Part shown: positions 1 to 64,000 of the stretch, in pieces
How positions within the stretch are numbered: position 1 is the stretch's first letter
Layout: each line of letters starts with the position of its first letter
From: Paramecium tetraurelia
Taxonomy: Eukaryota; Ciliophora; Oligohymenophorea; Peniculida; Parameciidae
NCBI RefSeq assembly: GCF_000165425.1
Contig: NW_001799333.1
Location: 62,001 to 126,000, forward strand
DNA length: 64,000 nucleotides
Direction: 5' to 3'
Translations under genes and position numbers: made by a program
Notes under the pieces: generated by a model
The model's input: only the letters and a program-made list of their open reading frames with translations
Told to the model about the DNA's origin: nothing
Databases searched by the model: none

Positions 1-540
1 ACAGAGTTAAAAAGTAAAGTGTAATCTTAGAAGCAGAGAATGAGGAGGCAGTTGATAAGAATAGAAAATTGAAATAGCAGTTGATAAATTTAACAGGTTC
101 TCTGTAGCAACTGCAAATGAATTTTTAACAGTAGATTTCTGCAAAGAAATCCTTATCTTTATCTAAAACCAAAAGTGCCATTGTAGCTGATAGTAAAACA
201 ATACAAACTCTTGAGAAGGCTTCAAAAAGCATATCGGTTTTATTGTCTTAGGGCAGCAAGAGTGATTTGAGTGTGAGTCCTTCCAAAGTTCATAAGACTG
301 TACCTTCAGATTTACTAATTGTATCATTATGAGAGTTATAAAATATAGCCGAATTTCTAGGAGGATCCTGATGACGAAGAAGAATACTAGGAGGAAGGAG
401 AGGATGGTTAGGAGGACGAAGACTAGGTGGATGATGAGGATGATTAGAATGCAGATTCATAGTAGCCATCTGAAGTGGATGAATCAGAAGGGTAAGATAT
501 ACAATAGCCTAGGAAAGAGTCGTCGATATCTATGATATGA
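1..540 (+). CDS. Gln-rich protein with acidic tail, 5' truncated by window
   Basis: The open frame begins before the window (frame from base 3) and ends at TGA 538-540, giving about 169 visible residues after removing a 28-nt intron at 321-348 (GTATC...ATATAG), which joins two frames. The visible N-terminal part is Lys/Gln/Leu-rich and looks like coiled coil, the middle is Ser-rich, and the last 60 residues are strongly acidic (runs such as DPDDEEEYQEEGEDG) with a short basic end. I do not recognise a domain. The standard-code ORF at 329-535 in another frame is a shadow. The next gene starts 35 bp downstream on the same strand. Confidence 0.75.
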
Positions 541-575
541 GTGATGTGTATTCGTTTTTTGAATATTTTAATTAA

Positions 576-1719
576 ATGAAGATCATTTTGTTGGTTTTCT
601 TGATTGGGGCTACATTTGCTAGAGACGAAGGCTTTTTTGCTTAATTAAGGAATAGTGATTTTGGAAAGACCATCATCTAAACACTTTAAGTTTAATTGTC
701 TCAAGATCATCCAGCAGACGCAGTTGTTCATCTCTTGAAATAGATGAAAGATGATCTAAACAATGAATAAAGAGTTGAGGATGAAGGGATAACTGGACAA
801 TTGAAAACATGTTAAGATGCTTCAAGTGCTGCAGCTGCTGTATTAACTATTGCCAAGGAACGTAAAGCTACATCAGAGGAAAGACTACCCTTACTCTAAT
901 AAGAATAAAATGATAAGAAACAATAATTGTTTGATAAGTAAGGAGAGGAATAGAGAAACTTGGATAGAATATCAGTATTATAAGAAGCTAGAAATGTTTA
1001 AAGAGTAATTAATTATAAAATAACATTAGCAAGAATTTGAGTAAAGAAGAGATGAGTTGGTGGGTTTAGTTTCTGCACTTCAAGAAGCAAAGAAAATCTT
1101 GTCTTAAGGAATCGGAGCTTTGAAAAAGAATAGTTTTGCTGAACTTAAGAATCATCATCAAAACTTTTTAAAATATTTCCCAAATAAGAAAGGTTTCCAT
1201 AGTATGGTTAATGTGCTATTGACTGTTTTATAAGAAGAAGGTACACAAGAGAATGCTGCTTAGAAGGTTGTGAAAATCATTGATACTCTTGTTGACAGCA
1301 TCTTTTAGGTTCAAAAAGAGGAAATGAGAGCAGATGATGCTAGAGAATTAGACTTCTTAACATAAAAAGAGAGATTGCTTTTGGCTAATAGGAGGTTGTC
1401 TGGCAGTGTGGCTGATTTGAATGCAGCTAATGAGAGAATTGGATAAAAAATATTAGAAATCAAGAATGACATCTCAATTCAAGATTCTGTATTTATTATT
1501 TACGATTTAAGATTATTTTCAATAAGTCTACTGAATAGGCCGATTGGGATTAGACTTGCAGTGATACTGATAAGGCACACAGATAACAAACTGAATAAAG
1601 GTAATTTAATTAAATATAAAAGAAATGCTTAATTAGAAATAATTGTAGAATGCATTGATATCTTTGAGACCAGATTCGATATGGAAACAAAAAGCTACAT
1701 ATAACGCCTTAGATTCTGA
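576..1719 (+). CDS. Trichocyst matrix protein
   Basis: Encodes a 357-residue secretory protein of the Paramecium trichocyst matrix family, whose members are proteolytically matured, crystallise in the trichocyst and expand on exocytosis. It starts with a signal peptide (MKIILLVFLIGATFA) and is then almost all Gln/Glu/Lys-rich heptad-like helix with a few Cys (for example KTCQDAS and DWDQTCSD), the family hallmark. Three introns restore one frame: 1005-1029, 1489-1511 and 1601-1622; the last two end in AAG rather than TAG. Frame arithmetic closes exactly. It lies 66 bp upstream of a second family member on the same strand, so this is a tandem pair. The assignment to family is firm; the subfamily is not. 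Confidence 0.92.
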
Positions 1720-1785
1720 ATCAAATATAATTGACACAATATAAAAGCAATAAAAACGGATTTCTAATAATATTTATTATTCTAA

Positions 1786-3058
1786 ATGAAGTTTTCTATT
1801 GTAATACTAATGCTTCTAGTCGTGGGGAATATGGCTTCCGATTTTGATCAGTAGGTTGAAGAATTGTAGAACTCCAACTTTGGTTAGACAATATTACAAA
1901 CAATTTTGATGGAATTGTAAACAGGTGACCCAGTGATTTCAAACCTAATTAATATGATCTAGGGTCTGGAAACAACCTTAGAGAATGAATAAGAAAGAGA
2001 CGATAAAAGAATTGCTAGAATAACATAAAACTGTGATATTGACATAAATACCTTGAAGGATTAAATTAATTAGAGTACTGTCAATTCAGCGACATTGAAA
2101 AGTGAATTGGACAGTTTGAATCCTTAAAAGGTTTCAGCAGTAGCCAGTCTTGAGAGAAAAAATAACGAAATTAATGATCTTAAGACAGAGCTCAATTATT
2201 AAACACATAAGAGAGAGACAGAAACATTGACCTATTAAGTCATATTGGACAATTTGGAACAAGCACTTTTTGGTGTCAATCAAGTCAAAGGATATTTCAA
2301 TAGCTATTTAGATGTACTTGTAAAAAATCGCAAAAGATTTGACAAACCAGAGCCATCTTTCTTGCAGGAGAATTATAGTTTCAAGTACGATTAAACAGAG
2401 ATGGATGATGTAGAGGATTAAGGAGTCCAATTTACATCATTCTCTCAAGTAGCATCAAAAGTGAATAAATTAAAGCATCATGTAAGTGTGTATCCCTATC
2501 TCAGATCCATTTAGAAGGTTATAGAGCCATGATTGAAATGATGAGTCGCTTAGCTGCTAAGGCCTAAGATGAACCATCTCAAGCAGAAGTACTTACAAGA
2601 AAGGTGTTATCAATTTTGAAATAAATAGAAAACTATATTCAATCTGAAAGAATCAGAGAGGATTAAGCAGAAGCTCTGAGATAGGGAAACTTCGATTTAC
2701 TCAAGACTTTATTGTCGGACTAAATAGTTTAGGCCAGTCAAGATAGAACATATATGGAAGGTGTAAATTATCATCGATATCTCGTTTAGGCCTTGTCGAA
2801 TCCTTGTCCACTAGAATTTAATAAGCATCTAATGAGAAATTTGAAGTTGATCAAAAAATAGTCACCAAAACCAAAGAATTAGACAACAGAGAAACAGATT
2901 GCAGACTCAAAAATAATGAATATGAAACAGACACAGCCAATAGGTATATATTCATTAAATTGATAAATAGAATTAAATAAAAGAGAGTAGTGGCAGTTGC
3001 TGTGGATCTAATCTCATCCAAATTGGGACAACTTAAGAGAAAATTGCTAGAAAATTGA
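1786..3058 (+). CDS. Trichocyst matrix protein (second of tandem pair)
   Basis: Encodes about 397 residues: a signal peptide (MKFSIVILMLLVVGNMASDF), then a long Gln/Glu/Asn-rich alpha-helical body with the spaced Cys and helix pattern of trichocyst matrix proteins. Introns are read at 2482-2504 (ends CAG), 2761-2789 (begins GTGT; a combination of 27- and 20-nt introns would also keep frame) and 2944-2970 (GTATAT...AATAG). The protein ends at TGA 3056-3058 after a basic helix (LGQLKRKLLEN). It is more diverged from the upstream copy than a fresh tandem duplicate would be. The role inferred is a structural component of the exocytotic crystalline matrix. Confidence 0.88.
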
Positions 3059-3109
3059 GTTTCATATATAAAATTAAAACCAAATAATATATCCATTGAA
3101 TAAATATAA

Positions 3110-4475
3110 TCATAGTTTTATGATTGATGCTCCTTGAGATGGTTAGGTTGAAAAAATATGCTCTTTGTTTTCAATGTGATTGTAGAAGAACTCAATAATC
3201 TATCATAATTATGAAGGAATACCTTATTCTTGAAATTCTTAACTTCCGACTCTTTGACCAAACTGACTGTGCAACCTCCCCATCCTGCTCCAGTCAATCT
3301 ACTTCCCAAAGCTCCATTTTTAATACACAAAGTTGTCAATTTATCAATGTTATCAGATGAACATTCATACAGTTCCTTACAAGATTTCTAACTCTGATTC
3401 ATCAAGTAACCTAACAATATTGCCTTAGCATCATCCGACATTTTAGAATCACAAATGTTCTTGAATTTGATTACTCTTTGGGCTTCCTTAACCACATGAG
3501 TCAATCTATCATAAGGGTTTACACTTTAATTCTAATTCAATACTAATTCAAAGTAAGGAATATCAACTAACAGATTCGGCAGATTTAAGTACTCTAATTT
3601 TTCAAGACTAATTTCCCCTTTGGGTATGAATTTGCAGAGTTCTTCCATAGAATCAAGTGACAATTGCAAATGATCCTATAGTTATTTCAAAGTTCGAAAA
3701 CTAGTTCCAAGATTCAAATTCAATTCTATCAATTTGATACCAATCCTACATTCAACTACTCTCTTGTTATAATGTTTTCCGAGTGTCTCCAGCTTAGTTG
3801 ATTCTGTCAATGAATTCGCTATGATGAATGAATATCCCTTTGGCAAATTCACCTTAGTCAATCGAAGAGGATCAAATTCAATGTATAAAGCAGATCCTTC
3901 TTGTCCAAAAACTGATATGGTCTAATCCATTCCACCACATGCAGTGCCTGCCTCTCTTTCAAACTTGATAATTTAATCAACAAACTAATGTCTATCAATA
4001 TCTTATTGGGTTTTTCCACTCACTTACAAACTCATTAGAGATGATGCCACAACCAAAGAAGATGATGAAGATAATCCTGAAGAAAATGGAACGTCGCCAC
4101 TTATCAATATTTTGATCCCTTGATTCGCATTCCCATATTAAATCCCTGCTCTGTATCCAGCAAGCACATATTTCACATAATTTTAGATTTCATTATATTC
4201 CTCCTTTGGATTCACTGAAAGACTGAATTGCTTAAACTATTAATCATCAGCATGCTAAATCTATATGTCATTCCCCTCTATGGCAAATAACATAAAACAA
4301 GATTGTTCCAAAGCAAATGGCAATACTCCGTAACCCATATAATCGATGTGTTCACCAATTAACTAGCATTAACAATTAGATTTACATTGACTCTCCCAGG
4401 GGCCTTAACTAAAAATTGAGGTTGAAGCCCATTATATCTCTACGTAAATAATTCGATCAATTATTATATATTCAT
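3110..4475 (-). CDS. Galactokinase / N-acetylgalactosamine kinase family (GHMP kinase)
   Basis: Encodes a 439-residue sugar kinase that would phosphorylate galactose or N-acetylgalactosamine at C1 with ATP in the cytosol. The family signature [20 protein letters not shown] lies near residues 22-41, the ATP-binding Gly/Ser loop appears as PFSSGLSSSSSLVVASS, the substrate loop as AGTACGGMDQ, and the C-terminal GHMP motif as GSRLTGAGWGGC. Two 23-nt introns are needed: 4363-4385 splits the N-terminal signature, and 3200-3222 moves the C-terminus into the frame ending HIFSTQPSQGASIIKL. The frame closes exactly. Residues that separate GALK1 from GALK2 could not be judged, so substrate is left open. 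It converges on the matrix protein gene 51 bp away. Confidence 0.93.
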
Positions 4476-4593
4476 TTTTTATATTATTTATTTTTCATCT
4501 GCATTTTATGCATTTATTGTTCTATATACCTTAATAAGACTCATTAGAATCAGAAATTAGATGGGTATTATTATAAACTATGGTTAATATTTA

Positions 4594-5316
4594 TCACTCT
4601 TTTTTCTTTTGATCTATTTTAACTATTTTGTCATCAATTTGTGTTACTTCCTTGATTTTATCTAAGGCATTTTTCCACATTTGTCCTCCCCATTAAACCG
4701 TCAAAAACAGACCCGTAGCCTCAGTACATATGGTCTTATCCTGATCATAGATGGTCGCCTTGAGGAACACCTTTCTGCCTTCAATTTTATCGATTTCTGC
4801 TGTGATCATGTAATCATGGTTGGTTTTTACAGGTTTTCTATAATTTATATTTAAATTTGCTGTAGCTGTAGGAATCTGCCCACTAGCCAAGTAACTTAAT
4901 TATCCAAATGCATTATCTATTAATGTTGCCAATAACCCACCATGAACTATAGAACTATGTCCTTAGAGATGGTCAGCAGCATTAAAAACAAAGTGTAGAT
5001 GAATTTTATCTTCAGATTCCAGATTGTCGCTATATATTTTTTATTCTAATTTGTCTGGATAATATATTTTAAACACATTCAGAGCTTCGTTGTGTTGAGC
5101 AATGAAATTGTGTAAGAAATGCTTATCTGGAGAAGAGTGCATGATATCAATCACTTTTGGTTGTATATAGTTTCCTTGTTCCAACATTGATTTGAAGCTG
5201 TGATCATCATTTTTTTGACCTTTATCACTAATGAAAGCCTTTACATATGGGAAGTATCTTTCATATGTGAAACCTCCAACAAAAGCCAATCCAAACAGCA
5301 ATATATTTTTTTTCAT
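4594..5316 (-). CDS. Hotdog-fold thioesterase, THEM4/PaaI-like, membrane-anchored
   Basis: An intronless 240-residue protein. Residues 1-30 (MKKNILLFGLAFVGGFTYER...) form a hydrophobic segment that could be a signal anchor or organelle leader. The C-terminal half holds the 4HBT hotdog motif HSSIVHGGLLATLIDNAFGQ, followed by a strand-rich stretch (ATANLNINYRKPV, DYMITAEI, KVFLKATIYD) and ending with a basic tail. Proteins of this family hydrolyse acyl-CoA thioesters. Under the standard code the gene appears as two fragments broken by TAA/TAG, which here are Gln. Specific substrate is unknown. Confidence 0.85.
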
Positions 5317-5560
5317 AAATATAATTTATCAAAAGAGTCCTAAAAATAATCCACTTTATTCACTTCCTCTTTAAAATGCATGGATTCACTAAATCATTTG
5401 ATATTTACGAAAATAATTAGTTTACCCCATACCTACTGGATGAGGGCAGGATTTATTTGTATATATAGAATGAATAAGGTGACAAATTACATTATTCCAA
5501 GATTATAAATTAATATAATATTTATTTTTAAAAGAAGTAATTACATAAAGAAGCCACACT
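5317..5560. other. Divergent intergenic spacer
   Basis: AT-rich spacer of 244 bp between two divergently transcribed genes. It must hold both promoters, but I see no recognisable element. Confidence 0.6.
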
Positions 5561-6548
5561 ATGACAACAGCAATTGAATGCTTTAACGACTTTTAATTCT
5601 TATAGTGCTATTTGTAATATTGGAATATATTCATTATTCTAGATCTTGGAGTTTAGAAATAATATGCTTGATTTGTTTAGGATTTGCAATTTGTTTAATC
5701 TTTAGGAGAAACTGTAAAAAATTGCTTAGCAATTCGACGAGAATAATAATACTAATAATTTTTTCTCTCATTTGTAAGATTTGAGTAATATTAGTTTATT
5801 TCGTATACAATCTAAGCAGAACTAATAGAACATTTTATTTTCTTCAGGAACTATTTTATTAAGTCTATCAAGCCTGTTTGATTTTCTATTTTGGAAAAAA
5901 ATTAGTTTAAGGTCCCAGTAAAAGATAAAATTTAAATATAATTCGAACCATCTTTGGAATTCTAATTATACTAGATATTACTACATTCATTATATCCATT
6001 ATTGAGGCAGCTTCCAAGAAATAAATGTGCAAATGTAAGTTATTATATTTACAATTAGATTAGAGATTTCATTTACTGTTTTTAGGTCCATCAGTCTAAT
6101 TACATAAATACTCTTCCTGGTCATTGTTGAAAAATTATACAAACGATTTTTATTGAACCTAAAGAATCTACTCAAGAATGAATAGTAGACCAAGCGATAA
6201 AAGTCTCATTTCTTTTAGTTAAAGTATTTATTACTTTAAATATCAAGAATATTATGCTACATAAGTTTCTTCGGATCGCTAATTTTGTTGATCGTTAACT
6301 TTATCTATATGTTGTCCTCTGATTGTAGAATTATACCCCATTATGGAAACGGAGAATACAATTTCTCGGATGAACTCAATGCATTAGTACATACTACTGT
6401 TAAGTTACTTACCTATTTCATACCAATAATTCTAACTTTAGTGTTATTTACAACAAAGAATTAGAAAGAAGATTCGAATAATTCAGCTTTTGAAGTTGAA
6501 GATTTAACATATCAACAGTATTTTTAAGGCTTGGCTTTTGATAAATGA
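5561..6548 (+). CDS. Seven-span membrane protein of unknown family
   Basis: Encodes 302 residues after removal of introns 5614-5642, 5774-5794 and 6035-6063; the frame closes exactly. About seven hydrophobic segments can be counted: SLEIICLICLGFAICLIF, RIIILIIFSLI, YQACLIFYF, IIRTIFGILIILDITTFII, VFRSISLITQILFLVIV, ILCYISFFGSLILLIVNFIY and LLTYFIPIILTLVLF. The loop between segments 6 and 7 carries a Cys and Asn/Gly-rich residues, and the C-terminus is polar. Seven spans suggest a receptor-like or THH1/TOM1-like topology, but I see no diagnostic motif, so no function is assigned. The standard-code ORFs on the opposite strand here are shadows. Confidence 0.8.
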
Positions 6549-6956
6549 TTATAAATCTAATGAAAATGTTTCAACAAATTATATTGCCATTTTGTATATT
6601 TTCTAAGCATCTTTAAATTACAAAATATGAATGTCTAAGATAATTTTAATATTTATATTATAATTTCTTAATCATTTATTTATCTAATTTCTTGATTTCA
6701 AATATTCTGAATATATAGTTGCTTTTTAATTTATTGAAAGATCAGTTTTTTGGAATGGAATCACTTTATAAATTTATTGTTGCATTTATTTCACATCTAT
6801 ATTTTTAATTTTATCCAATTATGTTTCTCCAATATGAATCAAACCAGATAGTACTACCAATCCAAAAGATCCAATTTTGTTCATCACTCCTTTTCCTGGG
6901 ATTTTTCTTAATACCATAGTAATTGAAAAACTTATATAATAAAATAATTTAATTAA
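6549..6956. other. Convergent 3' spacer, AT-rich
   Basis: About 400 bp between two convergent gene ends. It consists of short A/T runs with TGA in every frame. I see no gene or RNA in it. Confidence 0.5.
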
Positions 6957-9436
6957 TCATTTTATTTAAGGTAATCTGCATTGTTTTTTTGCGTATAAAT
7001 ACAATAGATGCGCAAAAGTATTAGGAGGTACTCTCTTTTTCTTGTCCTTTTTTTTCTTATTCACAAAATACCAATGCAATATTAATTTCATTTTTCTCCA
7101 TAACATCCTCCCTGCAGTAATCACAAATGCTGAAGGATTCCTTCTTTTTATCTCTTCTGACATAGCTATAACCCAAGAATTAATCTGGAATCAAATCAAA
7201 AATGCTTACTTGTAATTCCTAAGTGTGAAAATCCATTGACCTAGTTTTCATTACCAAAGAAAAGCAGAGCCAAGGTTCGAGTTTATTATTGTAAGATTTT
7301 CTAAGCACATCTGTCACTTTCCCATAAAGCAATCCTCTTATATCTGAAACCGAATAGGAATTCACTGATTTAGGGTCATTAATGTGTTTGCTATTTTAAG
7401 CCCATCTAAATGTTCCATCATTAGCTAAAATAAAGAATCTTTCTATTCTCCCATTGGAAGACTTATTACATTTCGTCAATTAATCGCCCAACATAACAGT
7501 TCTATAGGCAGCGTTAAGAAGACTTACATTTTTTAATTTTTGTGACTTTGTCATAGAAACAGCCATCATTTAACCTTATTTGGTTTATGGTTAATTTAAT
7601 TAAGATTTTGTAAGTTTTAGATTTGCTTATTATTATTATTATTATTACTATGACGATGATAATTATTAATTTTATGTTTTTTATTGATTATTTCCAGCAA
7701 AACCCATTGTTTATGATCCAAATTGACTAGTATTCTTGAATGGTTACTAATCATAATTATTTGTAAACAATGTTTGTTACTTTTGCTATTGGAAATCATT
7801 CTGTTCAAGTTAATTTTTTTGAGAGAAATTACTTGATAATGGGTTATTATATTGTTAATATTAGTTATTTTATTACGAAGTTGGATTTTAGCCTTTAACC
7901 ATATAATTTTATTAATCATTCGTTGAGTGATATGATTAAAAATTCTGTTAATTTTGATAATCATAATTAATTTAACTTTGTTATGAATTGTATTAAGAAT
8001 TCATTTAGTCAAATTACTTTTATTATCCTAAAGTATTAGAATACTAAATTTGCTAGTTATACATTTAATTAGATTGAAACTTTTGTTTAAACTATGGTTA
8101 TTGATAATTTTATTGATCTTAATATACTTCTTGCTTTAATTAATAGAGATAATTTAAGAAGGGTTCTAATTAAATTTTTAAGCAAATTCTATTGAATTTC
8201 ATTAAGTGAGATTTGATAATATTGACTGATTCCTTTGTAAATGGTAAATTTTATAAATAGTTTTCATATGGTTATTGTTGATCCAATAATTTTAATTAAT
8301 GTTCAAGTTATGCAATTGATTAGGATAATTAAGGTACGTTCTCCGCTTCTTACTAGGTCATTTGATGATAGCAAAATTGTATTGCCCTTTTGAGTCTTAA
8401 TTTTAGAGCTAGTTTCCAAAATTCATCTTGTTATTTAACCGTTAATGGTTATGATAATAATTACTAATTCTTTTGATAATTCAGTTGTTGTTCTAATTTT
8501 TACAAAGATGTTGTTATCTATATTAATTAGATACTTACTTCTCTAGCACATTATAATTTTTTTTCACAATCTTTAAATAAGATTTCTGGACTTATTCGTC
8601 TCAACTCTGGAGATTGCATACATTTTTGTAATTATTATACATAATCCTTACAATCCATTCTTTCATTTTAAGCAATGGTTAATATTCTTCTCAATGTAAT
8701 AACAGTAAACCCATTTTCTTTCTGCTCCTACCATAATTTTAGAGCTTTTTGATGATACCTAAAGGCAAGGGTCATATCTCCACAAAGTTCTCTATTCAAC
8801 CCCATAGAGGAGTAGAAACAAGCCAAACTCTATCCATCATCTATAATATAACATTTATTTCAATACACTTTTATTCCAGATTTTCAAAATTTCCATCACC
8901 CATAGCTTCAAATGATTAAAACCTATAATAGATATACATTAGCTCCTTAAATAGCTGATATTATAATGGAGGTTAACTAAACTAAGCACAAAATTTTACG
9001 CCTATATTATTAATTGAATTGCCTAATCATTGTAATCTTTGCATTCTTAATATTCTGTTGTTATCAATTTGATGATTGCTAAATTTCCCTATAATAGATT
9101 TAAAATCTATTTTACTAATATTTTAATTAATAATGCGCATATGAAATCATTCTTTCTGTCTATCATATTGAATGCTTAAAGTAACTTTTCGGTTGCTTAT
9201 TTATAATCACAATTATGAAAATAGATGATCCCTAAATTAGCCAGGATTATAGCCATCCTATCAATATCAAATAATTGAGATTTGATATTACCCCTCCCTG
9301 CTTCTTAGCAGTTTAGAGCCTCTTCATATAATCGTATTGCTTAATTCAAATCTCTTAATTAAAACTGATTGTGAGCATCCAAAAGAAGCTAGTTAAATTT
9401 AATTTAATTTATGTTCAAAGTTTCCTCCTAATTCAT
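6957..9436 (-). CDS. TPR-like / Gln-rich linker / PH-domain protein
   Basis: One continuous frame of about 785 residues with five introns (9089-9115, 8977-8999, 8841-8866, 8518-8538, 7185-7209). The N-terminal 370 residues are helical and TPR-like (ALNCQEAGRGN, AIILANLGIIYFHNCDYKQA, YSSMGLNRELCGDMTLAFRY). A low-complexity segment of about 210 residues follows, mostly Gln/Asn, including TAG plus seven TAA codons at 7627-7650 read as polyGln. The C-terminal 160 residues resemble a PH domain (LTKCNKSSNGRIERFFIL, FRWAQNSKH, SWVIAMSEEIKRR). There is no TGA between the Gln-rich part and the PH part, so they are treated as one protein; an internal start at 7569 is possible but would leave no spacer. 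The PH domain suggests lipid or protein binding at membranes. Confidence 0.75.
7627..7650 (-). repeat. TAA/TTA microsatellite coding polyglutamine
   Basis: Seven TAA codons and one TAG read on the minus strand inside the Gln-rich linker. Under the ciliate code this is a polyGln tract. Confidence 0.85.
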
Positions 9437-9959
9437 TATGTAAATTAAAATATTGAATGAGAAATAAAAACATTTCATACAATTCATTCATAATATCAGT
9501 ATACACACTATATAGATCCTTAAGGTTTATGCTTCAATCGAGTTTTGTAAAAGTAATTTTCATTTGTTCACAACTTTTGTAGGTAAGTAATTCAATTTGG
9601 TCATTTTAACATCATTCTCTCGTTCTCGAGTTGTATATGTAATTCAAAATAAGCTACCAAAGCTAATTATCATTCATGCAATATTAAGAGAGTTAGGTAT
9701 AATTTAATTATTAAATTTCATCAATGATATAGTAGACAATTTTAGAAGATTACTTCCAAATCTTACTTAACAATTTTATTCAAGTTTTCAATTTTCAAAA
9801 TTTATTATTTCCTATAATGAGTGAAAGCCCTTTCATTTATATAAAATTTCTATTATATTATCCTTCTAGAGGGAAACAAAGAAAGAGATTGAAACTGATA
9901 TCTGAAGTACAAGTAAAACACAAACTGAGTACAATAAATTATTTATCATATAATTTATA
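9437..9959. other. Divergent intergenic region
   Basis: About 520 bp between divergent genes, longer than most spacers here. All six frames are broken by TGA. I see no tRNA-like or repeat element. Confidence 0.5.
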
Positions 9960-11965
9960 ATGGCCTTTAGAAATATATATACAGGTGGTGCTTGCACTGC
10001 TGATGGAACTTAGCAGATGAGTTAAAATCCGTTCAAGCAATTCATGGATAGAATGCTGTTCGGCTAAACTTAACAATAGTATTTAGTTAATTTAAGAATC
10101 TTAGATAAATATAGCAATAGATAAATGTCTAGTAGGATCCAATGGTGCAACAGAAATTATAGGAACGTTAAAGATTATTTGAGAGTATGAACTAATAATG
10201 GGATGTCATGGCTAAATAATATGATTAAGCAAATATTGAATAAAGGTAGATGATGGAAAAGATGTTTGTAGAGGAGCAAAGAAATTATGAATAAGCAATG
10301 ATGCAATAGTAAATGATGATGGATTTTTAATGGCAACAAGCAGAAATTTAATATTAAGCTGATTAAATGGCTTAAGAATATTAATTCCAAGAGGCTTATG
10401 AAAATGCTGAGGATCTATAAATGTAGAGTGAAAAATCATAAAAATATGCAGATGATTTGGTATAGGCTTTAGAAAAAGATCCTGATCCAAGATTTTAATA
10501 GTCTAAATTTTTGAGATTTATGAAGGATATTTAGAATGGAAATCTAAAATTGGTGGGCAATGAATTGCTTCACATAGAAGGGTGATAAAGTGGAATAATT
10601 AGCTCTGGAGAGAATCTAGACATTCGAAGAAGGATGGGATTAGGCTACTAAAAATGTGGAATAAAAATAATCTGATTTATCAGAAGTTGAAGAGAAATTT
10701 TCAAAGATGTGGGATGAAAAATTAGAAAAATATGATAGTGAATTACAAAACGAAGATTAATTTTAAAAGAAGCTTGAAGATTCTTATTAATAAATACTTA
10801 AGGAAATGAAGCAAGGAACAGATATTGATAAATTGTTCTCTGAAGCCTGGTAAGCAGCATCAGATTTATAGGAATTTGATCTCTATAAAGACTCTAATAA
10901 TACTTACAGGTTTTAAGAAAATAACAAGTATTTGACTATGGATTTTCCTCTATAAGCAGCATTTGAATTTAGTACATTAAGGCTAAAAATACAGAAGCAA
11001 TCCTGGCTTTGGGAAGCTCATATTCCAAAAGAATCCAGCAGATTCTAATGCATGGAGAATCTTGGGTAGATTACATCAAGAAAATGATTAAGACCAAAGA
11101 GCTGTTGCCTCCTTCTTGAATGCTATGAAATAAAATCCAAATGAATTAGATACTTTGAGTGCTTTGGGTATATCATGTACAAATATTCTGGATGAAGTCA
11201 AAGCCATGTCCTTTTTAAAATAGTGGTTAATCAAGAATCCAAATTATACAGTACCTGTAGATGATAGCATTGTGCCTGGCAATACAAATATCTATGATTA
11301 TACTTTAGATTAAATAAAATGCATGAATGCAAGAATGATTTAAGTATTTGAAGCAGCTCATTAACAAGGACCTAACGATGTTGAATTGTTGAATGGATTA
11401 GCTGTACTATATTTCATCGAAAGGAACTATTAAAAATCTGTTGAGATCTTTAAAAAGGCTCTTCAAATTGAACCAAAAAATTATTAGATATGGAACAAAT
11501 TAGGTGCCACTCTAGCTCATCTTGGTGAAGCAGATTAAGCCATGTTCTGTTACCATAGAGCGTTGGATCTTAGACCTAATTATGTGAGGGTTTGGGTCAA
11601 TTTGGCATTTGCCTATTCTTACAAGGGAGAATATTTAGATGCTGCTAGATTGTACTTAAGTGCACTTATGATTAATCCATAAGCTAGACATATATGGGGT
11701 TATTTATAAACAGCATTTTTATAACTATGTATGAGTTAGAGTTATATGAAATAGAAAGACCGGATTTAATTTCAAAGATTCAACACTATGATCCAATGTT
11801 ATTTAAAGATGAATTCTCAGTTACTAATCCTAATGATTTGCCAGAGCCTGAAATTCTATGTAATATTCTTTAGTTTATACTTTCGTAGATAGAGAAGCTA
11901 ATAATTTATATATATTTAAAATGCCCGAAGAGGAATGGTTAAAGACATCTTAGAAAAAACCTTGA
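9960..11965 (+). CDS. PEX5: PEX5, peroxisomal targeting signal 1 receptor (contains frame breaks)
   Basis: Encodes the cycling receptor that binds C-terminal PTS1 signals and carries proteins to the peroxisome. The N-terminus has the conserved Cys (residue 12, GGACTADGTQ) used for export ubiquitination, then a long Gln-rich region with spaced Trp residues. The C-terminus holds TPR repeats (NAWRILGRLHQENDQDQRA, NGLAVLYFIERNYQKSVEIF, NKLGATLAHLGEADQAMFCY, VNLAFAYSYKGEYLDAARLY) and the end HIWGYLQTAF. Introns: 10079-10104, 10553-10577 (GTGGG start), 10972-10994, 11860-11888. Three places need one-base changes to keep the frame: an extra G in 11011-11013, an extra C in 11025-11026 and a missing T in 11716-11720. 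With these, the protein is 633 residues, close to the usual PEX5 length. Confidence 0.9.
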
Positions 11966-12011
11966 CATTAACCATACTATTTTTGTTTAAAAAATATTAT
12001 TAGTTTATTAA

Positions 12012-15000
12012 ATGCATAATTCAGAATCGTCGATGAATGAAATTGAAATACCTAGTCCTATGAGATAGAGCGACTCGCAACTCCAATCAGAAAGCGATGA
12101 TTTACTAATGCAAAGAGATTCGTACCCAAAAATTCAAAAAGCAGACTCTCACGAATCTCTAATTTCAGAACATCACATTTAACCAAAAAAATACAGAAAA
12201 ATAGTTTAAGCCTTAGACATAATTGGAATGCTTGGATTATTAACTTATTGCATTTTGATACAGTCCTATTACTCAACATTTTACTTGATATGCTTACTCC
12301 TCATATTGAATTACTCATACATCAGTAGTTACAAAGGTGTTCAAGTTAAAGATGGGAAACTGTATACATTGACTGAATTTGCATCCTAATAAGAATAGTT
12401 TCATAATACCAATTAAAATTAAGAGCAATTTGAAAATACATTCATAACCCAATATTGGTTGGTTCTTAATGATTTTAAGAAACCCATTTGGTAAAGTTTT
12501 GTTGTCGTTTCTGCATTCTCTTTAATTGTTAAGCTTGTGCTGTATCCCATAGCAAAAAATGGAGTAAAATTTAATCTAATATTGCAAGGGTTATAATATG
12601 ATGTCAATTGACAATTTCAGTGGACTAGAAGTCTATTTCACAGTTATCAAAGGCAAAGTCACTGTTTCCTCTGCAGAACAAGGTCTAGCATTTGCACCCA
12701 ATTGCATAATGTTGGCTTTGGCCATCGTCATTCTCACTTTCAGGAATGTACAAATGAAGCAAGAATTCCATGAATTAAAGGATAGTCCGATATTGACCAA
12801 ATTTTTTATTGTAAGTATTCGGCAATTAATAGTTAGCTATTGATGCTGCTTAATCTAATTGTTTTGACTTGTTGTACCAAATCTTTGATTGGCCTTATAA
12901 TGTGGGGGTTTTAATTAATATTGCTGTTGAGAATGTATTAGAATCAATTAGTAGAAAAAGTTTATTTTATCATTTTGAAAGTTGTACTCATGGTAATATT
13001 AGTGGTTATGTATTTCATCAGTACACCAATAAAGAAGGTTATTCTTTAAAATAATTAAGCAGCATCATTCACTTTATAGTTTACTGGGTTTTAGTTATTT
13101 GGATACTTTTCGAATTATGAAGCCCAAGCCATTCTATTTATTATCTTCTCGATTTTTGTACTAAATATGCTTTGCATCGTTAGCGAAAAGATTAAGACAC
13201 AGAGTCTCAAAGATCAGTTTAATCACACCATTGGTGAAATCTCCTAATAATATGAAGATTTTAAATAATTTGAAGTCTTGATTAAAAGCTAAATGGACAA
13301 CATTTCAGTAGACATCAATAATTCCCCTAAATTAAAGAAAAAAGGTGGAGAAGATGAGCTATCAGATTTTGAAGAAGAGAAGGATATTTCAGATCAAAAT
13401 TGTGATGAATAGGGTAAATCAAAGGACAACCCTAAACCAAATAGAATTTCTGAGTTCTTCCTGGATTAATAAGCTAATACTTCAATTTATTTTCATAAAA
13501 TAGAAAAAGCTTGGTATGATTCTTTGGAAAACATAAAAAATACCATTGATAAGCCACTAGTTTCATTAATTGTTTTACAAATCTTGTCACTATGCATAGT
13601 CATCCTCCAATAGACCTATTTTTCCATTTTGTTGGTGTGTTGGCTTATTTTAACAGGGTTTACATTAAATTTTAGGATAATTCGAATTGCTACAATATTT
13701 TGTAATATTCCTTCATTATTGATCAATTTTTTTACTTTCTATTACAGCAACATAACTGGATTAGATCGACCTAATAATTTCTATTAATTTTGTCCTTCCA
13801 GTGAATACAAAGCTTTAGATGAGTTACCAACAACAGTTTGTTAAAAACTCGGATTCTTTTATTAGGATAGTTCAGCTGTTAATTCAATTTTGATGAATTG
13901 TACTTTGTGTTTATTTTTTTTGTTCATCAAATAAATAGAAGAGCAGGAGGAAAAAGAAAAATAACTTCAATTTAAATCTAATTAAATAGAAGAAATGCCT
14001 AGATGGTTTAACATTTTCTTAGCATTTTTCTTCAGAATTGACTTTTTAATCATAATAATATTGTTATATTGGGTTGGATTTAATGAAATAAATATCATTT
14101 CGTTTATTATGATTCTCCTTTTGATAATTTTTATTGTTAATTAGTCAAGCAAATGCGATTATAGGGGGAAACGAATACCTTTTCAACAAAAATATTGGAT
14201 AATTCTCTTGGTTTATATGAGTTTCCTGACTTTTATAAAATATCTCTACATATTATTTGGAGTTTAGTAGAGTTATTTTGTAGTCTAAATAATTGGCCTA
14301 AATATGCTCAATAAGTAATTAGTGTTGAATTGGTTATTGTTTTATCTGACGATAATTCAATATTATGGATTTAATACTGCTATATATGATCAATATTCAA
14401 ATGTAAGACAAAAATCATATTTTAGAGATTAATAGCCACTATCTCCTAAGTTGAAAGTGTGAAGGGCAATCTCCCTAATTTCAGATATCATTTTGGAATT
14501 TTGGAAACAATGTATGGCCATTCATTGATATGGGCAGCCTATGTAGTCAATATCTGTTTCTTATTATTCACTCCCTACAGCTATCTAAATAATTTATTAC
14601 TCCTTTATATAGGCATCGTATTCTTGTATCATGTGAAGTCAATAAATTCTTAAATCAATTACATCAGATTAAGAACCTTGTGGTACATTTACATGTATTT
14701 TCTGCTGATCGCTTTTTCATATAGATATCTATTTTCATTTTTGTAATTATCCTTAAATTTATTAGATTAGTTGTGTTCCAGATTTGGATAATAAATCAAA
14801 ACTATTTTAAAAATTCTATGACAATCTCTAATTATATTATTAGGAAGCTGGTCTTTATGCCTATTCTACAGATAATTTAAGAATGGAATATTTGGCTGAC
14901 ACATTAAACATCTTGTTTGGTGCATTTGCGTTGAATTAATTGACAAAATTTAAGAATTTACAAATAAGCCAACATAATAAAAATTTGGGTGAATCTAGTT

Positions 15001-18000
15001 CATAGAATGTTCTAGATTTGAAGATATTAGATTAATATCAATGGCTTAAATATATTTTGATTGGAATTGCTCATCTAAATACTGATTTAATTACAATATA
15101 CATAGTCATTTCATGTGTTCTTTATCTAAGATCAATAGCTGCATTTATATTGTTAACCTTATATCTAAGTTATTTCTATCGAGTGCATAATACCATTTTG
15201 GATATGCTAGAACAGAAAAAAAGCTTGACAAAACTCCAAACATGTAAAATTTAATTATGATTTAGAAATTTATCTATTGAAGCAATTGTATCTATAGTTC
15301 GCTTCAGATATATCTCATATAGATGAACCTAAAAAAATTAGCAGATTGAATGATGAAATTAAATTGTTACGTTTAACAACTAGAATCAAACTGAAAAGAA
15401 AGATTTGGTTATATTCCTTTTATTTCACTGCCTTTTGTATTTTCCTCTCTTATTTATCTTAATTTTTATCAACTGAATCGTTTACAGAAAATATCAAATC
15501 TCCATTGTGGGTTGATTACACAGTGCTTAGCTTTTTTATTTTTGGAACATATTCAAGATAATATGTAATTACAAATTCATGCTACTGTGGTTATGAATCA
15601 AATAACAATGATTGTTAAGACACTGATTATGTTCAAACTGAATCAAATATGTGGTAGGTTTCATGGTTTTATTTGTTTCTATTGTTTGTTAATGTTATTG
15701 ATACTGCTTGCACAAAGATTTTAGAAGATGATTTAACTAAAAGTATAGAAAATCTACAAGAAACTTAGGAAATGAATAAAATTAAGGAATCAAGGATTCA
15801 AAATTAATCTTATGAAGAGAGCAAAGAAACATTTGATAAAAAATACGATTTTGTTGTTTTTGTTAAAAGTCATAGTTAATACAATTCATTTGACAGAGAA
15901 GTGATAATTTTGAATTACTTTACAAATAAAAGTAGATTTGTGAAGATTTTACTCAATGAATCATTATTCAAAATATTTTAAAGATTCCTTATTTTACTTT
16001 ACCTATCAAATACTTTGCTTGTTAATACTATATTTTCATTATTCTACTTGACCATATCTGTTATTTTGTTTTAAATGAGTGCTACAGTCAAAAATACTAA
16101 AATGTTAAATTCTATAGCAATATTCTCAATCCTATTTTAGTATTTCCTTTACCTATTGAATTGGACACCTTCAGAGAATGATATTCCTGAGTTCGACAAT
16201 TTTACTCTCTTGCCTTAAGATTTTAACATTATGGCTAAAACAAACTTATCTGATTATTGGTTGGCCTTCTTAGGTTTTGAAAGCACAGAAATCATGGATT
16301 GTGAATAACTCAAATAAAGTGTTTTTTCTAATATGAAGTGTGAGACTAATCAATTGCTAAACATTGTCATCGTGTTCAATTGTCTCATAGTGTCCTTTAT
16401 TTACCTGTATTTTTTAATGTTGGAATGGTTTTGTAATCAAATTTTTAAGCAATCTATTAAAATGAAGAATGAATTTATACTTTGCAAGAAAGTACTCAGT
16501 AATCACAGAGACAGTCAGATTATTATTACTTATAACTTATGGAGACAGAAGAATTATAGTTTTAGACATGTATTGATACAAACAATTACTATGAATTATC
16601 ATTTGATTCTCTTTGGATTTGTATTGTTATTGTGTGAAATGAATAGATCCATATTTAATCTTCTTCAATTACTTATAGTTATTGGGTTTTTATATGCTGC
16701 TGAATTCCATTTTCAATGGCCATATGCTTATACTGAAAGAAGAAAAATTAAAGCCTTCTATCAGGCAATATTCACCTTGTCTGCTGTTATCATTGCTTTA
16801 TTTACATTTTTGAAGGTTCCAACCTTTTTGGAATAATGTGTTAATGCTTCCTAAGTGAGAGTGGATGAAGGGAGTGGTTTGGAGTTTTATTGCATGGAGG
16901 CATTTAACTTAAAGATAGACGGACAGATATTCCTAATCTTTTTTATCTCTTTGTATTTTGATTTATAGATATCGAGTCACATGAGAACTACTTAAGACAA
17001 CTACTAATCTAAATTAACTTTAAGAGCAAGGATGGTTTCAAGAGGTCTTGCTTACAATTACAATTACATATAATACAAGAAAATATTGCAATTATAGGAA
17101 GAGAAAAACCTCTTAAATCAAATATCGGATACGATTGAATAGAAGATGATAATTTGGAAGAGAAGAGTTAGGGAAATATAGATGAAATAATTGGTAAAAG
17201 AAAAGTCACTTACCATTCAATAATAATAATAATATCCTTAATTGACCGCTAGCTTCATGACTGAACCAGATGTTTAAATACCGGATCATTAATCATTTTT
17301 TCGGAAAGTATACATAAAAATGATAATTTGGATGAGAAATGATAATTAATCCATCAAATTTATGCCATTTCACATTTTGATGGATTACATACTTTAATAG
17401 AATAAAAGATTGTAAAGACACATTTTCATAACAATTGAGAATCATCTCATGAATGAAACTAAAACTTATGAAGATGAGATGAGATCTCTTGAGAAAATAT
17501 ATAGAAGATTTTATCAGGAAATTGGTAAAAATAAAGATAAACTAAATGAAATGATTTTGGATAAGACTATTCAAAAAGCCATGGAGAAGTATAAGAAATT
17601 ATATAAACCTTTTAAGGGATAACAATATAATAAATATATTAACTAGTAGTAGTTAAACTACTAGTTAAGTAAGGAACTTAGATTTGTTCACATTATTGAT
17701 GAATAGGAGAGAATAGTTTTGGAGTAAACCAAATAGAAATATCCAATCAATAAATTAATATCAATGAAAACAATCAACCTATTTAGTTTATTTCTCCAGG
17801 ATCTATTTAAATATTGCATTATCAATTGGGATACAATAACAAATATCATTATTATTTGTTATTATTTCAAGAACTATGCTCTCTTTGGCATGCTCTTGCC
17901 GATAACCATGTTTGTTTGGGGATTAATAGATGTAAACTCTAAGATATTTTGGATGATTTCCTACTCATTATACTTCTTTATCATTTTAATGATATTTGTA

Positions 18001-20464
18001 GACTCAATGTATGGAGTGGTATACAATAAGTCAGATTAACCTAAATAGTATGTTCCATGGTATTACGTTTTAGATAACAGCAATACTTTTGGTTTGTTTT
18101 ATGAGATATTTACAATTTGGTTGATTACATTCTAGGTATTCTTGTAAAAGTCCTTTGGTATTTTTGATTATCCATTCACATTAATCGAAAATATCTTTTA
18201 AGGCTACATCAGATTAAAACTCAACAATTTTAATAAAGATATGGTAGAAGAGATAGTGTAAGAATCAGAAATATAAAGATCGAGATCTAAGTCAGAAATT
18301 GGTAGAATGGAGAATCCAGAAATCGAGAGAATTGAAGTAGAAAATTAATTATAGGGAAGATCTTTTTTGGAGAAGTCAGGATTGGAAGTTGAACCTGAGA
18401 GTATAATGTTATAAATTGGAAATGATTTAGAAAGAAAAATTGCAGCAAATCCTGAAATCATAAGTGATAAATACAAACCAGGATTTTTCGAGAAGATAAT
18501 GTCTTATGAGTATGCAAGACCAGGAGTAGATCTTTATTTATCTATTGCTTCTATTTAAGTAATCTTATTTTTGTATATGTTATTCTTTTTCAATTTTATG
18601 ACTGGAGAATCATAAAATATTGAAGGGTATTTAAAGTATAATGAAGTACCAGCTTAATTAGTATTGGCATTAGTATTTTAAATGTTATTTATGATGGTTG
18701 AGAGATATATTGAATTAAGAGGAGACTAAAAGTATATTAATTCTCAAGAAAGAGCTGTGTTTAAAAATAAATACAAAACATAATTTGTTTAAAAGTATGT
18801 ATTATAAGTATTGATTCTAACTTTGGTATTCTTATTTGTTTATTGCTATTTGTTGTAACTTTGGAACAGAAATATCAATGACTACAAAGACTACGATACA
18901 TCTATTGTAATATATTTTCTGTTATTTTGTGCCTATTTTTATTTATCTGCCCTTTAACTTAGATATGGATATAGAGAATTGAAGGTTAGGAATCAATTTT
19001 TGTATGTCTATAATTCACTTAGCTATTATTTTGCATTAGTATTATACTCAATTCCATTTTTATATGATTTAAAGGTATTGATGGATTGGACCTGCTTATA
19101 TACATCACTTGATATCTACTAATGGTTTATCCTAGAGGATATTTAAAGATAAATGTTTTTCACTAAAATTTCTTCACAAAAGGTAATGAAAAGACAATTA
19201 GGCCTAGAAATATCAAAGATAAGCAAATTAATTTTCTTTTTCTTTGTTATTTTCATTTTAATTTGTATCTTAGGTCCTTTGATTTTGTTTTCTGCCCTCA
19301 ATCCTGCTGCATAGAACAACCCTATTGTCAGTGGAAGTTTCACAATTAATTTAGTTAATGTGGACACCAACTTAAACGTTTAATTTTATGAATCCAGCCA
19401 ATTGTTTGGATTAGAATTACCTTTTTTAACTGATTACTCTGAAATCAAAGAACTGACCAAATAATAAAAAATAACGCAATAATAAATAGATAATTCAGGG
19501 GGAATCTAAAGATTTTAATTATCAGATTTTTCAAATTAGAAATGGCAGGTCTCGCTTCCCCTTTATAATTAATTGATTAGAGAATTGAATCAAACCATAA
19601 CCCTGGATGAAAAATACCATTTTTTGTTTAACGTGACTTTTACCTTTAGAAGACGTTTCTAATTTATCCTGCCTTCTATGTATAAATTTTCATATCCTTA
19701 TAATCCTCTAATAAATGGAGAAAATGGGACAGTAGGATTAGGATTGGATCAACTAAAATACATTAGGAATGCCGCCATGGCTTGTAATACTTCAGGAGTC
19801 ATGTTACCCAATTTCTACATAGAGGCTCTGAGAATTTACTAAAGTTCTGCAACAAATTATAACACTACACCTATTTATGGAAAGGATATTCCAACTGCAT
19901 AGGATGTTTTCTTGAATATTAACTGTTCTTATGGAAATACAAATCCTCTTCAAGGAGTTTCAAATTGGGAATTTCAGTATGCTGGAAATAGTAGCTTATT
20001 TTTGAACTCATCAAATTTAACTTTGCCTGATGGATTATTATATTTTGTAATCTGTGATAATTACTCTGTCTTAACATATGGATTAAGTGTTATCACTATT
20101 TACACAACAGTCATTCTTCTAATAGCTAAGTTCATTAGAAGCACATTCTCTTCGCAAGTATTTATGTTGGAGTTTACATAAATGGTTTAACCAGATGATC
20201 TATTATCAATATGTTAAGCTGTATCTGTAGCCAGATAGCTATAAAACTATAGAAAGTACGCTATATCTTTTTATATAATTTAGAGAAAATTTGTTATATT
20301 TTGAGTTGATTGATATTCTGCGATCTCCAGAATTAGTGAAAGCAATGACAGGTGCTTGGTCAGAAAAGTTTGACTCCTAATAGAACAACTAAAAAGATGT
20401 TAATGTCAAAGTCTTGTAAAATTAGAAACAGCATAATGAAGAATCTAAATTAAAGTAAGACTGA
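12012..20464 (+). CDS. Piezo-type mechanosensitive ion channel
   Basis: An 8.45-kb gene, about 2,700 residues, 46 bp after PEX5. It encodes dozens of membrane segments arranged in four-span bundles with charged intracellular loops, as in the Piezo blade. Diagnostic C-terminal elements are the anchor region (LMDWTCLYTSLDIYQWFILE), the following span (ILICILGPLILFSALNP), an extracellular cap rich in N-glycosylation sites, a last pore-lining span (YGLSVITIYTTVILLIAKF), and the cytosolic end (LLSICQAVSVARQLQ, FELIDILRSPELVKAM). Introns seen include 12564-12588, 12811-12836, 14403-14425 and 20256-20283; more lie between, and I did not resolve all of them. Piezo channels open in response to membrane tension and pass cations. 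The standard-code ORFs across this region are fragments of the same gene. Confidence 0.93.
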
Positions 20465-20814
20465 TTGTCTTTATTATATTATTTACCTAATTTTTTACTA
20501 ATTTATTTTAAATTTAAAGGAGTTTTTTGATGTCTTACTTGAGAATGTCAGAGGATTTTCTCAAAGTAAAAAGGGGATATCGCAAAATAATTCATTGAAA
20601 TTCCATCCTGTAAATTAATTTGGTTAATCTTAAAATAACAAAGTCTTTATTCCTGTATCTTGAAATATTCAGACTAAATTTTACATTTGGGGTTAAATTC
20701 TATTCATATATTATAAAATAATTATATTATAGATCTCCTTTAGCTTTTGAATAATTTATAAGAAAGAATTGTAAAATTATTAATGAGCTTTTTAAAATAT
20801 TAAAGTTTTTAATA
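20465..20814. other. Intergenic spacer
   Basis: 350 bp of AT-rich sequence between Piezo and the kinase gene on the same strand. No coding frame or structured element is evident. Confidence 0.5.
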
Positions 20815-21882
20815 ATGTCACAGATTTCAAAATATTAATTGCAAGGAAAGGTTGGATCTGGGGTTTATGGAGATGTTTATAAGGCTATCAATACATAAAC
20901 GGGAAAGATTGTTGCGATCAAGAAGATTAAAAAGCAAGTTCCCTATTAAAATTTATATGATAGTAATAAGATTAAGGGATATCTGCTGTGGCTTTGAGGG
21001 AAACATCGATATTGCAGACAGTCCAATGTGAAAATATCGTAAAGTAAGAATTATATATAAAAATAGGTTGATTGAAATTGAATATGTCTAGGGGTGCATT
21101 AGATTGGTGATGGAATTCTATGATGTCGATTTGGATGCATATCTGAAATAAAATAGATTGGAGATCAATAAGATTTAAGTAAGATGTGAATATATTGAGA
21201 ATAGGAAATTTTATATGGTATCCTCAAGGGGATGAATGAATGCCATAAGAAGAAATGCATGCACAGAGACTTGAAGCCCCAGAACATTTTAATTAGTAAG
21301 GAAGGTATTTAGAAAACTAATTTCTCAGGTAAAGTTAAAATTGGAGATTTTGGAATGGCTCGATCTTTCCAACAAGTGCCTGGATCCTACACATATGAAG
21401 TGATCACACTTTGGTATAGGCCACCGGAGTTATTGCTTAAAACTACTGGTTATACAACAGCGATAGATGTTTGGTCTATTGGATGCATATTTGCTCAAAT
21501 GGTACTAAGGGCACCTTTATTTGCTGGGGACAGTGAGATATAACAGATGAAATTGATATGCGAAAACATATCGTTGAATTAGGATAATGCATAAGTTTTA
21601 TCTGTATCTCAATATGATTAAGTTTTAGAATTCTATATTTTAAAATTAATTGGAACAGAAATTGGATTTGAAATTTGCAAATACATGTATAACTTAAGAT
21701 GGTTTGGATTTGTTAAAGAAATTATTATAATTGAATCCAGCCAATAGGATTTCTTGTCATGAAGCTCTAAGACATGTATTGATTACATAATATTCAAGCC
21801 ATTCTTTAATAATTTCCAAGAGCCAGATGAAATCAATTAAAATATGGATATATTGTCATAGTATTTTAGGGTTTAATAATGA
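20815..21882 (+). CDS. Cyclin-dependent-kinase-like Ser/Thr kinase
   Basis: A compact 314-residue CMGC kinase. In order: glycine loop [17 protein letters not shown]-binding Lys in IVAIKKIKK, a PSTAIRE-like helix [13 protein letters not shown], catalytic loop [11 protein letters not shown], metal-binding DFGMAR, activation-segment end [12 protein letters not shown], and the C-lobe [17 protein letters not shown]. The PSTAIRE-position sequence and DFGMAR point to the CDK branch, which needs a cyclin partner; the specific CDK class is not clear. Introns: 20938-20963 (begins GTTCC), 21044-21066, 21179-21204, 21604-21628, 21776-21798. The total closes the frame exactly. The intron at 21604 was placed to connect two conserved blocks and is the least certain. 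Confidence 0.88.
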
Positions 21883-22161
21883 TGAAGAAATTTGGTTTCA
21901 ATTAAGGATGATTCCTTAAATTAAATAATTCAATTATCCAAATATATTAATATATAAAATATATTAAAAACAAGAATTGCTTGTTGAAAGATCTTCAAAT
22001 ACCAAAGGAATGATGTGGACTCAAATATTAATATATAAATATAATTTAAGCAATAGTATTAGTTTCATATGACTTAGGATTTATTTTAATTAATTTAAAA
22101 ATTATTTATTTTTTAAACTTGAATCTAAATTTTTAATCTTAGTAAAAAAAGTCTATATAAA
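21883..22161. other. Intergenic spacer
   Basis: AT-rich sequence of 279 bp with no supported gene. Confidence 0.4.
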
Positions 22162-22506
22162 ATGAGTTTTGGTGTTTTAAGAATATACTTTGTAAACACA
22201 CTTATTAGATCTAATATTAATAAAATCAGATAATTTAATGTGAATTACAATGGTTTGAGTAAACATTTTATCTGCCAACCTTATAAAAGTAAATAGAAGC
22301 TTTATTATTAAATGGTTGCTATGAGTGCAGGGGTGCAATATATGGGAAAAATGGGATAGACATTTAGGTTTTGGCTATATGAATAAGGTGTATATTAATA
22401 TTCTACACCACAAATGCGGGAGTTTGAGATTCTAATTATTTAACTTGAAAGCTAATTAAATATGACTTTATTAATAAATATTTTAATAAATGGCTGCCAC
22501 TCTTGA
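22162..22506 (+). CDS. Small ORF, possibly a mitochondrial protein
   Basis: A single frame of 114 residues with no intron. The N-terminus is basic and hydrophobic without acidic residues (MSFGVLRIYFVNTLIRSNIN), as in mitochondrial presequences, and the middle is well-formed (GKMGQTFRFWLYEQGVYQYS). The last 17 nt overlap the start of the next gene in another frame, so the true 3' end may differ, for example through an unseen intron. I do not recognise the family. The middle part, rather than the tail, supports a real gene. Confidence 0.45.
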
Positions 22507-23175
22507 TTAAATAAAAAAAGAAATAATTGCCTAGTAGGAGGCTTAGAATGGAGAATTAGAAGATTTAGATATTGAGGGAATCGCAATCGGTCAATTTGAT
22601 AATCAATCAGCAAATCTTATTCAATAACATTAGAATCTCATTAGTTTGAGTCTTGTTGAATGTTAACTCAAAAACTTAGAGGGATTCCCTAAATTGAATA
22701 ATTTGGAAAATCTAATTTTGGAGTCAAATCAATTAGATGGAACAGCTATATCTTACATCAGCAAAAATTTCAAGAAATTAGCATGTTTAAGTCTTGCAGA
22801 TAATAAAATTTAAAAATTTGAAGTAAGATATCACCATTAATTCATAGGATGTGGAGCCATTGAAATAACTTAAGTAATTACAACAGTTGGATTTGGCTGA
22901 CAATCCAATTACGCACCTTCCTGGATACTTCAATAAAATTTTTGAGCTCATTCCATCTTTGTCAGTTTTGGATAACAAGGATAAGGACGGATAAGAAATT
23001 GAAATCTCTGTAATACTAATTTCTATCAATTGATTAGAGTGGTGAAGATGAAGGTGATGAATCTGATTTGGGAGGTAAAGTAGGAGATGAAGATGACGAG
23101 GATGAATTTGATGAAGATGAGGATGATGAAGATGATGAATCTGATGTTAAACCAGTCAAGAAGACTAAGAAATGA
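22490..23175 (+). CDS. ANP32-like acidic leucine-rich nuclear protein
   Basis: A 210-residue protein with N-terminal leucine-rich repeats (LISLSLVECQLKNLEGFPKL, LENLILESNQLDG, KLACLSLADNKIQKF, LQQLDLADNPITHLPGYF), the LRR cap (LIPSLSVLDNKDKDGQEIE) and a C-terminal Asp/Glu-rich tail ending in the basic VKPVKKTKK, a likely nuclear signal. This is the ANP32/Lanp layout; members bind histones, inhibit PP2A and act in nuclear transport. Introns 22823-22847 and 23010-23037 close the frame exactly. The second intron falls just before the acidic tail. Confidence 0.9.
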
Positions 23176-23230
23176 AGTTTATTTGTTCTTTATGTTCATT
23201 TATAAAATAAGTTTTATAATATTTTAAATA

Positions 23231-23821
23231 ATGATAAAAAATTAAGGAGCAGTGTCAGAAGGCATTGAGTAGAAATTTAATAACAAGATCAAATCATTGT
23301 AGAGTTAGCAAACTGATCCCTTTATTATCGTCAATGGAAATGTGTAAAATATAGATTACAATGACGACATAAAAAGAGAGAAGGCATTCTATGAATTTGC
23401 ATTAAGCAACTTGAATAAATTTAAAAATAGCAATTAAAATATCTAATTCACCAGAATTGATTAGCAATTTTTATTTAAGCAAATAGGAGAAGTTATTGTA
23501 AATCCTATTGTTAAATCTGCAGTTCATGTTAAGAATGTAGAAGAGAAGGAATTGAATTAACAAGGAAAGAAAATTTAAACACTTCTTACTGCAAAAAAAT
23601 CAAATAAATAAAAACATGAAAAAATTATAGAAGAAATAAGAAAGGCAATGAAAAAAAAACCAGTTGATGAAATAGATAAGGATGAAATTTAAGAAATTGA
23701 GCAAAAATAAAAGCCAATAAATAATTTAAAAAAGAACATTAAGAAGAAGAAAACAAAAAGACTTGGAAAATTAGCCAGATTGCACAAAAGGTTAAAAATA
23801 AACAGTAGAAAATAAAAATGA
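23231..23821 (+). CDS. EBP2-like rRNA-processing factor, short form
   Basis: An intronless 196-residue protein. It matches the layout of eukaryotic EBP2, a nucleolar factor for 27S pre-rRNA processing and 60S assembly: YNDDIKREKAFYEFALSNL corresponds to the family's (D)DFKRE.xFYxQA core, FTRIDQQFLFKQIGEV to the RPTDYFAEM segment, and QGKKIQTLL to the KYGKKVQ segment. A Lys-rich nuclear/nucleolar tail follows (KKNIKKKKTKRLGKLARLHK). It is shorter than animal or fungal EBP2, which have long acidic N-termini. Start chosen as the only ATG; 55 bp after the ANP32-like gene on the same strand. Confidence 0.75.
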
Positions 23822-24591
23822 TTCAGGATATTTATTTATTTTATTTCATTTTTCAATCATAAACAACAATAAGAGTATTTATTTATCATTTTAATAAGTA
23901 AATCATAATAATATCAATATCATTTTAATATAAGTCATAAAGGATAAATAAATTAATAATTATTTATTAACCATTTTCATTACATAAGTTTTGATTCTTA
24001 ATTTTACATCATATTTATAAATAGTTAAGTTTTGTTTATATATAACCTGGAGTTAAATATTAGCAAGTTGTAGATATTTCCTAATAAAAAATTTTTGAAG
24101 TTCTTTTTGAAATTCAATGCTTTCTTTAAATACCACTTATGAATTAATGATTCAAATTATAGTCTTTAAATTGAAATATTTAGTTCTTATTATCATTTAT
24201 ACCCTCCATTCTCATTAAAAAGGGGGAAATTATTAAGTGTAAATTATGTATCTTTGCTTTAACAAGATGATAAAACTTATTATGCAGCTCCGTGCTAGCT
24301 TATTTTAGATATTATAATCACGATTCTGATTCATTATTAAATTTCAAACCCCTTAAAATAATACAAGTCTCTTGCTCCATATTTTAAATATTGATCAAGG
24401 TGTGAAATGTTATTCAAAAAAATAAAAACAAAATATTCATAAAATATTTCAAACATTCGAAGTTAAAAGGATGTAGTTTTAGAAACTAAAGAAGAATGAA
24501 ATAGAAAATCAGGAAAATTCAACCTTTTCTTATTGAAATTGAAAATAATTAAAATTGATTAATGTATTATTTGTATTGTATGTGTGTATTT
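23822..24591. other. Long AT-rich convergent spacer
   Basis: 770 bp without a gene that I can support, in a genome where spacers are usually under 150 bp. TGA occurs often in all frames. It may hold a decayed gene or non-coding RNA, but nothing specific is visible. Confidence 0.5.
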
Positions 24592-25025
24592 TCAAGCTCT
24601 GTTTGGATAGAGGAATACTCTGAGGGTTGATCCGATAGCTCTTGGTGGAAGATTTTTGCCAAAATGAGCAATCACAACTCCATTTGATCCATGTGATCTA
24701 CTAATACGACCCCAAATAGTCTGAATTAAATTAATTCATACTCTGAACTTTGTGTTGCTCTTAAGTGTGTGGGCCTTATAAATGTATGCAACTCTCTTTC
24801 CCCAGTAGAATCTGCTTGAAGCAACATCTTCCACATGTTGAATTTTGAGCAATGCTTAATTCTCATTTTATTAAACCTTTGATCTTCTGAAACCTGTGAA
24901 TGCAGCCTTAACCCATAATCTACATTTAGTATTCAACTCTACCTTGCTGGTGCACTTTTATTGGTTGTCTTAACTTTCTTAACTGTTTTTGTTGCTTCCT
25001 TCTTTTAATCAGCTTGGCCCTTCAT
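24592..25025 (-). CDS. RPL35A: 60S ribosomal protein eL33 (L35a)
   Basis: A 129-residue ribosomal protein. The core ALLKIQHVEDVASSRFYWGK, RVAYIYKAHTLKSNTKFR, IWGRISRSHGSNGVVIAHFG and the end RAIGSTLRVFLYPNRA match the L35Ae family. The N-terminus has a Lys/Thr-rich extension of about 25 residues before LWVKAAF. Introns at 24920-24942 (GTAGAG...TGTAG) and 24721-24741 close the frame exactly. It is a structural component of the large subunit. Confidence 0.95.
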
Positions 25026-25374
25026 TAATTAAAATCTTTGTTATTTTTTTATTTAAAAATTAAACCATAATACTCATAATATATATTGAGTAGTTAGCAC
25101 ATCTCATAAATATAGATATAAATTTCATTTACTTAAGTAATTTGAAATAGATGTACTTATTTATTAAGGGAATCCTTTTTATACTCCCATCTAAAATTCA
25201 CTATAATTTAAACCATATTAAAATCTAAGAACTATTTTTTATGAATTTGAAACAATGCGCAATCATATTCTACAGAATAGATTTAGTCTCCAATATAATC
25301 ATTTTAGATTAATTGCTCAGATAAGTTATTTCTTGAGTCTAACTCTATTGGTCAACATAATATATTTTGATTCT

Positions 25375-25480
25375 TCAAACTGCCCTTATATCCCATAAAC
25401 AGATAGACTTATCATAACTACCAGATACTAATGTAGTAGCGTCAGAAGAAGCAGTCTGATCTGAAATAATTACTAGATCA
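25375..25480 (-). pseudogene. WD40-repeat relic
   Basis: A short frame reads SSDATTLVSGSYDKSICLWD and then IRAV before TGA (25375-25377). This is the single-repeat consensus of WD40 proteins (SPDGTTLASGSYDNSIRLWD in the expanded ciliate families). No further repeats or start codon are attached on either side, and flanking frames are broken. It looks like one repeat left from a decayed gene between two intact genes. Confidence 0.7.
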
Positions 25481-25676
25481 ATTTTTTATTTATCTTAGTT
25501 TTTCATTTGATTTCTTTAATCACAATGCTTCAATTGATTAATTCACCAACAACTATTCTCAGCCATGATATTTTCTTTAGTTTATTTTAGAATTCATATA
25601 GGAGTGTGACCACATCTATAGGAAATTTTATCAATATATTAGATTATAATAAATTAATTGATAGATATATTTACTA

Positions 25677-26439
25677 TCATTTTCGAGTGTTGTTTGCTGA
25701 TGCAATTCTAATGCTTCTTGTTCCTCTTTCTGGACGATTAGCATAAAGATCAAGATTCTCTTTTTTCAAATCTTTTATTTATTTTTTTAATCTTTCCACT
25801 TATTAACTCAATTAGAATTCTGAATAAGGGACATTAGTTTTGCTCTGTAACTTTTGCTTTTCTAAATTGTTAATAGACTAAAATTCTATCATAAATTTAA
25901 TTACATTTTATAATTTTTACTATTCGAATTGCCTAACAGCCCATACTTTATTCAATTCAAAAAGAAGCAGTTAAATTTACTTATCACCTAAATAATCGCT
26001 ATCTTTATATTTTTCTCTAAATTGATGAGCTATTTCAAAAGCCTTTTGAGGAACCCACAATAAACATTCAGGGAGGTCTGAATTTTGTGTTTCTAAAGAG
26101 CTAAGAAATCTCAAATCTTTATTTTAACTACCTAATAAGGTTATAAGTCTTTGATTGTCTGTTCTTAAGTGTTCGACTTCAATCATAAAAGTTGCTGTTG
26201 CTTAAATTAAGATGATTACCTTCTTTTTACTAAGTAAACTTCAAATCGTCATTTTAATCTTTGAGAATTTTAATGTGATGATTTAGCTTGTGATTTTGAG
26301 ATTACAATTCTTTGATTTCTTTTTATAGGTCTTCAACCTTTTGTTAGAGTGCGAATGATGTAGCCTACAATTCAGCAATTTAACCTTGTTGTGACTCTAT
26401 CTAACTGTTAGCCCTCTTTTTGCTGGCTTAAAAGTTCAT
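25677..26439 (-). CDS. Coiled-coil protein, unknown
   Basis: A 247-residue protein with one 19-nt intron (26201-26219), near the lower size limit. The first 80 residues form a coiled coil (ELQATSFALQQKVEDLQKEI), followed by a helical region containing DLPECLLWVPQKAFEIAHQF, a second coiled coil (QVERLKKQIKDLKKENLDL) and a basic tail (RPERGTRSIRIASANNTRK). The middle block has the feel of a conserved ciliary coiled-coil family, but I cannot name it. It lies 32 bp from the next gene on the same strand. Confidence 0.7.
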
Positions 26440-26471
26440 AAATTAAAGTTGTTATAATTAAAATTAATAAA

Positions 26472-27613
26472 TCAAAAATACGCTTTAACTTTATTAAGTT
26501 TTTATCTATCCCTCTTCTTTTCTTGATCTATATCATGATATTTACTAAAAGTTCGTACTTTTTCATTATATGCATCATCTCTCATCTAATTTATATCTTC
26601 AAGAATAGAGCTCTTATCATTCAATTGGTTTTTGAATTTATAGTTCAACATATATTAGTCTATTTAATCATCCATTTGTTAAATTACATCCAAGACCTTT
26701 AAAAAATACTTTTAATAATAATATTGTTATTTACTGTATAGGTTTTTTCAAGAATGTTCAACTTATGGTTCTATCTTTCCTCATATACAGTGTTACATTC
26801 CTTTATGACCTTTTAGGTAATGTTTTATTTGAGGACTTGAATTGTTTTCAAAGTTTGTTCATAAGATTCTACTCCCAACTTAGTGCATGATTATTTAAAT
26901 GATTTTGCTATGTGACTAATTTAATTAATTACTTACACTTTTTCTTCCAAGAGATTCAAAATCTGTTCATTCAACTACCCTTTATGTTTCATGATCTATT
27001 GGTTGAGTTTTAAGTAATCCTAATATTTTTGCACTTTCATTCTATGAGTCTATATGATTGGAGAGGAGGGCAACATTGTTTTATTAAATTATTATGCCTA
27101 TCTTTTAGGTGAGTATTGAGTGAAGTTTCTTTATGTTAGGGGACTTTGTGCTTCACTGTTATGGTACATGGATTTGTTGTTTAATTTACTTCTCCTCTTT
27201 TTATGCAAAAAGAAGATATTCTTGTAATAATCATCATTGTTTTATTGTTGTTAATTGCTTTCATGTTTCAATTTGGAAATCTACTAATCAAATAACAAGT
27301 TTACAATAATTTCTTCCTCCATTTTAGCTTTCATTTATTTCATTCTTAACTTCAAAGTTAAAGGTCTACATGTTTGAGTAGCTTTTGCTGTAATCAAATT
27401 AATATAATCTTTATCATTAATCTCAAAATTTATTTTGCCATTCAACACGTTAAAGTACTCTTTATCTATTTTGTCTTTCATTTATTTCCTCTTTAATTTT
27501 AAATTTAGAGATCTAACTGTTTGGTTGGCTTTGGAAATCAGGTCCACAATGTAATTTTGGTTCATTTTCATATTATTTTTAACATTCAACTAATCAGAGT
27601 AATCTTTATCCAT
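26472..27613 (-). CDS. Repeat-bearing coiled-coil protein, unknown
   Basis: A 371-residue frame with one certain intron (26 nt, 26720 region, between LEKTYT and YFLKVLDV); a 21-nt in-frame GTAAAC...GATTAG segment near 27300 could also be an intron. The N-terminus holds two related blocks of about 50 residues: ANQTVRSLNLKLKRKQMKDK and KATQTCRPLTLKLRMKQMKA, each followed by an acidic stretch. The middle is Ser/Gln-rich and the C-terminal 190 residues are coiled coil (IKECNTVYEERQNHKLNILE). No known family was recognised. Confidence 0.7.
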
Positions 27614-27684
27614 TTTTTATTATAAACAATTATTTTTTACATTTAATTTAGAAAAAACAAACATCATTATAAAATACTATCACA

Positions 27685-30600
27685 TCAATCTAATAAATTT
27701 TCCTCGTTAACTATACTCCTAAAGTTTCTATAGAAGGAATCATCAAAAATTAATGTGTGGCGAGGAAACAAATACACACTCTACTTTAAATATAAGAATT
27801 GCTGATAATTATATTTATCGATCTTCGCAAAATAGAAAATAGCCAATACGATCTCAAAGGTCAGATAAAATATGCATAATAACTAAAATAATTGATTATC
27901 TATATTACTTATTAATTTAAGATTAAATTTTACGCTGAATCCACTAAATTGTTATAAAATTACTCTTTCATAATCTCAATTATGTTTGTCAAAATCGTTG
28001 ATCCCTCTAGCTCCAATAGCGTTGAAGTAGGTTGAACAGTAAAATTTAAAGTATCTGATTATTGAACTCGAACAGAATTCAATATGTAAATTAATGATTA
28101 TTAAAATCCAAGAACCAAATTACCTTACATCACTTAAGGGCAAAATGATTCGGTTTACTATTTTAATTCGTCACTCTAAAACTCACATAAATTGCCGGTG
28201 TTTAAAGTTGTGAAAAAGTCAATTAAATATTCATCAAACAAATAATCAGTGCTACTTAAATTTAGATTTTATTATTGATATCTACTAATTGAATTCAAAG
28301 CATTAAAAATAACAGCATAAGTTTAATTCAAATCAGTTGAGTTGAGAAAAGGATATCTCAGTGTTACTCGAAATAATATTTCTTTTTGAGCATAAACAGC
28401 TGGTATATCAACACCCAAATCAGATAATTATTAATAAAATGCTGCTGTTTTTTCATATTTTAAGAAATATATCCTGAAAGTCCAAAATAAATATATGCTA
28501 AATGCTGTAAACAGTAAGAAGTGACCAATACTAAGAGCAAGTCCTAGAATAGGCTTATTATTAGTAAGTTTTGTATTTGATTTTTTTGAGAAGAATTATT
28601 TTTATTTAATGTTGGACTTTTCTAATTAATTATCAACTTAATCGATGTCTATAACAAATGCTTTAATAACATCCATATCTTAAACTACTATTTATTATAA
28701 ATAAGATAATCTTAATTTTTCTTACTCTATAATATTTAAATCAATTGAAGATATGTATTTCATTATAGCACTTTTTTCATTACTATGTCTAATTTATTGT
28801 AAAATTATTAATAAAGTTATCAAAAAGTTCAAACCCCAGAATGGAAAATACCCAAACATCCACTTTTTCTTTTCTTAATTTGATCTCTCAAGTGTAATGT
28901 CTAAAATAACCACATTCAAGTGATCAAACATAGACTTTACAATTTGATAATCCTTATATGTAAAATAATAATATGGATTATCAAAGCCTCCTCCTTGTCC
29001 ATCTAAATGCAATTTGAAATCATATTAATAATTCAAAGTTATTATTATAATTGATCGTTTGCTGATATTATATTCCTGTCCTGTATTATTTGTATTCACA
29101 TATAACATAATTGGCATATATGTAATATTTGAAATCTAATCAATTTCACTCCTTAGAAGTACATCTCCCATGCTCTTTTTCATTTTATCAAAAGACTGCA
29201 TTAAGTAATTTTTGGGAAAAATTTATAACTAGGCAGCATAGGTAGCATTAATCGCCTTCCTAGCCAACATTTCTTTATAGTTAATCTAAGTAAATCTTGA
29301 TACTGAGAAGGACTCTAAAGGTCCTGTTACATCATATCTTACCGAAAGCAATTTAATGTCCTAGATAAAACCCCGGATATTGGATATCAAAGATAGGTTC
29401 TATTTTAATTATAAATACTTACAATTATTATGTAAATTTAAATTAAAACCACAAAGAGAATAAAGTTTATGTTGGCTTTCATTAATTTGGAGGAACTTTT
29501 TAAGGACTTACAAAGGGAATAAATGATTTCGAATTTTTTGTAAAATTTGGATTTTTTAATCATTGTAATTGAAGATCCTGAAGCAAAATCCCTGGTTTCA
29601 TTTTAAAATGTAAACTGTTTTTTAGTTATGAATTCCTCGTTCATAGATTCTTTAGGACTGAATAATTTTTAGTTCATCTTATATTGTTAATGAATAGGAT
29701 TGGTTTGTTCCTATTCAACCATTAAATCAGTAATATAAAGCTTAGACTCCACATGTTATGACTCACTTTAATTTAGTGGATTTCCTTTCTTTATCAAAGA
29801 GATATCGAAAATTTCTTAATAAGGGAAAGCTTTTTCGATATCTTCGTCTATATCCTCTTTCATTCTCTCTAATTTGTGAATCATCAATAAGTCATTCGTT
29901 TGTTACTTTTAGAATATACTAGTATCTAATTTGGAATCTGTGTTTCTATTATTGTTAGATCTAATGTTGTCTAAAGTAATCATATAACACAAGTTTTCAC
30001 CTGTAAACCTTTTCTCAATATTGATATTACTGAAATAGTCTAAGAATCTTTGGCTAGCTTATTTGCCATTGCTACTTAACAGGCGAATATTGTGGTTAAA
30101 GAAATTCTTGACATTTGATTAGATCAATAAATCAAATTCAGGAATGATGTTGAAAATAGTTCCAAGATTTTTGGTTGAAATGAAACTTGTAGAATATTAA
30201 TTATTTCCTAAAATTTAATTACTGATGTTTTCACTGCAATTAATAATATCGAAGGATTAATTTACAACCAAATACGATCTATAATCCATTTATTCATAAA
30301 AAAATATAAGGAATGAAAACGTTTGAGAACTACTTTGATTTAGACCAACCATCATCTCAATCGGCAACATAATTTTATCAAACAACTTAAGAAATGCGAG
30401 GTTCTATTACTGGTAATATTTATTGGTTCCTTCATCAAAAAATTACTCAATAAGTGTTCTGTGTTATCTCTAAACATACTCAGGTATAAAGTCATTAACA
30501 CTAATATCGAGAGAATTCTTCCATTTAGATCCATAAATTGATTAAAATTTCTTCATGGCCTTTTTAGATTGCCTTACAATAATCACATCAAGATCTTTAT

Positions 30601-32151
30601 TGATTTCAGCAACTATATAAGAAGGATTCTATCCAAATAATTTATTATAGACAGAGTCATGAAATAGTTAATATTTCTCATCATTTAATGCTTTGTTTTT
30701 ATTTAAATCAAAAGCTTCTATGTAGTCATTTAAAACTTCTAATAAGTAAAACTTTAAAACATTTTGATTGCTAGAAGCTATATAAATATTTAAATAGATA
30801 CTTGGAAATTTTTGATATCTCTCAGTCAATTCTATTCGAAATTATTATAATTACCTTATTATTTTTATTGGGTAATTTATATCTCCTTGAAATTTATTTG
30901 AATGCTCAATAAAATAGTAGTAAAATTGGCTCTTATCTAATATAGTCTTTTTTAACTTCATCTGTATGTATTGATCGCTGTTTTCATTAATGGAAAACTA
31001 TTTTAAAGAATCTGCAATTAATTTGTTATTTGGATTGGTTAGAATCATTCTTTCCATCATTTGGATAAGTACATCATTCTCAATTTAATATTTTAGAAAG
31101 TCTAATAGGCAATGAGTAGTCAAGGAGAGATTATATGAGTTATATTTGTTTTAATAATTTTCCTTAGAATAGGCCACTCTAAAGATGACTTATTATGCCT
31201 TTACAAATTGTCTTCTCCTAAACAATATCTAAGATAAATCTAGTGTTAGCTGCTCTATCTTTTTAGTTCTTTATTCCAAAAGCATATCTAACTTCATCTC
31301 TATGAGTTATAGGATTTTTTATTTAATATTCATCTCTTTCTTACAAATGCATTCGCATTTTTAGCAATTTTGTTGGTGTTCACAAATTATAAGAGTCATC
31401 TTCAACATGTTCATATTATGATTCCCATCTAAGCTCTCAACATATGAAAAAAGGTACTTCAATCTTCTCAAATCCATAGTTTATAATGATAAGCATTATG
31501 CTTTATGCATTAAATGTAATAAGCATATTAATATGAGAGATAACAATAGCCATAAGTTGTCTTTTATTCTATTCTAGACAATTAAAGATTCTATTGGTAT
31601 TATAATCCCAAAAGATGCAATGATTAGGGATGTTAAAACGCATTTTGTTTTTGCATATATTTTTAATTCTAAAATTTAATAAATATGCAGCGTTTGTATT
31701 GTAATGATCAAAATATTTTGTAATATTAGACCCAATTTCGAGTTAGTTAAGAAAAAAAATATCATTATTTGAAATATTCTTAATGGTTTTATGAAATATT
31801 TTACTTAATTGTTATTTAATGGTAATTATGTTGTCACTCTTAATATCAATCCACTTTAAAATACAATATCAGAAAATATTATGATAAATGCGATCTCCAA
31901 GATCATTATAATCTCCAGAATGATTCCATATATTTCCGTGATATTCATCATACATATTTCTATCAGCCAGCAAAAAAATGTTGATGAAACCAAATAATAA
32001 TAATTACAAATGTAACGGAGAATTACATTAGAGGTGTGCATTTCATGATACTATTGCCTTTTTGACTATATAATTAAGTATATTGTCATGAGTATTATTA
32101 TCTATTGAATGGTAAAGCATATACTGAAAACAATTACTTTTGATTGTTCAT
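27685..32151 (-). CDS. TmcB-like large multi-span membrane protein
   Basis: A 4.5-kb gene of about 1,450 residues. The N-terminal part has several membrane segments, then a Cys/His motif (LIICEHQQNCQKCECICKKE) followed by long helices, as in ciliate proteins usually labelled tiny macrocysts protein B. A middle PAS-like block contains DISVNDFIPEYVQRQHRTLI. The C-terminal half has further spans and a large extracytosolic loop, and the protein ends YRNFRSIVNEENLLD. The start is taken at 32151 through a 23-nt intron (32102-32124) to a hydrophobic segment; ATGs at 32089 and 32041 are in frame alternatives. A 26-nt intron lies near the 3' end. The biochemical role of this family is unknown; PAS-like and membrane parts suggest sensing. 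Confidence 0.75.
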
Positions 32152-32995
32152 TAACTATAAACAAGTATGGCCGCGTTAAAATAAGTAGTGATTAAAGTGT
32201 TGGTTCAAATTATTTTTCTGGGTTATATATATGATAAAAGTTAAAGGAAATTGGTTACACCTAATTTACAATTATGAGGAGGATTTATATAATCTAAGGT
32301 TAAGTAAATTCAAATTTTAAAAACTATGAGAGTAAGAAAATCAATTCCTTGTAATATGGTTCAAATAATTTAAGCATTATGCTAATTTTATATATATATT
32401 TATTTAGATATTATAAATCTAACTTTTATCAAAGTATAACAATTCTCAAGGCTTTACAATTTAAAATCAAGTATATAAATTACATTTAACAATGACGAAT
32501 ATAAATCTTTGTTCAAAATGAAAATTTACCATAATTTATCTTCAATCTATTCATATCAATAAATTAGATTATTCAATATCTACAAAAGTTTTAGATAGAA
32601 AATAAATTATAGTTAATACAGTCACATGATTGTTTTGAAGGCTTATGACAAAATTGGAAAGGATTCTTTTTTATTAAATCAAATAAGTATTTATATATAT
32701 ATTAATAACAAACTTAAAATATGTAAAAATGGAGGCAATTCTCATAATATCAACAAATTTTATAAGAAATTCACATCAATATTTTCTTATGCCTAATTAA
32801 TCCTTCAATATTCTTAACTTTTAATATTTTTTAAGTTTGTTCTGAATTCTTTTGTATAAATTGTTGATAACTTTTTTAACTTAAAATTGTAGAAAAAATT
32901 TCTTAGAATGAAATACTGTTAGAAAGCATTTTTAATAAATAGAAAACTCAGAAAAGAATAAATAAAATATATTGTAATTTCTAGGATGAGGATAT
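32152..32995. other. Long AT-rich gap without a gene
   Basis: About 840 bp of very AT-rich sequence with TATATA tracts and frequent TGA. Nothing coding or structured is supported. Confidence 0.5.
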
Positions 32996-33298
32996 ATGAT
33001 CTTATAAGATAATCAAATACAATAATGCGAATCATAATACTTAAAAAATTCTAATTTTGTATTTACTAGTTCAAATATCAAAATATTTAGAAATAATATT
33101 TTCTTCAACTTATTATATGCATCAACTGAAATTTGTGTTTATTTAACAATTAGATATTCATATCTCGATTATGAATTATTACAGTTTGATTTAACTGCAT
33201 TATTTAATATCATTCCAATTATTAATTTACTTACAGTTATTATTTATTTGATAGTCATTGTATAGTTGATAAAGAATGCTTATTTGCAAGTAATTTGA
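32996..33298 (+). pseudogene. Membrane-protein-like ORF, probably a remnant
   Basis: A 100-residue frame from ATG 32996 to TGA 33296-33298. Its second half is hydrophobic (YASTEICVYLTIRYSYLDYE, LLTVIIYLIVIVQLIKNAYL), suggesting two spans. A further open stretch in the same direction runs to about 33484 in another frame (IATPIAYSKNNVKETIY) without a plausible intron to join them. This pattern fits a decaying membrane protein gene rather than an intact one. Confidence 0.4.
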
Positions 33299-33506
33299 TC
33301 GATAGAACATTAATTAATCTCAAAATTCAAATTTAAGGAATTAATAATTATATTTATACTATTGCCACTCCAATTGCCTATTCTAAGAATAATGTCAAAG
33401 AAACCATATATAAATAAAAGTATGATTATATAAACTACTTTTTAGTAAGATCTAATGATCTATATAATTTTATTGAAATAAAGTGATAATATAATATTAA
33501 ATTTAT

Positions 33507-34927
33507 ATGAATCAAAAGGAAGGATAATCGATATCATTGCAAAAATTCCATCGCAAAAGTGCTTAATCTACTACAGATGATTCCTAAATGATTCTTCCTG
33601 AATTAAAAGGCAGATGTCTTAAAAGTGCTACAACGAAGCTTCTTAATAATAAATCCTTGTAGACTCCCTTAAAATACTACATAAACGAAAGTTTATAGTA
33701 AAGAGTAAGTGTTATACAATTATTAGAAAAGAAGTGAAAATCATTCTGAATACACCTTAATTGAAACTTACTTAGAAGCTTTATAACGATGTGCTTAAGA
33801 GGAGAAGAAGAAAAAATAAATCCAAACCCTACAAATAAATAGTTTTCCTATTTTACCTGGCTAAGTCATTAGGGAAAGAATAAAAAAATATGCAGAAATT
33901 TAATAAAGAGAAGTAACAAGTATACAGTGATATAATTTAAGAGTACTTTGTAAGAAGAGAATAACCAGCAAAAAAGCCAGTTTCTACCGCTTTAAGTACG
34001 ATTAGTTAAAAGAGCATAGTCAATTAAAGTAGTAAAATAGATGCCACATCAATTTCAATAACATGCGGTTCTAAATTAAAACACAAGGTTAGTTCTAAGA
34101 AATGGGCTATTTTCAAAAGGAATAAAGGGGAAACCAAGTTTTAAAAAATATATGCATTCTAAGATCAATAAAAAAGTGAAGTGGCATCGATTACTAAAGT
34201 GATGACTTGCTACACAACTTTAAAATTCTTGGAAGAAAAGAGAATTGATATGGAAGCAATAAGAATAAAAATCCCTGGACATGCAGAATGCATAGATGGT
34301 ACTAGTGCCTTTTTAAATGCAGGAGGAATAATGAATATCAAGTAGTTATTATTTGCAATGATGTTACCATCAGGGAATGACGCAGCATTAGTATTAAGTT
34401 ATGCAATCGCATTTTTAAAAACTTGTGATAATATTCAAAGGTATTTTAATGGACATTTTATTGATTGCGAATTGGAAATAGAAAAAAATAAGTTTCAATT
34501 AAGAACTTAATTTCTATAGATGATGAATAATCATGCTGAGAATTTGAAAATGGATAAAACTAACTATAATTCAGTTCATGGATTAAATGATGCTCTTAAT
34601 GTCTCATGTGCATTAGATATTTTTAAATTAGTCGAAGATTGCATTAAAATCAAAGAGTTTATGGAAATTGTCAATACAAGATGTTTTAAAACTTATGCAA
34701 TGACTGAATAAGGAAAATAAGGAACTTATTATAAATGGAAAAACACAAATAAGCTCTTGAAAAAAGAAGGATGGCAAGGCATTAAAACAGGAATTACTTC
34801 AAATGCTGGTCCGTGTTTTAGTGGATATTATAAAACAGATGATTTTGATGCAATTGTGATAGTCTTACAAAGTTCAAATATGCTTTAAAGATTTAAAGAT
34901 GCTGAAATTCTAATAAAGTTATTGTGA
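33507..34927 (+). CDS. D-Ala-D-Ala carboxypeptidase-like serine hydrolase (peptidase S11 type)
   Basis: A 458-residue protein with two 22-nt introns (33705-33726, 33920-33941); frame closes exactly. The first 200 residues are Ser/Lys/Gln-rich and probably cytosolic. The C-terminal 250 residues carry all three active-site motifs of penicillin-recognising DD-carboxypeptidases: SxxK as S213-I-T-K216 (VASITKVMTCY), SxN as S274-G-N276 (MMLPSGNDAALVL), and KTG at 412-414 (QGIKTGITSNAGPC). In bacteria these enzymes trim peptidoglycan; ciliates have no such wall, so substrate here is unknown. Introns and codon use are ciliate, so it is a resident gene and not contamination. No signal peptide is visible. 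Confidence 0.88.
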
Positions 34928-34938
34928 AACATTTTAAT

Positions 34939-35815
34939 TCAAAATTTTGGATGTGGAATCCTTACATTAACCCCAATCTTTACAAAATCATTTTTGTACA
35001 TAGCTAATTTAGCTTCTCTCATTCCTTTACCAAAACTGAAGGCTGGTTTATTTGGTTTATTAGATACCACTTGAGCTCCAACACTTTCTCTAAAATCATA
35101 GAATACATTTATACTGCACATAATAAGTCTAATTTTTATCAATATTCTTTTATTGTGGTATTTTTGGAGCTTTAGTAAATGAGTATTTTGGTGGTTCTTG
35201 CAATTCTGTTGAGAAATCCTTTTTTGGTTTGTAACTTCCAGGTCCAAGTGTAGTAGGAGTTGAAAATGAAACAGAATGAGTTCTTCTATTACCCATAGTA
35301 TATTTTGGGCCTTGAGCTCTTTCTGTTAAATCATAATTGGGACCTGGAGTCTTCGTAAGTTCTTTCTATAAGAATCGTTGTTCCTATCCAAATCTGACTG
35401 TTCCTGCAGACCATTTTCTAAGATGATCTGCTTTTTAAGGTTCAAACTTAAATTATCAATTAAAATACATCGATGTCTTTTCTTTTGTAATGATCATAAT
35501 GGTTTGTGTTGAGGCTCTATCTCGTTGATGTGCCCAATCTTGCACTTGGAGCTCTGGCAGCTTATTAAGAGAAGTTTTTGATTGGATTATAGATTGGGCC
35601 TGGACTATGTTTGCCTTTTTCCATTAATTTGTTTTCTTTGTATACTTGTGATGCCTAATATCTTGTCGAAGTTCCGAAACCAAAGGCAGGAACATTTGGA
35701 ACAGTTGACAATAACTCTAAATTCAAATTACGATTATACTCTTTCCAAATGAAGAATTTCTATTGTGATTTTCAAACTCAATCAAGTCATTGGGACTATG
35801 TGATGCTTTGCTCAT
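34939..35815 (-). CDS. STPGR/SHIPPO-repeat (ODF3-like) ciliary protein
   Basis: A 268-residue protein with introns at about 35724-35746, 35455-35476 and 35090-35114; the total closes the frame. It carries repeated Pro-Gly-x-Tyr motifs of the SHIPPO/STPGR type: HSPGPIYNP, KTPGPNYDLTE and TLGPGSYKPKK, with intervening FxFG-type segments (PAFGFGTS, PAFSFGKGMREA). It ends RIPHPKF. Proteins of this family (ODF3, CIMAP) line the inside or outside of axonemal microtubules. Its 3' end is 11 bp from the convergent hydrolase gene. Confidence 0.85.
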
Positions 35816-35899
35816 AAATATTAATTTAAAAATCAAATTATTTATTGCTTCTTATTAATGTAACAACGTTGCATAATATTAAGAACTCGGAATTATTAA

Positions 35900-36843
35900 A
35901 TGAATTTTATAATGAACAAAAGAACATAGAAAGCCTCTAAAAGTTTCATAAAAACTCTAAAATCTATTCTTGAAGTATTATCACCGATAATGTATTCTTT
36001 AGAATGATGAGTATTCCTCCATTATTTAATGTACTCCTGAAAACGATGGCTTCATTATCTTGGATTAAAAGTCTTTAGAAAATATTATATTGCCTCAGCA
36101 TTATAAAATTAAGAGTTTCGATAGCTTTCGAAGGTACTCATGATTATTCCATTAGATCTCTAAACATATATGGGTTCCAAGTCAAGAAGCGCAAGGATGG
36201 CAAGAAGCTCTATTACAATAAGAATAACAATTTCAGTAATGAAACTACCATCAAAAGAGCCCCTTAAAAACTAACCCAAGAAAATCTTGACCTCTTGGAT
36301 TAGACAAACTTGTAACTCTATTTTTAACTCATGGAACTAAAATAATAATAGGAGTCTTTATTTTAATAAACTTAAAAGGTAATCTAATTACAACAATTAA
36401 TTTCGAATTAAATGAAAAATTTGCTGATAGTATTAGTATAAATTTAATACCAAGCGCTATTCAAAAGGAGCAATTTATGAAATGGCTCTTGTTTAGAAAT
36501 TCCCTAAATTCTTTTTAATGTTCTTTCAATCCCTATAGAACCAAACATATAGTATTTTAAATCTTTAAAATTAGAGAAACACATAACAAAATCAATTTAA
36601 TTGGTCACTAAATAATTTCACACAGCCCAGAATCCTGAGATCAAATTACCAAACACTAATAATGTTTGTTAATTGCTAAGTAAACACCTGCAATAGTTTA
36701 AATTCAATTTATCATTCAATATCTAGCTACTCTTTAATAATTTAGATCAACCAGAAGAAATTGAGCAATCAATACATGAAAATGAAAGCAATTTTAGTAA
36801 CTATTTTTGTTTAAACTAAAAATAAAATAACTCCTAGATTTGA
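35900..36843 (+). CDS. Heat-shock-factor-type DNA-binding protein
   Basis: A 281-residue protein. The N-terminal 90 residues form an HSF-type winged helix: FIKTLKSILENDEYSSIIQC, then DGFIILDQKSLENIILPQHY, and the recognition-helix block SFDSFRRSLNIYGFQVKKR, equivalent to SFVRQLNMYGFHK in canonical HSFs. A Gln/Leu-rich helical region follows (LQLYFQLMELKQQQESLFQQ), a likely oligomerisation zipper, then a polar tail. Introns 35975-36002, 36134-36155, 36430-36454 and 36552-36574 close the frame exactly; without the third the protein would stop at 36480. It probably binds heat-shock elements in the nucleus. The DNA-binding domain is somewhat diverged at the N-terminal Trp position. Confidence 0.85.
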
Positions 36844-36907
36844 AACAATAATATATTTATCTATATTTAATTAAAATTATCAACTAACTTAAATAGATAT
36901 GTAATAG

Positions 36908-37804
36908 TCAATGTTGTTTTTTTAATTATTATTTGATCTCTTATATTTAATTCCTTAGTTCCCTATTTTGATTAATTACATCTTGTAGGTTTTAATCTTC
37001 TTTCAATTTAATTTCATACTCCTTTAGCATCTCCAATTCTAACTCATATTTCTTTTTCTCCAAAAGTGCTTAATCTGCCTATTTTTTCAAAATATTTAGT
37101 TTATCATTTAATCTTGCTTTTGATTTTTCATACCATTAAAGGAAGGTCTATTAAAATGTATTGAGCATAATTTCTGAATTTTCAATTGACATCTATTGGC
37201 AATCTGCATCATATAATAAAACATATTTAATATAATTGTTTAAGCTTTAAATCAGACTTAAGGTTGCTGAATATGTTTCTTATTAATAATATTTCATCGC
37301 TTCCAACCCATGATGTACATCATTTTTATATATTTGATAATTCTAAAGATCTTCTATCAATAATGATAGCACTGTTTTAAGATTATTTTCTATAAATTCA
37401 TTATCAATTGTTAACTCTTTTGATTGTTATTCCAGGTATTCTGGAATAAAATGCTTTGCTATTTGATTCAATTTTAAGAAAGCTTAATTGATAGTTACAT
37501 CATCTGACCCCATAAATTTTGTGTCTAGCTTAAATTGATTAAGGAATGAATCTGAATAATTGCATAATTTCAGCCATTGTTCTTTCTTATTTTCTAAAAG
37601 GACTCTTCGATAGGCCTTTATGATTATTTCTCGTTAACTGGGTTAAATTTGCTTATTCAAAATAAATTCGAGTAATTCTTTTAATATTAGTTTTTGCTTT
37701 TATTTTTTATCTTGTTATTGATTGATAACATTGTCTTTTAATTCATAATAATGACCTCTATCGATGACTTCTGCATCTATTGGAAATAGAACAGGTTTTA
37801 GCAT
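36908..37804 (-). CDS. Coiled-coil protein, unknown
   Basis: An intronless 298-residue protein, opened only by the ciliate code (many TAA/TAG). It begins MLKPVLFPIDAEVIDRGHYY, has a helical middle (EIIIKAYRRVLLENKKEQWL) and ends in a long coiled coil (NILKKQADQALLEKKKYELE) running to the C-terminus. No domain was recognised. It is 54 bp from the B-box/Kelch gene on the same strand. Confidence 0.75.
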
Positions 37805-37858
37805 AGTCTTTTTTGAATTTAAATTATAATAGTTAAAATAGAAACTTATTAATTAAAA

Positions 37859-39793
37859 TCAAACTTTTTTAGGGATCAACTTATGAGAATATCTAGGCTT
37901 TGTAAATTAACTATAAAGCACGCATTAATTAGTCAAAATGGAGTATCTACATAAATGTATATAAATGACATACCTCCAAATATTTGAACTAGGAATATTT
38001 TCTTAAGTCTTTCCTCCAACTAAATATATAAATTGATAGTCATCACTAACGATTGCATCGGATTTAACAGTAGGACATATTAATTCTCCCATTTAATAAA
38101 ATTATTAATCGGTTTCATCGTATTTCTCAATTTATTTGATATATTTTTTGCCAGACCTTCCTCCGAAAATCCAAATGCCATCTGGAAGTGTCAAAGAAAT
38201 ATGGCTTCTTCTAGGATAATTAGGAGATTTGATTCTTTTCCATAGATTAGTTGCCATATCATATTTGAAACAACCTTACTCGTCAAACAAATACATAGAG
38301 TTTGGCTCATTACCTTGTACCAAGGTATGATTATAACACTTAATTGGAATAGATTACAAATTTTTAGTCTAATATGTATCTAAATTGATGAGTTGAAATA
38401 TGTCTTAGATTCCTTAATCTGTTTTGCCTCCTGAAATATATAGTTTATTTCCTATTTATTTTGATGCCAACCCACTAACCCCTTTAGTAAGTATAAGTTA
38501 AGAGATTTTAGATTATTTTAGATTTGGATCGTATGACTCACATAAGGCAGTTCTAATTCCTTCCTATTTCCCTCCTATCAATAGAATTTGATTTCCATGA
38601 TAGGCAATTTAAAATCCATAACGATTTGAGACCAAGAAGTCATGCTAAGTAGATTGCTTTGATTATATGTCAACTAATTCAATAAGATTTTATCTTTGAC
38701 CCTTCAGCAATCCCCCTATAATATAAAATTATGTTTGATTTTAGATTGGAATCTCCATCTATGAAATGGAATGTTCACTTAAGGATTACTTGTTACTAAA
38801 GAAATCATTGATAATTGATTATTCGGGAGAGGCTTTGTCTAAAATAGAACTTAAATCCGTTGGGATATCCAGAGTTATTTATTTGACTTCTGTTTTTCTC
38901 ATTTGCTACTTTGATGATTGCAAACTAAAATGAGGAGAACTATGTTAAGTAAACCCTTTTTTAGAGAATGGACTTGCTCTTGTGGTGTTAGGTTATTAGA
39001 ATAGTTTGGATGATACACGTTTGATTCTATAATCGGAGTCTCTTTCCAAAGTACACAAGATGTTAGAGATTGATTTAACGATATCGGAGGCATTTCTAAT
39101 TTACAATTGCTGATATTGAATTTTAGGGGCTTGGGATAAATTCTCATATTCGTTTTCAAGTTCTTTGATTGTCTTACAATTGATAGTGTAATATTCTCGA
39201 AACTTTTTTAACTGCTCATATCCAGAGGTATTTTATTAGTTGACGATGTTCTTTTCTAATTAGATTCCTCTTCCCTTATATTCATCAATGACACACTTTT
39301 ATAATAATTATTAAAGGGTACTTTCGAATCCTGTAAAGTCTATTAATGCTTCATTTTATGAACTTCAACTTATTCAATGAGTTCTTAAAATTTCATTTAA
39401 ACAATTTCAATAATTTAGGAGCACACTGAATTCAACGATTAAATTTAGACTTAAGACATTTTATGTATCTGAGTATTTTCTTTTTGAATTTGATCATCAA
39501 GATTATTGTAGTTTTTAATGATTTTTTGAACTTTTTACAATTGCTATTTATTTTACAAACTTATGTTATTCAAAGCCTAACTTCTAGAAATGATCATACT
39601 TTTTCAATTGAAATGATGTTTTATACTTTCAAGCTACATTTGATCAAACATTCCTAGCAGAGCAATTATTAAGTAGTTGTACAATAATCTAACTATTAAA
39701 CAAAAATAGTTTACTTGTGTAGATAAGCAAATGTTTAGGACAATTAAATTGATCGATTTCATCGCCAGAAAAGCATTCTTCCTCTGTGTCCAT
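37859..39793 (-). CDS. B-box / coiled-coil / Kelch-repeat protein
   Basis: A protein of about 600 residues. The N-terminus has a B-box-like zinc motif (FNCPKHLLIYTNYCTTTQQL then LCQECLIKCS) after a 26-nt intron is removed near 39700. A coiled coil follows (VQKIIKNYNNLDDQIQKENT), then a linker, then Kelch blades with the GG signature and spaced Tyr/Trp (IWIFGGRSGKKY, FIYLVGGKTQENIPSSNIWR). A 27-nt intron near 37950 precedes the last blade, which ends SHKLIPKKV. The layout resembles TRIM-like or Kelch adaptor proteins, but there is no RING. Not all introns were resolved. Confidence 0.75.
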
Positions 39794-39894
39794 CTTGAAT
39801 GCAAATTATTATTTTATATAATAACAATATACTTCAAAATTAAACAAAAAAATAAATGTATGATGATGATTTAAAATTAATATAAAAGTTGAGA

Positions 39895-42800
39895 TCAGTT
39901 TAATTTATTCTCATTTTGCTTTTATTTGTTCTAATACAAAAGGACATCATTCAATGTTAATGTTTAACATTTCTTCTTCAAAATAGATCTTGACACTCCT
40001 TATGGATCCAAAGAGGTTGATTGCATTCTGATAATAGAAGTAGGATTTGTTCCTGCAGGTTCATATACAACACCTTGCAAAGTAGAACTATTCTATGAAT
40101 TGTAATTCGTCAATCTGTATTTATTTGACTCCTTGAAATTCTGCATTATCTCCTCCTTGTTTTATTCGTCAATAGCTTAAGAAGCGTACAGCTTCTCTTC
40201 ATTCAACCCTTGTAACCCATCCTTTGTATGAACGCTGAATTATGATATGTACTCATATCTCTCATCACTTGATTATTCAGTATAATTCTAAAGTCCCCTT
40301 TTTGACTTTTCAAATATGTTAATTGTGTAAGATTTCCAAGTTTTAAAAATGATCAGCAAATGTAAATACTCCTGTAAGATGTTGAAATTCTAATAAGAGT
40401 ATTTGAAATCAAAAGATCCATCAATTGAATCAAATAACTTAATATCTCCCTAAGTTTACCCACTTTTCTATCTTTCCTTCATTTTCTCATTTAACTTTCT
40501 TTTCATAGCCATATCAAATAATTTCATCTCAGCCTTCCCTGCCTAAGTTCCATCCTTAAACACTTTATCCAAGAACGCAAATCTCAATGTTTCATATAGT
40601 AATTCATTGAAATTAACATAACTCCTTTTATCCCTAAAATGTAATAATAGATTACGCTCTAATCCTAAAATTAAATGCATCTTTCGCAGCATCCCATATA
40701 TTGTCTCCCTTCTAAGCCCCGAGTGGTTAATTCAGATCTAATAAAAATCTACCAATATATCTAGTGTGCATTTTGAGTCCCTTAGTATCGTATGTATAAC
40801 GGCACCAACAATTACAGAAATGATCGATATTCTCGACAAAGGTTTAAATCACATTCGTCGTAGTACTAAAAAAACCTATTATTTTATGAGTGTTTAAGTA
40901 CTTTCAAATTGATCAACCAAAGCTAATACAAATAGGTTCATTACTACTATATTGGATAGTAAATAGTAGGATAAAAAGTATGAATATGCCCATCCAGAAC
41001 CACATTGTTGGACATCATCTCGGCAATACATATTGGACCTACTACAATCAATAATTAGGGCTCTCCAATCATCTCCCGTTGTACATTTAAATAAGACTAA
41101 GGCAGCATTGATGAAATTCCTAAAGTTCAGGTAATACTCATCTATGGCTCTACCCTAAACATGTATATAGGTATCTATTTACTTTTGTGATATGACCAAA
41201 TAGACGGGTTCCTACCAGTGCATAAGTAGCCTGTATAGTTAATTATATGTAAAGTATTTTCACAAGTAAGGAGGATGTAAAGAACAAGACTCGCATCAAT
41301 CTCTAAAGTCCTTTAAATTCTTAGAATATCAGCAAGATCTTTATATCTCTACAGATCAAAAAGACTTTGGCTATGTAAATTATAAATTGATCCTATGAAC
41401 CATTCGTAAAAAGATGAAACCACCGTTTTTTCAAATCATACATGAAATCTGCAATTGATATGACTGTTATGATTAATTCGAACAATCTCCATCTTGAAGA
41501 CATATACCTGGTGACTCCATATGCCATAATCTTTATTATGCAATCAAAGGTGAATATGATAGCGTGCAATTGATATAATTAATTAGCTAAATTTCTAGTA
41601 TATTATGAGTGAATGTCAAATAGGAAACATAGTGCAATACTGTTTGTAACCAAAATACAATTGTATAAATACTTATAACTAAAATTATAGTATAAATTTT
41701 ACTATTTACTAAAGACTAACTTATAAGCCAATTTTCTAATAGTGGAATGAGGAGCATGAGAATAACCAGGTTTCTAATTGAGAACAATCGAGCAAATTTA
41801 TATAAATTGAGATTGGTCCTATGTTAAGTTTTTGTTTTCTATCTTTTTCGTAAATTTTTAAAATTCAGTAAATAACACACCAGTCAGAAAACCCATAAAA
41901 AACATAGCTCCTATGAAAATGAAAGTCACAAATAGTAAATAAGTGGCCCATTAAATTTTAAATGGAGAAGGTCCTGTACTTGAATTGCTGGCATTGTAAC
42001 ACACTTACATGATTTCCCCCCATGCATCTAATGAAGATATCATAGTTAATGTAAATAGTCCATTTACAAAATTATCGAAGTTATAAGGATGATTGATCCA
42101 CTGTTTATTTTACTTTTGGCACTCAGAATAACTGATATGAAAATTCATTAAATCCTCACAATACCCCATTTTCTTCTAGTATAAATGCATTGCAAACACA
42201 TTAAAGACCATAAACACAAATAGAATCACAGCTACTATATTGATTATCTAAATCAAGCTTTTAACCATCGCATTCTTTACACCTTAAACACTACCAAACA
42301 TATTCACCATCATTAGTGGTCTACAGAAAACTAAGTTACTACATATTTTACTTAAATGATGTGCCTATTTTAAAATAGGAGCTGAACTTATAAAACTCAA
42401 AAAGTATGCTGTAGTATAGGTCATATTAACCAGCTTCCAAAAATCCCTAAGGATAGTTCCTTCATTAAGGATAAAACCCTTTGCTATTATTTCAACTATG
42501 AATATGGCCAAAATCACAATGTTCTAAATCAATAGGATAACCTCGAAGTATTGATTCAAACTGGAGTCAAATAATTATTGGTTATTTGATAATTGAAAAT
42601 CAGACAGTATTTAGAATACTACAGATATGATTATGGTAACGTCATTTAAGAGTTTAAATGGTAAACTTTTAGAAATTCTATAACATATCTTTCTAAACCT
42701 ATTATTGTAAGAAAAAATAAAGCAAGAGTCAGCGCATTTAGTATCTTCGTAATAAATGAGTTCTATAATATTCAAAATAGTGTTTACAATATCTTTTTCT

Positions 42801-45800
42801 CTTTTTGATAAATAGTTTTTGAGATGTTTCTGGCAAATCTCTAATATTGATTTTGGCATGATGTTTTGATGAATGGGATTTCGTAGGTTGAGTACTTTAT
42901 TCCTTCACTCTAAAAATAACAAAGATCAAATACTATTCTTCTTCATTTTGTGTAATATTGTTATTTTAGCTATCAAATTAAATATTCTCCTATATTCCCA
43001 CTTTCCTTGCCAGAATCAAGGATTGATCTTGTTACTTTTCTACAACCCTCTCCAATTCAGAAGAGAAAGCATCCAATAATACTGCCATTACAAGACCATA
43101 GATCAGATAATTTATTGTAAATACGGTTATGAAATAGAATAGGATTCCTATCCAAGGTTGTTAAAATTTGATCACAACTTTTAACATACCAACAGCATCA
43201 TCATTTGTGCTGATGTTAAATATGGTCATCCAAGACTTTGCAAAACTCTTAAAAGAGTGTAATTATGATAAACTCTCATTTTCTTAGAAATTCTCAATGA
43301 AGAATTACATTCCCAAAATAGAAAATATCAAGATGATAGATAACATTAAAAACATTAAGCTCAAATATCTAGTAGATTAGATTATTTTATTACTTCTTAA
43401 ATGTGATCTTTGCAATTCTCATAATCCTGGTTACAAATTAATTATATTTGATAATTCTATATAATAAAATTGCATTAGTTGCTCTGAGTGCCTTTATTTC
43501 ACTTGCATAATTATCTTTTTATGGAATCTCAGTGGATATGATTATAATGTATATAATCTAAGTTATTATGACCATTGAGTCTAAGATGTTCTCTCCTTCT
43601 TATCCAAAAAGTACTTAAAATAAATGTTTATTATATACTAATGCCTTAGCTTATTAACTTCAAAGAAATCTGAACGATTAGTTAGAATGTCATATATAAA
43701 TTAATCTACTCTATAAGTTCATCATCTAAAAACCCAATTGAACATAGAACACAAAAACTCAACAAATTTGAAAAATCAAAAACTAAATTGATGAAACTAT
43801 TGTTTAACCACATTTTTATTTTTAACTAGAAAGACTTCCATAACCCAGTAAAGCCTATCATCCAAATATGAATTTCTTTAGAATTTAAAGATCTGAATAT
43901 TGACAGCAGACTTAGTTTTTTATTCTTGATGACATCAAGTAAGGAAATGTTTTGCTTAAATATTACATTATTCTTAATTTCCAATCTCTAATAAATAATT
44001 ACTTAATTCTTACACGATATTTCAGGTATTAAAAAAATAGAGAATTCAAATCCTCTGTATCTGGAATCTCTTGCTCATTTTCTAATGTTCTATTGATTAG
44101 AATAGACACAGATTCATAATTCCTTTTGACACCATTTAAAAAAATAAAGGGTTCTCCTTCCTAATACTCTGGAAATTCAAAAAAGAAGTCGCTCCTCTGT
44201 TTTTTTATTGTAAGCATAGTTTTTCTTTGGGATCTGAATTTCCTTTCAACACTAGATGATTTAGAAGATTGTCTCTTTGGAGATAGTATTTCTATTTCAT
44301 CGTTTCTTAATTCTTCAAATGTTTGAGATTATACCTATATTTTTCTTTTGGTTTTATTTATTGGTAAGATACTACTTCTAATCATCTTGTTACAAGTATT
44401 TTAGTACTATTTAAGGATTTCATCATCAAAATAGAATTGATGAATTTTTTTGGATCTAATTTTTTATAATTCTGTAACTAATTTTTTTTCCTTTAATAGG
44501 TATTCTTGTTTTTATCCTAAGACTTCGCTTTAAGAGTTTGAAACATAATCTTTGTATACCACTGACACTTTCCAACCTAAAACATCATGCGTTTATAATT
44601 AATGTAGAATATCCATTTCCTCTTCATTTGAGTTTTAAAATTAGAATGTCTATTCTAAAATTAATGATCTTTTCGGTAATATTATGTATCTCAACTTGCA
44701 CGATGACTTTATTTTACCTATAAAATTTGTTTTTTTTTCATCATTCAGCTCTTCCATTTCTCTTCTTTGTCGAGCTGAAAGTACATGAGCATATTACTTT
44801 TTTTTTTAAGTTTTTTCAATTTAACTTTTAGCAAATCTTTGAATTTTCTTTGCAGTACTCTTTGCAACAATTCTAGCTGATATTTAAGGACTCAAAATCG
44901 ATGAATTTCCGCCTTATTAGTGTAGGAACGGTTATTTCATTGTATAATTATTGATAATTTAGGATTAAGAGCTATCTTAAGATTATTATTATGTGTGAAG
45001 TTTAGCTCTTTATAGCACCTTTAATTTCTAATAAAGTCCTAAATCCTTTATAAATCTCAGATTAATTTCAATTTGATCATCCTACTCTTTTCTAACATCC
45101 TCTTGATCCTGCGAATAGTTGGCAACTATGTGTGAATAATATGTCTTCAAAATAGCTATAATCAAATTAAATGCAAAGAATCCAACTATGAATATCACAA
45201 ATACAAAGTATATCCAAGTCAATGGACTTTAAGTGTAAAGAGTAGGATACATCAAATCAGTCCAATTATCCATTGTAATGATTCTTATGATAGAAATGAA
45301 AGAATTAATGAAGTTATTAAAATTAGTTATTGGATCTGGAGCAAATATGATTGGAACGTTAATACATGTCGAGTAAATTGGACAGTCTAGCCATCCACAA
45401 TACTAATCAGACAATATAAGTCCTTCTTCTAAGTAAACACATTTGTTGTAAAACGCAGTTGCAAACTAATGAAGACCTATATTAGCAAAAAGAACACAAA
45501 ATATTAAGACAATCAACAAAGCTTCGAGCATGTATCTTAATGATTGAATAAGTGCTTTGAAAGTTAATTGCAATTATGAGGATAATTAACTTAAGAAAAT
45601 CAATACTCTTATTGCTCTTAAAGGCGAAAAGTCAAATGAAATCAGTCCATATGTTACTAACCCCAAAATCACTACATTTATCAAATCAAAAATATTCCAA
45701 AATTGACAGAAAAAGTTTACTATATTGTGGCCTGACACTCGTATACAAATTTCTAAAACATAGATTATAAAAAACACTAAATAACTATTTATTTATACCC

Positions 45801-46593
45801 TCCTGTTGTGTATCAAAAAATTCTTAATATTGCTCATAAAAATTGCCATAATATTTTGTTATTAATAAGATTATGTTTGTCGTAATTATAAAAAGCATCA
45901 CATATCTATATACTCTACTTGATATGATCATTTCGCAAATCTAAGATAGCAGCTCCAATAAAAGAACTATGTATTTTCTCAATTTCAAAAGGGGATAAGA
46001 ATCAAAATAATTATGGAAGTTATTCAAAATAGCTTCTATTCCTTGAGAATTTATCAATCTTAAATTGTAGTTGTCCTCGTAGACGTTCCTTCTTGATCGA
46101 ACATGATATTCATTCAAAATTTCTTGCTAACCTTATGACTTTACATATTCAGTTTAGTGATCTCTGATGTTTTCTTGACTTTTTTAGTTGTACCTATGGT
46201 ATAGAGAGGTGTTTTATTCATCATTTATTAGGCCCTCAAAAGATCGATATACTTTACTTTGTTCTTACTTTCGACCTATTCTACTTTCAAGTTCTATAGC
46301 ATCAATAAGCTATTTTTATTTGTAATCTTTACTTCGAAATTGAGAACTGACCTATTGATGTTTACTTCTTCATCTATTCCCTCGCAATAACTTTCATTTT
46401 GATTTTGAGTCAATTGAATTTCTTTTAAAGATGTAATGTAATTATTTTAAGTCTTTTATTCCCTTTTGCCTTATACCAAATAATTACCTCTTTGAAAGCC
46501 TCTTAGGTTTATTTGATCTACTATTCGCTCTAGGTCGCTTTTGCGATATGGCCTCATTAATTAATCCAAAAAATTAATCAGACTCTTCATCAT
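39895..46593 (-). CDS. Four-domain voltage-gated cation channel alpha subunit
   Basis: A 6.7-kb gene of about 2,150 residues with a cytosolic N-terminus of about 160 residues and four six-span repeats. Repeat I has a clear S3-S4 (FWNIFDLINVVILGLVTY, SPLRAIRVLIFLS); repeat II has S4 VTRIMRIAKITFKK. The four pore loops read TMDNW (45262-45276), TNDDA (43194-43208), SSLDAW (42020-42040) and TTGDDW (41065-41082). So Asp occupies each position held by Glu in typical calcium channels. Paramecium uses ciliary calcium channels of this class for the avoiding reaction, but whether this one is Ca, Na or non-selective cannot be told from sequence alone. Many small introns are present and were only sampled. 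Confidence 0.87.
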
Positions 46594-46939
46594 TTTTTGG
46601 TTTAATCCTGATTGCTTGCTTGTTAAGTGAAAGCTTTTTACCTACATTACATTGATAAAATAAGACTTTATATTATTGTGTAAATATTAATAAATTGTTC
46701 AATGAATTTACATTAAGAAAATTTAAATTCCATTAAATCTTGCTAGATATTTAAATTAAAAATCTTGCACCTATTAGGATCTTGATTATTGTCCTATATA
46801 TTACAAGATTTTACTTCTTAAATAAGTTTGCCCTTAAATTATAACATAAAGTATGGTATTAAAAAGATTAGGATTGAAAATCTAATTTGAATTATTGCAC
46901 ATAATCCAAAGCAAAAAGTGTTATTATTGCTATTTATTC
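46594..46939. other. Intergenic region upstream of channel gene
   Basis: About 350 bp of AT-rich sequence that must hold the channel promoter. No element is recognisable. Confidence 0.4.
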
Positions 46940-47266
46940 ATGCGTTTATTATAAATTGAATTAGGATTACTTTTAAGAAAAACTACTGTTTAATAAGCCA
47001 ATCCATATTTAAGATATAGAATTGTTGCTGATGAGTTAAATGATTATTGTTAAACAGAGACATTCATGTCTTATTCTTCAAAATATCTTATTCTATGTAA
47101 TTCAACTGAAACTAGAAAAGATTATAAATTTACAGTGAATGAAAATCTTTATTCCTAAATAATAGAACTTTTTAATTACATTAAAACTGTTCCTAAAGTA
47201 ATTAGATTATCAACCATTAGATCGCGAATTATGTATCTATCTCTCCCTTAATTTCTAAATTGCTGA
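46940..47266 (+). CDS. Small ORF, unknown
   Basis: A 108-residue frame (MRLLQIELGLLLRKTTVQQA to PQFLNC) open only in the ciliate code, with mixed hydrophobic and charged residues and no low complexity. It has no intron and no recognised domain. It may be a real small gene or the remnant of a larger one; the region around it (46.6-48.0 kb) has no other supported gene. Confidence 0.4.
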
Positions 47267-48075
47267 AATAATCGTGATTTTAAATCTTAAATAAGATTAG
47301 ATGATCTTATTTTTTACATAATAGGACTTAATCAACCAAGTGATCCTATCTGAACATCTAAAATAATAAAGTGAAAGATTCAACAAAATTAATTAAAAAA
47401 AATATAATTTACTTCAGTTTATTCTTTTAATGTTTTTCCTTGCAATTACTTAAATGGAATATTATAAAAAGGAGTTTTTGAATTTGCCTGCCTTATATCA
47501 TTTGATCTTTTAAATTCCATTTCAAATTTTAGCACTAATCAATAAATTATTCTACATTAGGTAGATTTTTTAAATTAATATTCTAATAAAATTTTCAAGG
47601 CATTAAATTTAAAAGCAGCAAATTGATAGAAAATTTCTAAAATAGTATTTACTTACAAGTAATTTATGATGATTAAATTATCACAATACTGAAATATAAT
47701 CTAAAAGTAATAATTCGCATAATTAATAATTGGAGACATAATGCTATTAGATTTTAACATTCTTATTTAAATAAAAATTATTGATTATTTGAGTTTGAGT
47801 TAATTATAAATTTATTATTCTAAACTTTATTTATTAAACTAATTGTTAGTTTCTTCTAAAAGACTAAAAAAAGAGGAAATTTAGATACAATTTATGTATT
47901 TTGTAGACTTCTAAAAGAAGTAACATTGTATTGATGTAGGTACAGTTTTTAATTATAATAAGAAATAGGGATGATGTTCTATTTTCAAAAAGGGATTGTG
48001 AGAAAAAAGGAAGAATAAAAGTAAATAAAAATTCGATAGAATGGTGATAACTTTTGAATGATATTATTGAATAGA
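47267..48075. other. Long gap without a supported gene
   Basis: About 800 bp. A minus-strand frame at 47.68-48.08 kb stays open for about 130 residues in the ciliate code (IISFKSYHHSIEFLFTFIL), but it is A/T-biased, has no family resemblance and abuts the stop of the next gene, so it is not called. Confidence 0.4.
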
Positions 48076-49286
48076 TCATGCTCCTTTGAGTTATGATTTA
48101 ACATAATCTTAAAATCTTGGTTAGTTGAGCAATTCTAAGGCTTGGTTGGCAGCATTGATTTCTTTGTTGTATTCTGCAACGGTTGAATTGTAGACATCGG
48201 TGGCAAAGGCAAAGTCATCGTTTTCAGCTTATAATTATCCGTTGAGGGTTGCTAAATCAGCATCGAGTTCATCGATGAGGTCAAGGGTTTATTCAATCTT
48301 GGCTAAATGGATTAGATATGTAAATAGTACTTGCGTTGGCTTCGATTTCAGCATTCTTGACAACGACAGCTCTTTAGAATTCAGCGTGTTCTTAGTTCAA
48401 TTAGACAACTTGGGCGTTGAAGTCGGTAACAGCTTAAGCTTCATCGGCTGTGATTTAGTTGAGAGAATCAACTAATTCAACTCTCAAGTTGTTGAAGGCG
48501 ACAATAATCTAGGAATGAGAAAATAGATTACGTCTCTGAGAGCACCTTGATCGGCGAAGTTGGATTCGACTGTGATTTCCAAAAGGACTTTGACGAAGAT
48601 TTGGAATTAGTTGTGCTTTTTCAAAGAGTTTTGGATTTTGGTGAGGTTCTTTTAAACTTCTTGATTTAAGCAAGAGATGGGGTAGCGATTGTGCTCAATA
48701 ATTAGAGGCATTCATCGATGGCACCAATAGCATCGTTGTGTTCGACGAACTTAAGCTTCAAAGGTCTCGTGATCGTTTTCTCTTTAGACTGTGGATTCTT
48801 GGAGTGTTCTTCTGTTTTAGGCGATGTTTTCTTATAATTATTCAAGTTAGGCAGCAAATCTATCTCTTTATGGGATGAGGACATTATCATAGAAATCGTG
48901 AGCGTTGAAGAGTTCTAAAAGGGATCAGAAACTATTGGTACCTCTTTCCTTGTCTTAGATTTCTTATTCAAGTCTTGCTACTTCTCTGTTATGAACGTCA
49001 GTTCTTCTGTTATATTCGTGATGGACTCCAGCTAATTCCTCTTCTAATTCACCAACCTTAATTATTAGTGATATGGGTTTACGAGTTTTTCAATTTCGCT
49101 GTTGAGTTCAGAGAGAATACCTCCGGTTGACATGTGGAGTTCGGCATAATTCAAAATGAACTTTCCCCAACCAGATGAGTGAATTTAAGCAAGAGCCTTT
49201 TAGTCTCTACTAGTCCAGATGGAGGATTAGACATTGATGGCTGTTGCACCAAGCACCAACAATACACAAAGAGTTAGTTTTAGCAT
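48076..49286 (-). CDS. Trichocyst matrix protein (two offsetting frame breaks)
   Basis: A matrix protein of 368 residues when read through. It has a signal peptide ([16 protein letters not shown]), the family Trp-containing start ([20 protein letters not shown]), the core [18 protein letters not shown] and the usual helical end ([20 protein letters not shown]). Introns are 26 nt (near 49060-49085), 27 nt (48914-48940), 23 nt (near 48520-48542) and 28 nt (near 48310-48337). An extra base in 48743-48750 (GTTCGTCG where GTTGTCG is expected) and a missing base in 48649-48662 (AAGAAGTTT where AAGAAGGTTT is expected) each break the frame. They offset one another; as written the protein would end early at a TGA between them. 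Confidence 0.85.
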
Positions 49287-49427
49287 TTATTGTAATTATT
49301 ATTGACATACGTCTGAGGATTATTTTGTGCTAAAAAATCGAAAAACGAATATTTATTTTCATATATAAAATATAAATAATTAATATTATTTTTAATGATC
49401 ACTCCATTAACATTTTGATGAATATAA

Positions 49428-50851
49428 TCATAAATCAATAAAACTCTTCTATTTACTCTTGGATCTCACAAATTCTTGCACATACTCTTCCTTGATTGAG
49501 ATTTCTCCAGTCTAAGGGTTGATCAGCACTCTTTTTTCATCGCAAAAGTAGGCAGCCGGAGTCAATTTTATAACACAATGTAAAGGTATATCCAGAGTGG
49601 GTACTTCTGGTATCTCATTTTGATGAAAGTAAGCATATAAGCATCTTAAAATGGCTTAGTGAGCTATGATCATAACTGGTTGTCTTGATCTTTCAATTCT
49701 CAAAGATCACAGGTTCAATTCTACTAATCAAATCTAAATATGACTCTCCTCTTGGATATCTATAACCTAATTTATTGATTTTTCTTTCCTAATAAATATT
49801 TATATTAACAAATGATTACTTAGAAATCACTGGGGAATTTCTATCCAATTTCAGTATAAGTCATTCCATCACAAATTCCAACGTTGATTTCATCCAATGT
49901 CTTAAGTTGCAATGGCTAGATTTCTAATTTGGATGCTACGACATCAGATGTGTGAACAGCTCTTCTCATTGTTGAGGTTAAGAATATGATCTCATTCTTA
50001 ACTTCCTTTATGGGGAATTCCTAGAAGAAGAAATCTGCCAACTTGTCTGCGTACATCTCGCCTAACTCTGATAAATCGGAATCTCCTCCTACTCTATCAT
50101 CAACATTGTACTGGCTCTCTCCATGTCTAGACAAGTAGATTGGTCTCGGGTAGGTATGCAGATTCATTATAAAGGATACGATCTTGGACAACAGAAAGCC
50201 ATAGACTTAATGAACTATAATCTAAGCATGGAAACATGTTTAGTACGTCTGTTCCGACGTTCATTGTCTTGATGTATGAGAGATCCTCATCGTCGGTTAT
50301 AGTTTCATAGATTTGCTCGTACATCTTGATTCTATTAAGGAAATCTATTGTTGCTTCATCAGAGTTCACGTTGCAATAATCTGGATTGTTGATCTTAGTC
50401 AGTCGGATATTATTTTAAATCACTTTAGAATCATTACAAATGGATTCAATCCACAGAGTTTGAATTCCATTAAAAGACGATTTCAAATCGCTTTCGATCT
50501 AATGTCTTCTTTCTCTTGTAATGTTTGTTCCATCTAATATCCCTACGTCTCCTCCGTTCTTAAGAAATTATATTAAATCTTATAATGCCATTTTTGCACA
50601 ATCATTCCTTGCTTTTTAAGCCTAAATTTACTTGTTATTTATAATACTTCTTCGTTTTGAGGATCAAAAAATTTAGAATTGCATTCAGTACCACAAATTT
50701 CTCGTCTGTAATTACCATTTATGAATACTCTGCTCTTGTAACCTAACCAATTGAAATAACGATTCAATTTCCGAGAAATATAAGTTTTCCCTCTAGCTGG
50801 CAAACCAACTGTACAGATGGCTATTTTTTAAGATCTATTGCATCCCTACAT
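49428..50851 (-). CDS. PFKFB: 6-phosphofructo-2-kinase / fructose-2,6-bisphosphatase
   Basis: A bifunctional enzyme of about 446 residues that makes and removes fructose 2,6-bisphosphate, the regulator of glycolysis. The kinase half has the P-loop IAICTVGLPARGKTYISRKL, then RVFINGNYRREICG and GGDVGILDGTNITRERRHQI. The phosphatase half has the histidine phosphatase signature PIYLSRHGESQYNVDDRVGG and the distal catalytic region MIIAHQAILRCLYAYF. Introns: 26 nt near 50650, 25 nt near 50225, 31 nt near 49800. One extra base in 49690-49701 (GAGAATTGAAAG, one A too many between EPVIFE and IERSRQPV) breaks the frame near the end. The N-terminus starts almost at the P-loop, shorter than animal forms. 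Confidence 0.9.
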
Positions 50852-50893
50852 ATTATAAAATTTTAAATAATTCTTAGCCTTAAAATAATTTTA

Positions 50894-51334
50894 ATGTTCA
50901 AGTGGTTCAATAAAGATAAACCATAACCTCCAACAAAACTCAATAAACCCTATCCTCAACTCTCCAGAGAACAAGCTCAAGAAATCCTTGCTAATTTTTC
51001 TTATAGAACCATGGCTGATCTCATTTATAAAGATGATTCCCATCCAGATCTGAACGTAGAATATGAGTAAAAAAAGTAAATTCAATTGAAAACTGAATGT
51101 CACATGGACGAACAAGGAAATCTGTATTTCAATTAAGAAGAGCAATTATCTTGGGTTGATGAGGATTCCCATTATGAGGAAGATGAATTAGACAAGCAAA
51201 TATACGAATAAATGTATGAGGAAATGTAGGAAGAACTACAGCAAAGAGGATAACGAGAACATTTCAGACCAATCACTGGTCCGGAAAACAATGATAATGA
51301 TGAGTGGGAAACTGATAGCGATGAACAAAATTGA
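50894..51334 (+). CDS. Acidic protein, unknown
   Basis: An intronless 146-residue protein. It starts MFKWFNKDKPQPPTKLNKPY, has a helical segment (SREQAQEILANFSYRTMADL), and becomes rich in Asp, Glu, Gln and Tyr toward the C-terminus, ending PENNDNDEWETDSDEQN. No known domain. The start is 42 bp from the divergent PFKFB start, so the two share a very short promoter region. Confidence 0.7.
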
Positions 51335-51488
51335 ATTTTTTTATATATATTTTTATCTATCAACCAAAATTGCCATGAGTCTCTATCAGTTCAATCCCTT
51401 TTATTGTTATTTTATTGGATATCTACAAACTTCCCACCAATTTTTGATAATCATTCTAAAAAACATTTTTCAACAGTAGAATTCCTAT

Positions 51489-52060
51489 TCAAATCAAACA
51501 CCATGTATTACCATCACTTTTCATCATCTCCAATACTCTTGTATATGATTGTTCCTCTGTCGTGGCCATTATCTTAAATAATCTAAACAAATTTAAATTC
51601 ATTACTATCCATCTATCATAATCTTTATTTTGTAAACTAAACCATCCTACTCTATAATGCTCTAATATAATTCTTAAGTTTTCTTACTTGGCAAATACTA
51701 TACACTATTATTAAATACTTACAGAGGAATTTGCTCTTTGCTTAGATAATGATTTTGGTTACAACTTCTACATCTTGTAATACGATGTTTGCTAATTGAT
51801 TCTAGTGAATAGCTTTTAGTTTTCATCCATTATCTTCTATTGAAAATCCTTTCTGGTTTTATAATTTAATGTTGTTTTAGTTGGAGTTGTTGAACTGTTT
51901 CTCTGTTTCGTTGTAATGCCAAGTATTTTTTGAAAAAGTAATTGGTTCTCTCTCTCTATTTGTCTGGCCTTCTCCTCTTGAATGTAACACTGACGGGCTG
52001 TCCTCGACTAGGTTACGATATACCTCTTTATTTGGATTACGGAATCGGATTTGGAAACAT
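51489..52060 (-). CDS. CFAP97 (Hemingway)-like ciliary protein
   Basis: A 165-residue protein with introns of 26 nt (just after the start, near 51998-52023), 25 nt (near 51700) and 23 nt (near 51580); the total closes the frame exactly. The core has two copies of the CFAP97/KIAA1430 signature: EEKARQIERENQLLFQKI and KDFQQKIMDENQKLFTRI, each a basic helix followed by E/D-N-x-x-L(L/F)-x-x-I. Members are linked to cilium and sperm axoneme formation. The C-terminus (VYKIKIMIDGQLFKIM) is strand-like. A competing frame over the 3' part is open but was rejected because only this splicing closes the frame. Confidence 0.7.
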
Positions 52061-52071
52061 TAATTTATTAA
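52061..52071. promoter_or_regulatory. 11-bp divergent promoter gap
   Basis: Only 11 bp separate the start codons of the divergent CFAP97-like and epsin genes, so promoter elements must overlap the coding or leader sequences. Confidence 0.5.
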
Positions 52072-54044
52072 ATGAATCTACAAGCTATAAAGGAAGCTGC
52101 TCTCTAATTGTATTTATTTTAAATTAAAACAATAGAAAAGATAAACTTACAAAACCACCATTAACTGATATCTTAATAGAAGCTACCTCAAATGAAAATT
52201 GGAACACACCCACTAAATTATTATAAGAGATTTCAGAAGCATCATTTATATTGTATGAGACAAACAATTAAATATAGCACATAATGTGATACTATCATGA
52301 AATTTATATGGAAGCGACTTGATTCGGACAATCGGGAATGGAGAAGAATTTTGAAAGTATGCCTTACTTTACTATTAGACACTCAATCTAATTGAGTATT
52401 TGACTAAGAATGGAGCACCCCGTTGTGTTGGAGAATTCAGAGATTCTATATTTAAAATAAGAAGTTTTTCGGATTTCATTTTAATTGATTAGGGTTCTGA
52501 CAAAGGACTTGCAAGTAGATTTGAATCAATATAAATAGTTCGTGATAAGAGTAAGTAACTTGTTGATTTACTCTGCGACGAGAAGTAAATTGAAGAGGAA
52601 CGAGAGAATGCAAAAAGGATTCGTGAGCGTTTGGCAGGCAATATTCTTAATTAAATTTTAGCTGCAGGAGGAATTGGAGCCATAGGCAGTAATACAAATT
52701 ATTAAGGTTATGGAAAAGATACCTACAAGAACGACTCATATAAAGGATATGGGAATGAATCTTATAAAAATGAAGCCACTCGAAATAATACCAATGAATA
52801 AAATACTACTACTACTACTAAATCTGATTAATAAACATATTGTAAATCATATATCAATAAAATTTAGAATCAAAGTATGGAATCTGGGATAATAGTGGTC
52901 TTGAGAAATATAAGAAAGCAGAAACTAAAAATAACAATAACAATAATAATAGTAATAACAATAACAATAATGATGCTATTTAATGGGATGTACCTAAACC
53001 TGAAGTAATTTAACCTACATTCAAAGAAACTATTTAAAAATTAGCCAAGCAAAATGAAAAATGGGATGTTCCAGCCTCAAGGCCTACATAATAATAACCA
53101 TAATAAGTTTAATAGGCAAAACCATAAAATACTTAACCATAACAACAATAAACTTAGAAGTAAAATGTAATTGATATTTTTGATTTCGAACCTTAATAAA
53201 ACTAGTATCCATAAGTTCAACAGATCTAACCACTTTAACCTCCTCCATCTTAAAAGTAGAATAATAATGATTGGGGGTCCTTTGATAATGTAAAACCCTA
53301 AACCTCTACACAATAATAAACATAATAATAAGTTATTTTACCTTTAGATGCATTTAATTAATAAGCTTAATAATAATAGATATAATAATAATAGATATAA
53401 CAATAATAATAATAGTAGTAATAATAATAATAATAGATATAGTTATAACAATAATAATAGATATTATAATAATAATAAATGTAAAGATAATAAAATAATT
53501 TCTTTGGATAAGATCTTTAACAAAATTAGTAATAATAACTACAATAACTATATTAATAATAATAATTTTCATAACCACAATAATATTATCAATAATAACA
53601 TCAAAATTAATAATCAAATTTGAATCTTTATTAATAAAATTATCAATAACCTTTATAAGTAAACTATAATTAATAACAATATAATTCTATGAATCATCAA
53701 TAGTAGTAGTAGTTTTAAGTTAATTAATAATAGTCTAACTATAATTAGTAAAATGTGTAATAAACAAAGTAGGATGATTTAGTGTTTGGCGATTTTATTT
53801 CAGCCTAATAATAAAAATAACCAACCAATAATTAAACAGACCTTCTGGGGATGTTGGATTTGAAAAAAGAAAAAGAAGAACTAGAGAGCAAGAAATAGAT
53901 TCCATTAGGAAATCAATAAATTTAGCAGAATTAAATCTACCCTGACATCGATAACTTTGCATATAACTATCAAAAAAAATAGTAAACATTTAGCAATTGT
54001 AATTTATTTGTGCTATTCTAGATTAATATCCATAAGGAAGATGA
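52072..54044 (+). CDS. Epsin-like ENTH-domain endocytic adaptor
   Basis: A 608-residue protein; six introns of 22-26 nt close the frame exactly. Residues 1-150 form an ENTH domain (ILIEATSNENWNTPTKLLQE, REWRRILKTLNLIEYLTKNG, IRDKSKQLVDLLCDEKQIEE, ERENAKRIRERLAG), which binds phosphoinositides at the plasma membrane. The long tail is Gln/Asn-rich and carries repeated short endocytic motifs: DIFDFEP, DWGSFDNV, DDLVFGDF and DLLGMLD, of the DxF and clathrin/AP2-binding kind. Near 53.35-53.7 kb the tail is nearly pure TAA/AAT repeat, read as polyGln/Asn. The end is NYQYPQGR after a 23-nt intron. It probably recruits clathrin adaptors for membrane retrieval, relevant after trichocyst exocytosis. 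Standard-code ORFs on both strands in the repeat are shadows. Confidence 0.88.
53360..53640 (+). repeat. AAT/TAA trinucleotide-rich tract in epsin tail
   Basis: Imperfect TAA, TAG, AAT and CAA triplets dominate about 280 bp. The tract stays in one frame and encodes Gln/Asn-rich sequence in the ciliate code; it is likely length-variable between alleles or strains. Confidence 0.8.
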
Positions 54045-54207
54045 AATTATGAATAATAATTACATTATATTAATTATGAATGATTTTTCGATGAAATTTT
54101 GAAAAAATTTGATTTCAAATTGTATTTAAATACAAAATGAAGAATTAATATTATGTGAGAGACACATGATGTTATTTCATCTGGATAATGATTAAATTAA
54201 TTAAGAA

Positions 54208-54815
54208 TCAATCTTCCCTGACAGCCATAAGCAATTCGATTCCATCTTCCTTATAGATTGGAGCAATGGCGGCATAAAGTGGAACTTCTTTAAGCTCATT
54301 GCATTCGAAGGCAATTCCCTGATTCTCTCCATTTATTGAAAAAGATAACTAGCCCTTTTAAAATTGAATTAATTTGTTTGTACATCAATCATATTAAGCA
54401 TAACACCGATAATGTCTCCTTTCTTGTATTATTTGCCATATTTATTGCCAGTGGAATTAGAATTGTGTCTCAGTTCACCATTATAGATTGCCCATCCTTC
54501 TTCGTTATCACTGAAAGCTTGCTTAGGTGGAGCATTGAGTTTACATCTTAGAACAGCCCATTCTTGGTGCATACGCCAATCTTAATTAAACTGCCCTTCA
54601 AGATTTTAATCTCATAGTAATATTTATAACCTGGAGTGAATTCCTTAAAGTAGCAATCTTCATACCTAATCACCAATGGCACTTTTAAATCCAGATCCAT
54701 CAGTAGCTATCACTTATAATTGGTCCTGGCACAATTTCAATTTAGTACTAGTTCGTTTAGGGTCCCAAGAAAAAAGAGCTTGCTTAGCTGAAATTCTTAC
54801 GTAGAAGGTACCCAT
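54208..54815 (-). CDS. SPRY-domain protein
   Basis: A protein of about 184 residues consisting almost entirely of one SPRY domain: TPGYKYYYEIKILKGSLIKI, GVCTKNGLFQD, then QAFSDNEEGWAIYNGELRHN, YKKGDIIGVMLNMIDGQL, SFSINGENQGIAFE and VPLYAAIAPIYKEDGIELL. Such domains bind short peptides. Introns of 23 nt (near 54560) and 29 nt (near 54370) are needed. The joint near 54658-54671 (GATTAGGTATGAAG) needs one base fewer to keep the frame between AIGDQ and YEDCYFKEF. Start taken as the ATG at 54815 that opens the frame TFYVRISAKQALFSWDPKR. Confidence 0.8.
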
Positions 54816-54852
54816 CTGGGTATTCCATTTTTATATATTTTTATTTAATTTA

Positions 54853-55550
54853 ATGTAAAAGCCATACATCGTGGTAGTCGGTGTCTCACTCTTTTTTATC
54901 ACTCTGTTCCTCATCAATGCAATCCATCAATATGATGAAATACCACAATAAACCCAAGAAGTCTAATACATAAAAGCCACAGATTTGCTAGCTGTTTAAG
55001 TTCCTTTGCCTTGGGAAATCAAATAGCCTGATGAAGAGCACTTAAAAATACTGGATCAAAATGAAACTGATATCATAGAAGGTTACTTTTAAACAAAAAA
55101 TCTAATTAGAAAAGAAATTCACCAATGGAATTACCAGGGAAGAATTAGGTCGCGCCGGATGGACTCTTTTGCACATGATCTCAGCCACTCTTCCAGTTGA
55201 TTTTGATGAGGAATTCACATTCAAAATCAATGTCTTTTTGAATCTATTGTAAGACAAAAATGCTATTTTTCCACGTTAGTGGACAGTTCTTCCCTTGTAA
55301 GGAGTGTGCAGGACATTTTCTGAATATGACCACCAATTTGCCATACGAAGGAACTACTAGAGTCGATTTCATGTAATATCTATGCATGTTGCATAACGAA
55401 GTTAATGAAAGATTGCATAAAGTAAATTTAAAATTATATCATAAGCCAAGTTTTAATTGCAGTGATATACATTAAAGATGGGGAGGAGATTGTGGTTGCA
55501 AGAGTGCCTTGGAAGAGAGCATTAAAAAATATAGTAAAGGGTAAAATTGA
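54853..55550 (+). CDS. Erv1/ALR-family FAD sulfhydryl oxidase
   Basis: A 204-residue thiol oxidase with an N-terminal hydrophobic anchor (VVVGVSLFFITLFLINAI), then a linker and the Erv/ALR fold: ELGRAGWTLLHMISATLP (FAD-binding helix), FFPCKECAGHF (redox CxxC), FMQYLCMLHNEVNERLHKPS (conserved HNxVN), and FNCSDIHQRWGGDCGCKSAL. Introns of 28 nt (begins GTTAC), 31 nt and 24 nt close the frame exactly. Such enzymes pass electrons from substrate thiols through CxxC to FAD and oxygen. The membrane anchor suggests either an ER/secretory (Erv2-like) or mitochondrial intermembrane-space (Erv1-like) site; the former would fit the need to fold disulfide proteins for export. Confidence 0.9.
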
Positions 55551-56040
55551 TCATATAGATATATAATTCAATATTCTTAAGTCAAATCAATTAAATATTA
55601 TATTTTAATGATTAGAACAAAAATCGACTACTATATTTGGATTTCCACTTAAATAAAACATCTTCTAATTGATCTTGATATTAGATTCCCTTCATTATTG
55701 TTTAAATAGTCAATGGTCTATAATCAAATATAAAATATGTTTATGGAGTTAATCTCTACTTATATTTTATACTTTATAACACTAATATGTCTGATTAGGG
55801 TTTTGTGTTGAATTAAGTTAGCCTTCTCCCATAAACTAATTTTTAATGCAATGATCAATTTTGTTATTAATTACATAAGTTTTATTTTTATAATATTATT
55901 ATTTATATTAGCTTTAACAATCTATATGTTTTAACTACATATTATTAAAGGTATAAAAAGTAATCAAAAAGAATAATTATAACCTCATATTAATCCTAAT
56001 TTTCCATCAATAAATATTTATATATTATTAACCTTTAAAA
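55551..56040. other. Intergenic region, AT-rich
   Basis: 490 bp with TGA in every frame and long A/T runs. No gene or RNA is supported. Confidence 0.5.
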
Positions 56041-56366
56041 TATGAATTAAGCAATTAAGATAGCTCAATTACATAATTATTTTCAATTATCTGCTGTTGA
56101 TATTTTAAATACATCAAAATTTTTAGGGATTCTATTATTTTTAGATGTCAAAAAGTCGAAATTTTAAGAATTGCTTTGTAAACAATATTCTTAAATTTCC
56201 AATCGTAAGGATAAGGATTTTATCAATAAATGCTCTATTTAATGTATTATATTTTAGCAAAGATTTTATTCAAAATAAAATAGGATTTAGATCACTTAGA
56301 CTATGATGGAAATATTCCAATTGTAGATAACAATTTCATTTATGGTCTGAGTATGTAACATTCTTG
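56041..56366 (+). pseudogene. Small gene remnant or frame-broken ORF
   Basis: From ATG 56041 a ciliate-code frame reads MNQAIKIAQLHNYFQLSAVD and stays open to TGA near 56347. An overlapping frame holds a more protein-like end (QDLDHLDYDGNIPIVDNNF, which resembles a calcium-loop-type sequence). No intron joins the two without meeting TGA. This may be a decaying small gene or one carrying a sequence error. Confidence 0.35.
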
Positions 56367-56616
56367 ATTTAAACCTTTAAGATTCTAATATTAAGTGTTA
56401 CAGTATAATTTTATAAAGAAATTGTTTAATTTTGAATTTAGTTGATTCAAATAAATGTTTAAGTATGGATTTTGAAGATGTGGAGAAAGACAATGATATA
56501 ATAAGGATTTATGTTATGAAACCTTTGGCATAGTCTAGATTTATAAAAATAATTATATATATACCAACATTAAAACGAAGAAATTTTATTCCGTTTTTGG
56601 TATTAATAAAATAAAT

Positions 56617-57748
56617 ATGAAAACATTTGTTGTAATTTGCCTCGTAGCAGCTGTGTTTGCACTTGACACAAACAAATTCGCCGTGCTTCTCCAAACAGGC
56701 ACAAGAGGAAATGATGCCGTTGAATCCGTTTACAATCTCTTAAGAGATTTGAAAACAGAAAATGTGAATGTGTAAGCTGCTGCTGACAAAAAGAACAATA
56801 CAGACGAAGGTAAATTGTATTTTAATGTGTAGAAATCTTTTCCCAAGTCATAGGTGATTTGACTAACGTTGCCTCACTCAACAAACAATAATGGGAAAGA
56901 CTTGGTGCTGTCAGAACAGATGTTGAAGATTAAGTCAGAGTAAGCAAAACAATTAATTCATTAAGGATGGATATTAATGGTTGGCCTGGGCTGAAGCCAG
57001 ACTTGCTGAAATCGTTAGAAGAAACAATTAACTCCAAGACTAAAGATGTTGGGCCAATGGACTTTTTGTTAAATCCCTCGCTGATCACGCCGATGCCATC
57101 GGAGTCGTCACACTCTTGACACAAGATGTTGCTGGTTTCCTCACAAACAATGCTGGAGTCGAACTCGTTGAAAAGGCTTAAACAATCGCCGATAAATTAT
57201 CAGCATACAGCCATCTTTTCTAATAAGATGCCATCGAAAAATTCCAATCACTTGCTGAAGTCAAGAGAGACGGCACAACCGGAGAATAAGTCCTCTAAAT
57301 CTTATAAGATTTATAAGTTGAATTAGAATCAACTCTTGCTACCTTATAAGAATAAGAAATCCATGCTGCATTCGCTCTTGCCAAATACGTTTCAGATACT
57401 AATGCCGAAGTTGCCTGGTTGACTTCAGAATAAGAAAGAAGAACCGGTCTTGTTGAGAAATTAGAAACTGTACAATAATGTGTTATAATTTGTATAGCAA
57501 CTCCCAGCCGTTCTTGCCTAATAAGCCAAAGCACTTAAACTCTGGAAGGATTCCTTGAACGCAGTTGCCGGAGCCACCGCCGATTTGGAAGAGAAAAGAG
57601 AATTCTATGCCTCCGAAACTGTCAGAAGAGCCGGTACCAATTATCACAATAATCTATAGAGGAAAATGCTATCATCGATGTTGTCATCTAATTGTTCAAA
57701 GACTAAGTCAGATCCTTAGCCTCATAAACCAGCCTTGGAAGAAAATGA
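56617..57748 (+). CDS. Trichocyst matrix protein
   Basis: A 342-residue matrix protein. It has a signal peptide (MKTFVVICLVAAVFALDT), helices of the family (GYQWLAWAEARLAEIVRRNN, VELVEKAQTIADKLSAYSHL, AEVAWLTSEQERRTGLVEKL) and a short end QVRSLASQTSLGRK. Introns 56810-56832, 56940-56965, 57470-57497 and 57634-57659 close the frame exactly, with no frame breaks, unlike the 48-kb copy. The spacing of Trp and Cys residues differs from the other copies, so it belongs to a separate subfamily. Confidence 0.92.
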
Positions 57749-58045
57749 TTTCCATAATACAAATATATTCAATTTAAAAAATGATCAATTAGAGTTAATT
57801 GCTTTTCTTCATTCATCTCTTTTAGAATTAATTTTAAACATCTCAAAATTTTAGCTATTGATAAACATCTTTCCCTTCATTGAAATTTAAATCAAATACC
57901 TGAGAATCTAAATTTAGTGTTGTAATATTTCTATCAAAACTTGAAACTAAGAGACCATCTTTTATTTAAACAATATAACAATATACATATTACATGTTTC
58001 TTTAATCCTTCTAAAATAAGAGTACAAACTAACAAATTTGATATT
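57749..58045. other. Intergenic region
   Basis: About 300 bp with no supported gene. Confidence 0.4.
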
Positions 58046-58672
58046 ATGTTTGGTCTCCCTAAAAATTAGATAAAAGTTTTAGAATTTGATGATACTTCTA
58101 ATTAGGTAGAACCTATAAGAACAAATGCAAATTTTGGATTTAATTCATTTGAACCAAATAAAAATTAAACTATTTTTGTAGACAAAATAAATTTTTATCA
58201 AATTTTAACAATAGTTTATAATTTTCTGAGTGGAGAAAACATAGAATTATTTTAGTTACTAAAAATTACAAACTTTAACTGAAATTTAATCATAATCAAG
58301 CTTGATAACCTGTATTCTAATTTTAGAATAGATTACTAAAAATTAAATTACAATTATGTTACATAGAAGGAAATGCTAATATCTCAAAAGAATAAGATTA
58401 TTAATTAAACCAATCAATTCGAAATACTTTCCAATTATTAAAAAGAATTTATTAGAATAAAGTTCTTTTTATTACTCTCTCCTTTAATGGAAAATTTGGA
58501 ATTCATAGTGATTTAAAAATAGATTTGTCATGATATCTATAGATAAGTCATCTATTTGATTGATTTTTCTACAAAATAATTTTTTATAAAATTTGACCCA
58601 TTTAAAGGGGGAAATATAAATTTTATTACACATAAATAAAATTATGTTAACTTAATCTATCTTGAGCGTTGA
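58046..58672 (+). pseudogene. ORF interrupted by one in-frame TGA
   Basis: A 208-codon frame starts MFGLPKNQIKVLEFDDTSNQ and runs to TGA 58670-58672, broken only by TGA at 58280-58282 (after ITNFN). Both halves have ordinary protein composition (SGENIELFQLLKIT; KEFIRIKFFLLLSPLMENLE). No 19-33-nt intron removes the TGA. Its end overlaps the start of the next gene by 29 bp in another frame. I read it as a recently disabled gene; the family is not recognised. Confidence 0.5.
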
Positions 58673-59342
58673 ATCCAGCAAGGTTTATAAACCGAAAACT
58701 AGTCAAATTGGGTTGTTATCAACCGCAATTAGCAAACTAGGTGACTCTAACTATACTACAAAAACCAGAGAGTCAACTAATATGTCTCCTGTCAGAATGA
58801 GATTATTCAGAGACTCCTCACCTAAGTAAAGCAAAGGCTTGTAGGGAGTAGTAGTTGGGGAATACCAGTATTAATCATAATTAATTTAGTGCTTTGACCC
58901 CTGCTCATGTTGTATTTAGTAGCATTCATAAAAGCACGTCTCCTATCAGATCAAATAGGAATTACAATGAATCTCCTTAAAGAGCCAAAGTTAGATTGGA
59001 TAGATTCAAGAATTGGGACTCAAAGTTAGGACTTGAGCTCCAAATCCAAAACACCAAATTCACTAGACTTAATAATGAATTATCATTTTCAAGTTACTAG
59101 CCTCATCATTTAGCCTCTAAATCATCTGTTTTCTTGGGTAACAATCAGAGTAGATTGGGTTTTGGAGGACACCAAAGTGATATTAGATTATTGAGTGCAA
59201 AATTGAATGCCATCCCACCTACTCAAATTGGAGCATTTACTGTCGGGTAAGAATTGAAGTATATATTTATAGACACAACCATGAATTGGCTGATTTACAA
59301 CAGTCCCTCACTAGAATCTTAAAATAAAGCCGATAGTATTGA
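58644..59342 (+). CDS. Ser/Asn-rich protein, unknown
   Basis: A 216-residue protein with a 22-nt intron (58871-58892) and a 26-nt intron (59249-59274); the frame closes exactly. It is Ser-, Thr- and Asn-rich and basic (SPVRMRLFRDSSPKQSKGLQ), has a charged middle (AKVRLDRFKNWDSKLGLELQ) and ends in a helix (HELADLQQSLTRILKQSRQY). Predicted largely disordered. No family recognised. Confidence 0.65.
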
Positions 59343-59380
59343 AATAAATTGAAAATTATATTATCTTAAAAGAATTTAAT

Positions 59381-59856
59381 ATGGATATAAAAATATAAAC
59401 TTAAAGCTAAACATTCTTGATTTATATTGAAAATTTAACTATTCGAGATCTTAAATGGAAACTAAAAAGACTAGGAATAGAATTGAACGACATAATGATA
59501 TAGTAAGACTTTGAAAGCATAAGTTTAGTTTTTATGATAACGATGGTGACAAAATTGTGATTATCGATGACAAAGATGTTGAGTATGCCTGTCAATAAGG
59601 AAACCGAAAATTTAGAAATAGAATTAAATTTTATATTTACTATAAGCTAAAGCAACCGAGAATAAACAATATGTAGAATCAAATTTGGGATCACAAAGAA
59701 TTAACCATATCGGATGGAAGTGAATAGATTCAAAAATCGAATAACTCGATAATCAATATACCTTCTTTTCCTTTAGTTGACAGTCGAGAAGACAAATTAA
59801 AGCAAATGATAGAAAATTACATTGATACTCTTTTGCTTGAATAGTATGAAATTTGA
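59381..59856 (+). CDS. Small PB1-domain protein
   Basis: A 149-residue protein with one 26-nt intron (near 59508-59533). Residues 1-80 look like a PB1 domain: FLIYIENLTIRDLKWKLKR for the first strands, then the acidic OPCA-type loop FYDNDGDKIVIIDDKDVEYA. The rest is basic and Ser/Asn-rich, ending EDKLKQMIENYIDTLLLEQY. PB1 domains pair with other PB1 domains in scaffolding; the partner is unknown. Confidence 0.7.
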
Positions 59857-59929
59857 TTTTATATATAAATATATATTTATGACTGTAATCCTGTATATTT
59901 ATTAATGTACTTCTGTGATGTATAATAAA

Positions 59930-60424
59930 TCATTTTCTGGCAGCTAAGGCAACTTGAGTTGCAATTCTATTTAGATCTTATTATCCTTCTTTGGTAACAA
60001 TTCTTGATCCTTTCTTTAAAAGGGATTTGTTATCTCTCTTCAAAACCTTAATTGTTTCCAATTATTAGAGTAAATATCTAATGACCTTTCCAGATCCAGA
60101 TTCGTGCTTTCCATTATCATTAACTGAGCCAAACATGTGAGTGAGATTTCCAACACCCTAAAGTCATTAATTGATTATTAATACCCAATGGCCTCTAACG
60201 TAAATTTTACGAGCAAGTGCTGCAGCTCTAACATACATCCAATCTTAATCAATTGGTGAGATCTCTTTTCCAAGTCCTGTCTTAACAATTGAAGCCCATT
60301 CTGGAATCTTGATCTTGTTATTTTTTTTCAAGTATTCTGCATAACCACGAATGAAATCTTAAGCTGGTACATCCTTTAATTAATGTCATGAGTTTACTTT
60401 GACGGTATAAAAAGGTGCTGACAT
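59930..60424 (-). CDS. RPS19: 40S ribosomal protein eS19
   Basis: A 147-residue ribosomal protein: FYTVKDVPAQDFIRGYAEYL, KIPEWASIVKTGLGKEISPI, WMYVRAAALARKIYVRGHWG, GVGNLTHMFGS, VIRYLLQQLETIKVLKRDN and the end QQDLNRIATQVALAARK match eS19 throughout. Introns of 24 nt (60373-60396) and 27 nt (60164-60190) close the frame exactly. It is a small-subunit protein needed for 18S rRNA maturation. Confidence 0.96.
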
Positions 60425-60696
60425 TAGAAAAATTAAATTATTTTTTGAATATTTGCAAGATTTTAATTAATAATTAAACAACTTTATAAATACTAACAAT
60501 CCCAACTCTTGTCTTTCACACTCTAACATTAAATATTTATCATAAGCATTGCAGAATATATGAATTAACTAAAATTTTACAAATAATATCATTACTTATT
60601 TAATGGTTATATTAATTTTTGATTAATTTATTATATTAAATTTTCTAAGATTTTATAGAGGTTTTACAAAACAAATAATGAAAATATCCTTAAATA
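60425..60696. other. Divergent spacer
   Basis: About 270 bp of AT-rich sequence; no element recognised. Confidence 0.4.
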
Positions 60697-60913
60697 ATGA
60701 CAAATCAATTCAAATTAATCGATAGTACGCTTTACAAAGAATAGTAATTTGAAATATTAAATAATAAAGAGTAAGTTTAAGTTAGATGAAAATGTTAGGG
60801 TAAGAATTGTGAAATATTCAAATAAATTATCAACCTAAGGTAGGGATGAGAGAAATAGAAAATTCTAGTTTTTGTTCATTTATACAGAAATTGCTGAAAT
60901 GGAGGATTTATGA
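60697..60913 (+). CDS. Very small ORF, uncertain
   Basis: With a 28-nt intron (GTAAGT...TGTTAG) this reads 62 residues: MTNQFKLIDSTLYKEQQFEI, then VRIVKYSNKLSTQGRDERNR, then KFQFLFIYTEIAEMEDL. The composition is protein-like and the intron has good ends. Reading past the TGA, the same frame holds more coding-like sequence to about 61000 (KQHAINNGISVGKKTQMYKN), so it may be the intact start of a broken gene. Confidence 0.35.
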
Positions 60914-61113
60914 TAGTTAAAATAACATGCAATTAATAATGGAATTAGTGTAGGGAAGAAGACACAAATGTACAAAAATTGGATTGATTGGATGCTATGA
61001 ATAGTTGATTATATGATTTTAGTAATATTATATGAAAATGGGGATAAATATTTATAAAATAATTACATACATAAGCATTTTTCGATCCGTTTTTAAAACA
61101 TTAAATTAAATAT

Positions 61114-62301
61114 ATGCAAAAACTAGCCATCTTGACATTGGTTCTTGCTCTTGCAGCTTCCAAGTTTGTAGATACACATGCAAGCTTGGCTTAGATTGAT
61201 TCTAATCCATTTGGAAATGTTGTGTTGTCAGCAATCAAGGCACACTTATAAGCTTAAACACCAGCCAATGAAGTCAATATGTTATTGAATGGTGTTGCTG
61301 CTGGATTATAATAAGATTAAAATGACCATGATCACGCTTTTGAAGTTGATACAACCACAAACAATAGAGTAAGAATATTTAACAATGTAATAGGTCGTTG
61401 AGGATTTGGAAAAGGAAATCTTGTATCACTAAAATCAAATCTCATCCAACACTTAATTGAGAGATGACACAATCGAAGCTTTGGCTGTTTCTGAAGAAGA
61501 CATCAGAGTTACAATTTCAGACATTGCAACAAATGAATAAACTTATGCTAGAGAAGAAGCCACAAGAAACTAATAACACGAAACCTTCGTTGCCAAAGTT
61601 GCTGCCATCGATGATGTTATTGAAGCTATTGATGATGCTGCCAAACTCATCCAACATTTGAGCTTAGGTGCTTCATTTGTCTAAGTTAAATCAAAGTATG
61701 AAACAGTTCACAAGAGACTCACCGACAACACATCACACAGCCAACTCTTACAAGTAAGTTCTTTCTTTCTATTATCCACTTTAGCCAGTCGTTGTTGCTC
61801 TTACAGAATTAGCCACTCACGGAGTCAACCAAAAGGCTTTGACCAAGATTGCTTAATTATTGAGCGAAATCAGATAATAATTAGTCTCAGAAAAGGCTAC
61901 CAAGACTGTATTTAATTAATCTAATTATTAAGGACGTTGAAGACAGATAAGCTGCACACTGGGCTGAATTCAGCGTTCATTTGAGCAATGAACACACAAG
62001 ATTGGTTGAAAGAAAAGCTTAATTGGAAGTCTAAATCTAAGAATAAAAGGATACCATTGAAGATGCTTAATCATGGATCGAATTCCACACCTTGGAATTA
62101 GAAAACAGTGAAGAGAGACTTGCTGGATAATAAGCATGGTATGCAGTCTAATCAGAAATCTATGAAACCTAAACTGCTGAAAGGTAATATTTCATAATAT
62201 CCTATTTTAGAGCTGCTTAAAATGAAATCGTTGATAGACTTTAAGAACACATTAGTGAGAAATTATCAACCACCGCTCAATTCATCAGCAAAAGAAATTG
62301 A
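61114..62301 (+). CDS. Trichocyst matrix protein
   Basis: A 359-residue matrix protein with a signal peptide (MQKLAILTLVLALAASKFVD) followed by family helices (AIKAHLQAQTPANEVNMLLN, AAIDDVIEAIDDAAKLIQHL, DAQSWIEFHTLELENSEERL) and the end EHISEKLSTTAQFISKRN. Introns 61369-61393, 61754-61784, 61908-61932 and 62184-62210 close the frame exactly. No frame breaks. It is the fifth matrix protein gene in the window and the closest in length to the first. Confidence 0.92.
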
Positions 62302-62875
62302 TTTATTAAAAACAATAAATTATGAACAATAGTTCTTAGTTCAAATAGTTACACTTAAAATTTCTCGTTTGTTATATGAAATCTTCTTATTTCCGTCTAA
62401 TATAAAAACTAAAAATTGAATAACTATGTAGACTTAAATTAGTCTAACGCTATTTACAAAGTTTGGATATTATAATGGATCATAATTAGATCGAAATAAT
62501 ACAATTTATTTCTGTTTCTGGTTTGTAATAGATGTTGAAATAAATACCTATTTTTAATATAAATTTCTGATTGATTAATTTATCTTATTTAAGAACAATT
62601 ATTCTAAGTATATATATGGATAATTAATCACAATAATTGGGTTATAAATTGACATAAAATTAGTTCAATATTTTAAGGATTAGTTTAATATCAAATATTA
62701 TATTGCAGAACAATCTATTATGTTGAAAATAGCTTGCAATTTAGTATAAAGTGATCTTTGACTGTATTCATTAGTTTGTAAAAATTTGAAAATAAAAGCA
62801 ATAAAAAGTTAATGAATATATGAGATCATAAAATGTATAAATAACAAAATTGAGATAAATATTTCAGTTACACAA
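62302..62875. other. Convergent spacer, AT-rich
   Basis: About 570 bp with dense TGA and A/T runs. No gene supported. Confidence 0.5.
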
Positions 62876-63097
62876 TCACTTTTCTTCTATGTTTTGATGT
62901 TCACTCTTTTTTTAGATCTCCAATAATGACTTTCTTTGTTTTTCTAATTATTTTCTTATTAATTCTAAATCATCTCTTGATATTCGCTTTAATAAATTAA
63001 GCCATTTAACTTCCATGTTGGTTAAATTGGTAACTTTATCATCTGATTCTTCCGAATAAGCTTGTGAGAAAGCCTATGAATGATTTTTTGAAGTCAT
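62876..63097 (-). CDS. Small charged helical protein, unknown
   Basis: A 73-residue intronless frame: Ser-rich start (MTSKNHSQAFSQAYSEESDD), then a helical coiled-coil segment (NMEVKWLNLLKRISRDDLEL, IRKQLEKQRKSLLEIQKKSE) and an acidic end. It is open only in the ciliate code. Codon use and heptad pattern support a real small gene, but there is no family match. Confidence 0.55.
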
Positions 63098-63404
63098 ACT
63101 TAAATTTACTATTCAAATTAATTATTTTCTTAATTTACTACAATGAATGGGTTATATACTTATTCAATAAATCAAGGAAAAAAGTACATCATTATAAAGG
63201 TTCATTATTCGTTATAGATTATTAACTATTGATTAAAGTTGAGATTTAGTAGCAAATTGAAATTGTAAAATAAGATATTATTTTGTTCTATTTGACATTG
63301 ATGATAAGGCCATATTAGATTATAGACAGTTTATCAAACTTAATCTAAAACAAAGTTAATTGAGATATTAATTAATCATCAATTTAATATAAAAATGATA
63401 ATCA

Positions 63405-64000
63405 TGAGGAGTAATTTCATTGAAAAAAGTTAATGCTTTTAGCTATAAACAAAGTGATATTAATGTTATTAGAAAATAAAACAATTTTTTGGAATGGAAA
63501 ACTCTACAGTATTTAGAGGTGATAAGTGTATCATAAATTACTTTAGATGATAAATCTATAATTTGGCAAATTCCCTTTATATCTGATATTTATTTAATTC
63601 CATTAAACTAAAGAGTAATAAGAATGGTTGCAGAAAAATTATAAATTATCTTAATTCCGAAATCAATCAATTTTGACTCAAAGGACAGCATTGTTAACTT
63701 GGCTCACCATAATTGTTTATTTGAAATAATTCTGATAATTAATGGCGAAAGGAGTAGATATATAATTAATGTTAAAAAATATATTCTTAGATACAATTTT
63801 ATTTAATTTGAATAAGAAAAAATAGTTTTTTACTCTGATAATTACCAAGAAGTATGTAAATTTATTTCAATAATTGAATGAGGATTATGTTTAAGAAATA
63901 ATCGATTATTTTGAAGATTTATTTGCAATAATAAGCGATGTCAAAATATTTCTAAAAAACAATGATGAATAAATTGGTTAATTGAGAACATAAGATATAA
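63405..64000 (+). CDS. Partial gene running off the window end, unknown
   Basis: An open frame from about 63405 reads AFSYKQSDINVIRKQNNFLE, ISVSQITLDDKSIIWQIPFI and SINFDSKDSIVNLAHHNCLF, and a 31-nt intron candidate near 63852 (GTATGT...ATGAG) joins it to EDYVQEIIDYFEDLFAIISD, which continues past base 64000. The 5' end is unresolved: between 63124 and 63405 there are coding-like fragments in other frames (IKVEIQQQIEIVKQDIILF; FDIDDKAILDYRQFIKL). These may be exons I could not splice, or decay. Confidence 0.45.

Follow-up and report, generated by a model that had tools for sequence, protein, structure and literature searches.

The stretch of Paramecium tetraurelia DNA analysed here (64,000 nucleotides of contig NW_001799333.1, hereafter the window) contains a gene for a peptidase S11 protein on its plus strand. 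The gene is confirmed as genuine where the initial annotation placed it, and is read from an ATG at 33507 to a TGA at 34925-34927. Its parts are as follows.

33507..34927, plus strand: S11 gene, ATG to TGA, 458 aa in the ciliate code (peptidase S11 protein)
33507..33704, plus strand: exon 1 of the gene model
33705..33726, plus strand: intron 1, 22 nt, GT..AG; the C91 paralogue also has a 22-nt intron
33727..33919, plus strand: exon 2, its frame backed by dN/dS
33920..33941, plus strand: intron 2, 22 nt, GT..AG; 22 nt also in the C91 paralogue
33942..34927, plus strand: exon 3 of the gene model, with the entire catalytic domain inside
33507..34084, plus strand: N-terminal extension, about residues 1-178, Lys/Ser/Gln-rich (introns included in the span)
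34085..34924, plus strand: catalytic S11 domain, about residues 179-458 (Pfam profile, structural comparison)
34187..34198, plus strand: SITK (SxxK), with Ser213, the nucleophile by family, and Lys216 (gene model, alignment)
34370..34378, plus strand: SGN (SxN), Ser274 and Asn276 (gene model, alignment)
34784..34792, plus strand: KTG, Lys412-Gly414 (gene model, alignment)
34889..34891, plus strand: Arg447, in the alignment column of Streptomyces K15 Arg248, where E. coli DacA and DacC also have Arg and PbpG has His

The model with two 22-nt introns was kept because the closest paralogue, the copy on contig C91, independently yields the same 22+22 arrangement, and because exon 2, compared with that copy, has a dN/dS of 0.06 in the 22+22 frame against 1.5 and 2.3 in the remaining two frames. 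Over residues 1-130 (exons 1 and 2) the ratio is 0.09. An alternative from a codon-usage gene finder, with one 29-nt intron and 463 aa, was not kept. Introns of the gene models are mostly 19-31 nt long, and Paramecium introns are described as around 25 bp (PMC5014332). Upstream, the nearest in-frame TGA ends 30 nt short of the ATG, with zero in-frame ATG codons in the gap, making Met at 33507 the earliest possible start. Within the gene, 24 codons (20 TAA and 4 TAG) are read as Gln, and eleven long TGA-free frames of the window hold 308 TAA and 100 TAG among 7,086 codons. Exon GC is 0.27-0.31, inside the range of the window; a tRNA scan of the window found none. The introns and the ciliate code bear out the claim that the gene is resident.

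About 26-40 kb of the window is collinear, in reverse orientation, with 474.8-486.8 kb of C91, forming a duplicated block; at least three rounds of genome duplication are described as having shaped P. tetraurelia (PMC3091696). Between the window gene and the C91 copy, dS is 0.70 and dN/dS is 0.071 overall, dropping to 0.043 within the domain, which argues against an S11 gene that arises by chance. Seven other close pairs in the genome (L027/L028 with the broken stretch excluded, L009/L010, L012/L014, L017/L018, L020/L024, L023/L026 and L009/L011) give ratios of 0.04-0.17, and the pair L018/L019 gives 0.12.

Three neighbouring features lie on the minus strand. Open frames at 34939-35771 converge on the S11 gene tail to tail, across a gap of about 11 nt, and carry sperm-tail PG-rich (SHIPPO) repeats, one above and one below the cut-off; this repeat occurs in ciliary proteins. 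A Kelch-repeat gene at 37862-39364 and its counterpart in the C91 block share 91% identity across 453 residues, and a 1013-aa open frame at 29390-32428, with zero Pfam matches at E 0.01, is kept in the duplicate block.

The catalytic S11 domain and its intact motifs

In textbooks, DD-carboxypeptidases that recognise penicillin figure as enzymes of the bacterial wall. The proposal that the window encodes a domain of this type with intact motifs is upheld by the profile search, in which the protein matches PF00768 with an E-value of 1.7e-32 and 113.3 bits (curated cut-off 27.6). NCBIfam matches all fall far below cut-off, the best being a staphylococcal PBP4 model. SITK, SGN and KTG do follow one another in order and at normal spacing, with 61 residues from SxxK to SxN and 138 from SxN to KTG; the 79 bacterial relatives range over 54-61 (60 in 48 of them) and 103-164, respectively. 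The S11 catalytic fold is present in the predicted structure and its superpositions, and at that level of detail the active-site geometry appears to be retained. In the structural searches, the best 50 rows each were PBP/S11-type entries plus one designed hydrolase.

The catalytic fold, SxxK, SGN, KTG and the Arg at the Arg248 position are alike in the Streptomyces K15 DD-transpeptidase, B. subtilis DacB and E. coli PBP5/PBP6 (DacA, DacC). In the column of Arg447, Arg is found in 19 of 20 ciliate rows and 62 of 79 bacterial rows (10 of the rest have a gap and 7 another residue), and we take the residue at this position of K15 to be the contact for the substrate carboxylate. Since DacA and DacC share the Arg and the endopeptidase PbpG has His, a carboxypeptidase fits better than an endopeptidase. 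The residue following KTG is changed in ciliates: it is Ile in the window protein and in 10 of the 20 ciliate rows, and Thr (45) or Phe (21) in most of the 79 bacterial rows. Specificity may therefore differ. The protein ends 11 residues past Arg447, immediately after the final catalytic-domain helix, and the C-terminal beta-rich domain and membrane anchor of the DacA type are absent. Streptomyces K15 likewise ends after a single S11 domain but has SGC (C98) where the window protein has SGN. From the low-molecular-weight PBPs, the window protein differs by its absent leader, long N-terminal extension, Ile after KTG and missing PBP5-type C-terminal domain, and by a host without a detectable peptidoglycan synthesis set.

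The LACTB and S12 proteins of eukaryotes have the wider fold class and the eukaryotic setting in common with the window protein, and a LACTB-like enzyme had been offered as one identity for it. They form a separate family, however, in which a Tyr motif replaces SGN, and this identity was rejected: the protein scores 11.3 bits with PF00144, below the cut-off of 27, against 113.3 bits with PF00768. Among nine family members tested, one matches PF00144 (E 1.4e-5) and five match PF13354 (best 5.7e-8), in each case in addition to PF00768. The host genome has PF00144 (S12-type) matches at three separate places (G000:C228:81803-82405, G000:C91:53014-53475 and G000:C210:345332-346106). LACTB itself, according to the literature, is a PBP-related mitochondrial protein that forms filaments (PMC9815587, PMC9139886).

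Paralogues and origin of the family

Searched with PF00768, the genome (231 contigs, 69 Mb in all) gave 43 exon-level matches, which by our own grouping, a lower bound, represent at least 20 loci (L009-L028). The gene models are anchored by paralogues only in part, and some 5′ ends are overlong (L010, L019). The motif alignment holds 20 ciliate, 79 bacterial and 3 E. coli rows, with L021 and L028 kept in the motif counts; two other alignments hold 9 of the 20 ciliate proteins (A1) and the window exon with 62 of 80 bacterial loci (A2). Among the 20 ciliate rows, SxxK keeps its Ser in 18 and its Lys in 19, SGN its Ser in 19 and its Asn in all 20, and KTG its Lys in 19, its Thr in 19 and its Gly in all 20. 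The paralogues carry differing N-termini and several are deeply diverged. What had been described as one embedded gene is thus indeed a bacterial-type gene resident in a ciliate, but it is not alone, being one of at least 20 paralogues in one clade. An expanded and, apparently, mostly intracellular S11 family describes the finding more aptly than a lone embedded bacterial gene. A lone recent transfer was also rejected, given the paralogues and the dS of 0.70 to the closest copy.

Two loci stand apart from the others. In L021 (G000:C207, about 104707-105504), the motifs are altered to CLTK, GGN and QGI in a frame that stays open; it is possibly a pseudoenzyme of the family or an enzyme with Cys at the nucleophile position. 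In L028 (G000:C11, about 283341-284849), a one-base frame shift lies near SITK and the rest is constrained (dN/dS 0.04 to L027), so the locus is a recent pseudogene or an assembly error.

The Ser/Lys/Gln-rich N-terminal extension is real and is common to three paralogous places. Where residues can be aligned, its identity with the C91 copy is 84.5% and with L027 44.5%. Searched against the genome at E up to 1, the extension had matches only in the window gene, C91, C11 and C64. Its N-terminal 168 residues have a dN/dS of 0.13 to the C91 copy. This likeness and the restriction to four genes argue, at the level of sequence, that the extension is a conserved feature of a four-gene subfamily and not junk.

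Relatives were collected by scanning 84,980 species genomes for a pattern, which gave at least 593 stretches; the best 80 of 506 confirmed relatives were used, so bacterial sampling is skewed towards the query. Planctomycetota make up 33 of the 79 bacterial relatives taken from these best 80 of 506. Two viral contigs (L109, L110) encode two weak S11 relatives. A quick tree of 102 rows (79 bacterial, with L074 left out for its missing SxxK pattern, 20 ciliate and 3 E. coli) places all 20 ciliate rows in one clade with a support of 90. The adjoining bacterial clade includes two Pseudomonadota, and E. coli PbpG, on a very long branch, stays unplaced beside both clades. For a careful tree of 77 rows, 25 of the 102 were dropped: 8 long branches (among them L021, E. 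coli PbpG and two Pseudomonadota rows of the planctomycete-side clade), the frame-broken L028 and 16 near duplicates. Among its ciliate and bacterial rows, 13 ciliate rows (of 20) are monophyletic (100/97). They are sister to a clade of Planctomycetota/Verrucomicrobiota plus one unnamed bacterium (99/96), not nested in it, a sister-group inference drawn from a single domain with ~30% identity and skewed composition. With groups defined after inspection of the tree, AU tests reject the move of 5 of the 13 ciliate rows, the window gene included, to the planctomycete side (p-AU 0.0105) and do not reject the joining of ciliates to Actinomycetota (p-AU 0.062).

Draws of genomes from three phyla, which depend less on the pattern scan, were searched with a ciliate profile. 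Scores of at least 200 bits occur in 5 of 149 Planctomycetota genomes (any match in 15), in 0 of 149 Bacillota (any match in 143, best 175.7) and in 0 of 150 Pseudomonadota (any match in 147, best 184.5 in the seed genome). The planctomycete/verrucomicrobial subfamily, besides being the sister clade, holds the top scores among the genomes searched, such as 246 bits in Planctomycetes bacterium K23_9 (L029) and 224 bits in Singulisphaera acidiphila (L060), and is patchy, as the 5 of 149 genomes indicate. Its SxxK-SxN distance is nearly that of the window protein (60 in 48 of 79 bacteria vs 61); its bacterial members, unlike the window protein, have a hydrophobic stretch before SxxK. More than 400 residues precede SxxK in 24 of 33 planctomycete ORFs. 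In L030, L031, L032, L041 and other planctomycete loci, the S11 domain follows such a long region, which in several carries KTG-like motifs; these long ORFs are possibly fusions of two serine beta-lactamase-fold domains.

Taken from the trees and profile scores, the source of the ciliate genes was likely bacterial, near the patchy planctomycete-type subfamily. It is also likely old, because the window gene is separated from other subfamilies by paths of more than 2 changes per column in the careful tree. The old transfer that had been suggested is plausible to the extent that a single ciliate clade stands beside a bacterial one; the ciliate genes do not nest in the planctomycete clade. The same deep divergence, as a sign of great age, would suit an S11 family that passed vertically, with no transfer, from the ancestor of eukaryotes or of alveolates and persisted in ciliates. 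This we regard as improbable. Animals and fungi are not known to have the family, the S11 genes of the plant lineage are linked to plastid peptidoglycan, and 0 of 35 profile-matching PDB sequences have a recognisably eukaryotic name, a weak absence judged from names only. That the assembly includes contaminating or symbiont DNA, for which only the bacterial type of the domain speaks, is refuted beyond reasonable doubt by the two 22-nt introns, the 24 TAA/TAG codons read as Gln, exon GC typical of the window and the collinear duplicated block.

Export signal, location and candidate substrates

The lack of a signal peptide that had been remarked on is borne out by a hydrophobicity proxy and by the start, bounded by the upstream TGA. 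The leader measure, the most hydrophobic 15-residue stretch before SxxK, is a crude proxy and not SignalP, and for bacterial ORFs the start was taken as the first possible codon. By this measure the window protein scores 0.83, against 1.35-3.53 in 80 bacterial relatives; 77 of the 80 reach at least 1.6, or 72 of the 80 when counting stops at residue 85 of the longest ORF. Scores of 1.25 or less are found in 17 of 20 ciliate models (the window gene and 16 more). The models with a hydrophobic start are L010 (1.93), L019 (3.19) and L025 (1.36), and in L010 and L019 the hydrophobic stretch sits in a 5′ region not common to their close paralogues.

A peptidoglycan synthesis set is not detectable in the host. 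At E 0.001 the genome has zero matches to PF00905 and PF00842 (positive in 10 and 8 of 14 controls, respectively) and to the S66 and Amidase_2 profiles PF02016 and PF01510 (positive in 6 of 14 controls each). PF07478 gives two weak matches above cut-off; the profile is positive in 14 of 14 controls, archaea included, and because archaeal controls match too, these are probably other ATP-grasp proteins.

On balance, the window protein is probably a resident and catalytically intact S11 enzyme, one of at least 20 paralogues descended from one bacterial gene, that acts as a cytosolic acyl-serine carboxypeptidase. Acquisition of the bacterial gene would long predate the most recent genome duplication, and release from secretion would have come later. 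In the proposed mechanism, Ser213 would attack the final peptide bond with Lys216 as base, the substrate would be held by SGN and KTG, and its free C-terminal carboxylate would be gripped by Arg447. One residue would be released, and water would then free the acyl-enzyme. By S11 family chemistry, the final residue cleaved is D-Ala or achiral Gly. As a tentative choice of substrate, we favour D-Ala-ended stem peptides (muropeptides) of digested food bacteria that reach the cytosol, which the enzyme may trim or inactivate.

The main rival to muropeptides is a host substrate, with the fold and acyl-enzyme chemistry kept in an amidase, esterase or host-peptide carboxypeptidase whose N-terminus sets its location. 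The 20 or more paralogues, several deeply diverged and with differing N-termini, the conserved subfamily-specific extension, the changed residue after KTG and the zero PF00905 or PF00842 matches in the genome are consistent with such a shift. It is nonetheless somewhat unlikely, as the near-invariant SxxK, SGN, KTG and carboxylate Arg are more than a new substrate might leave, and none of the results points to a particular host substrate.

The initial annotation envisaged digestion of the bacterial walls of prey. Such a role within the food vacuole is disfavoured because 17 of 20 models are without a hydrophobic leader; the protein would have to enter the vacuole by an unconventional route to help dismantle prey peptidoglycan. 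A DD-carboxypeptidase takes off just the terminal D-Ala, which leaves the wall closed, and the genome is without an Amidase_2 or S66 match. Ciliates that feed on bacteria do break down peptidoglycan, with lysozyme transcripts of GH24 and GH25 reported in Entodinium caudatum (PMC6925433), and S11 enzymes act on stem peptides in bacteria, but a role in wall digestion seems quite doubtful. The relevant part of the same account lists S01A and S01B as the only annotated serine peptidases of E. caudatum, so the S11 family may not be universal in ciliates (PMC6925433).

A further reading is a long shot: the cytosolic ciliate S11 family could supply the missing tubulin deglycylase, clipping glycines singly from the polyglycine side chains that axonemal tubulin carries. 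It is prompted by the chemistry, the cell compartment, the family expansion and an unfilled role, and no result indicates tubulin. DD-peptidases accept Gly, and the enzyme would be the kind of carboxypeptidase that favours D- or achiral residues at the C-terminus and grips the free carboxylate. The tubulin deglycylase is stated to be unknown in a 2017 review (PMC5666887).

Such ciliate genes presumably already bear the label Peptidase_S11 in databases. Among the literature matches listed, a scope with most subscription papers outside it, there is no report on a ciliate S11 enzyme. The cytosolic carboxypeptidase favoured here is a likely case of an enzyme whose export signal was lost on the move from bacteria to a eukaryote, with subfamily-specific N-termini gained afterwards. 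At least 20 near-invariant active sites, under strong purifying selection in the pairs tested, in a eukaryote without a detectable peptidoglycan synthesis set suggest that the chemistry has been given another job. This raises the direct questions of whether a D-Ala- or Gly-ended substrate is trimmed in the ciliate cytosol and whether beta-lactams may act on a eukaryotic target.
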